From Methylocapsa sp. D3K7 (GTDB lineage Bacteria > Pseudomonadota > Alphaproteobacteria > Rhizobiales > Beijerinckiaceae): a stretch of DNA of 64,000 nt. Position numbers and translations under genes: made by a program. Of the stretch, positions 1-64,000 are shown one piece after another; the stretch's first letter is position 1, and each line of letters begins with the position of its first letter. The DNA lies in the NCBI RefSeq assembly GCF_029855125.1, contig NZ_CP123229.1:434001-498000 (forward strand), given 5' to 3'. The notes under the pieces are model-generated. The model searched no databases and was not told the DNA's origin. It was given only the letters and a program-made list of their open reading frames with translations.

Positions 1-1
1 C

Positions 2-556
2 CTCGACGAAGAAAAAGACGAGGAAATGCGCGGCTATGCCATGGATCTTATTAAGAAAAGCGCCGAACAGGCCTCGGCCCGATTGCAGTTCTGCCGTTTG
101 GCTTTCGGAGCGGCGGGGTCGGCAGGGGCGTCGATCGATACCGGTGACGCGGAAAAGGTCGCCCGCGGCCTCTTCGGCGGCGAGCGCACGCAACTCGAAT
201 GGAATGTGCCCCACCTGCTGATGCCCAAGAACCAGGTCAAACTGATCTTAAACCTCTGCTTGATCGCCGCCGCGACCGTTCCGCGGGGCGGCACCATCGC
301 GGTCTCCTTGAACGGCGGCAGCGAAACGGCGCGGATCAGTGTTACCGCCCAGGGCACCAATGCCAAGCTCGCCGGACATCTGCCGGGTCTCCTCAAAGGG
401 ACACCGGAGCAGCCTCCGTCCGGCCCGCATGACATTCAGGCCTATTACGCAGGCCTCGTCGCCACTGACGCGAAAATGGTTTTGACGGTCGCGGCGGAAA
501 CTGACTGTGTTCGCATCGAAGCCGAGCCGATGCAGGCCATCGCCAAGGTGCTTTGA
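2..556 (+). CDS. chpT: Histidine phosphotransferase ChpT, C-terminal part (5' end outside window)
   Basis: The reading frame is open from the first bases (Leu-Asp-Glu-Glu-Lys-Asp...) and stops with TGA at 554-556, so the gene starts upstream of the window and the first Met at 26 is internal. About 184 residues are present out of roughly 210-230 usual for the family. The segment LIKKSAEQASARLQFCRLAF followed by AFGAAGSAG matches the ChpT dimerisation helices and the start of the degenerate ATPase-like domain. ChpT passes phosphate from the kinase CckA to the response regulators CtrA and CpdR in the alphaproteobacterial cell-cycle relay; it is cytoplasmic. The phosphorylated His lies in the missing N-terminal part. 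Family assignment rests on remembered sequence similarity. Confidence 0.85.
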   Translation, partial: LDEEKDEEMRGYAMDLIKKSAEQASARLQFCRLAFGAAGSAGASIDTGDAEKVARGLFGGERTQLEWNVPHLLMPKNQVKLILNLCLIAAATVPRGGTIAVSLNGGSETARISVTAQGTNAKLAGHLPGLLKGTPEQPPSGPHDIQAYYAGLVATDAKMVLTVAAETDCVRIEAEPMQAIAKVL

Positions 557-581
557 GCGGCCCTGCCGGATATTGACCTAG

Positions 582-720
582 CAATCGTACCACGTGAAAC
601 GATTTGGTACGATCAGGGCCGAGAACCTTACAAGGCCGCAGACATTTGCTAGCCTTTGGACAAGTGTGATCGCGCAAAACTTTGGTATTTTTGGCGGTTG
701 GATGTTTCCCGCCTCCACCT
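582..720. repeat. Dispersed intergenic repeat, copy 1 (palindrome partly deleted)
   Basis: This stretch aligns over about 140 bases with 46088-46235. Shared blocks include AATCGTACC, ACGTGAAACG, CCTTACAAGGCCGCA, TTTGGT and GGATGTTTC in the same order and at nearly the same spacing. The left part is an inverted repeat (ATCGTACCA at 583-591 and TGGTACGAT near 604-612). Compared with copy 2 it lacks about 11 bases from the palindrome centre, so only half of the TTTCACGTGAAA core remains. It fills most of the gap between chpT and the next gene. Confidence 0.75.
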
Positions 721-827
721 TGTTATGCACGAGTCGCGATATTGGCATTGCCAAAATGCGCTGAAAGCGGCAATCTCAGCTTCAACGAGGCCATCATCCG
801 GCGGTTGCCGGAAAAGACGAGGTCCAG

Positions 828-1214
828 ATGATGCCCAAGGGATATGCCCATTTTGCCGGAGCGATGCTTTCCGTGGCAAGCTGCTTGTTGTGGATCGTGC
901 CGGACGCGCAAGCGGATTCCGCGCATAGTCATGATGGCATCTATGCGGTTCACGTCCAGACGCAGCACGGGTCATGCACTCAATCGCGCATGACGACGAT
1001 CGCCGTCACCGGCGGTCACGTTCACGCAAGCGGACATGGTCTGATGCGGGCGTCGGGCCGTGTTAGCGCGGACGGCAAGGTCTCGGTGACGCTCCGGCTT
1101 TTGCACCACATCGCGCATGTTGTAGGCAGGATCAGAGGTCATGCGGGTTCGGGAAACTGGTCGTCCAGGAGTTTGGCCTGCCACGGCCATTGGCATGCCA
1201 CGCGGCAAAGCTAA
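828..1214 (+). CDS. Small secreted hypothetical protein, His/Gly/Ser-rich
   Basis: This 128-residue protein has a hydrophobic segment at residues 7-23 (AGAMLSVASCLLWIVP) ending near Ala-Gln-Ala-Asp, which looks like a Sec signal peptide with cleavage around residue 29. The mature part is basic and rich in His, Ser and Gly, and ends in a cluster of His and Trp. The tandem ATG start at 828/831 has a GACGAGG element about eight bases upstream. I do not recognise the family. Proteins of this size with one signal peptide and an all-beta-looking body are common in this order as periplasmic or envelope proteins, but no function can be assigned. It follows the dispersed repeat and converges on gpt. 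Confidence 0.6.
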   Translation: MMPKGYAHFAGAMLSVASCLLWIVPDAQADSAHSHDGIYAVHVQTQHGSCTQSRMTTIAVTGGHVHASGHGLMRASGRVSADGKVSVTLRLLHHIAHVVGRIRGHAGSGNWSSRSLACHGHWHATRQS

Positions 1215-1255
1215 GCTTACGGTAGCGCCGAAATCGCGGGGCCGGAACGTCACCC

Positions 1256-1768
1256 CTACCCAGGCGCGGCGATCGGGGCTTGAAAACTGAGGCCCAGATC
1301 CCACGGAAAATAGATCCAGGTGTCCTGCGAAACCTCGGTGATGAATGTGTCGACGAGAGGACGGCCAAGCGGCTTTGCATAGACGGTCGCGACATGTGCC
1401 TTCGGCAAGACCGCGCGGACCCGTTTGATCGTCGCGCCGGTATCGGCGAGATCGTCGATAACAAGCAGGCCTTCGCCGCCGCCGCGCAAAGTTTCGGGCT
1501 GAACGCTTTTCAGGACTTTCGTTTCGCCTTGCGTCTTTTCGCCAACATAGCTGACAACGCAAAATGTATCGATGATCCGCATATCAAGCTCGCGCGCGAC
1601 AATCGCGCCCGGCACCAGGCCCCCTCGGGTGATTGCCACCATGCCGGAAAACGGGCCAGCCGCGGAGAGCCGCCAGGCGAGCGCCCGGGCGTCCCGGTGA
1701 AACTGATCCCAAGAGACGTGAAAGGCCTTTTCGTTAGGGGCGCTTGTGTGAATGGGCATATCCGGCAT
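1256..1768 (-). CDS. gpt: Xanthine-guanine phosphoribosyltransferase
   Basis: This 170-residue type I phosphoribosyltransferase makes XMP or GMP from xanthine or guanine plus PRPP in purine salvage. The PRPP-binding loop is visible as [13 protein letters not shown], with two adjacent Asp residues and the TGAT turn. ITRGGLVPG near residue 45 is the family's pyrophosphate loop. The start was set at the ATG at 1768 (Met-Pro-Asp-Met-Pro), because the longer upstream frame lies inside the neighbouring gene. Residues 1-10 are longer than in enterobacterial Gpt (152 residues). It lies 1 base downstream of the molybdopterin-binding-domain gene on the same strand, so the two are probably co-transcribed. 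Confidence 0.88.
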
Positions 1769-1769
1769 G

Positions 1770-2522
1770 TTAGGTTCTGGCCCGCGCCTTGACCAGTCCC
1801 AAAAGCAACGCTTTGATCGCCGCCACGGCAGCCGCGACGCGTTCCTTGTCCTTGCCACGAACCACGATCTCATTGTGGAAGCCGCCGTCGCGGAAGGCGG
1901 GATAGGAGCCAATCGACAGCTCCGGATTGACAGCAGCGAGAGTGCCGAGCGCTGCCGCATAGGCGCCTTCCGGCAGGCTGTCAGCTGAAATCGTCTCGAC
2001 GATCATCGGTGTGCCTGTGGCAAGCTTAGGCGCGACATCGTCGAGCATGGCCTGCATGATCGCCGGGACTCCGGCAAGGACGATGACATTGGCAATCCAA
2101 AAACCGGGCGCGGTGGAAATCCGGTTTTTGACCAATTCGGCGCCATGCGGAATGCGGGTCATGCGGCGGCGCGCCGCGTTAAGATCCTCCGGCTTCATGC
2201 GCTCAAGCAGAAGCTTTATCGCGCGCGGATCTTCCGAAATTTCGACGCCAAGCGCCTCGGCCACGGCATCGGCGGTGATGTCGTCATGCGTCGGGCCGAT
2301 GCCGCCGGTGGTGAACAGATAATCGTAACGCGTGCGGAGCGCATTGACTGCCGTGACAATCTCGGCCGTCACATCTGGAACGACGCGGGCTTCGCGCATA
2401 TCGATGCCGATCTTGGTGAGGTAACCGGCAAGATAGGCAATGTTCTGATCCTGGGTGCGGCCGGAGAGGATCTCGTCGCCGATGACGAGGAGGGCCGCCG
2501 TGACGGCCGCAGCTTGCGTCAT
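1770..2522 (-). CDS. Molybdopterin-binding domain protein (CinA N-terminal/COG1058 type)
   Basis: This is a 250-residue protein. The fold signature [13 protein letters not shown] near the N terminus and [13 protein letters not shown] around residue 72 are the two conserved blocks of the MoeA/MogA/CinA molybdopterin-binding domain. It has only this domain and lacks the C-terminal CinA nicotinamide-nucleotide amidohydrolase domain, as in the stand-alone COG1058 proteins of alphaproteobacteria. Some relatives have been linked to ADP-ribose or FAD pyrophosphatase activity. The actual substrate cannot be read from the sequence. It is first in a two-gene unit with gpt and diverges from flgE. Confidence 0.8.
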
Positions 2523-2674
2523 GAATGTTTTCCCGGTCTTAGCGCGCGATCACTAGTAGCGAGCATGTTCCAAATGCAGGCGCTTATCAACTTTTCACGC
2601 CAATGCTCACGGCGAAGCAAGCTTGATGCAAGCCCCGGTCGGTTAACTGCGTCTGCCAACGCGGAGAATCATCC

Positions 2675-3889
2675 ATGGGCCTTTTTAGCGCAATGAATGC
2701 AAGCGTGTCCGGAATGAATGCGCAAGCCAATCTTCTTGCGACCGTTTCGGAAAATATTTCGAATTCGAACACGACAGGATACAAGCAAGCCTCGACGTTG
2801 TTCCGGGATATCGTCGATCAGGTCGGCGCCACGGGCGATTATAGCGCCGGCGGGGTCACCACCTTGGTCCGCTACAATGTTGCGGAGCAAGGCGGCCTCT
2901 CAAGCACGAGTTCGGCGACAGATCTTGCGATCCAGGGCAATGGGTTCTTCCTCGTCGATGATTCGAACGGGGCGACTTACCTCACCCGGGCCGGATCCTT
3001 CGTCGAGAACTCCTCCGGTAATCTGGTCAACGCGGCGGGCTATACTTTGATGGGTTACAACCTTGCCCCTGGCGCGGGCGGCGTGACGCTGAGTTCCGCC
3101 GGATTGACACCTGTCAATATCAACTCGACCGCGCTGATCGCGGCGCCATCGACGGCAGGCACGTTCACCGCCAATCTCAATTCCAACGCCGCGACGCTCA
3201 CCGGCGCTCCCTCCTTCACAAATTTCACCAGCAAGTCTTCCGTCATTGCCTACGACAGTCTTGGCAATCCCGTAACCTTGGATACTGTTTTTTCGAAGAC
3301 GGGAGCCAACACATGGCAAGTCGACGTCTACAACGATGCGGCACCGGGAACCCCGCTGACAACCCAAACACTCACGTTCGATCCGTCGAGCGGAGCCTTG
3401 GCGCCGCCCTCTCCAACCTCTCTTTCCATTGCTGTTCCCGGCGGGGTGACCGCCTCGCTCAATATTGCGAGCACGACGCAATTGGCATCCAGTTTTGCGG
3501 TGTCGCAGGCGACCATGGACGGCAATGCTCCGAGCCAAGTGAAAAGCGTCAGCATTTCCTCGGACGGCACGCTTTCCTATGTCTTCGCGAACGGCAGCCA
3601 GGTCGCTGCCTACAAGATCCCTCTAGGCAATGTCATTAGCCCGGACAGTCTCAGCAATATCTCGGGTGACGTCTTCCAGGTCAATTCGGATTCCGGGGAT
3701 CTCGTGATCGGTGTCGCCGGGACCGGCGGCCTGGGACAGGTTCAATCATCGGAGCTTGAGAATTCGACCGTGGATTTGGCGACGCAGCTCACCGATATGA
3801 TCGTCGCGCAGCGCGGTTATGAGGCGAATACGAAGGTCTTTCAAACGGGGTCGGATCTGCTGGCGCAACTCAACAATATGCTGAAATAA
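2675..3889 (+). CDS. flgE: Flagellar hook protein FlgE
   Basis: This 404-residue protein polymerises into the flagellar hook joining basal body and filament. The N-terminal rod-type D0 motif reads MGLFSAMNASVSGMNAQ, then SENISNSNTTGYKQ. The C-terminal pairing helix is QLTDMIVAQRGYEANTKVFQ. The middle is Ser/Thr/Ala-rich, as expected for surface domains, and the protein has no Cys. The start ATG at 2675 follows GCGGAGAATCATCC. It opens a co-directional flagellar block (flgE-flgK-flgL-flaF-flbT-flgD-fliQ), with a 33-base gap to flgK. At about 400 residues it has the short form usual in rhizobia. Confidence 0.95.
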   Translation: MGLFSAMNASVSGMNAQANLLATVSENISNSNTTGYKQASTLFRDIVDQVGATGDYSAGGVTTLVRYNVAEQGGLSSTSSATDLAIQGNGFFLVDDSNGATYLTRAGSFVENSSGNLVNAAGYTLMGYNLAPGAGGVTLSSAGLTPVNINSTALIAAPSTAGTFTANLNSNAATLTGAPSFTNFTSKSSVIAYDSLGNPVTLDTVFSKTGANTWQVDVYNDAAPGTPLTTQTLTFDPSSGALAPPSPTSLSIAVPGGVTASLNIASTTQLASSFAVSQATMDGNAPSQVKSVSISSDGTLSYVFANGSQVAAYKIPLGNVISPDSLSNISGDVFQVNSDSGDLVIGVAGTGGLGQVQSSELENSTVDLATQLTDMIVAQRGYEANTKVFQTGSDLLAQLNNMLK

Positions 3890-3922
3890 TCTTACACACG
3901 GCCTGCCGCTAGGATCGAAGTC

Positions 3923-5425
3923 ATGAGCCTTTCCAGCGCGTCAAATATCGCGAAATCTGGTCTAAATACGGTGTCGGCGGAATCGTCTGTTCTGTCGCGC
4001 AACATCACCGGCGCCAGCGATACGGCCACCTATTCGCGCAAGATCGCCAATGTGATCTCGACGCTCGATGGTTCGCGTGTTGCCTCCGTCACCCGGGCGT
4101 CGAATTTGGCGGTCTTTGGAAATTTGCTGGGAGCAACTTCCGCAAGTGCCACCCAGAATGCGATTTCGGACGGTCTCGATACGCTCAACCAAACAGTTGG
4201 GGACGTTTCGAGCAGCGGCTCCAGCACCACGTCGAATTCGACTTCCCCAGCCGCCTTGTTGAGCAACTTCACCAATGCGCTTCAGTCCTATGAAGCGTCG
4301 CCAAGCAGTTCGACCTTGGCAGCTGCCGCTGTGTCCGCCGCGGCCGCCGCCGCGCGGGGATTGAACAGCGCCGTGGCGACGGTGAATCAAGTCCGCGAAC
4401 AGGCTGATTCGGGGATCGCCGCATCTGTTCAGACGATCAATTCGCTGCTCGGACAATTTCAGACAGTCAACGCGCAAATCGTCGGTGGGAGCGCCACCGG
4501 TGGCGACGTTACTGACCTGCAAGACTCGCGCGACAGCATTCTCACCAAGCTCGCCCAGCAAATAGGGATAACAACAACCACCGGCTCCAACGGTGATATG
4601 TCGATTTATACCGATAGCGGCGTCACCCTTTTTCAAGGCGGCGCGGCGAGAAGCGTAACATTTTCCCCGACCAATACCTATACGGCCGCGACGAGTGGCA
4701 ACGCGGTTTTCGCCGATGGCATTCCGATTACCGGCAACTCGGCGGCGATGCCCGTGGCGACAGGCAAAATCGCCGGCCTTGCAAGTCTGCGCGACTCGCT
4801 CGCAGTGACCTATCAGGCGCAATTGGATGGCATCGCGGGAGCTCTGATCAACGCATTCTCGGAAACCGATCAGGCTGCCCCCGGTCCCGATCTACCGGGT
4901 CTTTTCACCACGCAAGGCGCCACATCACTTCCAACGAGCACCACAGGGCTTGCCGGCCAAATCACAGTGAACCCAAGCGTCGATCCAAGCCAAGGCGGCA
5001 ACGCCCTGTTGCTGCGTGATGGCGGCATCTCGGATACCGCAAATTCCGACTACACCTACAATACAACAGGGGATGCCAGCTATACGGCGCGTCTCTCCCA
5101 ATTGCTCGCCAAACTGTCGGCAACACAGACGTACAGCGCAAGTGGCGGCATCATCACCAGTGCAAACTTAAGCGATTACGCAGCGGCATCGGTCAGTTGG
5201 CTCGAAGCGCAGCGCTCGGATGTTTCGTCCCAAAGCAATTATCAAAGCACATTGCTCAGCACCGCGGCGACCGCCTTATCCAATGCGACAGGCGTCAATA
5301 TCAACGATGAAATGTCCAAAATGCTCGATCTCGAAAACTCATATTCGGCGACGGCGAAATTACTTACAACGATCGACGGTATGTTCAGCATGCTTATGAC
5401 AGATTTGGGGAACCTTCCGGCATGA
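3923..5425 (+). CDS. flgK: Flagellar hook-associated protein FlgK (HAP1)
   Basis: This 500-residue hook-filament junction protein begins MSLSSASNIAKSGLNTVSAE and ends with the helix EMSKMLDLENSYSATAKLLT, the terminal domains that co-assemble with FlgE and FlgL. Residues about 60-330 are low-complexity Ser/Thr/Ala-rich and include DLQDSRDSILTKLAQQIGI, a block conserved in FlgK. The stop overlaps the start of flgL by four bases (ATGA at 5422-5425), which suggests translational coupling. Confidence 0.93.
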   Translation: MSLSSASNIAKSGLNTVSAESSVLSRNITGASDTATYSRKIANVISTLDGSRVASVTRASNLAVFGNLLGATSASATQNAISDGLDTLNQTVGDVSSSGSSTTSNSTSPAALLSNFTNALQSYEASPSSSTLAAAAVSAAAAAARGLNSAVATVNQVREQADSGIAASVQTINSLLGQFQTVNAQIVGGSATGGDVTDLQDSRDSILTKLAQQIGITTTTGSNGDMSIYTDSGVTLFQGGAARSVTFSPTNTYTAATSGNAVFADGIPITGNSAAMPVATGKIAGLASLRDSLAVTYQAQLDGIAGALINAFSETDQAAPGPDLPGLFTTQGATSLPTSTTGLAGQITVNPSVDPSQGGNALLLRDGGISDTANSDYTYNTTGDASYTARLSQLLAKLSATQTYSASGGIITSANLSDYAAASVSWLEAQRSDVSSQSNYQSTLLSTAATALSNATGVNINDEMSKMLDLENSYSATAKLLTTIDGMFSMLMTDLGNLPA

Positions 5426-6465
5426 CATCCTACATTTCGACGCAGTCGATATCGTCTTCGATGCGCCAATCCATTTTGAAGATGCAGGCGGAACTTGCTG
5501 CCAGCCAAACCGAACTGTCCACGGGCACATACGCGGACATCGGTCAAACGCTCGGTGCGCGAACCGGCGATAGCCTCTCCCTTCAGGCGCAAAGTTCTCT
5601 TTTGCAAACGATTACAGACACAAACCAAACGGTGGCGACGCGCCTCGACACAACTCAGACTATTTTGGGAAGCTTGCAATCCAATGCGCAGGATCTTCTC
5701 AATTCCCTGATCGAAAGCAACGGCTCAAATTCGAATGCAGGCACGATCCAGGCATCGGGTGAGAGCAATCTTCAAAGTCTCATTTCCAGCCTCAATTCCA
5801 CCCTCGGCGGCGATTATATTTTTTCCGGGACGAATACCAGCAACCAGGCCATCACCGATTATTACGGACCGGCGGCGCCGAACAAGGCGGCCGTTGACAG
5901 CGCTTTCACCGCGGCGTTCGGCATACCGCAGACAAATGCCGGAGTGTCGGCAATCAGCGCCAGCAGCATGCAAACGTTCTTGGACACGGCATTCGCGCCT
6001 TTGTTCCAGGGCGCCAACTGGGCCGCCGGATGGTCGTCCGCATCAAGCCAAACATTGACCAACCGGATTGCCGAGAGCCAAACGGTCGACACGTCGGTGA
6101 GCGCCAACCACCCGGCATTTCAGCAGCTTGCGCAAGCCTATACGATGATTGCCGATCTCGGCACGCAAAATCTCAGTTCGCCAGCCTATCAAACCGTGAC
6201 CACCGTGGCCCGCAATCTTTTGACTTCGGCGATTTCCTCTCTGACCGATCTTCAAGCCGGCGTCGGTTTGGTTCAGTCGGATATCAACGACGCTACCAAC
6301 CAAATGTCGCTGCAAATGAACATATTATCGACACAGATTGGCAATCTCGAAAGCGTAAACCCCTATGAAATCACCACACGTGTCACGGACTTACAGACGC
6401 AAATCGAAACATCCTACTCATTAACTGCGCAACTTCAGCAGCTCAGCCTCGTTAAATATCTATAA
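5422..6465 (+). CDS. flgL: Flagellar hook-associated protein FlgL (HAP3)
   Basis: This 347-residue protein forms the second ring between hook and filament. The N-terminal coiled region starts MTSYISTQSISSSMRQSI, followed by the flagellin-like block ELSTGTYADIG. The C terminus carries the matching helix (YEITTRVTDLQTQIETSYSL) and ends LVKYL. A central GDYIFSGTNT motif is typical of FlgL. It overlaps flgK by four bases and is followed 13 bases later by flaF. Confidence 0.92.
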   Translation: MTSYISTQSISSSMRQSILKMQAELAASQTELSTGTYADIGQTLGARTGDSLSLQAQSSLLQTITDTNQTVATRLDTTQTILGSLQSNAQDLLNSLIESNGSNSNAGTIQASGESNLQSLISSLNSTLGGDYIFSGTNTSNQAITDYYGPAAPNKAAVDSAFTAAFGIPQTNAGVSAISASSMQTFLDTAFAPLFQGANWAAGWSSASSQTLTNRIAESQTVDTSVSANHPAFQQLAQAYTMIADLGTQNLSSPAYQTVTTVARNLLTSAISSLTDLQAGVGLVQSDINDATNQMSLQMNILSTQIGNLESVNPYEITTRVTDLQTQIETSYSLTAQLQQLSLVKYL

Positions 6466-6478
6466 ATCCCGGAGACTC

Positions 6479-6847
6479 ATGGCAACGGCGGCAGGCGCGA
6501 TGTATCAACTTTCCTATGCCGAGCATCTCGCCGATGATCCCAAGGTTTGCCGCGATCGCGAGCGTCATGCCCTGGAGCATGCAGCTGGTCTTCTGCGGAA
6601 GGCCGAGGCAGCAGGCACGCTATCGGCTGAAGCGAACGAGGCGCTCAGCTACGTCAGCAAACTATGGAATGTTTTCATTCAGGATCTTGTCGATCCAGAA
6701 AATGACCTGCCGGATGTTTTGCGTGCCGATTTGGTGATGGTCGGGCTTTGGATCGTCAAGGAAGCCGCTTTAATACGTTCATCGCAATCACAAAATTATC
6801 GTGGCATAGCAGATGTCTGTCTGATGATCCGCGATGGGCTGAAGTGA
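6479..6847 (+). CDS. flaF: Flagellar biosynthesis regulator FlaF
   Basis: This 122-residue protein is found only in alphaproteobacteria, where it works with FlbT to control flagellin translation and secretion. Recognised by its size, the YAEHLADDPKVCRDRERHAL opening, the LWNVFIQDLVDPENDLP block and its position between flgL and flbT. It is cytoplasmic and largely helical. The start follows an A/G-rich CCCGGAGACTC element. Confidence 0.92.
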   Translation: MATAAGAMYQLSYAEHLADDPKVCRDRERHALEHAAGLLRKAEAAGTLSAEANEALSYVSKLWNVFIQDLVDPENDLPDVLRADLVMVGLWIVKEAALIRSSQSQNYRGIADVCLMIRDGLK

Positions 6848-6850
6848 GAC

Positions 6851-7267
6851 TTGGAAATGCATATTTCGCTTCGGGCCGGAGAAAAGATTTATATCAATGG
6901 CGCGGTATTGCGCGCCGACAGAAAGGTTTCGATTGAACTTCTCAATGATGCAACTTTTCTTCTCGAGGCGCATGTCATGAAGGTTGAAGATGCCTCGACA
7001 CCGTTGCGTCAGCTCTATTTCATTATTCAAATCATGTTGATTAATCCGAACGACTCGCGGACCGCACGCGAAATGTTCTTCAAATCCATTCAGATGACGA
7101 TCAATGCGTCGGATAACGCGGCGCTGGTCGGAGGACTGCGTGCCGTCAAGACTTTGTTTGACGGCAACCGGGCCTTCGAGGCCTTAAAAGCAGTCCGCGC
7201 GCTGTTTCCGGTCGAAGCGGAAATCTTGGCCGGCCGGGACTCCTCCACGCCAACCCAAGCAGCTTGA
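6851..7267 (+). CDS. flbT: Flagellin mRNA regulator FlbT
   Basis: FlbT binds flagellin mRNA leaders and represses flagellin synthesis in alphaproteobacteria, opposite to FlaF. The family signature is clear: ISLRAGEKIYINGAVLR, then DRKVSIELLNDATFLLEAHV and the conserved PLRQLYFIIQIMLI. The start is uncertain. A TTG at 6851 (spaced about six bases from GAAG) and an in-frame ATG at 6857 are both possible, giving 138 or 136 residues. It lies 3 bases after flaF. Confidence 0.92.
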   Translation: MEMHISLRAGEKIYINGAVLRADRKVSIELLNDATFLLEAHVMKVEDASTPLRQLYFIIQIMLINPNDSRTAREMFFKSIQMTINASDNAALVGGLRAVKTLFDGNRAFEALKAVRALFPVEAEILAGRDSSTPTQAA

Positions 7268-7303
7268 TCAACTCGTAAACCGGCAACGTGCAAAAGGTAC
7301 AGC

Positions 7304-7711
7304 ATGACAATCAGCATCGCATCCGCATCAAAAGTCTTGTCCGGCGCCGCTTCGCCGGCTCCAACGGCGGCAACTCCTGCGCCGACGGTGAACTACAATC
7401 AGTTTTTGCAGCTTCTCGTGGCCGAGCTGCAACATCAAGATCCGACGAGTCCGACCGATCCAACGCAATATATGAGCCAGCTAGCATCATTTTCGACAGT
7501 CGAGCAGCAGGTTCAAACAAACTCGACACTCGACGCGTTGTTATCGGCGCAGGCCAGCACCATGATTGGCAAGTCGGTGACGTCCGCCGATGGAACGACA
7601 AGCGGTATCGTGGTTTCAGTGGAGCTGTCCACGGGCGGCGGAGCCGTCGCCACATTGAAGGATGGAAGCAAAGTGACCCTGGGACCGGGCGTTGTCGTTG
7701 CCGCAGCATGA
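7304..7711 (+). CDS. flgD: Flagellar hook assembly scaffold FlgD (short alphaproteobacterial form)
   Basis: This 135-residue FlgD caps the growing hook and is later discarded. The core block NYNQFLQLLVAELQHQDPTS followed by DPTQYMSQLASFSTVEQQ is diagnostic. It lacks the C-terminal Fn3/tudor-like domains of enterobacterial FlgD, as is usual in rhizobia. The stop overlaps the fliQ start by four bases (ATGA at 7708-7711), pointing to coupled translation. Confidence 0.92.
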   Translation: MTISIASASKVLSGAASPAPTAATPAPTVNYNQFLQLLVAELQHQDPTSPTDPTQYMSQLASFSTVEQQVQTNSTLDALLSAQASTMIGKSVTSADGTTSGIVVSVELSTGGGAVATLKDGSKVTLGPGVVVAAA

Positions 7712-7980
7712 ATGAAGCCGATGCCTTGGAGCTGCTGCGCGCGGCAATCTGGACAATCATCATGGGGTCTGGTCCCGCAGTGGCGGCCGCCATGTGCGTC
7801 GGGCTGATCATCGCGTTGCTCCAGGCTTTGACGCAGGTGCAAGAGGCGACCCTTACCTTTGTCCCCAAGATTATCGCCATTTTTATCGCGCTTGCGGTTG
7901 GCGCTCCCTTCATCGGCGGCCAAATCCAAACGTTTACCGAACAAGTTTATTCGCGAATTGAGAAAGGCTACGAAAAATAA
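7708..7980 (+). CDS. fliQ: Flagellar export gate protein FliQ
   Basis: This 90-residue membrane protein has two transmembrane helices: residues about 16-38 (MGSGPAVAAAMCVGLIIALL) and 52-74 (KIIAIFIALAVGAPFIGG). It is a subunit of the FliPQR export gate of the type III flagellar secretion system. The conserved ALTQVQEATLTFVPKI between the helices identifies it. The start is the ATG at 7708, within the flgD stop. It is the last gene of the block; flhA, which often follows in related genomes, is absent here. Confidence 0.92.
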   Translation: MNEADALELLRAAIWTIIMGSGPAVAAAMCVGLIIALLQALTQVQEATLTFVPKIIAIFIALAVGAPFIGGQIQTFTEQVYSRIEKGYEK

Positions 7981-8005
7981 GCGGGAAGCGGCGCTGCCGT
8001 CCCGC
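7981..8005. terminator. GC-rich hairpin after fliQ
   Basis: An inverted repeat begins immediately after the fliQ stop: GCGGGA and TCCCGC form the outer stem and CGGC/GCCG the inner one, with a two-base bulge. There is no T tract. It sits between the convergent fliQ and radical SAM genes and may serve as a weak bidirectional terminator or an mRNA 3'-end stabiliser. Confidence 0.4.
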
Positions 8006-8045
8006 CATGGCGCAAACGCATGATAATTTTGCCATCTCCGGCGGT

Positions 8046-9161
8046 TCAAAACAATTTCAATTGTTCGCCTTGGCGCATGGGAGGCACGAAAAGATCCTTG
8101 CGCAACGGGGTGCCGGTCGCGGCGAAGCCTAGGCGGGTCACAGCCGCTTCAAACCGCCGTCCGATCATCCATGCATAGGGACCGGCTCCCGTCATCCGGC
8201 TGCCGAAGCGGGCATCGTAAAGCTTGCCCTCTCGCGCTCCGCGCATCAGGGAGAGGACGCGTTTGAATTTGTCCGGATAATGCGCGCCGAGCCATTCGAT
8301 GAATAGATCGCGGACTTCGAGCGGCAGCCGCAGAAGCACGTAACCGGCTTCCCGTGCACCGGCGGCATGGGCGCGGTTGAGGATGGCCTCTATTTCAATA
8401 TCATTGAGTCCTGGAATAATCGGCGCCGCCAGGACGGCCGTTGGAATCTTGGCATCCGCCAGATGCTGGATTGCGCCAAGCCGCCGCCCGGGACTGCTCG
8501 CGCGGGGCTCCATTCTCCTGGCGAGAATGGAATCGAGCGTTGTCACCGACAACGCCACTTTGACGAGGCCTTTTTCAGCCATCGGCGCAAGAAGATCGAG
8601 ATCGCGCAAGACAAGCGCCGATTTGGTGACGATCGCCACCGGATGATTGGCACGTGCCAGAACTTCAAGCACCTGGCGCATCACCCGTTCCTTGCGTTCG
8701 ATCGGCTGATAGGGGTCGGTGTTGGTTCCAATCGCGATCGTCTTCACCACGTAGTCTGGCGCCGACAATTCACGCTCGAGGAGGCTTGCCGCGTTTGTCT
8801 TGGAAAACAGCCTTGTTTCGAAATCGAGTCCCGCCGAAAGGCCGAGATAGGCATGGGTCGGCCGCGCGAAACAATAGACGCAGCCATGCTCGCAGCCCCG
8901 ATAGGGATTGATCGATTGGTCAAAGGAAATATCCGGCGACTCATTGCGGGTGATGATCGTTTTGGCGCGTTCACGGGTGACCAGGGTCCGCAAGGGAGGC
9001 AAATCCTCAAGCGGGTCCCAGTCATCGCCGTCGTAACAGCGTGTTGTCTTCTCGAACCGTCCCGATGCATTCGACAAGGCCCCGCGGATGCCTTTGCCTC
9101 GCGTGACTGGGACAGCTGCCGATGGAGCAGGAGCCGCCATAGGTGTCTCAATTGCCCGCAT
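8046..9161 (-). CDS. PA0069-family radical SAM protein (SplB-related)
   Basis: This 371-residue protein carries the radical SAM cluster motif CxxxCxxC as CEHGCVYC at about residue 95, preceded by SFDQSINPYRG and followed by FARPTHAYLG, which are diagnostic of this uncharacterised family. TNTDPYQPIER and ITKSALVLRDLD are further family blocks. The family is distantly related to spore photoproduct lyase, but the reaction is unknown. The gene stands alone, convergent with fliQ. A LexA-type box lies 116-130 bases upstream of its start (see that entry), so damage control of expression is plausible but inferred. Confidence 0.88.
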   Translation of the reverse strand: MRAIETPMAAPAPSAAVPVTRGKGIRGALSNASGRFEKTTRCYDGDDWDPLEDLPPLRTLVTRERAKTIITRNESPDISFDQSINPYRGCEHGCVYCFARPTHAYLGLSAGLDFETRLFSKTNAASLLERELSAPDYVVKTIAIGTNTDPYQPIERKERVMRQVLEVLARANHPVAIVTKSALVLRDLDLLAPMAEKGLVKVALSVTTLDSILARRMEPRASSPGRRLGAIQHLADAKIPTAVLAAPIIPGLNDIEIEAILNRAHAAGAREAGYVLLRLPLEVRDLFIEWLGAHYPDKFKRVLSLMRGAREGKLYDARFGSRMTGAGPYAWMIGRRFEAAVTRLGFAATGTPLRKDLFVPPMRQGEQLKLF

Positions 9162-9276
9162 GGGAAGCGGCCCTCACATCGTTGACATTTTCTTGCCACA
9201 TGTTTGCTGTCTTTCCGCCGGATTAGTGACATTACAAAAAAATTCATGTTCCCTGAATATTCTATGATTAAAACAT

Positions 9277-9291
9277 GAACAAATAAAGAAC
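9277..9291. promoter_or_regulatory. Candidate alphaproteobacterial LexA (SOS) box
   Basis: The sequence GAAC-AAATAAA-GAAC fits the GAAC-N7-GAAC (GTTC-N7-GTTC on the other strand) consensus known for alphaproteobacterial LexA. It lies in the AT-rich 309-base divergent gap (9162-9470) between the radical SAM gene (start 9161) and the carbonic anhydrase (start 9471). A TTCATGTT/AACATGAA inverted repeat overlaps its left side. No other gene is seen in this gap. Either neighbour could be the target; distance favours the radical SAM gene. Confidence 0.5.
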
Positions 9292-9470
9292 ATTTCTTCG
9301 AGAGTCAAATGTTCTTGTGGATAATGCTGGATAACTCTTGCTGAGCCCAAGGAATAGGAGAACGCGAGGACTGAGATTCGCTCATAGATGTCATAGGACA
9401 AAGTCTCCAGCGCGGTCTAAGCAGGCAATATGGCGTTAACGGGTGAGTGTTTTGCTTGGGGGGATTTTGC

Positions 9471-10232
9471 ATGGATCGCCGCGGCGTTTTGAAAGCACTG
9501 GCCGGATTCGCTCTCTGCCCAGTCTGCGCAAATCTTGGGTTTGCCGAAGAGGCAGCGCATTGGAGCTATGAGGGAGCGCAGGGTCCTGGCCATTGGGGCG
9601 ATCTCGATCCGGCCGACCGTGTCTGCGCAAATGGCGGCCAGCAATCGCCCATCGTCATCGATAGTTCAATTAAGGCACAGCTTGCGCCGCTCAAATTCGC
9701 TTGGGCACGTCAGGCCGAAACGATCATCAACAATGGCCACACGATCCAGCTCAATTTCAATGATGGGGGCACGCTGACCAAGGGCTCCGGAAAATACACA
9801 TTGGTGCAATTCCATTTTCATCACCCGAGCGAGCATCACATCGACGGCAAGGGTTTTCCGATGGAGGTGCATTTCGTCCATCGCAATGACGCCGGTTCGC
9901 TTGGCGTGGTCGGAGTAATGCTGGAGCCTGGCAAGGCAAATCCTGTATTTGCCAAGATCGTGGCCTCCATGCCGGCGGCGGAAGGCCCGGCGGTCGTGGC
10001 CGCTCCGGGCATTGACCCGAAGGGTTTGCTGCCCCCGAGCCGCGGATATTATTTTTATTCCGGATCGCTCACGACGCCACCCTGCAGCGAAATTGTCGAC
10101 TGGATGGTACTGCCGCGTCCCATAAAGGTGGCCAAGACAGATATCGACGCTTTCGCCAAGCTTTATCCGGCAAATGCCCGGCCCGTCCAAAAGCTCGAGC
10201 GGCGGCTGGTCCTGCGCTCGCCCAAAGCCTAA
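9471..10232 (+). CDS. Alpha-class carbonic anhydrase, exported
   Basis: This 253-residue zinc enzyme hydrates CO2 to bicarbonate in the periplasm. The zinc ligands are in QFHFHHPSEH (first two His) and EVHFVH (third His). NGGQQSPIVID near residue 60 and LTTPPCSEIVDWMV near residue 210 are standard alpha-CA blocks. The N terminus MDRRGVLKALAGFALCPVCA has a twin-arginine-like RRGVLK followed by a hydrophobic stretch, so Tat export is likely. The start ATG at 9471 was chosen over an upstream GTG (9447) because a TTGGGGGGA element precedes it. It is convergent with the nitronate monooxygenase gene. Confidence 0.92.
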   Translation: MDRRGVLKALAGFALCPVCANLGFAEEAAHWSYEGAQGPGHWGDLDPADRVCANGGQQSPIVIDSSIKAQLAPLKFAWARQAETIINNGHTIQLNFNDGGTLTKGSGKYTLVQFHFHHPSEHHIDGKGFPMEVHFVHRNDAGSLGVVGVMLEPGKANPVFAKIVASMPAAEGPAVVAAPGIDPKGLLPPSRGYYFYSGSLTTPPCSEIVDWMVLPRPIKVAKTDIDAFAKLYPANARPVQKLERRLVLRSPKA

Positions 10233-10250
10233 GCCGCGATACGAAAACGC

Positions 10251-11222
10251 TTACGCGCATAAATCGGCTTTGGCCCGGTGATATTCGGCCCGCATGCGCG
10301 CGATAATATCGGCGGCAGGCAGAACATCGGCGATCGCACCGACACTTTGCCCGGCGCCCCAAACATCCCGCCACGCCTTGACCGCCTCGCTGGCCTTGGC
10401 CGCCTCGAAATTCAACGCAGTTTTGTCGCGGGACGGCAAATGGTCCGGATCAAGTCCGGCATTCAACACGCTTTGCCGGAGATAATTGCCGGGAACTCCC
10501 GTGAAATAGGCGGAATACAGAATATCCGCGGCATCGCTCGCGGTGATCATTTGCTTATAACGCGCGTCCGCATTTGCTTCTTCGCTGGCGATAAAACGGG
10601 TCCCGACATAAGCGAAATCGGCGCCCATGGCGCGCGCGGCAAGGACACCTCGGCCGGTCGCGATCGCTCCGGCAAGCGCGATGGGACCTTGCCAAAATTT
10701 GCGCACTTCCTCGATGAGGGCAAACGGCGACAACGTTCCGGCATGCCCCCCGGCCCCGGCACAGACAAGGATCAGACCATCGACGCCAGCCTCGACGGCT
10801 TTTTTCGCGTGGCGCACGCTGATGACATCATGAAAGACCATGCCTCCCCAGGCATGGACGCGGGGAACGATCTGCGCTGGTGCCGAAAGGCTGGTGATGA
10901 TGATCGGGACTTTATAGGTTTCGCAAAGATCGAGATCGGCCGCCAGCCTGTCGTTGGAGTGGTGAATGATTTGATTGACCGCGAAGGGCGCAATCTCCGC
11001 GCCGGGGTTCGTCTGTTCAAATTTCGCAAGGCCGGACGTGATGTCCGCGAGCCAATCGCCGAGTGCCGCTTTTGGGCGCGCGTTGAGGGCCGGAAAAGCG
11101 CCGATGACGCCGCTGGTGCATTGGGCGATCACCAGGCGCGGGTTGGAGATGATGAAAAGTGGCGCCCCGATCACCGGCAGCGATAGGGGATGCAGCTGTG
11201 CCGGCCAGGTCATATCGCCCAC
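10251..11222 (-). CDS. Nitronate monooxygenase (2-nitropropane dioxygenase type)
   Basis: This 323-residue FMN-dependent TIM-barrel enzyme oxidises alkyl nitronates or related propionate-3-nitronate toxins. Family blocks are PVIGAPLFIISNPRLVIA at the N terminus, GLILVCAGAGGHAGTLSPFA with the catalytic-region His, PIALAGAIATGRGVLAARAM and GADFAYVGTRFIA (FMN phosphate binding). It is cytoplasmic. It lies 24 bases after the end of the O6-methylguanine methyltransferase gene on the same strand, so the two may share a transcript. Class I versus class II was not resolved. Confidence 0.9.
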   Translation of the reverse strand: MGDMTWPAQLHPLSLPVIGAPLFIISNPRLVIAQCTSGVIGAFPALNARPKAALGDWLADITSGLAKFEQTNPGAEIAPFAVNQIIHHSNDRLAADLDLCETYKVPIIITSLSAPAQIVPRVHAWGGMVFHDVISVRHAKKAVEAGVDGLILVCAGAGGHAGTLSPFALIEEVRKFWQGPIALAGAIATGRGVLAARAMGADFAYVGTRFIASEEANADARYKQMITASDAADILYSAYFTGVPGNYLRQSVLNAGLDPDHLPSRDKTALNFEAAKASEAVKAWRDVWGAGQSVGAIADVLPAADIIARMRAEYHRAKADLCA

Positions 11223-11246
11223 CTCCCCATTTCAGATCTGGAGCCG

Positions 11247-11843
11247 TTATAGGTCGGCAGAGGCACGGCTGTCGAAAAGGGAGGGCGCACGGTTTTCTCG
11301 CTGGCTTTTTTCCAGGCTTTTCGCGAGGCCCATTTTGTAGCCTTCGATGGCGAGAAGGCGCAGCTTCGTCGCCGCACCGCCACTTGCCGAGAAACCGCCG
11401 GTCTTGCCGCCCGCCGCGAGCACCCGATGGCACGGCACAATGATCGCGAAGGGATTGCGCGCCAAGGCCTGTCCCACGGCGCGAGCCGCACCGGGGACGC
11501 CTGACCGCCTCGCGAGTTCGCCATAGGTCACCGCTGCGCCGAACGGAATGGCGCGCGCCGCCTCATAGACGCGGCGATGGAACGGCGGCAGGCCCTCCAT
11601 GTCGAGCGGGATGGAGGACAGATCGCTTGGCGTGCCGCGCAAAAGTGCCGCAACAGTATCCAGAGCGCGGGCAATTTGGCGTGGAGGCACCGCCTCCCGA
11701 GCAGCGGAATATCGCTGCAGCACGCGCGCACGGGTCTTCGCGTTGTTGTCTTCGGGAAGCTGTAAGCAGACGACACAACGCCCGCTCCAGGCGATCGCGC
11801 AACGGCCGATCGCCGTGTCGAAGAGAGTGAAAGAGAGCGTCAT
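11247..11843 (-). CDS. ogt: Methylated-DNA-[protein]-cysteine S-methyltransferase
   Basis: This 198-residue suicide repair protein transfers a methyl group from O6-methylguanine to its active Cys. The active site is NPFAIIVPCHRVLAAGGKTG, containing the canonical PCHRV. The helix-turn-helix block GAAVTYGELARRSG precedes it. It lacks an AdaA-type N-terminal regulatory domain, and the C-terminal tail of about 30 residues is rich in charged residues. It is upstream of the nitronate monooxygenase gene and divergent from the encapsulin locus. Confidence 0.92.
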   Translation of the reverse strand: MTLSFTLFDTAIGRCAIAWSGRCVVCLQLPEDNNAKTRARVLQRYSAAREAVPPRQIARALDTVAALLRGTPSDLSSIPLDMEGLPPFHRRVYEAARAIPFGAAVTYGELARRSGVPGAARAVGQALARNPFAIIVPCHRVLAAGGKTGGFSASGGAATKLRLLAIEGYKMGLAKSLEKSQRENRAPSLFDSRASADL

Positions 11844-12168
11844 GATGGCCGCGACGGTAGCATGTTCCGGGCAAATTCAAAGGCCAAAGCCGCCTCGGTG
11901 AATCGCCTCGCGCAGTATTACAAGCCACGCCAACGGCCCGCAGAGTCGCTGGGCGCGCCTTTCGGCAATAAAACAATACAGACAAAGTCTATAATAATAG
12001 TATCGTTATGTAATCAAAGTCCGATCTGATAGATTAATTTGATAGATATCATGTAATTATGAGCAAAATTGTCACAACAACCAAAAAAGAAAAACATTCT
12101 CCGGGAGCGATGCTACAGGCCGCCTTGTCAAGCTTTCTCGAGGTTTTTCGAGATGTGGAGGTGACTCA
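11844..12168 (+). promoter_or_regulatory. AT-rich upstream region of the encapsulin locus
   Basis: This 325-base divergent gap holds no gene. From about 11960 to 12095 it is much more AT-rich than its surroundings and contains a direct repeat GATAGAT at 12028-12034 and 12041-12047 (13-base period, AT-rich spacer), a common layout for a transcription-factor site. A 27-base motif at 12089-12115 recurs between the two downstream genes. A ribosome-binding site (GGAGGTGA) at about 12157-12164 precedes the ATG at 12169. No promoter boxes could be assigned with confidence. Confidence 0.5.
12089..12115 (+). repeat. 27-base motif of the encapsulin locus, copy A
   Basis: GAAAAACATTCTC, a 7-base variable spacer and GATGCTA. 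The same two blocks with identical spacing occur at 15367-15393, upstream of the serine O-acetyltransferase gene. Both copies lie upstream of a start codon in the same orientation, so a shared operator is possible; a member of a genome-wide repeat family is the alternative. Confidence 0.5.
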
Positions 12169-13110
12169 ATGGCAGATGACACAGAAATAAGAAGGACTTT
12201 AAGCGAGCCGGCCGCCCGCCAGCTTGCCAATGCCACAAAAACACGGGCGCAAATGCTGGCGATCACCCCGCGCTGGCTGGTGTCGTTCCTTCCCTGGGTG
12301 CCGGTCGAGGCCGGTATCTACCGGCTGAACAAGGTCAAGGAGCGCGAGGGCCTCGGCGAGGTCGAATGCAGCCCGACGTGGGAGCGGGACACCGATCTGC
12401 CGGAAACCTTCGTCGATTATGAGACGGCCCCGCGCGAATATTTCCTCAACGCGGTCACCACCGTTCTCGATGTTCAGACCCGCGTCTCCGATCTCTACAA
12501 CCAGCCTTACGATCAAATCCAAGAGCAGCTTCGCCTGCTGATCGAAAAGGTCAAGGAGCGCCAGGAATCCGAGCTTCTTTATAATGCGGATTACGGTCTT
12601 CTCTCCAATGCCGCGCCGTTCATGAAAATTCCGACGCGCCGAGGGCCGCCTACGCCTGACGATTTCGACGAATTGATCGCCAAGGTGTGGAAAGAGCCAG
12701 CGTTTTTCCTTGCCCATCCACGCGCCATCGCCGCCTTCGGCCGCGAATGCACGCGGCGTGGTGTTCCGCCGCCAACCATCAATTTGTTCGGCACGCCGTT
12801 CTTGACCTGGCGCGGAATCCCGCTCGTCCCAAGCGACAAGCTCAAGATCACGGATGGCACTAATGGGTCCGGCACAACGACCATTCTGCTCCTGCGCACG
12901 GGCGAAAAGAAGCAAGGCGTTGTTGGGCTTTTCCAGCCAGGCGTGCCAGGCGAAGTAACCCCGAGCCTCTCGGTCCGCTTCATGGGCATCAACCGCAAGG
13001 CAATCGCGTCCTATTTGATCTCGCTCTACTGCTCATCGGCGATCTTGACCGAGGATGCGCTTGGCGTGTTGGAGAATGTGGAGGTTGGCCACTATCATGA
13101 GTATGCCTGA
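12169..13110 (+). CDS. Family 2A encapsulin shell protein (SrpI-like)
   Basis: This 313-residue HK97-fold shell protein self-assembles into a hollow icosahedral nanocompartment. It is recognised as the family 2A type, first noted as the sulfate-starvation-regulated cyanobacterial SrpI: AARQLANATKT near residue 15, ITPRWLVSFLPWVPVEAGIYR, FVDYETAPREYFLNAVTTVL, RRGPPTPDDFDELIAKVWKE and SVRFMGINRKAIASYLISLY. There is no cyclic-nucleotide-binding domain, which separates it from family 2B. The next gene, a cysteine desulfurase with a long disordered N-terminal extension, is the family's known cargo class, and the shell stop overlaps the cargo start by 14 bases. The ATG at 12169 follows GGAGGTGA. 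The assignment is secure by similarity; compartment formation in this organism is inferred. Confidence 0.93.
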   Translation: MADDTEIRRTLSEPAARQLANATKTRAQMLAITPRWLVSFLPWVPVEAGIYRLNKVKEREGLGEVECSPTWERDTDLPETFVDYETAPREYFLNAVTTVLDVQTRVSDLYNQPYDQIQEQLRLLIEKVKERQESELLYNADYGLLSNAAPFMKIPTRRGPPTPDDFDELIAKVWKEPAFFLAHPRAIAAFGRECTRRGVPPPTINLFGTPFLTWRGIPLVPSDKLKITDGTNGSGTTTILLLRTGEKKQGVVGLFQPGVPGEVTPSLSVRFMGINRKAIASYLISLYCSSAILTEDALGVLENVEVGHYHEYA

Positions 13111-15316
13111 CCCACGCCACTCGGCGGCCAGCGTGCCTTTGACCACCCCGCCCGCCCCGCAATGGGGCGGAGAGGCACCCTCCGTGATCGACCCCGGTTT
13201 GATCGCGAAGCTGGGGAATGCTTTCCTCAATGCCTCGCCTGGGCAGACGGTGGACCCTCAGGCCTTGGCAAACTTTGCCATCACGCAAGAGCGTCCCCCC
13301 GCCCCGCCCACATCCGTGCCGGGAGCTATCGGCGCGGCGGCGGCGGCGCCAGGGACAAGTGTGCCCGGCGCGCTCGCGACCGCCCCCTTCGCGGCGGGAC
13401 AGCCAGGTTATCCAACCCAATTCGGCGGCGCGCCGCCGACGGTTATCGATACCACAGGGCGCCATATTCCAGCCGCTGGTCTTGCCACCGGCGCAACGGT
13501 CCCGGCCGGTGCCGCGGGGGCGCCGCTTCTCGCTGCTGGGCTGTCCGGCCCATCGCCGGAAAAAGGCCAAGAGACGGTTCAGGGATTTCCAGGCGAGGCG
13601 GAATTGCGCGCTCTGCCGCACGGTCTCGGCCAAGCGACATCCCTGGTGCCCACCACCCTCCCCTCGGGATTTTCTCCGGCTGGTTTTTCGCACAGTTCAA
13701 TCCCGGCACAGGGTCCCGAAGCCCTCTATTTCCTCAATGAAACAGGAACGGCGGCCGCCCAGCCTTCGGTACCCGCCGCCGCACCACCCGCTTTTGAACA
13801 GAGCCCGGTGTTCCGGCCCAATTACCCGCCCGAGGCAGACCTCCGGCCGCAAGCGCCCGGCAGTGTCTCGGCGTTTCCATTAACACCTTCGCCTGCGGGA
13901 TTTTCACATGGAGCGGAGCCCGCAACCCCGGCGATCCCCGGCGAGACACTCTATTTCCTCAATGAAGGGCAAGCCGCGAGCGCGCCGGTCATGGCACCCG
14001 AGGCGCCTGTTTCAACGCCTGGATCAACCGCCGTCGCGCCGACCCTAGAGCCCGCGCTGGCGCCCGATCTCATCTCCGGCACGCGCGCCTTTGATGCTTA
14101 TGCGATCAAACGGGATTTTCCGATCCTGCAGCAGCAGGTCCATGGCAAGCCGCTGATTTGGCTTGACAATGCAGCAACGACACAAAAACCGCAGGCGGTC
14201 ATCGACCGGCTCGCGTTGTTCTATGAAACCGAAAATTCGAACATTCACCGCGCCGCCCACGCGCTCGCCGCCCGCTCGACCGACGCCTATGAGGCGGCGC
14301 GCGAAAAAGTCCGGCGATTCCTTGGCGCGGGCTCGGCCAATGAGATCGTGTTCACCCGCGGCGCGACGGAGGCGATCAATCTCGTCGCGCAAGCCTGGGG
14401 CCGCCGCAATGTCCACCGGGGTGACGAGATCGTTATCACTTGGCTCGAACATCACGCCAATATCGTGCCGTGGCAGATGCTGTGCACTGATGTGGGCGCT
14501 GTCCTGCGGGTGGCTCCTGTGGATGACAGCGGCCAGGTGATTTTGGAAGAATATACGAAACTTCTTTCGCCGAAAACGCGGCTGGTCTCGCTGCCTCAAG
14601 TGTCAAACGCGCTCGGCACCGTGACCCCGGCGCAGGAAATGGTGGCGATCGCGCACCGGCATGGCGCCTGCGTGCTCGTCGATGGCGCACAAGCCGTGTC
14701 GCATATGCCCGTCAATGTCCAAGCGCTCGATTGCGATTTCTATGTCTTTTCCGGCCATAAGGTGTTCGGCCCGACCGGCATCGGCGTGCTTTACGGCAAG
14801 CCCGACGTGCTCGCGGCGATGCCGCCTTGGCAGGGCGGCGGCAATATGATCGCCGACGTCACCTTCGAAAAGACCGTCTATCAGGCGCCGCCACTCCGTT
14901 TCGAGGCGGGTACCGGCAATATCGCCGATGCGGTCGGGCTTGGCGCTGCGATCGACTACCTCGACCGGATCGGCATGGCCAATATCGCAAGCTATGAGCA
15001 TGGGCTGCTCGACTATGCAACACAGGGGCTTCTGGGCGTGCCGGGCCTCACCATCATCGGAACGGCGAAGGAAAAAGCCGGTGTGATCTCCTTCGTGCTT
15101 GATGGCTGCCGTAGCGAGGATGTCGGCGCCGCGCTCGACCGGGAAGGCATCGCGGTACGCGCCGGTCATCATTGCGCGCAGCCAATCCTGCGACGGTTCG
15201 GACTGGAGACGACCGTGCGCCCCTCGCTCGCCCTCTACAATACCAATGAGGATATCGATGCCCTTGTTGCCGCGTTGTATAAGATTCAAACTCAAAAGAG
15301 CTATCGCGGGCATTAA
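13097..15316 (+). CDS. Encapsulin cargo: cysteine desulfurase (SufS type) with disordered N-terminal extension
   Basis: This 739-residue protein has two parts. Residues 1 to about 330 are Pro/Ala/Gly-rich and apparently disordered, as in family 2A encapsulin cargo-loading domains. They contain two tandem modules, each with an Pro-x-Glu-Ala-(Glu/Asp)-Leu-Arg element (about 163 and 243), SPAGFSH (193 and 265) and (A/T)LYFLNE (209 and 284). Residues about 332-735 are a group II PLP-dependent cysteine desulfurase: WLDNAATTQKP, the PLP Lys555 in FSGHKVFGPTG and the catalytic Cys693 in RAGHHCAQP. It would convert cysteine to alanine plus a persulfide, presumably inside the shell. The start ATG at 13097 follows TGGAGGTTGG; Met at 13103 is an alternative. 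The extension is about 100 residues longer than I recall for the cyanobacterial cargo. Confidence 0.93.
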   Translation: MSMPDPRHSAASVPLTTPPAPQWGGEAPSVIDPGLIAKLGNAFLNASPGQTVDPQALANFAITQERPPAPPTSVPGAIGAAAAAPGTSVPGALATAPFAAGQPGYPTQFGGAPPTVIDTTGRHIPAAGLATGATVPAGAAGAPLLAAGLSGPSPEKGQETVQGFPGEAELRALPHGLGQATSLVPTTLPSGFSPAGFSHSSIPAQGPEALYFLNETGTAAAQPSVPAAAPPAFEQSPVFRPNYPPEADLRPQAPGSVSAFPLTPSPAGFSHGAEPATPAIPGETLYFLNEGQAASAPVMAPEAPVSTPGSTAVAPTLEPALAPDLISGTRAFDAYAIKRDFPILQQQVHGKPLIWLDNAATTQKPQAVIDRLALFYETENSNIHRAAHALAARSTDAYEAAREKVRRFLGAGSANEIVFTRGATEAINLVAQAWGRRNVHRGDEIVITWLEHHANIVPWQMLCTDVGAVLRVAPVDDSGQVILEEYTKLLSPKTRLVSLPQVSNALGTVTPAQEMVAIAHRHGACVLVDGAQAVSHMPVNVQALDCDFYVFSGHKVFGPTGIGVLYGKPDVLAAMPPWQGGGNMIADVTFEKTVYQAPPLRFEAGTGNIADAVGLGAAIDYLDRIGMANIASYEHGLLDYATQGLLGVPGLTIIGTAKEKAGVISFVLDGCRSEDVGAALDREGIAVRAGHHCAQPILRRFGLETTVRPSLALYNTNEDIDALVAALYKIQTQKSYRGH

Positions 15317-15366
15317 AGAGCAGAAATTCCTGGGAGATAATCCTTTTCCAACCTAGAGCAAAAAGG

Positions 15367-15393
15367 GAAAAACATTCTCGCGATTTGATGCTA
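15367..15393 (+). repeat. 27-base motif of the encapsulin locus, copy B
   Basis: Second copy of the GAAAAACATTCTC-N7-GATGCTA motif, in the 113-base gap between the cysteine desulfurase stop and the serine O-acetyltransferase start. The spacer differs from copy A, while both outer blocks are identical. Confidence 0.5.
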
Positions 15394-15429
15394 AACGCTT
15401 CGGCCTGCAACCCCTCCTGATGGGCCGAC

Positions 15430-16383
15430 ATGGATTATCGACTGAAAGACAACGACGGCGGACGCGTGCAGCGGGGCTGGGATCTGCAGCAGATCGTCGG
15501 GCAGTTGCGAAATTTAAGAAGCGGTTGGCGGCAGAGTACGAAGCCCGATGGCGTCAACTACGAATTGCCATCGCAGGACGCACTCTCCGATATTCTGGAG
15601 GGAGTGTCGGCAGCGCTTTTTCCAAGGCATTTTGGCCCGGCCGGGCTCACCGAGGAAGCGGTCGATTCTTTCATCGCGCGCACACTCGACGAAGCGCTGC
15701 ATTCGCTCCGCGAGCAGGTCCGCCGTGAGCTTCGGCTCGTACCTTATCTGCCCGGCAAAGACGCGGCACAATTGGACGCGAAGGCCCACGAAATAACCCG
15801 CGCCTTCGCCGCGAAACTGCCAAAAGTGCGGGGACTTCTTGAGACCGATATTCTTGCCGCCTACCGGGGTGACCCGGCGGCCCGCAACATCGATGAAGTG
15901 CTCTTCTGCTACCCTGGAATTGTTGCGATCGCGCGCCACCGGCTCGCCCATGAGCTCTATCTTTTGGGTGCGCCTTTGCTTGCCCGCATTATTTCGGAGA
16001 TCGCCCACTCCGCCACCGGCATCGACATTCATCCGGGCGCCAGGATCGGCGACAGTTTTTTCATCGATCATGGAACCGGCGTTGTCATTGGCGAGACGGC
16101 CGTGATCGGGAAACATGTGCGGCTGTATCAGGGCGTAACGCTGGGTGCCAAGCGCTTCGCGGTGGATGAAAACGGCGCCTTGCTCAAGGGCGGCGACCGG
16201 CATCCCATTATCGAGGACGATGTTGTGATCTATGCGGGCGCGACGATTCTCGGCCGGATCACGATCAGCCGAGGGTCGTCGATCGGCGGCAATGTCTGGC
16301 TCACGCGCAGCGTGCCGCCCGGAAGCAACATCACGCAGGCGCAGGCGCGCAATGACATCTTCGTTGATGGCGGCGGGATCTGA
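15430..16383 (+). CDS. Serine O-acetyltransferase (CysE/EpsC type)
   Basis: This 317-residue enzyme makes O-acetylserine from serine and acetyl-CoA, the first step of cysteine synthesis. The C-terminal half is a left-handed beta-helix with hexapeptide repeats: GIDIHPGARIGDSFFIDHGT, VVIGETAVIGKHVRLYQG and the loop KGGDRHPIIEDDVVIYAGAT. The N-terminal helical region is longer than in E. coli CysE (273 residues), as in other copies linked to encapsulin loci. With the desulfurase and shell upstream, the cluster could couple cysteine supply to sulfur mobilisation. A 113-base gap carrying motif copy B separates it from the desulfurase, so it may also have its own promoter. No extra metal- or sulfur-carrier gene follows. 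Confidence 0.9.
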   Translation: MDYRLKDNDGGRVQRGWDLQQIVGQLRNLRSGWRQSTKPDGVNYELPSQDALSDILEGVSAALFPRHFGPAGLTEEAVDSFIARTLDEALHSLREQVRRELRLVPYLPGKDAAQLDAKAHEITRAFAAKLPKVRGLLETDILAAYRGDPAARNIDEVLFCYPGIVAIARHRLAHELYLLGAPLLARIISEIAHSATGIDIHPGARIGDSFFIDHGTGVVIGETAVIGKHVRLYQGVTLGAKRFAVDENGALLKGGDRHPIIEDDVVIYAGATILGRITISRGSSIGGNVWLTRSVPPGSNITQAQARNDIFVDGGGI

Positions 16384-16565
16384 CACCCCGCCCGCCGAGA
16401 CGCCGCTTCAGCACGCACCGCATTCAAAAAGGGTCTTCGCGTGCCGCAAGCCTGCATCAGGTCAACTGCTTCCGTTGAACTTGCGGGACTCCGGAAGCCT
16501 GTCAGCTTTAGCTCACCACGGCACCACCAGCGGCTATGCCGCGCAAGGAGGCAAGCCGACTATGC

Positions 16566-17045
16566 TTACTGAAAAGCGACATTGACGATTTCATAGCTTT
16601 TGCCGCCGCCTGGCGTATTGACCTCGACCGAATCGCCGGTTTTCTTGCCGATCAAGGCGCGCGCGGTGGGGGAGGTGATCGACACGCGCCCGGCCTTCAC
16701 ATCGGCCTCGCTTTCACCGACGATCTGGTAAATCTTTTTTTCGTCTGTGTCCTCGTCGACGAGTGTCACGGTTGCGCCAAATTTGATCGTGCTGCCAGAG
16801 AGTTTCGTGACATCGATAACTTCCGCGCGCGACAATTTATCTTCGAGTTCGGCAATGCGTCCCTCGTTGAGGGACTGAGCTTCCTTGGCGGAATGATACT
16901 CGGCATTTTCGGACAAGTCGCCATGAGTTCGCGCTTCCGCAATCGCCTGGATGATGCGAGGACGCTCGATTTGCTGGCGCCGCTTCAATTCCTCTTCGAG
17001 GGCGGAATATCCGCCCGGCGTCATGGGAAACTTATCCATGCTCAT
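16566..17045 (-). CDS. greA: Transcription elongation factor GreA
   Basis: This 159-residue factor rescues backtracked RNA polymerase by stimulating transcript cleavage. The N-terminal coiled coil includes [19 protein letters not shown] and [20 protein letters not shown] with the acidic tip residues (Asp and Glu of GDLSENAEY). The C-terminal FKBP-like domain ends [16 protein letters not shown]. Start [13 protein letters not shown] is typical of rhizobia. It is convergent with the encapsulin cluster; the 182 bases between them (16384-16565) hold no gene that I can see. Confidence 0.95.
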
Positions 17046-17123
17046 TCTCTTTCGCGTCTATAAACCGATTGCACTCTTTTGCGGCCAAGGTGCCGCCTTA
17101 TGGCATTCTTGCCGGTCAAGACC

Positions 17124-17150
17124 ATGACCGGTTCAACATGAATCGGTCAT
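17124..17150. repeat. 27-base hairpin upstream of greA
   Basis: ATGACCGGTTCA and TGAATCGGTCAT form a 12-base-pair stem (one G-T pair) around a three-base loop. It lies about 80 bases upstream of the greA start. It could be an operator, part of the greA leader or a repeat element. Confidence 0.55.
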
Positions 17151-17173
17151 TGTCTCTTTGCATTTCATTTGTC

Positions 17174-17216
17174 GCATGATCCGAATCAAAAAGTCTGCAA
17201 CTTTTTGAGATCGTGC
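17174..17216. repeat. 43-base imperfect palindrome upstream of greA
   Basis: GCATGATC...CAAAAAGT and ACTTTTTG...GATCGTGC form two stem blocks around CTGCA, with an asymmetric internal loop. The GCATGATC end and A/T-rich inner arms resemble palindromic intergenic repeats that are common in Rhizobiales genomes. No second copy occurs in this window. Confidence 0.5.
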
Positions 17217-17543
17217 CTTACCTTCGCTGAGTTCGAAAAAAACGCTATCGTCGAGCCGCCCGAACCACAACCTCATCATGGTTTGGCTGAGGCCCGCTAC
17301 GGACTCGTCCACAGTAGCCATTCCTGGAAGCCTACTCTTTAACAGACACTTTTGCGGGAGCTGCAGCAAGTGCCTCACCAGCCACCTGTAAGCTTTAACT
17401 TTACTGTGCCGCGGCCATCCAGCCACGCTACAGATGGGAATGGAACGAAATTTGGCCAATCCAGTCTAAAAAAGCTTGTCACATGATCGTATCCAAATGT
17501 TTTCGCGCGGCTAATCCAGAAGTCCCTGCGTGTCTGGGAAATG

Positions 17544-20500
17544 CTAGACGAAATAGTCCTGAAGGGCACGAACTTCCAGATCCCCAGCGAGGTAGGCCTT
17601 AATACCTTGCGACGCGGCGATCGCTCCAGCAAGAGTTGTGTAGTAAGGCACTTTATGCAAGAGGGCGGCGCGGCGCAATGATCGCGAATCGGCGAGCGCT
17701 TGGGCGCCTTCGGTGGTATTGAGCACAAGCTGTATTTCGCCATTCTTGATCAAATCCACGACGTGCGGCCTCCCTTCGGAAACCTTATTGACCCGCAGCG
17801 CCCTGACACCCTCGCTCTCGAGGTAACGGGCAGTGCCGCCGGTCGCGGTGATTTTGAATCCCAGCGTTGCCAACAGTCTTGCGGTTTCGAGGACCCGTGG
17901 TTTGTCGGTATCCCGCACGGACACAAAGACGGTTCCGGTCCTGGGCACTTTCGTGCCGCCGCCAAGCTGGCTCTTGGCGAACGCCACGGGAAACGAGCGG
18001 TCAAGCCCCATGACCTCTCCGGTCGAGCGCATTTCCGGTCCGAGCACCGTGTCGACCCCAGGAAACCTTGCGAATGGAAACACCGATTCCTTGACGCCGA
18101 TATGATCGAGATTGGGCGGCCGCAATCGGAACGCGGCAAGCTTTTCCCCAGCCATGATCCTTGCTGCGATTTTGGCGATCGGCACCCCAATCACCTTGGC
18201 AACGAAAGGCACCGTCCGCGCCGCCCGCGGGTTGACTTCGAGCACATAGATTTTGCCGTTCTTCAGCGCATATTGCACATTCATCAAGCCGCCGACACCA
18301 AGCGCCAGGGCGAGTTTCCGGGTCTGATCTTCGAGGGCTGCGATTTTTTCTTTCGTTAGCGAACGCGGCGGCAGCGAGCAGGCGCTGTCGCCCGAATGAA
18401 TTCCTGCCTCCTCGATATGTTCCATGATGCCGCAGATGAAGACATCCTTTCCATCCGAAAGCGCGTCAACGTCGATCTCGATGGCGTCTGACAGATATCT
18501 GTCGAACAAAAGCGGGTTTTTGCCCAGCACGGTATTGATCTGCCCGGTCTTGTCGTTGGGATAGCGCGCCTTGATTTCGGAGGGAACCAAGCCTGGAAGG
18601 GTGCCAAGCAAATAATCGTCGAATGCCGCCCTGTCGAAAATGATCGCCATCGCCCGTCCGCCAAGCACGTAAGAGGGGCGCACGACGAGGGGGAGGCCCA
18701 GATCGGCAGCGATAAGGCGCGATTGCTCGACCGAATAGGCGATTCCATTCATCGGCTGTTTCAAGCCGATTTTGTCGAGAAGACGTTTGAAGCGGTCGCG
18801 GTCCTCGGCAAGATCAATGGAATCGACCGATGTCCCAAGGATGGGAATGCCGGCCTGTTCAAGCGCATGCGCGAGTTTGAGTGGCGTCTGGCCGCCAAAT
18901 TGCACGATCGCGCCGATGAGATCCCCCGCCTCCTCTTCCGTGGCAAGGATTTCCAACACATCTTCGGCGGTCAGGGGTTCGAAATAAAGCCGGTCGGAGG
19001 TGTCGTAATCGGTCGATACCGTTTCCGGATTGCAGTTGACCATGATCGTTTCGAACCCGGCCTCGCGCAGCGCGAAGCTCGCATGACAACAGCAATAATC
19101 GAACTCGATGCCCTGCCCGATCCGGTTGGGCCCGCCGCCGAGAATGACGATTTTTTTCCGCGCGGATGGACGCGATTCGCAGACGGACGCTGGCCCGAAA
19201 GGCGGCGCATAGGTCGAATACATATAGGCGGTGGGCGAGGCAAATTCGGCGGCGCAGGTATCGATCCGCTTGAACACTGGACGCACCCCAAGCTTCTTCC
19301 GCAAGGCCAGCACAGCCGTTTCGAGCACACCCGCGAGGCTGGCAAGACGCGCATCCGAAAAACCCGCTGCCTTCAGCATGCGCAGATTGGCCGCGTCGCC
19401 CGGCAGACCATGCGCACGAACCTTACCCTCGAGTTCAAGAATTTCCGCGATGCGTGCGATGAACCAAGGATCGATGCCGCACGCTTCGTAAATTTCGGCA
19501 GGCGGCATGCCATGCCGCAGCGCTTGTGCGACAACCAGAAGTCGATCTGGGGTCGGCACGCCGAGGGCGGCGCGCAAGATGTTCATGTCGTCGCCAAGGC
19601 CGAGGCCTTCAATTTCGATCTCATCAAGACCATCAAGGCCGGTATCGAGCGAACGCAAAGCTTTCTGTAGGCTTTCAGCAAAAGTCCGGCCGATGGCCAT
19701 GGTTTCGCCGACGGATTTCATCGCAGTCGTCAGGATCTGCTCGGCGCCGGGAAATTTTTCGAAGGCAAAGCGCGGAATTTTCGTGACCACATAATCGATC
19801 GACGGCTCAAAAGACGCGGGTGTCGCGCCGCCGGTGATGTCATTGGCGATTTCGTCCAAGGTGAAGCCGACGGCAAGCCGCGCCGCTACTTTTGCGATCG
19901 GAAATCCGGTTGCCTTTGAGGCAAGCGCGGAGGAGCGAGAAACGCGCGGGTTCATTTCGATGACGATCATGCGGCCATCCTTCGGATTGACCGCGAATTG
20001 CACATTCGAGCCGCCGGTCTCGACGCCGATCTCGCGCAACACCGCGAGCGATGCATCGCGCATAATCTGATATTCTTTATCAGTGAGTGTCAGGGCCGGA
20101 GCGACGGTAATCGAATCGCCTGTATGGACGCCCATCGGATCGATGTTTTCGATCGAGCACACGATGATGCAATTGTCCGCCTTGTCGCGGACAACCTCCA
20201 TTTCATATTCCTTCCAACCGAGAACGCTTTCCTCAACCAAGACCTCGCTCGTTGGCGAGGCGTCAATTCCGCGTTCGATGATATCGATGAACTCTGCTTT
20301 GTTGTAAGCGATGCCACCGCCGGTTCCTCCCATGGTGAAGGACGGCCGGATGATCGCTGGCAAGCCAATATCGTCAAGGATGGCAAGCGCCTGGGACAAG
20401 GTTTTGATCTGATGCGAACGCGGCGTTGAAAGCCCGATGCGCGTCATGGCTTCACGGAAAAGCTTGCGATCCTCAGCCATGTCGATCGCGCTCGCGCTCG

Positions 20501-20867
20501 CGCCGATCATCTCGACATCGAATTTTTCGAGCACGCCCATTTTTTTTAAAGAGAGCGCGCAGTTAAGGCCGGTCTGGCCACCCATCGTCGGCAGCAGCGC
20601 AAATCCGCCGGGAACCGCATAGCGCTCCTTGGCGATGATCTTGGCGACAATTTCCGGCGTGATCGGCTCGATATAGGTGCGATCCGCCATATCGGGGTCG
20701 GTCATGATGGTCGCCGGATTGGAATTGACAAGGACGATCCGGTAGCCCTCCTCCCGCAGCGCCTTGCAGGCCTGGGTGCCGGAATAATCGAATTCGCACG
20801 CTTGGCCGATCACGATCGGTCCCGCGCCAATGATGAGGATCGTGGAGATATCAGTCCGCTTGGGCAT
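17544..20867 (-). CDS. carB: Carbamoyl-phosphate synthase large subunit
   Basis: This 1107-residue enzyme makes carbamoyl phosphate from bicarbonate, ATP and ammonia delivered by CarA, feeding arginine and pyrimidine synthesis. It starts [20 protein letters not shown]. The two homologous ATP-grasp halves are visible as repeated [20 protein letters not shown] nucleotide-binding motifs (residues about 22 and 585) and repeated [24 protein letters not shown] blocks. The C-terminal MGS-like allosteric domain (about 960-1100) includes [14 protein letters not shown]. The length is slightly above the E. coli enzyme (1073). carA is not adjacent here. Confidence 0.97.
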
Positions 20868-20992
20868 TTGGTCTCGTCAAACACAAAAAAGGTCGCGTCA
20901 AACACCCGCGGCGCCTTCTTTTAGCAGAAGCCCGAAGCGTTGTCGTACTCACCCCAATATCTATGGCAACATCAAATCCGTGCGGTGATTCG

Positions 20993-21226
20993 TTATTTTC
21001 GCCGGATTTTCACGTCAATATCAGGCTGGACTTCCAACAAAAGGCGCACATCGAGCAGAGCGCCGCTCAAAGTGTCGAAGACATTCGCATCATCGGTCAC
21101 GCCCGTGAAGGTCACCTGCACAACGCCATCAATGGTGGTGACCCCGCTTAACTTACCGCACCCCTCCAGCATCCGCTTCTCGATCGCGCTTGCAAGAGCC
21201 CGTCCAACCACGTCACCGTCCGCCAC
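20993..21226 (-). CDS. Small hypothetical protein (77 residues)
   Basis: A short acidic-to-neutral reading frame upstream of carB on the same strand, starting MADGDVVGRALASAIEKRML and ending VQPDIDVKIRRK. It looks like a compact alpha/beta domain with no signal peptide or membrane segment, and contains a single Cys in MLEGCGK. Codon usage resembles its neighbours and there is no competing frame. I do not recognise the family. It diverges from pssA. Confidence 0.5.
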   Translation of the reverse strand: MADGDVVGRALASAIEKRMLEGCGKLSGVTTIDGVVQVTFTGVTDDANVFDTLSGALLDVRLLLEVQPDIDVKIRRK

Positions 21227-21468
21227 ACGCGCCTCCTCTGTATTACAGCATTTTTTGTATACCGGCGCTCCGGCCGCGCCAGCCCAAGCCTTCGCTCGTC
21301 ACGCGCATGCTTTAGCCCGGACAGTGTTAAGATTATGGCCCGCCGCCGCGCCGGATGACATGGATAATTGGAGTGCTTACCAGATGATCTGGGTATTGGT
21401 AAATCACAGGCGCTTTTTACCCGCAATCAAATCTTGTGGCGGGAACCACGTCTCTTTATGTTGAAAAA

Positions 21469-22389
21469 ATGAGCATGTATCCAAAAGACGAAGCACCAGA
21501 TCCGCGTCAAGACCACGGCGTCCGGGAAGTCAACCCCCAAGCTTACGGCGGGAAAGTGCGGCCGCTGCGCGACGATTCCGGCGGATTTGAAGATTTCCGC
21601 CAGCCGCCGCGCCGCCGGGGACTGCGCGCGGTGCCGCTGCGCATCATCGTGCCCAATCTCGTCACCTTGCTCGCGCTATGCATGGGTCTCACGGCGATCC
21701 GTTTCGCGATCGAAGGCCAATTCGAGATCGCCGTTGTCGCGGTCATCGCCGCCGCCATACTGGATGGATTGGACGGACGGATCGCCCGCGTGCTGCGGGG
21801 CACTTCGAGGTTTGGCGCCGAACTCGATTCTCTCGCGGACTTCGTGGATTTCGGTGTCGCGCCGGCGCTCATCCTTTATTTTTGGGGCCTGCACGAGATG
21901 AAGAGTTTCGGCTGGTTCGCGGCGCTTGTTTTCGCGATCGCGGCGGCGCTGCGCCTCGCCCGCTTCAATGTCATGATCGACGATCCGAACCGGCCCGCCT
22001 GGCAAGCGCATTTTTTTACCGGCATGCCCGCGCCCGCCGGCGCCATCGTCGCGCTTTTGCCATTGTACCTCAACCTCTCGATTCTCGCGGTTCCCAATGT
22101 ACACGCCGTGGTGCCACTCGAAATCGCCTATGTGTTGGTCGTGGCGCTTTTGATGGCGAGCCGTATCCCGCATTTTTCCGGCAAAAAAATCGGCCGCGTT
22201 CCGCGCGAATATGTCATCGTTGTGCTTTTCGGCGTCGTCGCCTGCATGCTGCTGCTGGCGATCTTTCCGATGGAAATGCTGATCGGTTTGACCTTTGTCT
22301 ATCTTGCGACCATTCCGTTTGCGATCCGCCGCTTCAATGCCTATGTGGCGGAGGACGCCGCGAGGCGGGCGGGGGCTCCCAGAACCTAG
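21469..22389 (+). CDS. pssA: CDP-diacylglycerol-serine O-phosphatidyltransferase
   Basis: This 306-residue membrane enzyme makes phosphatidylserine, the precursor of phosphatidylethanolamine. The CDP-alcohol phosphatidyltransferase motif DG-x2-GR-x8-G-x3-D-x3-D reads DGLDGRIARVL followed by FGAELDSLADFVDFGVAP. Six to eight hydrophobic helices follow an N-terminal arginine-rich cytoplasmic segment. Start: ATG at 21469 (Met-Ser-Met-Tyr) was preferred to a GTG at 21436, but a second Met at 21475 is also possible. No psd gene is adjacent, although psd-pssA pairs are usual. Confidence 0.9.
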   Translation: MSMYPKDEAPDPRQDHGVREVNPQAYGGKVRPLRDDSGGFEDFRQPPRRRGLRAVPLRIIVPNLVTLLALCMGLTAIRFAIEGQFEIAVVAVIAAAILDGLDGRIARVLRGTSRFGAELDSLADFVDFGVAPALILYFWGLHEMKSFGWFAALVFAIAAALRLARFNVMIDDPNRPAWQAHFFTGMPAPAGAIVALLPLYLNLSILAVPNVHAVVPLEIAYVLVVALLMASRIPHFSGKKIGRVPREYVIVVLFGVVACMLLLAIFPMEMLIGLTFVYLATIPFAIRRFNAYVAEDAARRAGAPRT

Positions 22390-22616
22390 CCGCCACCCCC
22401 CGCTCAAGAGCGATAATAACATTAGTCTTTTGAAGTACTTACTCTTAATTGCCTGGAACACCCCCTGGGCCTGCGTTCTCTTGATAGGCCTCGGGACTCA
22501 CCCGGCTGGAAAGCCTCCCGCGCCAGTTCACAAAACTGCGTTTCTCCATTAGGGTCCGCGCCGAATACCCGGCCAGGCCGCAGCGGAGCGATGGCAGTCT
22601 AAATTTAAGGAATAAA

Positions 22617-22835
22617 ATGTCGAAGGAAGAATTGCTTGAATTCCCTGGGACTGTCGTCGAATTGCTCCCAAACGCGACTTTTCGCGTCAAACTCGAGAAC
22701 GATCACGAGATCATCGCGCACACCGCGGGAAAGATGCGCAAAAACCGTATCCGCGTTCTCACCGGCGACAAGGTTCTTGTGGAAATGACCCCTTATGACC
22801 TCACCAAGGGCCGCATTACGTACCGGTTCAAATGA
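22617..22835 (+). CDS. infA: Translation initiation factor IF-1
   Basis: This 72-residue OB-fold protein occupies the ribosomal A site during initiation. It starts [20 protein letters not shown] and contains [20 protein letters not shown], near-identical to other bacterial IF-1. An AAGGAATAAA element precedes the start. It heads a probable infA-maf-yacG unit in the arrangement usual for Rhizobiales. The 227 bases upstream (22390-22616) hold no gene. Confidence 0.97.
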
Positions 22836-22862
22836 TCGCGAGTTTGGCAATGGAGAGTCGCC

Positions 22863-23501
22863 ATGACCAGCGGCGATAAGGCTTGGCGGCCACGCCTCGT
22901 TCTGGCTTCGGCGTCGCCCCGAAGACTCGAACTGCTGCAGCAAATCGGCATCGAACCGGATGCCTTGCTTCCCGTCGATCTCGACGAGACCCCGCGCAAA
23001 AATGAGCTGCCCCGGACTCTTGCCGCGCGGCTCGCCCAAGAAAAAACGAAAGCCGCCGCGGCGATTGCCGAACGCCGGGCGGAACTTACAGGAGCTTATG
23101 TCATCGGGGCCGATACGGTCGTCAGCGTCGGACGCCGTATCCTGCCGAAGTGCGAGATCGTGGCGGAGGCGGCACAATCGTTGCGTCTTTTGTCGGGGCG
23201 GGCACACCGGGTCCACACCGCTGTCTATCTCATCACGCCCAAAGGCCGCGGGCGCCATAAACTCGTTGAGACGAGGGTGCGATTCAAGCGTTTGTCGGCA
23301 GCCGAAATCGAAGCCTATCTCGGATCGGGCGAGTGGCGCGGCAAGGCTGGCGGCTATGCGATCCAGGGCCTTGCGGGTGCCTTCGTTCAAAAACTCGTTG
23401 GATCTTATTCGGCGGTCGTCGGTTTGCCGCTTTATGAAACCATGTCCCTGCTTTCCGGGGAAGGCTTTCCCGCCTATGTTGCTTGGCTGAATAAAGTGTG
23501 A
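22863..23501 (+). CDS. maf: Maf-family nucleoside triphosphate pyrophosphatase
   Basis: This 212-residue enzyme hydrolyses non-canonical or excess nucleoside triphosphates to monophosphates. The Maf signature SASPRR appears in [28 protein letters not shown] and [14 protein letters not shown] are the other conserved blocks. It lies 27 bases after infA and 28 bases before yacG. Confidence 0.93.
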
Positions 23502-23529
23502 CCTCCTCACCTCCGCAGTGGCCAGAACC

Positions 23530-23745
23530 ATGACAGGAAACCCCTCCAAGAACCTTATGTCAGAACAGGCTGCGGCGCCGTGTCCCATCTGCGGAAAACC
23601 CTCGGAGTTCGTGACCCGCCCATTTTGCTCGAAGCGCTGCGCCGATATCGATCTTCATCGCTGGCTCGGCGGCGTTTACGCAATTCCAGCAGCCGCGGAA
23701 CCGGAGGAGGAAACCGGGAGCGAGGACGCGGCGGAGACCTCATAG
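23530..23745 (+). CDS. yacG: Zinc-ribbon DNA gyrase inhibitor YacG
   Basis: This small protein has a four-Cys zinc-binding motif: CPICGKP and [17 protein letters not shown], identical in spacing to YacG, which inhibits DNA gyrase in E. coli. The C-terminal tail is acidic. The start is uncertain: ATG 23530 is used here (71 residues), but GTG 23518 and ATG 23557 are in frame. It ends the infA-maf-yacG unit. Confidence 0.88.
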
Positions 23746-23832
23746 TCCTCATTTTCCGCATGGCATCCTTCTGAACCGCCTCACGAAATAGCGCGCAAGC
23801 GGGTTTCTTCGATATGCCTCCGGGATACTCTC

Positions 23833-24648
23833 ATGTTTTTTGCTGCCTCGAAAATCTTCTGGCTCATCGCCGAGCCAGTTTCACTGGTGATGTTCGTAGG
23901 CGTTTTAGGCATCGTCTTTTTGTACACACGTTTCGCGCGGGCGGGTCGAGCGCTCATGGCCAGTGCGATTATCGCGCTTGCCATTGGCATGCTGACACCG
24001 ATCGGTGCAATGATATTACGGCCCTTGGAGGACCGGTTTCCGACACCGGCCGCCGATATGCCGGCGCCGGATGGGATCATCGTGCTCGGTGGCGCAGTGG
24101 ACACGCCAAAATCCGAAGCGCGCAGGCAGGTCTGGCTTAACGCCGATGCGGCCCGGATGACAAGCGGCGTTGAATTGGCGCGCCGTTATCCCAATGCCAG
24201 GCTCATCTACACCGGCGGTTCCGCCGGTTTTCCCGAAGGGGGACCGGCGGAAGCGATCAGCGCCCGCGAGCTTTGGCTTTCCCTCGGGGTGCCCGCCGAG
24301 CGCATGATGTTCGAGGCAAAGTCCCGCAATACTTTCGAAAATGCCGTGTTCACGCGCGAGCTCGTCAAGCCGAAGCCAGGCGAGACCTGGCTGCTTGTAA
24401 CCTCGGCATGGCATATGCCGCGTTCAGTCGGCATCTTCCGCCGCGCGGGCTTTCCGGTCGTGCCATATCCGGTCGCCTATCGGACCTTTGGCGATGAACG
24501 GGACTTTCAGATGACAGCTCCCGCGCTCGACAAATTGTCGATGCTTGAATGTGGCGTGCGGGAATGGATTGGACTTTTGGCTTATCGATTGTCCGGCAAG
24601 ACGGATGCACTGTTTCCGGCTCCAAGGCCGGACATTGCTCGCGACTGA
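23833..24648 (+). CDS. YdcF/ElyC-family DUF218 membrane protein
   Basis: This 271-residue protein has two N-terminal transmembrane segments (residues about 8-32 and 40-60), then a DUF218 domain: PDGIIVLGGAVDTP, ARLIYTGGSAG, SRNTFENAVFTREL and WLLVTSAWHMPRSVGIFRRAG. Relatives such as ElyC and SanA affect envelope polysaccharide or peptidoglycan precursor metabolism, so an envelope role is plausible but unproven. The stop codon overlaps a possible start of the next gene (TGATG). Confidence 0.88.
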   Translation: MFFAASKIFWLIAEPVSLVMFVGVLGIVFLYTRFARAGRALMASAIIALAIGMLTPIGAMILRPLEDRFPTPAADMPAPDGIIVLGGAVDTPKSEARRQVWLNADAARMTSGVELARRYPNARLIYTGGSAGFPEGGPAEAISARELWLSLGVPAERMMFEAKSRNTFENAVFTRELVKPKPGETWLLVTSAWHMPRSVGIFRRAGFPVVPYPVAYRTFGDERDFQMTAPALDKLSMLECGVREWIGLLAYRLSGKTDALFPAPRPDIARD

Positions 24649-24671
24649 TGGCAACGCCAGAAGAGTTTCAG

Positions 24672-25193
24672 ATGGCAGACATTCTCCGCGTGATGTTAAC
24701 CTTTATCTTATCGAACTATTCGCTGAGTTTCTTCATCCTCGGGCTGATTTTCTCATTGGCGGCCATCATCCGCTCGCGGCGGCTGATTGATTGTAGCCTG
24801 ATCGTCGAAAAGCTTATTTCGTGGTACATATTTTTTAGCATCGGCCTCGGCAATTACTACAACTTCGTCATCCACGCATTCTTCGGCGAGATGGCGGCGA
24901 AGTTTATCGGCTGGGCCGACAGCCCGTTCCAATTTGAAGTCGGCGCGGCGAGCCTCGGCTTTGCCGTCGTCGGCCTCTTGGCCGCTTTCGGAAGTTTCGA
25001 CCTTCGTCTTGCGGCGATCCTCGGGCCCGGAATTTTCTTGCTCGGAGCCGCCGCCGGTCATGTGTACCAAATGGTCACCGCCCATAATTTCGCACCCGGT
25101 AATGCGGGTGTGATTTTTTGGACCGACATTTTTATCCCGCTCTTCGGTTTCCTGCTGCTGTATCTTCACCGCCAAAACAGCAAATCCAGATAG
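24672..25193 (+). CDS. Small integral membrane protein (DUF6790-like)
   Basis: This is a 173-residue protein with about five predicted membrane helices: residues near 7-30, 45-65, 88-110, 113-135 and 148-168. It starts MADILRVMLTFILSNYSLSF and contains GLGNYYNFVIHAFFG and FFGEMAAKFIGWADSPFQFE, a segment seen in a family of uncharacterised proteins. GAAGAG about eight bases upstream supports the ATG at 24672; ATG 24648, overlapping the previous stop, is an alternative. It is probably co-transcribed with the DUF218 gene. The family name is a recollection. Confidence 0.65.
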   Translation: MADILRVMLTFILSNYSLSFFILGLIFSLAAIIRSRRLIDCSLIVEKLISWYIFFSIGLGNYYNFVIHAFFGEMAAKFIGWADSPFQFEVGAASLGFAVVGLLAAFGSFDLRLAAILGPGIFLLGAAAGHVYQMVTAHNFAPGNAGVIFWTDIFIPLFGFLLLYLHRQNSKSR

Positions 25194-25340
25194 ATATACA
25201 TGTGTCGAATAGCGTTGCTGAATGCGCCGGGGCACGTATCTTTCCTGCTGCATCGCACAATTAAGGGTCTTGCGGTGGCGTTAGTCACATGCCCGTCATA
25301 CGCCACCATTAACCGTCGCGGACACCCCAGGAGGCATCCG

Positions 25341-26960
25341 ATGACGGCCCTTTCCTCGAGAGATATCGCATCCACACAGGTCGGCAGTCCGCAGCCAAAG
25401 CTCGATCACCCGATGGGGATCAAGACGATCCTGATCTTCCTCGCTATCATGGCCCTTGGGCTCTTCTTCGCAGCCTGGAATATTTATAGGGACATCGCGG
25501 CGGCGGGAACCACGGTCACGAGCATCTTGCCATTTCTTCTGCTTGGCGTCGCTTTGCTGATTGCACTTGGGTTTGAATTCGTCAACGGCTTTCATGATAC
25601 GGCCAATGCCGTCGCGACGGTGATCTATACGCACTCGCTCGCGCCTCCCGTCGCCGTGGTCTGGTCTGGGTTCTTCAATTTCCTCGGGGTTCTGTTGTCC
25701 TCCGGCGCGGTTGCCTTCGGCATTGTTTCGCTGTTGCCCGTCGAGTTGATCTTGCAAGTCGGCTCCGAAGCTGGATTTGCGATGGTCTTCGCAATGCTCA
25801 TCGCAGCCATCATCTGGAATCTCGGCACATGGTGGCTCGGCCTGCCAGCATCCAGCTCGCATACATTGATCGGCTCCATCATTGGCGTCGGTGTTGCCAA
25901 CGCGCTGATGCGCGGGCGCGACGGCACGTCCGGCGTCGACTGGGGCAAGGCGACGGAGATCGGCTATGCGCTGTTGCTCTCGCCGGTCGTGGGCTTCGTT
26001 TGTGCCGCGATCCTTCTTCTCCTCATGAAATTAATCATCCGCAAGCCCGAGCTCTATCGTGAGCCGAAGGGCACCGGAGTACCGCCCTTGTGGATTCGAG
26101 GGCTTCTCATTTTCACCTCGGCTGGCGTCTCCTTCGCGCATGGCTCGAACGATGGGCAAAAGGGCATGGGCCTCATCATGCTCATCCTGATCGGCACGGT
26201 GCCAACGGCCTATGCTCTGAACCGGACACTGCCAGCGGCTTACGTGCCAAGTTTCGTTAAGGACTCGCAAGCGGCCTCCAAGGTCGTCGAGGCTAAGGCG
26301 GCAGGCTACAGCGTTCTCAGCGATCCGCGCCCGGCTGTTACCAATTATCTGACGGCTCACCATCTCGATGAAGGCACTTATCCTTCGCTGGCGGTGCTCA
26401 TCCGCAGTATCGCGAATGATGTCCAAACCTATGGCACGCTCGGAAAAATCCCGGCGGCGCAAGTGGGCAATACCCGTAACGATATGTATCTTGCCTCCGA
26501 GGCGATCCGGTTCTTGCAAAAGGACAAGGCCGCAGAGCTTTCGAAACAGGATATTGCAACGCTCGCCGCTTACAAAAAGAGTCTCGACAATGCGACCAAA
26601 TTCATTCCCGACTGGGTGAAGGTGTCGGTCGCGCTGGCGCTCGGGCTTGGCACCATGATTGGATGGAAACGGATTGTCGTTACGGTTGGCGAAAAAATCG
26701 GCAAAGAACATATGACCTATGGCCAGGGAGCGGCAGCCGAACTCGTGGCGATGGGAACAATCGCTGCAGCGGACAGTTTCGGCTTACCTGTTTCGACGAC
26801 GCATGTGCTGTCGTCCGGTGTCGCCGGCACCATGGCCGCCAACGGCTCTGGCGTGCAGATGTCGACCGTGCGCAGCCTGCTGCTCGCCTGGGTGCTGACG
26901 CTACCCTGTGCGATCGGCCTTTCGGCGTTCCTCTTCTTTGTGTTCCGTCATCTGTTCTGA
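25341..26960 (+). CDS. pit: Inorganic phosphate transporter, Pit family
   Basis: This 539-residue low-affinity metal-phosphate symporter in the inner membrane has two inverted halves with matching signatures: GFEFVNGFHDTANAVAT with ASSSHTLIGSIIGVGVANAL in the first, and GVSFAHGSNDGQKGMGL with GLPVSTTHVLSSGVAGTMAA in the second. A hydrophilic loop of about 150 residues (roughly 285-430) separates the halves, as in the longer proteobacterial Pit proteins. The start ATG at 25341 follows a strong CCAGGAGG at 25327-25334. A strong terminator follows the stop. No PhoU-like DUF47 partner is adjacent. Confidence 0.93.
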   Translation: MTALSSRDIASTQVGSPQPKLDHPMGIKTILIFLAIMALGLFFAAWNIYRDIAAAGTTVTSILPFLLLGVALLIALGFEFVNGFHDTANAVATVIYTHSLAPPVAVVWSGFFNFLGVLLSSGAVAFGIVSLLPVELILQVGSEAGFAMVFAMLIAAIIWNLGTWWLGLPASSSHTLIGSIIGVGVANALMRGRDGTSGVDWGKATEIGYALLLSPVVGFVCAAILLLLMKLIIRKPELYREPKGTGVPPLWIRGLLIFTSAGVSFAHGSNDGQKGMGLIMLILIGTVPTAYALNRTLPAAYVPSFVKDSQAASKVVEAKAAGYSVLSDPRPAVTNYLTAHHLDEGTYPSLAVLIRSIANDVQTYGTLGKIPAAQVGNTRNDMYLASEAIRFLQKDKAAELSKQDIATLAAYKKSLDNATKFIPDWVKVSVALALGLGTMIGWKRIVVTVGEKIGKEHMTYGQGAAAELVAMGTIAAADSFGLPVSTTHVLSSGVAGTMAANGSGVQMSTVRSLLLAWVLTLPCAIGLSAFLFFVFRHLF

Positions 26961-27412
26961 TCAAGCCGTAGCGCAGGTCTTCTTGTCTCTTCCGCCAATT
27001 GAAGTCTTGGCGGAAGAGATTTTTGCGTGGGGGGACACTAGTCTCGATAGAGCTCCCCAATCCTCCCTTCCGATTTCTGGACGAGCGGTGGGTTCCATTT
27101 GCATCACGCTTTGGCGCGTAAGGCGAATCGTTAAGCTAAAGAACATTTGACGCAGAAAGCATCGAAGAACAGCCAAGAACCGTAATCACTGGCTACTTTC
27201 CCATAGAAATCATCACAAACACCGAACACCAAAGCTAAGGTAAAGGTTTGGTTAGCGTAACCTCGAAACGAAGCCCTGCAGAGCTCTGGTAATTCGTTGG
27301 GCTATTGATCATAATGACGGTGCGCTGCCGCTATGTTGAGGTCGCTTCTCAGCGATTGGCCTTACGGAACCGCCTCCATACCCCAACACAAAATTTTAAA
27401 GGGGACACGGAA
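26961..27412. other. 452-base AT-rich gap after pit
   Basis: The pit terminator lies at 26986-27024. Beyond it no supported gene appears before the small peptide gene at 27413. Base composition drops in GC from here, marking the left edge of an accessory stretch that continues to about 29800. Confidence 0.6.
26986..27024 (+). terminator. Rho-independent terminator of pit
   Basis: A perfect 13-base-pair stem (TCTCTTCCGCCAA and TTGGCGGAAGAGA) with an 8-base loop is followed by five T residues. It begins 26 bases after the pit stop codon. The strongest intrinsic terminator in the window. Confidence 0.95.
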
Positions 27413-27529
27413 ATGCTGAAATTCCCTTATTGCGTACACCTTGCGGATATTGAAGAATTCGAGACAAGGGCTGTTGCACTTTACGGAGCCTGCTTAAACC
27501 CGCACGAAATTCAATCATTAGTTTCTTAA
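27413..27529 (+). CDS. 38-residue peptide gene upstream of a PhyH-type dioxygenase
   Basis: This short frame runs from ATG 27413 to TAA 27529 with a good ribosome-binding element (AAAGGGGA, about seven bases upstream). The peptide starts MLKFPYCVHLADIEEF and ends LNPHEIQSLVS, with two Cys and an acidic middle. It ends 22 bases before the dioxygenase start, on the same strand. I recognise no family. The setting (short peptide with its own ribosome-binding site next to a possible modifying oxygenase) would fit a ribosomal peptide precursor, a regulatory leader peptide or a small partner protein; none of these is shown by the sequence. Confidence 0.45.
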   Translation: MLKFPYCVHLADIEEFETRAVALYGACLNPHEIQSLVS

Positions 27530-27551
27530 GGCCTATTAGGGGGAATACGAG

Positions 27552-28454
27552 ATGACAGCATCCGTTCAAAGAATTACTGCAAATACAGACATTGATGAAG
27601 CTGTTAGCATTATGAATCGCGATGGTGCCGTGATCATTTCCGGGTTGTTGAGCAGGGAGACTTATCGCGATCTACGCAACGAGCTTGATCCAGATTTTGA
27701 GAAGGCCGATTTCTGTAAGGGCCTTTTTTACGGTGAGCTTACCAAGCGCACCCACTCGCTAGCGGCCAAATCGAAAACCTGCCGCACCATGATCATGTTG
27801 CCTCAAATTGTCGGAATCATGAATCAAATTCTGGGTCCATTTTGCGACAAAATTCAGCTTAACCTGACACAGGGTATCCAAATCTGGCCTGGGGAACGGC
27901 CACAGGTTGTTCACCGCGACGATGCTCTGTTTCCCTTTGAACATAAGCCATTCGAGTTTATGATCAATGCTATGTGGGCTTACAGTGAGTTCACGAAGGA
28001 AAATGGGGCAACCATCGTCATACCTGGAAGCCATAACTGGGAAGACAAAGCCCGCTTACCAAAAGTTGAAGAGGCCACCCAGGCCGAAATGGCTCCCGGC
28101 GAGGTACTCGTTTACGTTGGTTCACTTTTGCATTGTGGCGGAGCCAATTATAGCAAGTTGCCGCGCACAGGGGTGGTAATGAGCTATTGTCTAGGCTGGC
28201 TGCGGCAGTCCGAAAATCAATATTTTGCTGCTCCTCCTGAAATTGGCAAGTATTTCGATAAAGAGCTGCAGGACATGCTTGGTTACTGCGTCCAGCGCCC
28301 TAACCTGGGCATGTATGAAGGCACCGAACCTAACATCCTGTTCGGTGATAAGCCTGAGAAAGCGGTTACCGAAGATCGACTGACTCCTGAACAAAATGAG
28401 CTAATCCGACGTTACTACGCGGGGGAATTCGCGGATAAAACGCGAATAGACTAA
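27552..28454 (+). CDS. Phytanoyl-CoA dioxygenase (PhyH) family Fe(II)/2-oxoglutarate enzyme
   Basis: This 300-residue oxygenase has the metal triad visible as His121-x-Asp123 (QVVHRDDALF) and distal His194 in GSLLHCGGANYS, with the 2-oxoglutarate-binding Arg in LPRTGVVMSY. NRDGAVIISGLLS at residues 22-34 is the usual PhyH opening. Such enzymes hydroxylate or halogenate diverse small molecules; the substrate cannot be deduced. The start ATG at 27552 follows TTAGGGGGAAT. GC content is clearly lower than in the flanking core genes, suggesting acquisition. It converges with the SphA-like gene, whose stop lies 41 bases away. Confidence 0.85.
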   Translation: MTASVQRITANTDIDEAVSIMNRDGAVIISGLLSRETYRDLRNELDPDFEKADFCKGLFYGELTKRTHSLAAKSKTCRTMIMLPQIVGIMNQILGPFCDKIQLNLTQGIQIWPGERPQVVHRDDALFPFEHKPFEFMINAMWAYSEFTKENGATIVIPGSHNWEDKARLPKVEEATQAEMAPGEVLVYVGSLLHCGGANYSKLPRTGVVMSYCLGWLRQSENQYFAAPPEIGKYFDKELQDMLGYCVQRPNLGMYEGTEPNILFGDKPEKAVTEDRLTPEQNELIRRYYAGEFADKTRID

Positions 28455-28495
28455 GCCACTTAGGGTTAGTTGTTGTGGACAGGATTTTGCGGTGC

Positions 28496-29422
28496 CTAAA
28501 GCCGAAAACTGAGTGTGGTATAAATCGCATCTCCCCGCGTCTTGTTTTGAACAGCGAATTCGTGAAAAAAGCGGCCACTGAGGTTCACTTCCTGGTCGCC
28601 GACCTTCAAAGTGTAGGATAGCAAAGGGCCAACTGACGCAACACGGCCTTTGTTGGGACCGACAGTGTCGCCTAATCCGTAGTCGTTGGTCACCTGTTGA
28701 TAAAAGTATCCGCCGACGCCAACCGCGAGCCCGACCGGGAAATGTTGGTTCAAGGCCCATTCGAAATGGAGTTCCGTGCCACTTTGATAATTAGTGAAGG
28801 TATTGAGTGCATTAAATGTCATGCCCAGCGCGGCCGAGACTTCCATTCCCGTCCGCAGGCTGAGAAACGTGTAGCCTCCTTTAATGTCGATGCCAGGCCG
28901 GTTTAGGCCCGTCTGTACAAATCTATTTTGATTATAGTTTCCTGTCGGAGTGAAAGCGGTCAGAGCAACCAGCCAATTATTGTCGCCCTCGTGCCAGCCC
29001 ATGACGGCGCTATAGTCTGAATCGCCGATGCTGGATATACCTGCGTTTAGACGGGATGTCTCAGTCAACCCAGAGGAATCTCTGAATGAAACGGGGATTG
29101 AATTCTCAACCCCAACATAGGGAACAGTTGCAAAAATCCCAACGGTCGCACCGCCAAAAAGATCGGTACTTATGAAATAGCCGGCCTGAGCAATGTTGAA
29201 AACGAATTGTACATTGAGCCCCGGACTTGTGCCGTGATAGAGATAATACGAATCTTTAAAAAACACGCCTGGCGGCGGTATATATCCGGACATCGGAATC
29301 TCGAGACCGAGAAAATATTCGCCGACGCCGTATTCGACGGCTCGGGTCTCTTGCGTGCCAACCAAACTTACTGCAGCACAGGCCGCGCCCGCAACTTTTA
29401 GCATCGTTCGCCGCGCATCCAT
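28496..29422 (-). CDS. SphA/MetA-pathway-type outer-membrane protein (COG4313)
   Basis: This 308-residue protein has a signal peptide at residues 1-28 (MDARRTMLKVAGAACAAVSL, ending near RAVE) and alternating hydrophobic beta strands ending in a C-terminal Phe-Arg-Leu. This is typical of the transporter/phenol MetA degradation family. EYGVGEYFLGLEIPMSGYIP after the signal peptide and YGLGDTVGPNKGRVASVGP near the C terminus are family blocks. Members are thought to help uptake of hydrophobic substrates. Lower GC, like the adjacent dioxygenase gene. Confidence 0.75.
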   Translation of the reverse strand: MDARRTMLKVAGAACAAVSLVGTQETRAVEYGVGEYFLGLEIPMSGYIPPPGVFFKDSYYLYHGTSPGLNVQFVFNIAQAGYFISTDLFGGATVGIFATVPYVGVENSIPVSFRDSSGLTETSRLNAGISSIGDSDYSAVMGWHEGDNNWLVALTAFTPTGNYNQNRFVQTGLNRPGIDIKGGYTFLSLRTGMEVSAALGMTFNALNTFTNYQSGTELHFEWALNQHFPVGLAVGVGGYFYQQVTNDYGLGDTVGPNKGRVASVGPLLSYTLKVGDQEVNLSGRFFHEFAVQNKTRGDAIYTTLSFRL

Positions 29423-29778
29423 CGGATTTGCCCCCGCCCCACGAACCTCAGCCGGTCAGCTCCCAGCGATCTCGCTAAGTGATGATCATACAGATCAGAT
29501 CACTGAGGTCACAATAATTGTGAGCAAATCCGAGCGGTTACACGCACAAACCGCGGGAACGTGGCCCATCTGCAACAGGAACGGCGCGGGATCAGCTGCT
29601 TTGGTTGCGCCGTGGCGCGCGCGCCTAGGATAGGCCGGTGATGCCTCCGCTAACGAGATTTCCGACAAATAAAACCGGATACCGCAAGAGTTTATTCGGA
29701 GAGTTTTTTCATTCGTTATTTGGCTGCTTCCGATATCTTGGCGCACAGGCACGGAGATAATACGAGCTGGAGACGCAT
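29423..29778. other. 356-base divergent intergenic region
   Basis: No gene is supported between the outer-membrane protein gene and the TPR-like gene, which diverge from here. Promoters for both must lie in this stretch, but no boxes could be assigned. Confidence 0.5.
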
Positions 29779-31479
29779 ATGGCTGGCCATCTCGGTTTTC
29801 TAGATACAAGTTTTCACAATTTTTTTTTAAGAATAAGTAATGAAATAACCGTACTTAGCGGCACTGTCGCGATGTTTGTATTATTATTTTGTGTTTTTAT
29901 TATTGTAAATCACTTCAGATCCAAGAAAACACCTGAGAAAGCTGCGATCGAGATCGCGGGCGCAAGCGGAGAATCGGAATCGGAGCTAAGCGATCCTCCA
30001 GGTCCGGCATCCATGCGGTTCGCCACGGAGCTTCTTGCATGCTCCCGATCGCAAAGCGTTCCACTGGCTCCTCTGCAAACAATTCTCGCAATACTTATCG
30101 GCGCCGGCGTTCCCAGCACCGCGATCCCGGAGCGTATACGGAGAGCGGCCGCCGAGTTGGCAACACTGCGGTTAAGTCTGACAAATTGGGAGGACGAAGG
30201 CCCAGGCCATGCGCAACTCCGTGCGGAAACTTTGGCGCTCATTGATCGGGGTGATTTCGAAGCTGCGAGCAAGGTCCTCAAGCGTGGCCGGGAAACAGGA
30301 TGGACTTTTCCGATCGCAACATGCAGGGAGGAAGCCGAATACTACGTGCGAGAGGCAATGATCGATCATTTGCAATTGCGGTTTTGTGCTGCTGCGGAGG
30401 GCTACGCGGCGGCGGCTCTGATCGCGGATGAGGGTGGCATCGGCGCCTGGCGGCACTTGATCGCGCAAGCGCAGGAGCTCAGCGCAGACTGCCGCGAATT
30501 TGGTACTCGCGAAAATGTGCTCCGAGCGATCGAAATCTACCATCGCGCGCTTGGGCTTGTCGGGCGTGAGAGATTGCCGCTCGAATGGGCCGCGACGCAG
30601 CACCATCTTGGCGGCGCGTTTTTACTGCTGGGTGAAAGCGAAAATGATACCGGGGCGCTGCGGGAGGCGGTCGACGTCTATCTTGCCGCTCTCGAGGAAT
30701 CGACATTCGAGCGCGCTCCCGCCGATTGGACGAAAGCTCAAATTGATCTTGGCGATGCCTTGCAGCTGATCGGCGAACGGAAAAGCGATCCGGAACGGTT
30801 GCGTCAGGCCGCCGAGGCTTATCGGGCGGCTCTCGCGGAACACACTCTGGAAACTGCGCCATTTGATTGGGCGGGCGTGGTCAATCGCCTTGGCAACACG
30901 CTTGCAGCACTCGGATTCGAAGACGGCGGTGACCGCAAACGCCTCGCGGAAGCTATCGATGCCTATCGGAAGGCCCTCAACGGCATTGATTCAGACCATG
31001 CGCCTCTTGCTTGGGCTGCAACTCAAAGCAATCCTGGCGAAGCGCTCGAGGCTTTTGGGGAGGAGGCGGGCGGTATTGGTCTTCTGCATCAGGCGGCCGC
31101 CGCTTATCAGGCCATTTTGGACGAGCGCTGCCGCGATCTCGCTCCCTCTGACTTGGCGGCGGCGCGCGCCAATCTTGACGATGCGCTTGTGACAATCGCA
31201 GAACGAGAAAACGACAATGCCTTCCTCGAAGAGGCGGCCGTGGTCTACCGCGCCGCGCTTGAGGCGCGGCCGGCAAACGAGGCGCCGCTCGACACTGCGA
31301 GGAGCCATATCAAACTTGCCTGTGCGTTGGGGGGCTTATGGAACCGGACGCGGAACCGGCAAATGCTGGATGAAGCGCTCGCCGCCGTGGAGGCAGCGCT
31401 CTGCCTAATGAACGAAATGCCAGAGCTTTCCGCAGCGGCACTTATGCCCGAAAGAACCGTTGCCGCAATCGGCCGTTGA
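29779..31479 (+). CDS. Membrane-anchored TPR-like repeat protein
   Basis: This 566-residue protein has one N-terminal membrane helix (residues about 26-46, VLSGTVAMFVLLFCVFIIV) with a basic stop-transfer patch after it. A low-complexity linker and a helical region follow to about residue 230. From about 230 to 550 there are roughly five repeats of about 56 residues, each with Ala-x-x-x-Tyr-Arg-Ala-Ala-Leu, then APxDWA, LGxALxxLGERExD and an LxEA helix. This is a helical TPR variant also found in beijerinckiacean and cyanobacterial proteins; such repeats bind partner proteins. No catalytic domain is seen. The N-terminal 40 codons are AT-rich compared with the rest, and the function is unknown. 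Confidence 0.75.
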   Translation: MAGHLGFLDTSFHNFFLRISNEITVLSGTVAMFVLLFCVFIIVNHFRSKKTPEKAAIEIAGASGESESELSDPPGPASMRFATELLACSRSQSVPLAPLQTILAILIGAGVPSTAIPERIRRAAAELATLRLSLTNWEDEGPGHAQLRAETLALIDRGDFEAASKVLKRGRETGWTFPIATCREEAEYYVREAMIDHLQLRFCAAAEGYAAAALIADEGGIGAWRHLIAQAQELSADCREFGTRENVLRAIEIYHRALGLVGRERLPLEWAATQHHLGGAFLLLGESENDTGALREAVDVYLAALEESTFERAPADWTKAQIDLGDALQLIGERKSDPERLRQAAEAYRAALAEHTLETAPFDWAGVVNRLGNTLAALGFEDGGDRKRLAEAIDAYRKALNGIDSDHAPLAWAATQSNPGEALEAFGEEAGGIGLLHQAAAAYQAILDERCRDLAPSDLAAARANLDDALVTIAERENDNAFLEEAAVVYRAALEARPANEAPLDTARSHIKLACALGGLWNRTRNRQMLDEALAAVEAALCLMNEMPELSAAALMPERTVAAIGR

Positions 31480-31548
31480 GATACGGCCACCTCGCCGGCA
31501 CAGAAAGCGCGAGAGCTTAAGAACCGCTAAGACGCTCAGAAACGCAGG

Positions 31549-32265
31549 TCATTTTGCCTCCCTTTGCGCGGTGTATTTCCTCCACCCTTCGGCGCGAAGC
31601 TGGCAGGCCGGACAGCTGCCGCAACCATATCCCCAGTCATGCCTCATCCCACGGTCACCGAGATAGCACGTGTGGGTGGCTTCCAGAATGAGGGCGACGA
31701 GGACGTCACCGCCGAGCGTTTGCGCGAGGCGCCAGGTCGCCGCTTTATCGAGCCACATCAGCGGCGTTTCCAGCACAAATCTTGCGTCCATCCCAAGGTT
31801 CACGGCGAGCTGCATGGCTTTGACCGTGTCGTCGCGGCAATCCGGATAACCGGAAAAATCCGTTTCGCACATGCCGCCGACAATGAATTTTAAGCCGCGC
31901 CGGTGGGCAAGCGCCGCCGCGAATGCCAGAAAGATAAGATTACGCCCGGGCACGAATGTATTGGGTAGTCCGTGCTCATCGGCCACGATCTTGACATCAT
32001 GGGTCATCGCCGTTTCGGAAATTTGCGCCAATGCCTCGATGCTAATCAGATGGTCTTCACCGAGGCGGTCGCGCCAAGCCGGAAAATCGCGGCGGAGCGA
32101 CGAACGAATGATGTCCCGCTGACCGAGTTCGACTCGATGCCTCTGGCGATAATCGAACCCGACCGTCTCAACCCTCGTAAAGCGGTCGAGCGCCAGGGCA
32201 AGACACGTTGTCGAGTCCTGGCCCCCAGAAAAAAGTACTAGAGCGCCTGCGGCGGCTTTGGTCAT
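31549..32265 (-). CDS. queC: 7-cyano-7-deazaguanine synthase QueC
   Basis: This 238-residue ATP-dependent enzyme makes preQ0 from 7-carboxy-7-deazaguanine in queuosine biosynthesis. The PP-loop [10 protein letters not shown] is at the N terminus. [13 protein letters not shown] and [15 protein letters not shown] are family blocks. The zinc site is visible as CYLGDR and [14 protein letters not shown] (four Cys). No queD, queE or queF is adjacent, and no preQ1 riboswitch was recognised upstream. It lies downstream of rpoC on the same strand, beyond a hairpin. Confidence 0.95.
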
Positions 32266-32438
32266 CGCATGGAGCCTTTGGCGGGTGCAGGTGGTGCCGC
32301 CTTAAAGGGAAGCAAGCGCGCCGTTCTGCCAAATCGCGAGTCCAGAAGGCGCAACTCCGGCAAAAACGTCTCCGGACTACCCCCTTTGAGGCAACCCTCG
32401 CCGCGACAACGCCAGGATCCGCCCCCTTATTTTGTTCA

Positions 32439-32465
32439 GCCGGACGGCGCGAAGCACCGTCCGGC
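32439..32465 (-). terminator. Hairpin after rpoC, probable terminator
   Basis: A 9-base-pair GC-rich stem (GCCGGACGG and CCGTCCGGC) with a 9-base loop starts 15 bases after the rpoC stop. It is followed on the reverse strand by TGAACAAAAT and not by a T tract, so termination may be incomplete and queC may receive read-through. Confidence 0.55.
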
Positions 32466-32479
32466 CGCAACCGGCCGTT

Positions 32480-35400
32480 CTATTCTCCAACCGGCGCGTC
32501 ATCAGGCTTTGCGAGCAACGGAACTGCCGCCGCCGCCGCGCTTTCGGCTTTTTGCGCCAAAATCATTTCGTCGCGCATGTTTGCAACGCGGCGAAGCTTG
32601 GCCATCGCAGCCCCTGTTCCAGCTGGGATGAGGCGGCCGACAATGACGTTTTCCTTTAAGCCTTCCAGCGTATCGGTTTTGCCATTGACCGCTGCCTCGG
32701 TCAGAACCCTCGTCGTCTCCTGGAAGGAGGCAGCCGAGATGAACGAGCGCGTCTGCAGCGACGCCTTAGTGATTCCAAGCAGGACCGGAGTGCCCGAGGC
32801 CGGCTTTCTCCGCGCCGCGAGCGCCTCGGCATTGGCCTCCTCGAGTTCGGTTTGATCGACCTGTTCGCCGGGCAAAAACTCGGTGTCGCCAGGATCGACG
32901 ATATCGACCTTCTGCAGCATCTGCCGGACAATCACCTCGATATGCTTGTCGTTGATGCTGACACCTTGCAAACGATAGACTTCCTGAATCTCATTGACGA
33001 GATAGGCGGCGAGTTCTTCGACTCCTTTGATCGCAAGAATGTCGTGCGGCGCGGGATTTCCATCGACAATATAATCGCCCTTTTCGATGACATCGCCATC
33101 CTGGAGATGGATGTGCTTGCCTTTGGGGATGAGATATTCGATCGGTTCCGCGCCCTCTTCATTGGGAATGATCGAGATGCGTGTCTTGTTCTTATAGTCG
33201 CGCCCGAATTGCACGATGCCGGACGCCTCGGCAATAATCGCGTGGTCCTTCGGCCGGCGCGCTTCAAACAATTCAGCGACACGCGGCAGACCGCCAGTGA
33301 TGTCGCGCGTCTTAGCCGAATCCATCGAGATACGCGCAATGATATCGCCAGCCTTGATCTTCCCTCCCGGATCGACGTTAATGATCGACTCCACTGGCAG
33401 AGCATAACGCGCCTCGCCGCCGCGGAGCAGTTTGCCGATCTTGCCGTCCGCGCCTTTGATTACGATCGCGGGCTTCAAAGTCACCGAGCGCTGGTTGAGG
33501 CGCCAGTCCATGACGAGGCGCTTGGCGATACCGGTTGCCTCGTCGATGGTCTCCGTCATGGAGGCCCCTTCGACGAGATCCTCGAATGCGACCGTTCCAT
33601 CGATCTCGGTCAGAATAGGCCTTGTATAGGGATCCCATTCAGCGATCCGCTGGCCCCGCTTGATCTTGTCGCCCTCGTCGACCTTGAGTCTCGCGCCATA
33701 TTGAACCCGGTGAACCGCGCGTTCCGTGCCATCTGGACCCTCGACCACGATCGCGACATTGCGCGCCATGACCATGAGATCTCCCTCGCTGTTGCGGGAG
33801 AGATGCCGGTTGCGAACCTTCACAACGCCATCAAAGTTGGATTCGATGAAAGACTGATCGGCGATCTGCGCCGCGCCCCCAATGTGGAACGTGCGCATAG
33901 TGAGCTGCGTACCCGGTTCGCCGATCGATTGCGCTGCGATGACACCAACGGCCTCGCCCATGTTGACCGGCGTCCCGCGCGCCAGGTCGCGGCCGTAGCA
34001 TTTGCCGCAGACCCCATTCTTAGCTTCGCAGGTCAAGACCGAACGGATCTTCACTTCTTGGATTCCGGCCGCATTGATGCGGTCGATATGCCATTCCTGA
34101 ATCATCTCGCCCGTTTTGACGATGATCGCCCCGGATGGGTCCTTCAAATCCTCGGCCGTGGTTCGTCCAAGAATCCGTGTTGCGAGCGAGGCGACAACTT
34201 GTCCCGCGTCAATGATGGCGCGCATACGAATGCCGCCCGTGGAGCCGCAATCGGTCATCGTGATGATCGAATCCTGCGCGACATCGACGAGACGGCGCGT
34301 GAGATAGCCAGAATTCGCGGTTTTCAAAGCGGTATCGGCAAGACCCTTACGCGCGCCATGCGTCGAGTTGAAGTACTCGAGCACGGTAAGGCCTTCCTTG
34401 AAGTTGGAAATGATCGGGCTTTCGATAATCTCTCCCGAAGGCTTTGCCATCAACCCGCGCATCGCCGCCAGCTGCTTCATTTGGGTCGGCGATCCACGCG
34501 CACCAGAGTGCGACATCATGTAGATAGAATTGACCGGCTTATCGCGGCCGTTCTCGTCCTTCTGCACGGACGAGATGCGCAGCATCATCTCTTCGGCCAG
34601 CTTGTCCGAACATTTCATCCAGACATCGACGACTTTGTTGTATTTTTCGCCCTGGGTGATGAGCCCATCATTATATTGCTGCTCGTATTCCTTCGCGAGC
34701 GCGCTGGTCTCGGCGATGATACGCGGCTTGGTTTCCGGAACGACCATGTCGTCCTTGCCGAAGGAAATGCCGGCCTTGAACGCCTCGCGAAACCCGAGCG
34801 CCATGATCCGGTCGCAAAAAATGACCGTCTCCTTCTGCCCGCAATTGCGATAGACGATATCAATCATGTTCGAGATTTCCTTCTTCGTCATGAGCTTGTT
34901 CACGACATCGAAGGGAATTTTGATATGGTCCGGCAGCAGTTGGCCCAGAATCATCCGGCCAGGAGTCGTCTCGAAAATCTTTGAGACTCGTTCACCCTTC
35001 TCATCAAAGCTCCATGCCCGCCCTTTGATTCTGGTGTGCAAGGTGACAGCCTTGGCATGCAAGGCATGTTCGATCTCGCCCATATTGGAGAACGCCATCC
35101 CCTGGCCGATATCGCCGTCCCGCATCAGCGAAACATAATAAAGGCCAAGCACAATATCCTGCGATGGCACGATGATCGGCTGGCCATTCGCCGGATGCAA
35201 AATATTGTTCGTCGACATCATCAAAACGCGCGCTTCAAGCTGCGCCTCGAGCGAAAGCGGCACATGCACAGCCATCTGATCGCCATCGAAATCCGCATTG
35301 AACGCGGCGCAGACGAGGGGATGCAGCTGGATAGCCTTACCCTCGATCAACTTCGGTTCGAAAGCCTGAATGCCGAGACGGTGCAACGTCGGCGCCCGGT

Positions 35401-36676
35401 TCAGCATGATAGGATGCTCGCGGATGACTTCGTCGAGAATATCCCAAACTTCCGGCTTTTCCTTTTCGACCAGCTTTTTTGCCTGCTTGACGGTCGCAGA
35501 CAGTCCCTTTGCGTCAAGACGCGAATAGATAAACGGCTTGAATAGCTCGAGTGCCATCTTTTTCGGCAGACCGCATTGATGAAGCTTGAGATCTGGCCCG
35601 ACCACGATGACCGAACGGCCGGAATAATCGACCCGCTTGCCAAGCAGATTCTGGCGGAACCGGCCTTGTTTGCCTTTCAGCATGTCGGCGAGCGACTTCA
35701 ACGGCCGCTTGTTGGCGCCGGTGATGACGCGGCCGCGGCGGCCATTGTCGAACAATGCATCGACGGCCTCCTGCAGCATCCGCTTCTCGTTGCGCACGAT
35801 GATGTCCGGCGCCCGCAATTCGATGAGCCGTTTCAGACGGTTGTTGCGATTGATGACGCGCCGGTAGAGATCGTTTAGATCCGAGGTCGCGAAACGGCCG
35901 CCGTCAAGAGGCACCAGGGGCCGAAGGTCAGGCGGAATCACCGGAACTTCCGTGAGGATCATCCATTCAGGCTTATTGCCGGAATGCATGAAGGCCTCGA
36001 TGATCTTCAATCGCTTGGCGAGTTTTTTCGGCTTGAGGTCCGTCGTCGATTCAGCAATCTCGACCTTCAGCCCCTCGGCGATATGTTTCAGATCCATATT
36101 GCGCAGGATTTCGCGAATGGCTTCAGCGCCGATCAGGGCTGTGAAGGAATCCTGGCCATATTCATCCTGCGCGCGGAGGTAATCTTCCTCGTTAAGAAGT
36201 TGACGGTCCTTGAGCGGCGTCAGTCCCGGATCGAGCACGATATAGGATTCAAAATAAAGAATACGCTCGATGTCCTTCAACGTCATGTCGAGGAGCAAAC
36301 CGATGCGAGACGGCAAGGATTTCAAGAACCAGATATGCGCAACCGGCGCCGCGAGTGAAATATGACCCATACGTTCGCGCCGCACACGTGACAATGTCAC
36401 CTCGACACCGCATTTTTCGCAGATGACACCTTTGTATTTCATCCGCTTGTATTTGCCGCACAAGCATTCGTAATCCTTGATCGGACCAAAAATCCGGGCG
36501 CAGAACAGGCCATCGCGTTCCGGCTTGAAGGTGCGGTAATTGATCGTCTCGGGCTTCTTGATTTCGCCGAATGACCAGGACAGAATTTTCTCCGGGCTCG
36601 CGATCGAAATCTGGATCTGATCGAACGCCTGCGGTTGCACGGCCGGACTGAAGAGATTCATGACCTCTTGATTCAT
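32480..36676 (-). CDS. rpoC: DNA-directed RNA polymerase beta' subunit
   Basis: This 1398-residue catalytic subunit starts [20 protein letters not shown], then the zinc-binding region [20 protein letters not shown]. The Mg-chelating active-site loop [16 protein letters not shown] is at about residue 460. The second zinc-binding site is near [19 protein letters not shown], and the C terminus is poorly conserved and Ala-rich. The length is normal for alphaproteobacteria. A CAGGAGACC element precedes the ATG at 36676. It is 115 bases downstream of rpoB. Confidence 0.98.
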
Positions 36677-36791
36677 TGCGGTCTCCTGATGCTTGGGCCT
36701 GCGCGGCGCCGCTCAAAGGCCCCTTGCCGAGAAAAATATAAAGCAACCGCGCACGGCAATTAGCTCCGCGCGCGGTCTTCAACTGTCCGCT

Positions 36792-40925
<4,134 letters not shown>

Positions 40926-41102
40926 GTCGCTCCTCGTACCTCGTGTAAACAGCGATTTTCTTAAACGGAAATACGCTTGATCCGCATCCAGCAGGGGCGT
41001 TGCAAAGGCCAAGAGGGTCTTAACCCGGGGGCCTCGCGTCACCGCGAACAAACGTGCTGGTAAGTCAGGTATTTTTCAAAACAACATAAAGTTCAGCCCG
41101 GC

Positions 41103-41130
41103 GGCGGCTCCAGATCTCACTGGAACCGCC
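41103..41130 (-). promoter_or_regulatory. rplL-rpoB intergenic hairpin (attenuator or RNase processing site)
   Basis: GGCGGCTCCAG and CTGGAACCGCC (plus-strand reading) pair over 11 positions with one G-T or mismatch and a 6-base loop. It begins about 43 bases after the rplL stop on the reverse strand, with no T tract. In many bacteria a hairpin here lowers rpoB expression relative to the ribosomal genes or is cleaved by RNase III; that role is inferred from position. Confidence 0.55.
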
Positions 41131-41172
41131 GTCTTGCGAAACATAAGGTCCGCCGCGGCAGTCAAGCCGCAA

Positions 41173-41550
41173 TCACTTAAACTCAACCTTGGCACCCGCC
41201 TTTTCGAGCGCGGCCTTAATTTTCTCGGCCTCTTCCTTGGTGACACCTTCCTTGACGGGCTTGGGAGCGGCTTCAACCAAATCCTTCGCCTCCTTAAGGC
41301 CAAGACCGGTGACAGCCCGCACTTCCTTGATGACTTCGATTTTCTTGTCGCCAATCGCCGCGAGAATCACGGTAAATTCCGTTTGTTCCTCCACGGGGGC
41401 AGCCGCCGCGCCCGCCGCTGGCCCGGCTGCAACAGCAACCGCCGCAGCTGCGGAAACACCCCACTTCGCTTCCAAGAGTTTGGCGAGCTCCGCAGCTTCG
41501 AGCACGGTGAGGGTCGAAAGATCCTCGACGATTTTTTCTAAATTGGCCAT
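41173..41550 (-). CDS. rplL: 50S ribosomal protein L7/L12
   Basis: This 125-residue stalk protein starts [20 protein letters not shown], has an Ala-rich hinge at about 33-50, and ends with the C-terminal domain that recruits GTPase factors ([20 protein letters not shown]). Start set at ATG 41550, preceded by GGAAGTAGAA; an in-frame extension to 41604 is not supported. It lies 80 bases downstream of rplJ. Confidence 0.97.
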
Positions 41551-41630
41551 TTCTACTTCCTTCGATTGGGTATTTGGATTGCATTCACTTTGGGTTGGAT
41601 TCAAAGCTTACTCGGCTGAAACAGACGACG

Positions 41631-42146
41631 TCACGCGGCGTCTTTCCCGCCATAGGCAGCAAAAACGCGCGCGAGCTTCGTGGCCGGGGCCGTGGTGAGC
41701 TGCGCAAGTTTCGTCGCGGGCGCCTGAATGAGGCCGATGAGTTTGGCGCGCAATTCATCCAAGGACGGCAGCGTCGCAAGCGAGCGAATGGCATCAATAT
41801 TGAGCGCGGTCGTCCCCATGACGCCGCCAAGAATCACCAGCTTGTCATTGTCCTTGGCGAAAGCCACCGCAACTTTCGGAGCCGCGACCGGATCGTTCGA
41901 ATAGGCGATCAAGGTCGGACCCCGCATAAGCTCCGATATTGACGTAGCTTCGGTGCCTTGCACGGCGATTTTAACTAAGCGGTTCTTGGCAACCTGAACC
42001 TGCGCGCCAGCCGCCCGCATCTGCTTGCGCAGGGCTTGCATCTGAGCCACGTTCAAGCCGGAATACCGCGCGACCACCACCACCGATGTCGTCTTAAACA
42101 CATCAGCGAGGGAAGCGACGCATTGTTTCTTTTCCCCTCTGTCCAC
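41631..42146 (-). CDS. rplJ: 50S ribosomal protein L10
   Basis: This 171-residue stalk-base protein anchors L7/L12 dimers. It starts with a GTG at 42146 (reads Met-Asp-Arg-Gly-Glu-Lys-Lys), with AAGGAGA seven bases upstream; GTG starts are usual for rplJ in Rhizobiales. [20 protein letters not shown] and [18 protein letters not shown] are conserved blocks. A long leader precedes it (see next entry). Confidence 0.97.
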
Positions 42147-42706
42147 GGTATGTCTCCTTACGCGGGCGCGGAGTTGTTAGGAAACTCCGGCTCGCAGGCT
42201 GCATCTGCCGCCTCTCACACACGGATGAAAACCCGCAGAGGCGACGCTGTGCCTGTCCCGGAACGGATATGCCGCACCGGACAGGGGGGTAGACCAAAAT
42301 TGAAGGAACCAAAAAAGGCGTTGCCTTCCTGCAATCCAAAATTCGTGTCGTAACCCCGTCTATGCTGGCTCACGCCACCGTTCCGGCAGGAACCGGATCG
42401 GCTACCGTTGAATTAAGCTTGAGTTCGGCCTGGAAGGACGACTCTCGCACCGGCAGTCTCGGACAAGACATGGCCGGAAGGGACAGGCGTCACCGCCTAT
42501 CCTCCAGCCTTACCTGCCGCGTCTCGAATTGCCTCACCTGGAGCAACTTTGCGCCAGAACCAAATTTGGCGGAACTTCGTGAACGCGGAAACTTTGTGAA
42601 TCCGGGGTTGCTATTTCCGGTCAACCCCGGTTCTCCTATCTAAACTGGTTGATCTGTCCTGCCAAGGGCTGAAATAAACTTTTCGGCCCCTGAGAAACAA
42701 AAGAAT
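42147..42706 (-). promoter_or_regulatory. rplA-rplJ intergenic region with probable L10 leader
   Basis: This 560-base gap has no supported gene. The 120 bases next to rplJ (to about 42270) closely resemble the conserved leader upstream of rplJ in other Rhizobiales, including the TAAGGAGACATACC ribosome-binding region. In bacteria the L10-L7/L12 complex binds such leaders to repress translation; that control is inferred here. Farther upstream are a terminator-like hairpin (42310-42328) and GC-rich paired segments (AGGCGGTGACGCCT near 42490-42503). Confidence 0.5.
42310..42328 (-). terminator. Terminator-like hairpin between rplA and rplJ
   Basis: On the reverse strand AAGGC-AAC-GCCTT is followed directly by a run of T (GCCTTTTTT). 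It lies about 380 bases after the rplA stop and about 165 bases before rplJ. It may end rplKA transcripts or act as an attenuator in the rplJ leader. Confidence 0.6.
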
Positions 42707-43402
42707 TCAAATCGTAAGCGTTGCTGGATCGACCTTGACGCCTGGACCCATGGTCGATGATATAGCAACCCTTTGAATGTAAGTGCCTTTTGCCCCCTGA
42801 GGCTTGGCCTTGGCAACCGCGTCCACGAAAGCCACGATATTTTCGATGAGCTTTTCCTGCGGGAAAGACGCTTTTCCAACGCTGCCTTGGACAATGCCGG
42901 CTTTTTCGACACGGAACTCGACGGCCCCGCCCTTAGAAGCCTTGACAGCACCGGTGATATCCATGGTCACTGTGCCGACCTTTGGGTTGGGCATCAAGCC
43001 GCGAGGACCCAACACCTTGCCGAGTCTGCCGACGAGCGGCATCATGTCGGGTGTGGCGATACAGCGATCGAAAGCAATGGTTCCGCCCTGGACACTGGCC
43101 ACCAAATCTTCCGCGCCGACAATATCGGCCCCCGCCGCGGTGGCCTCGTCGGCCTTGGCACCGCGCGCGAAAACCGCGACCCGCAGATTGCGGCCGGTTC
43201 CGTTTGGCAGATTGACGACCCCGCGCACCATCTGATCGGCATGTTTGGGGTCGACCCCAAGATTCATAGCGATCTCGACGGTTTCATCGAATTTCGTCGT
43301 GGCACGGTCCCGCACAAGCTTGACCGCCTCGGTGACCGGATACAGTTTGATCCGGTCGATTCCCTCGCGCGCCTTGCGCACGCGTTTTCCAATATGCGGC
43401 AT
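42707..43402 (-). CDS. rplA: 50S ribosomal protein L1
   Basis: This 231-residue protein of the L1 stalk also represses its own operon in many bacteria. It starts [20 protein letters not shown]. The L1 signature near residues 120-140 is [20 protein letters not shown], then PNPKVGTVT. The start ATG 43402 is 4 bases from the rplK stop; a five-codon upstream extension was rejected. Coupled to rplK. Confidence 0.97.
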
Positions 43403-43406
43403 CGCC

Positions 43407-43835
43407 CTACCCCACAATCTCGAGGCCCATGGAACGGGCGGAGCCTTCTATCATCCGTGCGGCCGCATCGAGCGAGGCACAGTTGAGATCAGGCAATTTC
43501 TTTTCAGCAATCTCTTGGATCTGCGCTTTCGTGATCTTGCCAGCGAAACCCCGGCCGGTTGTTTTCGAGCCGGACTGAATGCCCGAGGCCTTTTTGAGAA
43601 AATAAGACACCGGCGGCAGCTTCATCTCGAAGGTGAAAGACCGGTCCTGAAACGCTGTGATCACAACCGGAATCGGTGTTCCTTTTTCCATCTGCGCGGT
43701 CCGCGCATTGAAGGCTTTGCAAAACTCCATGATATTCAAGCCGCGCTGCCCGAGCGCGGGGCCGATCGGGGGCGACGGATTGGCCGCTCCCGCCGGCACT
43801 TGAAGCTTCACGTAACCCGTGATCTTCTTTGCCAT
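43407..43835 (-). CDS. rplK: 50S ribosomal protein L11
   Basis: This 142-residue protein forms the GTPase-associated centre with 23S rRNA. It starts [20 protein letters not shown] and has [20 protein letters not shown], with ALGQRG invariant. The start ATG 43835 was chosen because GGGAG lies seven bases upstream; ATG 43841 is too close to it. Next upstream is nusG, 175 bases away. Confidence 0.97.
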
Positions 43836-44010
43836 TGCCATACTCCCATACAATGCCGGCCCTGGGCACGGCGGTTGTGGCCGTGGTGCGACGGATTCCG
43901 CCAGGCACGGCGGACCAATCTCCCACGTTTCATGTCGTCGGCTGCAAGCGCAACCGATGACAATATCTTAAACCTTAGTCTTTATTTTATATTCTAACCA
44001 TAAGGAAATC

Positions 44011-44541
44011 TTAGACTTTTTCTACCTGTCCGTATTCCAGTTCCACCGGTGTCGCGCGGCCGAAGATCGAAACCGCCACCTTGACCCGCGAACGATCCTC
44101 GTCGACATCCTCGACAATGCCATTGAAGGACGCGAAGGGCCCGTCCGCGACCCGGACCGTCTCGCCGATTTCAAAACTGATCGACGATTTGGGCCGGTCG
44201 ACACCTTCGGCGACCTGCCCCTTGATTCGCGCCGCCTCGCTGTCGGAAATCGGCATCGGCTTCTTGTCGGCGCCCAAAAATCCGGTGACCTTCGGCGTAT
44301 TCTTAATCAGATGGTAGATGTCGTCCGAGAGATCGCATTTCACCAAGACATAGCCGGGAAAGAATTTGCGTTCCGAATTGATTTTCCGGCCGCGGCGAAT
44401 CTCGACGATATGTTCGGTGGGGACGAGAATCTCCTCGAATTTGCCCGAAAGACCGCGCTGCGCCGCCTGCTCCTTGATGGATTCGGCGACCTTTTTCTCG
44501 AAATTCGAGTAGGCGTGAACGATATACCAGCGCATGCTCAT
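44011..44541 (-). CDS. nusG: Transcription termination/antitermination factor NusG
   Basis: This 176-residue protein binds RNA polymerase and Rho or ribosomal S10. The NGN domain starts MSMRWYIVHAYSNFEKKVAE and contains FFPGYVLVKCDLSDDIYHLI. The KOW domain near residues 128-150 reads VRVADGPFASFNGIVEDVDE. The start at 44541 or the Met two codons later are equivalent. It follows secE in the standard order. Confidence 0.97.
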   Translation of the reverse strand: MSMRWYIVHAYSNFEKKVAESIKEQAAQRGLSGKFEEILVPTEHIVEIRRGRKINSERKFFPGYVLVKCDLSDDIYHLIKNTPKVTGFLGADKKPMPISDSEAARIKGQVAEGVDRPKSSISFEIGETVRVADGPFASFNGIVEDVDEDRSRVKVAVSIFGRATPVELEYGQVEKV

Positions 44542-44704
44542 CGGAAAAATTTCAATCCTTTGCCTCTGTCTGCTCTAGAGGGTGATGGCGATCAACTACT
44601 TCAGATGTTACCTTAAGAAAAAATTGTAACCCACTCAGACAACAACATTCTTATGGGAAACTGATCTCTGTTGAAAAACTCCGGAATCTTTTGGACTCAC
44701 GGTT

Positions 44705-44896
44705 TCAATGACCCAGGCTCAAAATTCCCGTGACAATCAGCCGGAGGGCCCAATCAACAGCCACAAAAAAAAGACTTGCGAGCAAGACCATGAAAAGCAC
44801 CAAGACAGTCGTGATCATGGTTTCGCGTCGCGACGGCCAAGTCACCTTGGTGGCTTCGGTGCGAACCTCTTGAAGGAATTGCAAAGGGTTGGTCAT
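44705..44896 (-). CDS. secE: Protein translocase subunit SecE
   Basis: This 63-residue essential subunit of the SecYEG channel has the single-helix form. The cytoplasmic amphipathic part is FLQEVRTEATKVTWPSRRET (the KVTWPSR block is diagnostic) and the membrane helix covers about residues 30-55. It heads the secE-nusG-rplKA-rplJL-rpoBC cluster. No tRNA-Trp gene was found upstream. Confidence 0.95.
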   Translation of the reverse strand: MTNPLQFLQEVRTEATKVTWPSRRETMITTVLVLFMVLLASLFFVAVDWALRLIVTGILSLGH

Positions 44897-45151
44897 TGCG
44901 GTCGTGAATCATCCCGTTGAAGATACGCCCTAACGGGCGTCTGCCTGGGCGCGATTTCCGGCCGGTAAGCTCCGGCAGGCAATGAGGCACACAGAAAATG
45001 GCGCTGGCAAAAAAAATCAGGGCGCGAAACCCGAAGGCCGCGCGCCACAATCGAACTCTATAATCAAAGGGACGAGGAACGCAAATCCATTTTTTGCTCT
45101 CCCTTTTGCAAGCATCGGGGATTGGCGCGCGGGTTCAAAGCTAATGGAGTT

Positions 45152-45994
45152 ATGCCGCAAATGACCGGCGCCGGAACAAACCGAACGAAAACAAGTCTCT
45201 GTGGCGGGCCGGCGATTATTCTGGTGCGCCCGCAGCTGGCGGTGAACATTGGCATGTCCGCGCGGGCGATGGCAAATTTTGGTCTGGCCGATCTGCGTCT
45301 GGTATCCCCTCGCGAGGGCTGGCCGCGCGCCGGGGCTTACCGGAAAGGCGCCTATGCCGCGGCAGCGGGCGCCGTCCATCTCCTCGAATCGGCAAGGCTA
45401 TTCGACAGTGTCGAAGCCGCGATCCTCGACCTCAATTACGTTTGGGCGACGACCGCGCGTGAGCGGGGCCAATATAAGAAAATCTTAACCCCCGCCGAAG
45501 CGATGCCGGAATGCGCGCAAAAAATCATGACGGGAGAAAAGCAGGGCGTGCTGTTTGGGCCCGAGCGCACCGGACTTGCCAATGATGAAGTCGCGTTGGC
45601 CGACGCGATCATTACATTTCCAGTCAATCCCGCCTATGCCTCGCTCAATTTGGCGCAAGCGGTGCTTTTGACCGGCTACGAATGGATGCGGGCGGCGAGC
45701 GATGCCAAGCCGCCCTATGCCATTGTACAGCGTTCCCCGGCGGCGCCACGGGAAATGGCATTGTCTTTTTTCGATTATCTGGAATCCGAACTCGACCGTG
45801 CGGGTTTTTTCCGTCCCAAGTCCAAGCAGCCAGTGATGCGGCGCAATTTGCGCAACATGTTGCATCGCATGCAGCTGACCGAGCAGGATGTGCGCAGTTT
45901 GCGCGGCATGGTCGTCCGTTTGGTTGAAGGACCAAGAACGGGTGATGAGCGCACCAACAAGCCCGGCGAAGCACGGCCCGAAGAGGACGTCTGA
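45152..45994 (+). CDS. trmJ: tRNA (cytidine/uridine-2'-O-)-methyltransferase TrmJ
   Basis: This 280-residue SPOUT-class enzyme methylates the ribose of tRNA position 32. Blocks are PAIILVRPQLAVNIGMSARA (motif 1, Asn-Ile-Gly), GVLFGPERTGLANDEVALAD (motif 2) and NPAYASLNLAQAVLLTGYEW (motif 3 knot). The C-terminal extension ends RKLE-free but acidic. Start: ATG 45152, with GGAG just upstream; ATG 45161 and an upstream TTG (45122) are alternatives. It diverges from secE. Confidence 0.9.
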   Translation: MPQMTGAGTNRTKTSLCGGPAIILVRPQLAVNIGMSARAMANFGLADLRLVSPREGWPRAGAYRKGAYAAAAGAVHLLESARLFDSVEAAILDLNYVWATTARERGQYKKILTPAEAMPECAQKIMTGEKQGVLFGPERTGLANDEVALADAIITFPVNPAYASLNLAQAVLLTGYEWMRAASDAKPPYAIVQRSPAAPREMALSFFDYLESELDRAGFFRPKSKQPVMRRNLRNMLHRMQLTEQDVRSLRGMVVRLVEGPRTGDERTNKPGEARPEEDV

Positions 45995-46087
45995 CGTAGG
46001 GCAAACACGATACTCGGCGGCGCAATCCAGACTTAGTGGCGCCGCCATAAGCACCGTCCATAACGCATTATGTAAGGAACGAGCTCC

Positions 46088-46235
46088 CAATCGTACCAAA
46101 ACGTTTCACGTGAAACGTTTTTGTCCGATTGGGCCCAGAAACCTTACAAGGCCGCATACATTAGATGGCCTTAAGACGGGTGGGATTATGCCAAAATTTG
46201 GTGCTTTTGGTAGCCGGATGTTTCATCGTTGTTGG
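46088..46235. repeat. Dispersed intergenic repeat, copy 2 (intact palindrome)
   Basis: This copy matches 582-720 and fills the trmJ-HxlR gap. Its first 44 bases (about 46088-46131) are a near-perfect palindrome: CAATCG, AC and AAAACGTTTCAC on the left match the reverse complement of the right arm at 20 of 22 positions. Shared flanking blocks include CCTTACAAGGCCGCA, AAATTTGGT-like and GGATGTTTC. Copy 1 lacks the palindrome centre. Confidence 0.8.
46103..46116. promoter_or_regulatory. ParB-box (parS)-like palindrome core
   Basis: GTTTCACGTGAAAC is a perfect 14-base palindrome equal to the inner 14 bases of the common parS consensus TGTTTCACGTGAAACA; only the outermost bases differ (C/G in place of T/A). 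It sits at the centre of the repeat's 44-base palindrome. parS sites normally cluster near the origin with parAB, which are not in this window, so chance membership in a repeat family is the main alternative. Confidence 0.4.
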
Positions 46236-46258
46236 CTTGAACCGTTTTCCTCGCCCCT

Positions 46259-46582
46259 TCAACCATAATGTTCTCCCCATTTATGCAACGCTTTCAGAAC
46301 CGGGCCGAGGGCTTGGCCTTTGTCGGTGAGAAAATATTCGTAGCGGGGCGGATGTTTTTCGTACAGCCGCGTGGCAATGACGCCCTGCTTTTCGAGTGTC
46401 TTGAGCCGCGCAGACAGCGTGTTCGGCGCAACACCCGCGAGCCCGTCTGCAAGATCCTGAAACCGCAATGGACCTTTACGGAACAGATCCCGCAGCACGA
46501 GCAATGACCATTTCTCACCGATCACATCAAGGGCCTGAGCAATTGGGCAATTTTGATCATATCCGCTTGTCATGGACGACAC
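46259..46582 (-). CDS. HxlR-family winged-helix transcriptional regulator
   Basis: This 107-residue regulator has the HxlR pattern: CPIAQALDVIGEKWSLLVLR with the N-terminal redox- or effector-sensitive Cys, then FQDLADGLAGVAPNTLSARL (recognition helix) and wing YEYFLTDKGQALGPVL. HxlR proteins usually control a divergent neighbour. Here a membrane protein gene starts 172 bases away on the other strand, with AT-rich DNA between (TAGTTAG/CACTA-like half-sites). The effector is unknown. Confidence 0.9.
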   Translation of the reverse strand: MSSMTSGYDQNCPIAQALDVIGEKWSLLVLRDLFRKGPLRFQDLADGLAGVAPNTLSARLKTLEKQGVIATRLYEKHPPRYEYFLTDKGQALGPVLKALHKWGEHYG

Positions 46583-46753
46583 ATATCCCCCTCGATAAAA
46601 TGTTGCAATAAACTATTAATTGACAAGTCACTATATATTTTGTAGTTAGTAACCGTTGGCCTCTCCCGGCTTGTTTCTCCTGGACCAATGGGTGTTCAGC
46701 CGTCTGGAGATCCGCAGCGGAATTATCTTAAAACCCCACTCTGGAGGTGTGTG

Positions 46754-47512
46754 ATGATCGTTCCTGTCTATCTTCCTTATTACGTCAGCGCAGGCACTGC
46801 CGGCATGATGATTGTGATCATCCTTGGGCTGACGAGCGCTCTTCGCAAAGCCCAGTGGCCTGCCCGCGAGCGGGCGGCGGCGATCGGCACGGTCGCGGTG
46901 ATCGTCGGAGGGTGGTTTCTTTTGACCACTGCACTCGCCTGGTTCGATTTCTATCGTGCGGGCGCCGGACGAGCGCCGACGATTCAATATGGCATTTTCA
47001 TTCCGCTCCTCATTGGCGGAATCCTCATCTGGCGATCCCCGCGAGTCGCACACATCATCGATGCAGTACCGCAATCTTGGCTGATCGGAGTACAGCTCTA
47101 TCGCGCGCTCGGCGTGATTTTCCTGATCCTCTACGCAACGGACAAACTGCCGGGATTGTTCGCCTGGCCCGCCGGTCTCGGCGATGTGCTTGTTGGCGTT
47201 CTCGCCCCAGTCGTCGCGATCGCTTATGCGCGCGCCCCGGATAGAAATACCGATTTGGTCTTTGCTTGGAACCTCTTTGGCCTGGCTGACCTTATCGTCG
47301 CTGTAACGACGGGATTTCTTACATCTCCTTCGATCTTCCAATTGTTCGCCTTCAACTTGCCGAATGAACTCATCAGCCAATTGCCGCTGGTGCTCATTCC
47401 GGTCTTCCTGGTGCCCGTCTCAGTGCTCCTCCACTTGGCATCCCTTGCGAAGCTGCGCCGGGATGCCATACCGGCCACCACCCGTCGCGAAATTTCAGGA
47501 ACTTTGGCGTGA
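46754..47512 (+). CDS. Multi-pass membrane protein divergent from HxlR regulator
   Basis: This is a 252-residue protein with about seven hydrophobic helices (near residues 10-32, 45-68, 83-100, 110-130, 138-160, 172-195, 210-235). It starts MIVPVYLPYYVSAGTAGMMI. The ATG at 46754 has CTGGAGG six bases upstream, so the longer frame from 46688 was rejected. No conserved functional motif was recognised. The HxlR gene diverges from it, so regulation by that protein is likely. Confidence 0.75.
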   Translation: MIVPVYLPYYVSAGTAGMMIVIILGLTSALRKAQWPARERAAAIGTVAVIVGGWFLLTTALAWFDFYRAGAGRAPTIQYGIFIPLLIGGILIWRSPRVAHIIDAVPQSWLIGVQLYRALGVIFLILYATDKLPGLFAWPAGLGDVLVGVLAPVVAIAYARAPDRNTDLVFAWNLFGLADLIVAVTTGFLTSPSIFQLFAFNLPNELISQLPLVLIPVFLVPVSVLLHLASLAKLRRDAIPATTRREISGTLA

Positions 47513-47532
47513 GATCATATTTAAAATACCAC

Positions 47533-47556
47533 GCGGCCCGGCCGTAACCGGGCCGC
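47533..47556. terminator. GC-rich hairpin after the membrane protein gene
   Basis: A perfect 9-base stem (GCGGCCCGG and CCGGGCCGC) with a 6-base loop starts 20 bases after the stop codon. No T tract follows. It may be a factor-independent stop of low efficiency or an RNA 3' stabiliser. Confidence 0.45.
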
Positions 47557-47706
47557 ATCCTGAAGTGAACCCGCGATCCACAGGCTCGGCGCCATGATTG
47601 AATTGTCCACCGCCGTTCCGGCCAGACTGGAAAAAATCCAGTAGTTGGGCTACCGCATACATCATCGTTTCCGAAACCATCATTTTAAGCATTGCTTGAC
47701 CCGCAA

Positions 47707-48636
47707 ATGGTTCGCACAAGACCGGCCACGGCCGACCCCCCAGGTGATCCCATAGCCTTTTCTCCTCGCGTTCTGAGCATCCCAGCATCAGCGGCGGTCG
47801 GGACTGGCATCCTTTGGATGCTGGCCGCGACATGCCTGTTCGTCTGCCAGGACGCAACCTCCCGCATCTTGCTCAGAACCTATGCGGCGACCGAAATCGC
47901 CTTCGTTCGTTATATTGTTCACCTGCTGCTGGTGGCCGCTTTCCTCGCCTGGCACGACCCGCGCCTGATGATCTCGCGCAGACCGGCGTTGCAGCTTCTG
48001 CGTTCGAGCTTTCTCCTCGGTGCCACTTTGTTCGCGATGCTGGCGCTCAAGATCATGCCGCTCGTCGATTTCTCCGCCATTGTTTGGGTGGCGCCTGTCC
48101 TCGTCGCCGCGCTTTCGGTCTTCATCCTCAACGAACGAGTCGGCCCCGGTCTATGGGTCAGCGTTTTCACCGGACTTGCCGGCGTCTGGGTGATCGTTGG
48201 CCGGCCCGGCACGGATTTTTCGTTTTCCCTTCTGTTTCCGTTCCTGGCCGCGCTCACCAACGCGCTCTATCAGATCACGACACGGCTTTTGCACGAATCG
48301 GACTCGTCTCTGACGACTTTGTTCTATACGGCCATCGTCGGCGCCGTGTTCTGCGGGGGATTTCTGCCCTTCGTCACTGTGACGCCAAACCCCGCCGATG
48401 CTGGCCTGATGCTTCTTCTCGGCCTTTTCGGCGTCGCGAGCCATTTCTGTCTCATTCGCGCTTTTGCGGCGGCGCCCGCCAATATTGTGGCTCCGTTCGG
48501 CTACACGGCGCTGCTTTGGGCCATTCTGTTTAGTCTCCTGATTTTCGGGGAAATTCCCAATCCGCGAACCTTGTTCGGCGCCGCATTGATTGTCGGCGCT
48601 GGCTTGTGCATTTTCCTGCGCGGCCGCAAAATATGA
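47707..48636 (+). CDS. EamA/DMT-family transporter
   Basis: This 309-residue protein has ten predicted membrane helices in two EamA halves, for example LWMLAATCLFVCQDATSRIL and FLLGATLFAMLALKIMPLVD in the first, and SHFCLIRAFAAAPANIVAPF, then ALLWAILFSLLIFGEIPN, in the second. Drug/metabolite transporters export amino acids, metabolites or drugs; the substrate is unknown. ATG 47707 is used; the frame extends to a TTG at 47692. Confidence 0.88.
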   Translation: MVRTRPATADPPGDPIAFSPRVLSIPASAAVGTGILWMLAATCLFVCQDATSRILLRTYAATEIAFVRYIVHLLLVAAFLAWHDPRLMISRRPALQLLRSSFLLGATLFAMLALKIMPLVDFSAIVWVAPVLVAALSVFILNERVGPGLWVSVFTGLAGVWVIVGRPGTDFSFSLLFPFLAALTNALYQITTRLLHESDSSLTTLFYTAIVGAVFCGGFLPFVTVTPNPADAGLMLLLGLFGVASHFCLIRAFAAAPANIVAPFGYTALLWAILFSLLIFGEIPNPRTLFGAALIVGAGLCIFLRGRKI

Positions 48637-48794
48637 TTTCTTGGCAGATTTATTACGTTGAAAACGTCATGCAAAAAAGCAAGCATGCGATCCTGGGGAG
48701 GCCAAACCTTTGGCGGAGACACAGGACATGCTCTGGACGAGAGCGAAAAGTCTCATAGATGTCAGAGAGCAATCGGCCGGAAGGTAGTGAAGCG

Positions 48795-49403
48795 ATGGAC
48801 CATGGGACGCATGGGCAAGACATCCAAGCAACGTCGCCGCTGGACATCCGTTGCGCGCCCGTAGGGGTGCCTCTCGCCATTGTCGCCGCCATTGCTGAAA
48901 ATGGGGTGATTGGCGATGGGCGCGGACTGCCGTGGCATTTGCCAAGCGATCTTCGGCATTTTCGTCAAATCACCCTGGGCAAACCCCTGCTCATGGGGCG
49001 CAAGACCTTCGACTCGATCGGGCGGATCTTGCCCGGCCGCGAAACAATCGTTGTCACGCGGGACCGTGCGTTCCAGCCCTCTCCTGGAGGGGGGCAAAGC
49101 GCCATCCATGTCGCGCATGACCTCGAAGCGGCGCTGGCGCTGGCCGAGGCACGAGCGCGAGAGATGGGGGCGGAGGAGATCATTTTGGCGGGTGGCGGCA
49201 ATCTTTACGAAAGTTTGATCGGCCGTGCCGAGCGCATGCATTTGACCTTCGTCGATATCGCTCCCGCTGGCGCGGTCAGTTTTCCACAGATCGATTGGTC
49301 TAAATGGCTGGAGGTTAGCCGAGTCCGGCCCCGGCCGTCCGCGAAAGACGAGGCGACATTCGCCTTCGTCGATTTCGACCGCCGGCACTGCTTATCGTTG
49401 TAG
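48795..49403 (+). CDS. folA: Dihydrofolate reductase
   Basis: This 202-residue enzyme reduces dihydrofolate with NADPH. The core begins IVAAIAENGVIGDGRGLPWH with the substrate-contacting Trp and LPSDLRHF acid, then PLLMGRKTFDSIG, and EEIILAGGGNLYESLIGRAE. An N-terminal extension of about 20-25 residues precedes the core. The start is uncertain: ATG 48795 follows GGAAGGTAGTGAAG; ATG 48759 is in frame. thyA, the usual neighbour, is absent; hflK follows after 113 bases. Confidence 0.93.
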   Translation: MDHGTHGQDIQATSPLDIRCAPVGVPLAIVAAIAENGVIGDGRGLPWHLPSDLRHFRQITLGKPLLMGRKTFDSIGRILPGRETIVVTRDRAFQPSPGGGQSAIHVAHDLEAALALAEARAREMGAEEIILAGGGNLYESLIGRAERMHLTFVDIAPAGAVSFPQIDWSKWLEVSRVRPRPSAKDEATFAFVDFDRRHCLSL

Positions 49404-49516
49404 TTCCCTCGCGGCTCTCCTATATGGGAGTGGCTGACTCTATCCTTCGGGTTTTTGAGGCTGGCAACCCTGCGCATGCGTTTCGTTCTTGCGCGTCCTT
49501 TCATAAAGAGAATTTC

Positions 49517-50638
49517 ATGCCGTGGAGCAGTGAAGGCGGAAATGGCGGCTCTTGGAAACCCAGCGGTCCCGGACCCTGGGGACAAAAGCCGGGCGGGACG
49601 CCACCCGAATTTGAGGAATTCCTGAAGCGCGGGCAGGAGAAGATCAAACAATTCATGCCGGGGTCCGGCGGAATGGGAGGACGCGGCCTCATCGGCTTGG
49701 CTCTGGTCGGCACGATCGTTTGGCTTTTGTCCGGATTTTATACGGTTGGCCCGAATGAAGTCGGGCTCAACAAGGTTTTTGGCCGTTACACTGGCAAGAC
49801 CGGACCGGGTTTGAACTACAACTTTCCAATTCCGATAGGCAGCGTCGAGAAACTGCAAGTAACCGATCGCAATACAACCAATATCGGTTTCGCTTTCCGG
49901 CAGGACGCACGCTCGTTGAACGGGCAGGTCCAGCTTGACGTGGCAGAAGAAAGTCTCATGTTGACCGGCGACGAAAATATCGCCGACGTCAAATTCGTCG
50001 TGATCTGGCAGATCGATCCGGTGCATCCCGAGGACTATGCCTTCAATATCTCGAACCAGCGCGAAACAGTAAAGGCGGTGGCCGAAAGCGCCATGCGCGA
50101 AGTCATCGGCCGTGGCCAGATACAGCGAATTCTGACTGCCGAACGCCAAAAAATCCAGTCGGATGTGCAAGAACTCATGCAGAAAGTCCTCAATGGGTAT
50201 AAGGCCGGAATTCTGGTGTTGCAGGTGCAGTTGCAATCGGTCGATCCGCCCGAACAAGTCATCGCCGCCTTCAAGGACGTGACCGCCGCGCAACAAGATC
50301 AGAACCGTCTACGTAATGAAGCAGAAGCCTACGCCAACCGGGTCGTCCCGGAGGCCAGAGGCAAGGCCGCGGCTATTGTTCAGGAAGCGGAAGGCTACCG
50401 CCTTCAAACTGTCGCCGAGGCGACCGGTCAGGTTTCCCGCTTCAACCAAATCTACGAGCAATATAAGAAAGCGCCCGAGGTGACGCGCGAAAGGCTTTAT
50501 CTCGAGACCATGGAACGTGTGCTGGGCGGCATGGACAAGATCATTCTCGACCAAAGCGGCGGCCAAGGTCAGGGAGTCGTTCCCTATTTGCCGCTTGGCG
50601 CCCTGGCGCCAAGAGATGGCGAAGGAGGCCACAAATGA
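49517..50638 (+). CDS. hflK: FtsH protease modulator HflK
   Basis: This 373-residue SPFH/band 7 protein, with HflC, forms a membrane cage around FtsH. It has a Gly/Pro-rich cytoplasmic N terminus (MPWSSEGGNGGSWKPSGPGP), one membrane helix at about 57-76 and the band 7 domain (GFYTVGPNEVGLNKVFGRYT, NRLRNEAEAYANRVVPEARG). The start ATG 49517 follows AAAGAG; the longer frame from 49424 lacks support. The stop overlaps hflC by four bases (ATGA). Confidence 0.95.
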   Translation: MPWSSEGGNGGSWKPSGPGPWGQKPGGTPPEFEEFLKRGQEKIKQFMPGSGGMGGRGLIGLALVGTIVWLLSGFYTVGPNEVGLNKVFGRYTGKTGPGLNYNFPIPIGSVEKLQVTDRNTTNIGFAFRQDARSLNGQVQLDVAEESLMLTGDENIADVKFVVIWQIDPVHPEDYAFNISNQRETVKAVAESAMREVIGRGQIQRILTAERQKIQSDVQELMQKVLNGYKAGILVLQVQLQSVDPPEQVIAAFKDVTAAQQDQNRLRNEAEAYANRVVPEARGKAAAIVQEAEGYRLQTVAEATGQVSRFNQIYEQYKKAPEVTRERLYLETMERVLGGMDKIILDQSGGQGQGVVPYLPLGALAPRDGEGGHK

Positions 50639-51546
50639 AGGGCGCCGCTACCTTCGGCACAATCGCCGCCATTCTCCTCATTCTGGTCGTCGGTCTGGCT
50701 TCGGCATTCACGGTGGAGCAGACCGAGCAAGCAATCGTGTTGCGTTTTGGCGAGCCGGTCGCCGGGCGCGGTCTCATCACCACTCCGGGACTCCATTTCA
50801 AATATCCGTTTATCGAAAATGTCGTGTTTCTCGACAATCGTATCTTGGTGGTCGAGGCACCCAAACAGGAAGTGCTCGCATCCGACAACAACCGGCTCGA
50901 CGTCGATTCCTTCCTGCGCTACCGGATCGTCGATCCGCTCAAATTCTATCAGACGGTGGGTTCGCCCGACCGTGCGAACAATCAGCTGGGCTACATCCTT
51001 AATTCGGCGGTCCGCCGGGTGCTTGGCGAGGCGAACATGACGCAAATCGTGCGCGACAATCGCGCCGATCTCATGGTCAAGATCCGCGATCAGGTGAACC
51101 TTGAAGGTGGCCGCCTTGGCATCGCCGCTGTTGATGTGAGAATTCGCCGCGCCGATCTGCCACGGCAGATTTCGGAAAAAGTATTTAGCCGGATGCAGAG
51201 CGAGCGGGCGCGGGAGGCGGCGGAATACCGTGCGAAGGGCTCCGAAACCGCGCAAACGATCACTGCGACCGCCGACCGGGATGTCGTCGTGCTCCGCGGC
51301 AACGCCCAGCGTCAGGCGGACCAGACGCGCGGCGAAGGCGACGCGGAACGCAACCGGATTTTTGCCGAGGCTTACGGCAAGGACCCTGATTTCTTTGCCT
51401 TCTATCGCTCGATGCAAGCCTATGAAACGGGCTTGAAGAGCGGCGAAACGCGCATGGTCTTGAGTCCAAAATCGGATTTTTTCCGCTTTTTCGGCTCACC
51501 CAACGGCCAAGCGGCGACGCCTGCGCCGGTGGCTCCCCCCCGCTGA
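50635..51546 (+). CDS. hflC: FtsH protease modulator HflC
   Basis: This 303-residue partner of HflK has an N-terminal signal anchor (residues 5-25), VEQTEQAIVLRFGEPVAGRG, then a band 7 domain ending in coiled-coil helices (SERAREAAEYRAKGSETAQT) and YGKDPDFFAFYRSMQAYETG. It acts in the inner membrane facing the periplasm. Translationally coupled to hflK. The usual third gene, a DegP-like protease, is replaced here by an acyl-CoA dehydrogenase. Confidence 0.95.
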   Translation: MKGAATFGTIAAILLILVVGLASAFTVEQTEQAIVLRFGEPVAGRGLITTPGLHFKYPFIENVVFLDNRILVVEAPKQEVLASDNNRLDVDSFLRYRIVDPLKFYQTVGSPDRANNQLGYILNSAVRRVLGEANMTQIVRDNRADLMVKIRDQVNLEGGRLGIAAVDVRIRRADLPRQISEKVFSRMQSERAREAAEYRAKGSETAQTITATADRDVVVLRGNAQRQADQTRGEGDAERNRIFAEAYGKDPDFFAFYRSMQAYETGLKSGETRMVLSPKSDFFRFFGSPNGQAATPAPVAPPR

Positions 51547-51622
51547 GGATTTTACGCTCTAAAAGACTGTTGCGCTCCCGATCCGGCTTTTGGCTGGACG
51601 CCAGTGCAAGGGAGAACATGAG

Positions 51623-52822
51623 ATGGCCGATGAAGGCGAACGCGCCCGATCCTTCGCCTGGAACGACCCTTTCGATCTCGACGGCCAACTCACGGAAGAT
51701 GAAAAGCTCGTGCGGAACTCCGCCCGCGCTTTCGCGCAAGACTATCTCGCCCAGCGGGTGACCGAGGATTATCTCGAAGCACGTTTCGACCGTGAGATAC
51801 TGAGGCATATGGGCCGCCTTGGGCTGCTCGGTGCGACGCTTCCCCAACATTATGGCGGTGCCGGGATTGGCGAGGTTGCCTATGGGCTTGCCGCGCGCGA
51901 GATCGAGCGCGTCGATAGCGGCTATCGTTCGATGATGAGTGTGCAGTCATCACTCGTGATGCACGCGATCCACGCCTATGGCAGCGAGGAACAACGCCGC
52001 AAATATTTGCCAAAACTCGCGGCTGGCGAATGGATCGGCTGTTTTGGCCTCACCGAACCCGACGCAGGCTCCGATCCGCTATCGATGCGCAGCAAAGCCG
52101 AGAAACATAACGCGGGTTATCGCCTTACCGGCTGCAAAACCTGGATCACCAACAGCCCGGTTGCCGACACCCTTGTGGTCTTTGTCAAATCCAGCACGCA
52201 TCAAAATGCGATTCGTGGATTCATCCTCGACCGCGGGATGCAAGGATTGTCGACACCGGCGATTTCCCAAAAACTGTCGCTGCGCGCCTCGCCAACCGGC
52301 GAGATCATCATGGACGGCGTCGCCGTACCTGAAGAAAACATGTTGCCAGAGGGCTCTGGCCTGAAAGGTCCCTTTGGCTGTCTTAATCGCGCCCGTTACG
52401 GCATCTGCTGGGGTACGATGGGCGCGGCCGAAGCTTGTTTCGAAACGGCGCGGAGCTACGCGCTCGAGCGCCGGCAATTCGGCAAACCACTGGCCGCCAC
52501 TCAGCTCATTCAAAAAAAGCTGGCTGACATGCACACTGAAATTGCGCTTGGGCTGCAAGCCGCATTGCGGATCGGCCGGATGTTGGAAGCGGGAAAACTT
52601 GCCCCTGAAGCGATCTCGCTCGTCAAGCGCAACAATGCAGGCAAGGCACTCGACATTGCCCGCCTCGCCCGTGACATGTTGGGTGCCAACGGGATTTCCG
52701 CCGCCTACCCTGTCATGCGTCACCTCGCCAATCTCGAAACGGTGAACACTTACGAAGGCACGCACGATATTCACGCGCTCATTCTGGGGCGCGCGATCAC
52801 CGGCTTGCAGGCATTCACATAA
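51623..52822 (+). CDS. gcdH: Acyl-CoA dehydrogenase, glutaryl-CoA dehydrogenase type
   Basis: This 399-residue FAD enzyme probably oxidises and decarboxylates glutaryl-CoA to crotonyl-CoA in lysine/tryptophan or aromatic breakdown. It starts near [20 protein letters not shown], which is typical of Gcd[41 protein letters not shown] and the catalytic-base block [20 protein letters not shown] match the family. The ATG at 51623 follows GGGAGAACATGAG; Met at 51618 is out of frame. The substrate assignment rests on overall resemblance. Confidence 0.88.
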
Positions 52823-52965
52823 GTTTGTCCGGCTATATGTCCGGTTGGACATTTGCACGCCCAATTGCTTTAACTTGCCCGATCAGCACGGGTCCATGCC
52901 GCGCTATGTTTTGCCAGCTGGAACCCGCGTGAGGACGACAATTCATCATCGCGGAGGGCAAATGT

Positions 52966-54570
52966 ATGATTTCCACGATTCAGATATTGGTCTTGCTGCT
53001 GGCGGTGGTTGCGGTGGTCGCGGTCCTGGCGGACAGGCTCCAAATTCCTTCGGCGATTCTTCTGGTGTTGGCTGGGGTCGTATTGGCGCTCGTCCCAGGC
53101 TTGCCGACGCTGGAACTTGCTCCTGAGCTGGTGCTGCTTTTGGTGCTGCCGCCGGTCATATACGCCTCGGCAGTCGCCATGAGCTGGCGTGAGTTCCGTT
53201 TCAATCTGCGCCCGATCTCGCTGCTGGCCGTAGGTTGCGTCGTATTCACAACCACCGCCGTTGCCGCCGCAACTCATTTTGCCTTGGGGCTTGCATGGCC
53301 GGTTGGTTTCGTATTGGGTGCCATTGTTTCGCCGCCAGATGCCATAGCGCCGCTCTCGATCGCCCGCCGGATGCAGCTCCCAAGACGCATCCTGATCATC
53401 CTCGAAGGCGAAGGGCTCGCGAATGACGCGACCGCGCTCATTCTCTATCGCTTCGCTGTCGCCGCCGTGAGCGCCGGGGTTTTTTCGCCCGGTGAGGCAA
53501 CGGCAACGTTTGCTGCCATCGTCGGCGGCGAAATCGTCTGGGGCATTGGAGTGGGTTGGCTGACCTTGCGCCTGCGGCGCTGGATTCACGATCCACGAAT
53601 TGAGATCACCGTCTCGATTTTGGTGCCGTTCCTTGCCTATTGGCCACCCGAACATTTGGGGGGCTCCGGCGTGCTCGCCACCGTCACTGCCGGTCTCTAT
53701 ATCAGCTGGAATGGCCTCCGGCTGATTAGCGCCGCGACACGCCTCCAGGGCATTTTCTTTTGGGATTTGTTCATCTACCTCATCGAAGGCCTGGTATTTC
53801 TCATAACCGGCCTCCAAGCACGAACCCTGCTCGCCCGCATTGGCGACCATAATTTGTATGAGCTGGCGACCTCCGCCGCTCTGGTCACCACGGTGGTAAT
53901 CGTAACTCGCTTCGTCTGGATGTATCCGGCGACCTATCTTCCGCGTTGGCTGTATCCGCCGCTCAAACGTCGGGATCCAGCACCCCCTTGGCAATGGCCG
54001 TTCATTTTGGCTTTCACGGGTGTCCGCGGCATTGTCTCGCTGGCCGCTGCCCTCGCGATCCCGTTTGTAACGGCGAACGGGGCGCCGTTCCCCGACCGCG
54101 ATCTGATTCTCTTTCTAACGTTTTCCGTCATCCTCGTGACATTGGTCGGCCAAGGATTGATGCTGCCACGCCTTATCCGGGCTCTTTGCCTCGCTCATGC
54201 TGGGCGCCTTGAGCGGCGCGTCGACAAGCTCGCCGAACATACGGTCCGCCGGCATGGGATCGAAGCAGCCTTAAACAGACTTGAGGAGATCGCGTCGGAA
54301 CGAAAACTTTCCGAGGACGTGGTCGGTTCCCTTCACGCACGCCACAGCGACAGACTGACGCATATCGAGCATCGAATCGATGGCAATGATGGCCATAGGA
54401 AGCTCACCGAACTGCATGACGAGATAGAACTTCAGCTGATCACTGCCGAACGGCATTACATCAACGAACTTTATCGCGCCGGCGGACTGAAAGACGAGGC
54501 GCGGCGTCGAATCGAGCGGGAACTCGATCTTCGTGAAGTGGGTTTGTCAAATGAAATGGTCGAGGAATAA
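52966..54570 (+). CDS. CPA1-family Na+/H+ (or K+/H+) antiporter
   Basis: This is a 534-residue protein with about 12 membrane helices and a charged C-terminal coiled tail (from about residue 410). Signature blocks: PPDAIAPLSIARRMQLPRRI (the Asp is part of the ion site), ILEGEGLANDATALILYRFA (the ND pair) and FTGVRGIVSLAAALAIPFVT. The C-terminal tail has paired helices with many Glu, Arg and His, often regulatory. The start ATG 52966 follows GGAGGGCAAATGT. The transported ion cannot be fixed from the sequence. Confidence 0.92.
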   Translation: MISTIQILVLLLAVVAVVAVLADRLQIPSAILLVLAGVVLALVPGLPTLELAPELVLLLVLPPVIYASAVAMSWREFRFNLRPISLLAVGCVVFTTTAVAAATHFALGLAWPVGFVLGAIVSPPDAIAPLSIARRMQLPRRILIILEGEGLANDATALILYRFAVAAVSAGVFSPGEATATFAAIVGGEIVWGIGVGWLTLRLRRWIHDPRIEITVSILVPFLAYWPPEHLGGSGVLATVTAGLYISWNGLRLISAATRLQGIFFWDLFIYLIEGLVFLITGLQARTLLARIGDHNLYELATSAALVTTVVIVTRFVWMYPATYLPRWLYPPLKRRDPAPPWQWPFILAFTGVRGIVSLAAALAIPFVTANGAPFPDRDLILFLTFSVILVTLVGQGLMLPRLIRALCLAHAGRLERRVDKLAEHTVRRHGIEAALNRLEEIASERKLSEDVVGSLHARHSDRLTHIEHRIDGNDGHRKLTELHDEIELQLITAERHYINELYRAGGLKDEARRRIERELDLREVGLSNEMVEE

Positions 54571-54707
54571 CACACTGCGCCGCTCTGGCGGCTTGTTCCA
54601 CGCAGGCTGAACAAAGTGTCAGCCAAAGATTTCTTTGAAAGGCGATCCTTAGTTCATCCAAACATGCGAATTTTAAAACAACGCAGCACGATTACTCATA
54701 CTCTCCG

Positions 54708-55490
54708 TCAGTTTGGCTTCTTCCCGATCATATACAGATCCGAACATAGGGAGGGTCTAAGGCGCAAGGGATAATCCATCAATTTGGTCAGAGCCCTGAC
54801 CGCGGGATTGCGCGAATAATAACCTAGCCAGTTGCGGCCGAAAATTTCCACGTCATGAAGCTTCATATCGTTGGATATGTATATCAAATCTTCAACCACC
54901 GGCTCCCGTACATGACCTCGAAACTGTGGTTGCTCATACCAATGTTCCATCGAGCTCCAATTCCCCTTGCCGAGAGGGACGCTGATCCGTTTCCGCAAAT
55001 TCACGCTGTTTGGCACGCCCAAGATAAAGACGCCGCCTGGTTTCAGTTTGGCGACAACTTCGGCGAAAAGTTGCTTTGGGGAATTGTGCCAATGCTCCAT
55101 GCTATCGAAGGAAGTAATGATGTCGAAATAGCCCTCAAGGTCGCTAATTCCCTTAGCGATCACATCACGCGATACGACTTCCACGCCGCTGTCTCGGTGT
55201 AAATCTAAGATAGATTGTCCCCCTCCGACGTTGCTGTTGATAAAATCATTGAAGTCATCAACCAATACAGTCCGTCTGAACCCCAACGCGGCGCAACCGA
55301 TTGAAAATAACCCAACGCCACCACCGAGATCACAGATCTCGAGTTCGCCAGGCGGCTTTGGCTCTATGCCCTTCAAAGCGAGACCTACATGGTAGAATAT
55401 GCGAGGAATATCATTGACCTGTTCTACGACCAGCTCGATCGGATAACGATTGGCGGCCTTGGCTAACGCCTCATGTAAGTTGTTTTGCAT
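54708..55490 (-). CDS. Class I SAM-dependent methyltransferase
   Basis: This is a 260-residue protein with a Rossmann methyltransferase core: ELEICDLGGGVGLFSIGCAA (motif I), SFDSMEHWHNSPKQLFAEVV and KLKPGGVFILGVPNSVNLRK (motif III region). The C-terminal part resembles that of glycan- or lipid-modifying methyltransferases in polysaccharide clusters. The start ATG 55490 has GCGGAGGATCA in front; a 13-codon upstream extension was rejected. Stands alone between the antiporter and pyk; GC content is lower than average. The substrate is unknown. Confidence 0.8.
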   Translation of the reverse strand: MQNNLHEALAKAANRYPIELVVEQVNDIPRIFYHVGLALKGIEPKPPGELEICDLGGGVGLFSIGCAALGFRRTVLVDDFNDFINSNVGGGQSILDLHRDSGVEVVSRDVIAKGISDLEGYFDIITSFDSMEHWHNSPKQLFAEVVAKLKPGGVFILGVPNSVNLRKRISVPLGKGNWSSMEHWYEQPQFRGHVREPVVEDLIYISNDMKLHDVEIFGRNWLGYYSRNPAVRALTKLMDYPLRLRPSLCSDLYMIGKKPN

Positions 55491-55668
55491 TGATCCTCCG
55501 CAGGGGAGACTTTCAGTGAAGTTGAACATAGGATTGCAACTAACTTAACCTTTGTCGAGCGGATATTGCGCGAACATAACCAGATCGATCGTAATTGTTT
55601 CAGCCTGAAGATACTTTCCGAAATGGCAGAACGAAGAGAGAAGCAACGCACGCGCTCACCAACACTTC

Positions 55669-57102
55669 CTATTTTGAGTCCGCGTCAAGGACTGCGATTC
55701 GGACCATATTGGTTGCGCCAGGCGTCCCAAAGGGAACGCCCGCGACGATAATGACGCGTTCTTGCGCCTTCGCGAAACCCTCGCGTCCAGCGAATTTGCA
55801 AGCGCGTTTGGACATGTCGTCGACGTCATGCGCATCCTTTGTAACGACCGCGTGGACGCCCCAAACAAGCGCCAGGCGGCACGCCGTTTCACGGTTTGGT
55901 GTCAGAGCCAGAACAGGTGCTTCGGGCCTTTCGCGGGCGATGCGGAAAGCGGTCGCGCCTGAGGACGTCCAGGCAACAATTGCTTTCAAATCCAGCGTTT
56001 CGGCAAAGTAACGCGCGGCCACGGCAATCGCGATCGCATCAGCATTGGTTGCCTCTGGAGGAGCGCGCTGCGCATTGATGATGCTCCGGTAATAGGAGTC
56101 TCGCTCGACCTCCTCCGCGATTTTGTTCATCGTCGTGACAGCTTCCACCGGATACGCGCCCGTGGCGCTTTCCGCGGAAAGCATGATGGCATCGGCACCT
56201 TCGAAGACCGCCGTCGCAATATCCGAGACTTCGGCGCGCGTCGGAACAGGCGCCTTGATCATGGATTCAAGCATTTGTGTCGCTACGACCACAGGCTTGC
56301 CAAATCGGCGCGCCATGCGATTGATCCGCTTTTGCAAGCCAGGGACTTTTTCGAGCGGCATTTCAACCCCGAGATCGCCGCGGGCAACCATCAACGCGTC
56401 GGAAATCTCGACAACCTCGTCGAGCCGAGAAATTGCTTGCGGCTTTTCTATCTTTGACATCACGAGTGCCCTGCCCCTGGTCAACTTCTTGACCTCGGCG
56501 ACATCATCGGGTCGTTGCACGAAAGAGACGGCGACCCAATCCACTCCGGCCTCAAGCCCCGCCTCGAGATCGGCGCGATCCTTTTCGGTGATCGAAGACA
56601 CGGGTATTTCAGTATCCGGTAAACTTACACCCTTGCGGTTCGAGACCTCTCCCGCGACATCGACGGTCGCGACGGCACGTTTACCGTTGGTCTCCGTGAC
56701 ATGAAGACGGATCTTGCCATCATCGATAAGGATGGTGTCGGCGGCTTTCAGAGCAAGCAGAATCTCGTGATGCGGAAGGCAAACACGACTTTCATCACCG
56801 GGCACAGGGTTCGAATCAAAGATGAACTTGTCACCCTTGGCAAGTCTGACGACCCGGTTTTTAAAAGTGCCAATTCGGAGTTTCGGACCTTGAAGATCAA
56901 TCAGAATACCTATAGGGCGGCCGCATTCCTCTTGGAGAGCCCGGATCATTTCGACCTGATTGCGCATCTGATCATGCGAGGCATGACTCATATTGATACG
57001 AAAGAGGTCGGCGCCGGCATGAAACAAAGCCGAAACCATCGCCGGATTTGCCGATGCTGGCCCCAGGGTCGCAATGATTTTGCACCGGCGTAAGCGCCGC
57101 AT
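55669..57102 (-). CDS. pyk: Pyruvate kinase
   Basis: This 477-residue glycolytic enzyme makes pyruvate and ATP from phosphoenolpyruvate. It begins MRRLRRCKIIATLGPASANP, has INMSHASH, the active-site lysine block RALVMSKIEKPQAISRLDEV, GDLGVEMPLEKVPGLQKRIN and ATQMLESMIKAPVPTRAEVS, then a C-terminal allosteric domain ending AVLDADSK. It is followed upstream by the DUF1036 gene, an order conserved in Rhizobiales. Confidence 0.97.
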   Translation of the reverse strand: MRRLRRCKIIATLGPASANPAMVSALFHAGADLFRINMSHASHDQMRNQVEMIRALQEECGRPIGILIDLQGPKLRIGTFKNRVVRLAKGDKFIFDSNPVPGDESRVCLPHHEILLALKAADTILIDDGKIRLHVTETNGKRAVATVDVAGEVSNRKGVSLPDTEIPVSSITEKDRADLEAGLEAGVDWVAVSFVQRPDDVAEVKKLTRGRALVMSKIEKPQAISRLDEVVEISDALMVARGDLGVEMPLEKVPGLQKRINRMARRFGKPVVVATQMLESMIKAPVPTRAEVSDIATAVFEGADAIMLSAESATGAYPVEAVTTMNKIAEEVERDSYYRSIINAQRAPPEATNADAIAIAVAARYFAETLDLKAIVAWTSSGATAFRIARERPEAPVLALTPNRETACRLALVWGVHAVVTKDAHDVDDMSKRACKFAGREGFAKAQERVIIVAGVPFGTPGATNMVRIAVLDADSK

Positions 57103-57123
57103 TCTAGCCTCGCTCGGAGAAGA

Positions 57124-57555
57124 TCATGGGATCTGCGGAGTCTGCGCCGCGTCGGTCAGTTGAACAGTCCAGTTTTTTGAATCCTTACCTGTATCGACCT
57201 CGAAAAAGCCGCTTCGGTCAAAGCCCCGCACAAAACAATCTTCCCGGCCGATAATACGGAATTCGCGGTCGCGGGTGCACATGAAAGCCTTGCCCTTCCA
57301 TTCGCCGCCATGTTCATCCATTGCGTAGATGTAATAGAATTCTTCGGCCAGCGGCCCGCGCACCAGCGTTTCGCAACCACTTTCCTTTAAATTCCACCAG
57401 CCCTCGCTGATCCACGTCTCGCCGTCGGTATAGGCCAGCGCGACACTTACCCTGCTACTGGAATTGTTGCAGAGACGAAAATCCGCGCGGGCCGGCGCGA
57501 TGAAGCAACAAAGGAGAAAAATCGCGGTCGAGGCGGGGATAATAGCTTGTTTCAT
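57124..57555 (-). CDS. DUF1036 periplasmic protein
   Basis: This 143-residue secreted protein has a signal peptide at residues 1-24 (MKQAIIPASTAIFLLCCFIA, then PARA) and the DUF1036 body: DFRLCNNSSSRVSVALAYTD, EGWWNLKESGCETLVRGPLA and DCFVRGFDRSGFFEVDTG, with Cys residues likely to pair. The start ATG 57555 was chosen at the signal peptide; a frame extending to 57648 is less likely. It lies 21 bases upstream of pyk on the same strand. Function unknown. Confidence 0.88.
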   Translation of the reverse strand: MKQAIIPASTAIFLLCCFIAPARADFRLCNNSSSRVSVALAYTDGETWISEGWWNLKESGCETLVRGPLAEEFYYIYAMDEHGGEWKGKAFMCTRDREFRIIGREDCFVRGFDRSGFFEVDTGKDSKNWTVQLTDAAQTPQIP

Positions 57556-57663
57556 CAACGTCAAGGTCGTGGCTTTATCTTTAACTTTGTTTGACAAACC
57601 AGGGTCAGCGCTCAAGATGCTGCCCCGGCGGCTGACGGTGAACATCAATTGAACACTCCGGCC

Positions 57664-58725
57664 TCATAAGCGCTTCAAACTGGCATACACTTTGTCGTAA
57701 TCGTCGACCAGGCGCTCGACTGTGAAATAGCCAGATCCCGTCTTTGCTTTCATCCGCCATTCTCGCAGCGCTTCCTCGTCTTGCATGAGTTCGCGCAAAA
57801 CCTTGGCAAACTGATCTGGCCGGCCGGGCTCAACCAATTGGCCAGCTTCGCCATGACCGAGAAGCTCTGGTGTTCCGCCTACCGCGGTCGCTACGATCGC
57901 GCAACCCGCCTCTCGCGCTTCCGGAATCACAAGACAGCAAGGATCGGCATAAGAGGCCAATACGAAAATTTGCGACTGCCGCAACAAAGGCTGCGGCGCC
58001 TCGACGGGTCCAATGAAATGCGCTGACCCAGAGAGTCCAAGTTCCCCCGCCAATGCTTCCAGTTTCTCCCTATCCGGGCCTCCCCCAATAATATTGAGGT
58101 GCCAGTTTGGAAACTCCGGGAGAAGCAGGCGAAACGCGGCGAGGAGATCGTGGACGCCTTTTCGCGGATGCAAGCCGCAGACGGTAGTAATCGAAGGCGT
58201 GGCGAGCACAACATCGGTTGGAATACCAAAATTTTCGCGCGGCGAACCGTTGGGTCCATTGAGGACAACCGTAACCTGGTCCGGCTTGAATCCCCGGCTA
58301 AGAAGCAAATTCCGTTCGGCTTTGCTCACCGCAACAACGACGCGTCCGGCTCGCATGAGGATCGCATGGCGATCGAAAGAGTTGTGAACAGTCGTCACGA
58401 GCGGCACGCCGGTCAGCTTCGAGGCAAAATAACCGAAAACCGCGCTTGACATCATGTGCGCATGAATGACATCCGGCTTAAACTTCCGGCACAACCGCAC
58501 CAAGGCCGCGACACTGCGAGCGAGCGCCAAGGGACTGCTCTCTTGGCCTTGGCTTATCTCTGCGCGGTGCACGCCATGCGCATCGAGGAGCGTATCGTAA
58601 TGGCCCCCAGCGCTGGCGTAGACCACCTGATGTCCCTTTCGCACTTGTCCGCACGCCAAGTCGACAGCAACGTTGACATTCCCATTGCAATGCCGGCTAT
58701 GCTTGATCAGATGAAGAATATGCAT
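57664..58725 (-). CDS. GT4-family glycosyltransferase
   Basis: This 353-residue retaining glycosyltransferase has a GT-B fold. Blocks: MHILHLIKHSRHCNGNVNVA, KPDVIHAHMMSSAVFGYFAS (donor side), TTVCGLHPRKGVHDLLAAFR and ASYADPCCLVIPEAREAGCA with the C-terminal E-x7-E type nucleotide-sugar site. The start ATG 58725 has TGGAGAGGCG upstream; a 33-codon extension to 58824 was rejected. It probably acts in cell-surface polysaccharide or glycolipid synthesis; the sugars are unknown. Confidence 0.88.
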   Translation of the reverse strand: MHILHLIKHSRHCNGNVNVAVDLACGQVRKGHQVVYASAGGHYDTLLDAHGVHRAEISQGQESSPLALARSVAALVRLCRKFKPDVIHAHMMSSAVFGYFASKLTGVPLVTTVHNSFDRHAILMRAGRVVVAVSKAERNLLLSRGFKPDQVTVVLNGPNGSPRENFGIPTDVVLATPSITTVCGLHPRKGVHDLLAAFRLLLPEFPNWHLNIIGGGPDREKLEALAGELGLSGSAHFIGPVEAPQPLLRQSQIFVLASYADPCCLVIPEAREAGCAIVATAVGGTPELLGHGEAGQLVEPGRPDQFAKVLRELMQDEEALREWRMKAKTGSGYFTVERLVDDYDKVYASLKRL

Positions 58726-59315
58726 CGCCTCTCCAGAACCTTGGCCCGTGGATTCGTGTAATGACGCGGCCGGCATTTCCCGGTATCCTTCAAAAATACG
58801 GCGTCGGTCAACAATGTTGATCAAGAATAAAACAGGGCGTCCAATTTTCAGCTAACTATGCAAAGATCAAGCGCAAGATCAATATGTGAACATTATAGGG
58901 GCATGATCCAGAGTGCGGCATAGTATTCAATGCCATCCAGTGCAACGGCGATATTAGAGCGCGGCATTCCGCGGCATTTGGAAGCCCTCCACGAAAGTCC
59001 TTGCCGCCGCGTCCCCTCCAGGATTCTGGTCGAAATTCTTCTGACGCGAAGGAATACACCAATCCGTCGCAGGTTGGTCAAAGATTTGCTCGCATGGTTT
59101 GATTGGGAGAGTCTTTTCTGTTACCTACCTCGGTTCTGACAAGGCTATCCATGACACAATAGTCACAACCGCCTTTGGGGCGCGAGGATAGCAGCGTCGG
59201 CTTGCGCTTAATTTGTGCAGCCTTATAGTTGGTTGCCGTTTGGTTTGGCGCTCGCGGAAGCGGAGTAGCACAGTCGGGCACTAGGTTTATCCTTTTGTCA
59301 CGCAATACGAACAGC
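58726..59315. other. 590-base gap before the tRNA-Ser gene
   Basis: No supported gene is present. Short reading frames on both strands have no recognisable domain. The stretch is of mixed composition and borders the tRNA-Ser island. Confidence 0.55.
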
Positions 59316-60243
59316 GGAGGGGTGGCCGAGTGGTTGAAGGCGCACGCCTGGAAAGTGTGTATGCGGGAAACCGTATCGCGGGTTCGAATCCCGCTCCCTC
59401 CGCCAATTCAGAACAGAACTGCGAACGCCGGGCGTAGCCGATTTTACGCCCGAGGCGGCGGCAAGGGTTCTGAGCAGATCGCCCTTCGATCCCATGATGT
59501 GGACTTCGCCGTCCGCGACCTCGACGCGCTGGGCGAGCGCGCGGAGATGATCGCGGCGATAGCCGCCGCCTTCGATCCTGATCCGCTCGCGGGCCGTCCT
59601 CGCAAACTTTTGGACCATGGCGGGCGTGATTGCCTTTTGCCCCGCGCTTTCCGTCATGGCTTGGGCGTGATCGGCGTCGGCTTGGGCCTGATCGCGGATC
59701 GCCTTGAGGACGGTGATTCGCTCCTTGAGCGCCGGATCGTCCAGATCGGCGACGCCGGTCTCGATGGCGTCATAGAGCCGCTTCAGCCGCAATTCTGTTT
59801 CGGCCGCCCGCTTGTTCAGTTCGGCGATATGCTCGCGCCTGCGTTCGGTGCGCTCCTGGCGGCGATCGAGGACTGAGGCCAGCACTTCTTCGAGCTGTTC
59901 CGGCTGTAGCAAGCGGTCCTCGATGTGGCCGGCGACAAGGTTGTCCAGCTTCTCCATCGAGATCGAGCGGCCCTTGCAGCCGGTCTCGCCCTGCCGGGCC
60001 TTTATCGAACACGTGTAATAGCGATAGCGGCCGCCCTTGCCGGTGCGCAGCGTCATGGCCCCGCCGCAATTGGCGCAAAAACAGATGCCAGTAAGGAGGG
60101 GACATAGGTTTCGACGAGCTGATAGCCGCGAAACTGACAGTAACCCTCGCCCTGTCGCTTCTGGTCCGGGATCGAGACATCATGCTCGGCCTGCCGGGCT
60201 GTCGAGATCGCAGGTAAAGGGCGGCGCGCAGTGGTACAGTCAT
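59298..60243 (-). pseudogene. Large serine recombinase, degraded (internal deletion and frameshifts)
   Basis: The C-terminal part (about 252 residues from 60056) has the recombinase zinc-ribbon CxC-x2-C (GICFCANCGG, CSIKARQGETGCKG) and the coiled-coil region. The N-terminal end at 60243 (TVPLRAALYL) matches the start of a serine resolvase domain but is frameshifted near 60213 (continuing QAEHDVSIPDQKRQGEGYCQ in another frame). Near 60100 it jumps to PLLTGICFCANC, so most of the resolvase domain (about 270 residues) is missing. The reading frame ends at 59298, after crossing the tRNA-Ser gene in antisense. Not functional as it stands. Confidence 0.85.
59316..59405 (+). tRNA. tRNA-Ser (anticodon GGA)
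   Basis: The 90-base gene has acceptor stem GGAGGGG with matching TCCCTCC, discriminator G and encoded CCA. It has the D-arm GTGGCCGAGTGGTTGAAGGC, anticodon loop with GGA in CTGGAAAGT, a long class II variable arm (GTATGCGGG/CCGTATC type) and T-arm GGGTTCGAATCCC. It is intact. It is the apparent attachment site of the island that follows. Confidence 0.97.
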
Positions 60244-60261
60244 ATCGTCAATCCCCTCAAA

Positions 60262-60510
60262 TCATCGGCCCGGCCCCAAGAACTCGTCGAACAGGTCGCG
60301 GAACCACGCCTCGAATACGTCGATTTCGGCGTCCGTGACCGGAACGCGCGCCGGCCAGTCGTCGGTGACGCGCCAAATCTCAAGGGCGTGCTTGGATGGC
60401 CGGCCGATGCGCGGCCAGGGTTCGATTTGAATGGAAAGATCGTCGGGGAGATCGCCGAGAGCGGCATTCTCGGGACGGGCATTTGTATTTCGGGTGCGCG
60501 GTTGAGTCAT
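60262..60510 (-). CDS. Small recombinase-associated hypothetical protein
   Basis: This 82-residue acidic protein has PWPRIGRPSKHALEIWRVTD and DAEIDVFEAWFRDLFDEFLG. It ends 18 bases upstream of the recombinase start, and a GAGGGGATTG element lies in between, so the two form a unit. I have seen similar small proteins beside large serine recombinases in Rhizobiales, but no function is known to me. Confidence 0.65.
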   Translation of the reverse strand: MTQPRTRNTNARPENAALGDLPDDLSIQIEPWPRIGRPSKHALEIWRVTDDWPARVPVTDAEIDVFEAWFRDLFDEFLGPGR

Positions 60511-60587
60511 GCCGACAGGATCGCGCGAACTGCCGACAAACAGAACGGCCCAATTCTACACCTGGGCACGTTCGGCGGCATCTCCCG

Positions 60588-60941
60588 TCACCCCTCCCGC
60601 TTGGTTCTTGGAGAAACCGCTAATCCAAGGAACACCAGCACGGCCTGATTGAGTCGCAGGATATCCTCGTCATCGAGACTGCCGACCCGCGCGCCGACCT
60701 TCGACTTCGGGACGGTAGTGATCTTGTCCACCATCAGGCGGCAGGCGGTGCGTAGGCCGTTGCGCTGGTTCGGCTCGACGGTCAGGCGGAACAGTGGCGC
60801 GTCCGTCTCGCCGGTGGTGAAGGCGCAGACCGTGATGGAGTCCGTCGCGTCGAAGCTATCGTCCTGAACGATGACGACGGGACGCGGTGTGCCCGCGTAG
60901 TCTTTGCCGCCGGCGACGGTCCAGATATCGTCCCGCCTCAT
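60588..60941 (-). CDS. mazF: MazF/PemK-family toxin (mRNA interferase)
   Basis: This 117-residue endoribonuclease toxin has the family blocks MRRDDIWTVAGGKDYAGTPR, PVVIVQDDSFDATDSITVCA and DKITTVPKSKVGARVG, with the Arg and Thr/Ser residues used in catalysis. It overlaps the antitoxin gene by four bases (ATGA at 60938-60941), typical of coupled toxin-antitoxin operons. It appears complete. Confidence 0.85.
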   Translation of the reverse strand: MRRDDIWTVAGGKDYAGTPRPVVIVQDDSFDATDSITVCAFTTGETDAPLFRLTVEPNQRNGLRTACRLMVDKITTVPKSKVGARVGSLDDEDILRLNQAVLVFLGLAVSPRTKREG

Positions 60942-61162
60942 TCATCGCCCCAGACCGAGACCGCGTCGATGAACGCCTGATCCTTGGCCGCATGGGGACT
61001 GGCCGCGACGGCCAGCGACTGGCGGTGCGCCTCGGATCGGAACGCGGGCGCGCGGACGTCCGGCACCCAAATCTGGATCGGACGCAGGCCCTGGCCGCGC
61101 AACCGCTCGCGATGCTCGCGCACCTTTACGCGCGACGGCTTGGGGCTTGACGCAGAGGCCAT
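60938..61162 (-). CDS. mazE: MazE-type antitoxin (DUF3018 family)
   Basis: This 74-residue basic protein begins MASASSPKPSRVKVREHRER and has LRPIQIWVPDVRAPAFRSEA, a pattern typical of the MazE-like antitoxin family usually paired with MazF. It precedes and overlaps mazF by four bases. It should bind DNA with its N-terminal part and neutralise MazF with the C-terminal part. A palindrome 20 bases upstream is its likely operator. Confidence 0.8.
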   Translation of the reverse strand: MASASSPKPSRVKVREHRERLRGQGLRPIQIWVPDVRAPAFRSEAHRQSLAVAASPHAAKDQAFIDAVSVWGDE

Positions 61163-61181
61163 GATCGTGTCTCCAACAGAT

Positions 61182-61195
61182 AGTTACATGTAACT
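61182..61195. promoter_or_regulatory. Palindromic operator upstream of mazEF
   Basis: AGTTACATGTAACT is a perfect 14-base palindrome. It lies 20 bases upstream of the mazE start codon, where an antitoxin dimer or the complex would be expected to bind for autoregulation. Confidence 0.6.
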
Positions 61196-61592
61196 TAGCA
61201 TCGCCCCCCCTTTGACCAGAACCTTTCATCGCGGCGGGCTTCGAAAAATGAAGGGCGCGGAGCCTGGCAGCCATTACAGAGAGGGGCGCGATCCCGTTTC
61301 CCCTTTCCCGGTCAAATCCTACCAAAAGGCCGCTAGGGTGCCGAAAAGGGCGTTGGAATCGTTGATAAATTCTTGCCAAACGGCTCGCCCCCGACCGACC
61401 GGCCCGGAGAAGGACAAGTCCCGTCAGGGACTTGGATGATGACCGGGGAGCCGCTTTTATCTTGCCGTCGATCCTCCGTCCCTGCCCCCCCGAAATTCGC
61501 ACGCTGTTCTCCTTCCAGCGCCACCCGAAACAACTTGGCGGAAAGAGTCATTCCGCCCTTAATGCCGCAGTTGATCGCCACGCGATTCGGCC
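61196..61592. other. 397-base gap in the island
   Basis: No gene is supported here. Frames on both strands (for example 61333-61581 reverse) read as low-complexity or antisense sequence with no recognised domain. Confidence 0.45.
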
Positions 61593-61724
61593 ATGAAAAC
61601 CATGTCGGCGATCGAAAAGCATCGGCGCGGCGTTGTGACGGTCGTTAAGGTGGAAGAATATGTGCGGCCGACCGGCAAGCCGGCGGCGGATCGGCGGACG
61701 GCCCAGAACGATAAGATGAGTTGA
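61593..61724 (+). CDS. 43-residue frame preceding the methyltransferase
   Basis: A short basic peptide frame (MKTMSAIEKHRRGVVTVVKV ... RTAQNDKMS) that ends one base before the methyltransferase start, in the same direction (stop TGA, then ATG 61725). It could be a translated leader or small partner in the restriction-modification unit. No family is recognised. Confidence 0.4.
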   Translation: MKTMSAIEKHRRGVVTVVKVEEYVRPTGKPAADRRTAQNDKMS

Positions 61725-62018
61725 ATGCCCATCCTGAGTTGGCTCACCCGAGACGATGATATCCGCGCCGCCCAACGCGTGCCATACCGCCTGCTGGAGG
61801 AAGCCCCCGCGCTGTCGGCGGGCGATCCGGCGGCGGGAAACCTGCTGATCCAGGGCGACAATCTCGACGCGCTGAAGGCGCTGTTGCCGTTCTACGCTGG
61901 GCAAGTGAAGTGCATCTATATCGACCCGCCATACAACACTGGGCAGGCGTTCGTGCAGTATGACGACAATATCGAGCACTCAATCTGGCTTGGAATGATG
62001 TATGCACGCCTTGAATGT
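61725..62018 (+). pseudogene. Type III restriction-modification DNA methyltransferase (Mod), 5' fragment
   Basis: This fragment of about 98 codons starts MPILSWLTRDDDIRAAQRVP. It contains LLIQGDNLDALKALLPFYAG (motif I region) and the amino-methyltransferase catalytic motif IV DPPYNTG in CIYIDPPYNTGQAF, followed by EHSIWLGMMYARLE. The frame then leaves the family sequence and stops at 62090 inside an IS3-type remnant. The target-recognition part and the Res subunit are missing, so it should be inactive. Confidence 0.85.
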
Positions 62019-62055
62019 TTGCGTGTGACCTTCTCCCGCTTTAGTGGACGCCTGA

Positions 62056-62514
62056 TTAAGCGGCTTGGCGTTCTGCCTGTTCGGGGGTGATATAACCAAG
62101 AGCGGAATGAAGCCGCTGACGATTGTAATATCCTTCGATGTAGGCGAACAAGTCGTGCCAGGCGGCATCCCGGTTTGGGTAGCAAGCCTGTTGCGCGAGT
62201 TCAATTTTCAGTGTGCCGAAGCAACTTTCCATCGGTGCATTGCCCTCCGCCGATTACTCCATCGAGCTTCGCTCGACGGAGCCTCTAATCGGCTTCGCCC
62301 AGCAATTTCTCTTTCGGCTCATAGATTGAATCATCCCGGCCGCGCCGAGAACCTTGCGGTAATCGGCAGTGGCAAATTGGCTGCCGCGATCGGAATGGTG
62401 GATCAGGCCAGGCGGCGGCTTCTGCCGCTGGATGGCCATGGTCAGGGCTGCGATGGTCAATTCCGCCCGCATGTGGTCACGCATCGCCCAGCAATTGCCA
62501 ATATTTTGGGTCAA
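62056..62514 (-). pseudogene. IS3-family transposase OrfB (rve domain), broken
   Basis: From 62514 the reverse strand reads MRDHMRAELTIAALTMAIQR and then the DDE-type core LIHHSDRGSQFATADYRKVL. After AAGMIQSMSRKRNCW it is disrupted by the 55-base palindromic insertion and a stop. It resumes as APMESCFGTLKIELAQQACY, YYNRQRLHSALGYITPEQAE and ends at 62056. The 5' half is missing. Confidence 0.8.
62243..62297. repeat. 55-base palindromic insertion inside the transposase
   Basis: Removing these bases restores the expected Cys-Trp-(Asp)-Asn-Ala-Pro-Met-Glu-Ser reading of IS3 OrfB. The core at 62250-62292 is a hairpin: CCGATTA/TAATCGG, CTCC/GGAG and TCGAGC/GCTCGA stems around a TTC loop. It introduces a frameshift and stop. 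Confidence 0.65.
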
Positions 62515-62515
62515 A

Positions 62516-62915
62516 TAGATGATCTGATGCTAAAATTTTATGAAAATAGGGTCTCATCCAATCGCTGGAAAAGCGCTTTTGGGAATCATCACTGCCCTTC
62601 TCTCCGGGTAGATAGCTGACAACGAGAAGCGATGGTCACGGACATCGCGGCCAAATTGGAAGAAATCCATAACCACGCCGTCGCCGGAGTCTATTTAAAC
62701 TCACGCTATGACCTAAATGGTTCTATCAATTCCTGCTAAGGTTAATCTAGCCTATGGAAACATGCTGCCAATCGGCGCAATTTGCTCAACCATGTATGAG
62801 ATCCTGACTCAGTTTCGTTGCATCACACCGAGATCCACAAGATGTTTCAGAGATCTTATCTGTGCATCGACGTATCTTGGCCTTGAACGATGACGCTTAC
62901 CTATGAGGCGTCTTA
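62516..62915. other. 400-base AT-rich gap right of the IS remnant
   Basis: No gene is supported. The stretch holds the right edge of the IS remnant and AT-rich DNA leading to the glycosyltransferase gene, with many stops in all frames. Confidence 0.45.
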
Positions 62916-64000
62916 ATGCTGAACGCACCTAACCAAGTCGATTTTGAATTCACACTGGCTCTAAACAACAGCACAGGAAAATATTTTATCGGTCAAGACG
63001 TGATTGAGGCTTGTGGTGACCTCATTCGACATGTGTGGTATTGGCGCATGCCCGCGAAATCGCTTCCGCGCCGCAGCGTTTCAAGAGTATTGGGCCGCCT
63101 GGCGCTAATCGAAGTTAATGCTAGAGTTGCATTGCGCTCATCATGGTTTGTGCCGCCGCTGGTACGATGCCCAAGACCCATGGTCTTCACGGATCCAAGA
63201 GAAGTCATTTTGTACGAGATAAAGCCTTGCGACGTCGTGGTCTGCCATGACATGGGGCCTCTCACACACTCTCATTTGTATGGTCGAAAGGTCCGGTCCA
63301 CTTACGAGATTGCGTTCAAGAAAATTAAACAAGCAAAACCGATTTTGATTTTTGTTAGCAAGTGTAGCATGAACAATTTCGTGTCATTGTATGGCGATGA
63401 TTATCGCTCTATGAGTGTGATCTATCCTGGGATACGTGAGGGTATCTTCAGTGGTAACGCAGAACCTTTCGAGGTTGCTTCGCAGCGATATTTGCTGTCG
63501 GTTGGTAGCGTTGGTTTAAGGAAAAATTACCTACGCACCATTGAAGCCTTCTCACGATCCAAGCTCGTTGATGAAGGATTTTCTTACATCATCTGTGGCG
63601 GCACAGAACCAGGATTTGACGACGTCATTGAAGCTGCCGGCAGCGTTCCCGGCGTTATCATCCCGGGTTATGTGAATGACAACCAACTTCGTTGGCTCTA
63701 TAGGCATGCTAGCGGCTTTGTCTTGCCGAGCCTGCTCGAAGGTTTTGGTTTGCCTGTGGCTGAAGCCATTTACAATGGCCTTGTTCCATTGCTGACAATA
63801 GGGAGCGCTATGCACGAGGTAGCAGGCGACTCGGCGCTTCTCGTTGACCCTTTAAACTCGGCTGAAATTGCCGAGGGAATGCTGTGCCTCGCCAATATGG
63901 GACAAGAGGAACGGCTGTCGCGGTTAGAGGCGCTTCAAAAAAGTTGTGCGCGCTTTTCCCGGAATTCCGCAAACTCAGCCTGGCGTTCCACTTTACTTCA
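62916..64000 (+). CDS. GT4-family glycosyltransferase, 3' end outside window
   Basis: An uninterrupted frame of 361 codons runs from ATG 62916 (TGAGG eight bases upstream, preceded in frame by a TGA at 62904) to the window edge. The sequence has SKCSMNNFVSLYGDDY, the GT4 anchor block YLLSVGSVGLRKNYLRTIEA, YIICGGTEPGFDD, LRWLYRHASGFVLPSLLEGF and GLPVAEAIYNGLVPLLT, then EVAGDSALLVDPLNSAEIAE. This is the nucleotide-sugar-binding half of a GT-B enzyme. GC content is lower than in core genes, which suggests horizontal origin, as is common in polysaccharide clusters. Confidence 0.88.
   Translation, partial: MLNAPNQVDFEFTLALNNSTGKYFIGQDVIEACGDLIRHVWYWRMPAKSLPRRSVSRVLGRLALIEVNARVALRSSWFVPPLVRCPRPMVFTDPREVILYEIKPCDVVVCHDMGPLTHSHLYGRKVRSTYEIAFKKIKQAKPILIFVSKCSMNNFVSLYGDDYRSMSVIYPGIREGIFSGNAEPFEVASQRYLLSVGSVGLRKNYLRTIEAFSRSKLVDEGFSYIICGGTEPGFDDVIEAAGSVPGVIIPGYVNDNQLRWLYRHASGFVLPSLLEGFGLPVAEAIYNGLVPLLTIGSAMHEVAGDSALLVDPLNSAEIAEGMLCLANMGQEERLSRLEALQKSCARFSRNSANSAWRSTLL

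Follow-up and report, generated by a model that had tools for sequence, protein, structure and literature searches.

A Methylocapsa family 2A encapsulin locus encoding a shell, a cysteine desulfurase cargo and a neighbouring serine O-acetyltransferase

The SrpI/CyD system of S. elongatus PCC 7942, encoded on plasmid pANL, is represented by structures 6x8m and 6x8t (PMC8049743). In that system CyD is a proven cargo whose NTD is needed for loading, the YFL motif alone being insufficient, and cargo docking motifs of the LARLANEFFS and YYFLDG types were published (PMC8049743). The same source reports that the shell rises on sulfur starvation, that encapsulation raised the activity approximately sevenfold, and that the knock-outs displayed no growth defect (PMC8049743). 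In a 2021 survey, serine O-acetyltransferase (SAT) and rhodanese were given as the most enriched accessories (PMC8346489), while Benisch et al. 2024 claim in their title that an encapsulin stores elemental sulfur.

The window analyzed here is a stretch of 64 kb (G000:C1:434001-498000) from a source genome of 4.15 Mb in one contig. Reading of the open frames revealed three genes on the + strand, none with internal stops: a SrpI-like family 2A encapsulin shell of 313 aa (12169..13110, + strand; PF19307, NF041162, phmmer), a SufS-like cargo cysteine desulfurase with a low-complexity N-terminal extension of approximately 330 residues (13097..15316, + strand; NF041166, SufS model), and an EpsC/SrpH-type SAT of 317 aa with the C-terminus DGGGI (15430..16383, + strand; NF041874, phmmer). 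The initial annotation had described three adjacent co-directional genes, and all three were recovered intact in that arrangement. The best explanation, which we hold to be about 85% probable, is an ordinary family 2A encapsulin in which the desulfurase would be packaged by way of its arm and the SAT would be cytosolic, its connection with the shell being common regulation.

The window shell is 65.7% identical to the S. elongatus shell. Common to both loci are a SufS-like cargo, a probably disordered N-terminal arm, a YF docking motif and, next to the shell, the same type of SAT; that of S. elongatus is 319 aa long, lies directly before srpI and is 56.2% identical to the window SAT. The gene order is cysK-SAT-srpI-cyd-rhodanese on the plasmid but shell-cargo-SAT in the 4.15-Mb contig, and unlike S. 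elongatus the window contains no cysK or rhodanese match; the gene overlap and the duplicated docking module described below are further features in which the window differs. In Acinetobacter baumannii, which we take to be the species of the sulfur storage study, the family 2A shell is 64.5% and the SAT 55% identical to those of the window, the SAT lying on the same strand approximately 280 bp upstream of the shell, whereas the window SAT follows the cargo. Among the matches listed, relatives from Methylocapsa, Methylosinus and Rhodopseudomonas have shells 77-90% identical to that of the window, followed by the cargo; the position, strand and presence of the SAT vary among them (best 80 of at least 576 loci). 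The closest shells, among the matches listed, belong to a Hyphomicrobiales MAG (89% identity), Methylocapsa palsarum (90%) and M. aurea (90%), in agreement with the "Rhizobiales-like" genome originally assumed.

Based on comparison to curated models, the shell scored 505.2 bits against the family 2A shell model NF041162 (cut-off 380), in keeping with its first description as SrpI-like, and 353.9 bits against PF19307 (cut-off 22.8), which was its sole Pfam match and occurs once in the source genome. The E-values of the curated family models (5e-152 and 2e-253) are far beyond chance. The closest solved chains in phmmer searches were of the SrpI type (E 1.6e-128 to SrpI 6x8m and 3.2e-132 to 8t6r), and homology to these shells points to an HK97 capsid fold; the AlphaFold model of the shell, from an alignment of 13 sequences, had a pLDDT of 35, too low for use. 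A check against encapsulin family models, 2A and 2B among them, had been recommended. Besides the 2A model, the NCBIfam 2B model NF041163 also exceeded its cut-off (433.5 bits, cut-off 400), with a best stretch confined to positions 205-450, the capsid half. The N-terminal cNMP-binding domain of family 2B was absent from the 313-aa shell, as judged from Pfam and from the 2B-model alignment.

The shell and cargo genes overlap by 14 bases, as annotated, provided that the cargo starts at ATG 13097. This candidate start is preceded by GGAGG at 13080-13084 and corresponds to a Met in the consensus of 19 aligned cargoes; the alternative start, ATG 13055, would give an overlap of 56 bases with the shell gene. 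The cargo scored 842.9 bits against the family 2A cargo model NF041166 (cut-off 800) and 578.6 bits against the SufS subfamily model TIGR01979 (cut-off 475.1). The motifs SGHK and GHHCAQP, presumably holding the catalytic Lys (PLP) and Cys (persulfide) with roles as in SufS, were invariant across the 19 aligned cargoes. The SufS model starts at residue 350 counted from 13055 and at residue 336 counted from 13097, which confirms the length of approximately 330 residues first given for the extension. Its composition (A 19%, P 17%, G 11%, 9% charged, no Cys) makes the disorder claimed for it probable.

Both published classes of docking motif were located in this extension. Motif 1, IAKLGNAFL (13202..13228, + strand; published LARLANEFFS), is a slightly deviant form of its class, while motif 2 (YFL class; published AASPYYFLDG) was found twice, as ALYFLNE (13721..13741, + strand) and TLYFLNE (13946..13966, + strand), at the ends of module copies 1 and 2, respectively. 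The motifs were counted in 71 of the 73 cargo frames from the best 80 of at least 576 shell loci, L046 and L048 being omitted for want of an LDNAAT anchor. The IAxLANxFF-type motif 1 was present in 68 of the 71 extensions, compared with a mean of 0.7 and a maximum of 3 in 200 shuffles, and the YFL motif in 58 (shuffles: mean 1.7, maximum 7), with two copies in 12 extensions and three copies in one. Two 67-residue segments of the window, each closing with one of the YFL copies, aligned with a score of 97, against 66 for the best of 1000 shuffles, and after removal of the YFL part the score was 73, against 65 for the best shuffle. Since the similarity lies above all 1000 shuffles, motif 2 sits in a duplicated module. 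Eleven of the 13 relatives with at least two YFL copies scored higher than 293 or more of 300 shuffles in the same comparison; L010 and L038 did not.

The distribution of the genes was followed in 99 genomes, the source genome included, and in the best 80 of at least 576 confirmed shell relatives. Of the 99 genomes, 17 carry the shell. A cargo match of E 1e-200 or better was obtained in 16, every one of which belongs to these 17; in 15 of the 16 the cargo was above the curated cut-off. In the seventeenth shell genome (G005:C353; L144, L148) the cargo matches came as pieces in two frames, so that this gene is broken or misassembled. Of the 80 loci, 74 have the cargo behind the shell (73 by tblastn and L030 by frame reading), and the remaining six contigs stop less than 1 kb from the shell. 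As tblastn overlooked the L030 cargo, the tblastn counts of SAT and cysK are lower bounds. Because all 16 cargo genomes have the shell and the SAT is distributed more loosely, shell and cargo are an inherited unit and the SAT a frequent companion. The family 2A shell with a cysteine desulfurase cargo that had been claimed is thus upheld by the curated models and by this co-occurrence.

The locus lies among housekeeping genes, namely those for carbonic anhydrase, nitronate monooxygenase and an ogt-type protein, together with greA and, labelled by eye, carB. The same flanking genes recur with unchanged order in congener G005, and in G011 and G008 the shell and cargo lie near greA/carB, with no SAT in the fetched stretch. 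Based on these settings, the encapsulin site looks vertically inherited. The G+C content of the three genes is 0.59-0.64, close to that of the window, 0.57. Elsewhere in the window, a frame whose product has a recombinase zinc-ribbon domain (59298-60056, - strand) overlaps tRNA-Ser (59316-59405, + strand), and a PemK-like toxin gene lies nearby at 60588-60941; this region is a possible edge of an integrated element.

The third gene was confirmed as a SAT by its score of 161.9 bits against NF041874 (EpsC; cut-off 150). Against the cysE model TIGR01172 it scored 172.5 bits, under the cut-off of 210.65, and phmmer aligned residues 45-309 with 3f1x (E 6.8e-78). This SAT type (E 1e-60 or better) was present in 18 of the 99 genomes, namely 11 of 17 with the shell and 7 of 82 without it, and was thus missing at that threshold from six shell genomes. 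In six of the 11 (G000, G004, G005, G013, G031 and G041) it lies a few kb from the shell, and in five at least 22 kb away or on another contig. A SAT of any type was detected in the fetched stretch, on either side and either strand, at no fewer than 52 of the 80 loci (best 80 of at least 576; tblastn); among the complete linked SATs, 19 belong to other types, with less than 50% identity. The mean lengths of 34 linked and 12 unlinked SATs were 314 and 316.5 aa, respectively, and proteins just as long are found in shell-free genomes. Taken with the 319-aa SAT of S. elongatus, these lengths show that the longer N-terminus is the normal form of this type; the annotation was correct that it exceeds that of CysE, yet it is usual among these proteins.

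A tree of 52 rows, which carried a long-branch warning and from which SATs below 44% identity were left out except the two CysE of the source genome itself, placed the linked SATs in no single clade. At least six changes of label were forced by well-supported branches, and the clustering of the linked label exceeded that of 494 out of 500 shuffles. The C-terminal Ile of SAT is a known CysK-docking residue. The two other SATs of the source genome end in AGE and LRS, and that of the window in DGGGI; the Ile was found in 28 of 34 linked extended SATs, 19 of 19 linked SATs of other types and 10 of 12 unlinked SATs (counted without three duplicate rows, cut frames and L170, which has less than 50% identity). 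It was considered as an encapsulin-specific mark and rejected, because its presence in 10 of the 12 unlinked proteins indicates that it marks the SAT type. One CysK above the cut-off was identified in the source genome. Genes for cysK with 76-83% identity to the pANL cysK were located near the encapsulin in L008, L010, L029, L030, L033, L034, L040, L063, L066 and L068, and cysK-SAT-shell-cargo is a recurring set, any cysK match being counted at 24 or more of the 80 loci (best 80 of at least 576).

An element of 27 bp, GAAAAACATTCTC-N7-GATGCTA, precedes both the shell and the SAT gene. Copy 1 (12089..12115, + strand) is 53 bp upstream of the start codon of the shell gene, and copy 2 (15367..15393, + strand) is 36 bp upstream of that of the SAT gene, cargo and SAT being spaced by 113 bp. 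No other exact copy occurs in the 4.15 Mb of the genome, and a reversed-pattern control gave 0 matches there. A further exact GAAAAACATTCTC at 3212203, between open frames, has no GATGCTA half. A third genomic site, G000:C1:3462446, was rejected as a coding coincidence since it falls inside a 273-aa open frame, and five look-alikes of it in congeners, judged by letter likeness only, were set aside as well.

A looser pattern, constructed from the window, L002, L003 (G002), L004 (G004) and L005 (G013), was used with at most two mismatches to search 30 chosen genomes of the 99. It identified 26 places, of which 8 were before the shell, 3 before the SAT and 15 elsewhere; as the reversed pattern gave 15 places in total, those elsewhere look like background. 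The element precedes the shell in eight of nine congeneric shell genomes (G000, G002, G004, G005, G007, G009, G011 and G013) and the SAT in three (G000, G005 and G013). Four of the shell sites (G005, G007, G009 and G011) and one SAT site (G005) come from genomes that played no part in designing the pattern. The ninth congener, G008, has a weaker form, which 1 of 100 shuffles equalled. The element was absent before the SAT of M. aurea (G004) and, at up to two mismatches, was not found before the shell in seven shell genomes of other genera, so that among the genomes searched it is confined to one genus. Its letters suggest an operator, GARAA-N3-TTYTC forming a near palindrome, or an alternative promoter, and its occurrence before both genes suggests co-regulation. 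Rfam gave no match at gathering scores at the locus, and a scan for promoter and terminator consensus sequences gave nothing usable. No description of the shared element was found in the literature searched, and it is a modest new lead on co-regulation. The coupling to cysteine metabolism that had been proposed gained support from this element and from the SAT or cysK genes near the shell in other genomes.

Other explanations of the three genes were weighed against this evidence. A phage capsid or prophage remnant is an extremely improbable identity for the shell gene; a better score as a phage capsid had been named as a finding that would overturn the encapsulin reading. Encapsulins share HK97 ancestry, and matches to PHROG families were indeed obtained, but these were weak (21.8 bits for the head-protein family phrog_212 and 24.6 bits for a second family, of unknown function) and far below the 505 bits to the family 2A model, the shell is flanked by housekeeping genes in the order seen in G005, and only two of 50,697 phage records matched, both with mmpI beside sufS. 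These two records (CAKLQH020000001.1 and CAKLQF020000001.1) are named "Acinetobacter phage" and exceed 300 kb each; the pairing of mmpI with sufS indicates that they probably contain host DNA. The suggestion that the SAT associates with the shell through its longer N-terminus, as a second cargo or a surface partner, draws on the adjacency of its gene to the shell-cargo pair and on residues 1-44, which were unaligned to 3f1x, the closest solved SAT. It was not sustained and is very unlikely, as SATs of equal length and the same type occur in shell-free genomes and the type is missing, at E 1e-60, from six shell genomes, 19 complete linked SATs belong to other types, the linked proteins are not a clade, the SAT of S. 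elongatus is built alike, and the N-terminus has no YFL motif by eye. That the SAT is instead a chance neighbour, or a case of loose gene clustering with no functional link to the shell, would agree with the forced label changes on the tree, with the five shell genomes that keep it at a distance and with G011 and G008, where the shell lies near greA/carB without it. The frequency of a SAT or cysK near the shell, the upstream element common to shell and SAT in three genomes and the clustering of the linked label make this quite unlikely.

A rather unlikely alternative of another kind accepts the same encapsulin but has the desulfurase deliver persulfide sulfur to the assembly of Fe-S clusters or cofactors, the shell restricting the acceptors. 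The SufS-like character of the enzyme (578.6 bits) is in its favour, as are one SufE and two SUF-like gene clusters (labelled by eye) in the source genome, and a rhodanese-acceptor model has been proposed (PMC8346489). Each SUF-like cluster, however, has its own desulfurase, so that no need for an encapsulated supply is apparent, and at E 1e-5 nothing in the window matched the S. elongatus rhodanese. Based on PF00266, 11 matches were identified in the source genome, 10 above the cut-off and five exceeding 170 bits; the five are the cargo, a member of each SUF-like cluster, a gene adjoining the first cluster and a further one in a nif-like cluster, the clusters being labelled by eye. The SUF-like clusters lie at G000:C1:922000-935000 (L102) and 2290000-2304000 (L100), each with a SufS-type desulfurase.

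The preferred reading, an ordinary family 2A encapsulin with packaged desulfurase and cytosolic SAT, would operate as follows, by analogy with other species from which assembly, loading and activity are known. The shell protein would assemble into a small icosahedral compartment, and the desulfurase, translated directly behind the shell across the 14-base overlap, would be drawn inside by its long, probably disordered arm with one IAxLANxFF-type and two YFL-type motifs. Once packaged, it would take sulfur from cysteine and leave alanine, and the sulfur may be held, or released under sulfur stress; such a storage or mobilization role in this organism, which we infer from the described relatives, agrees with the literature. 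The SAT would act in the cytosol to make O-acetylserine, from which cysteine synthase would then turn sulfide into cysteine, its tie to the shell being the common upstream element and not packaging.

As the compartment type and its SAT neighbour were known before, the locus is one further member, in an arrangement ordinary for the family. More tentatively, with odds somewhat short of even, the encapsulin-cargo pair and the SAT of the Methylocapsa lineage may form a dedicated sulfur regulon with two promoters, in which one regulator reads the element. A Rrf2-family regulator is one candidate reader. Rrf2-type genes were found in 6 of the 80 loci, M. palsarum included (best 80 of at least 576), and M. 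trichosporium and S. elongatus likewise have one close to the shell; no Rrf2-type gene was found within the 64-kb window. Rrf2 and cupin genes lie near the encapsulin in M. palsarum (L003 2852-4091) and Methylosinus trichosporium (L192 5506-9900), unlike the window, in which neither was found. The duplicated docking module lends itself to asking whether cargo per shell rises with the number of docking sites. If the regulon is real, cysteine synthesis and desulfuration into the compartment would be switched on together as a cycle, and the shared element would provide a handle on the switching of sulfur compartments in methanotroph relatives.
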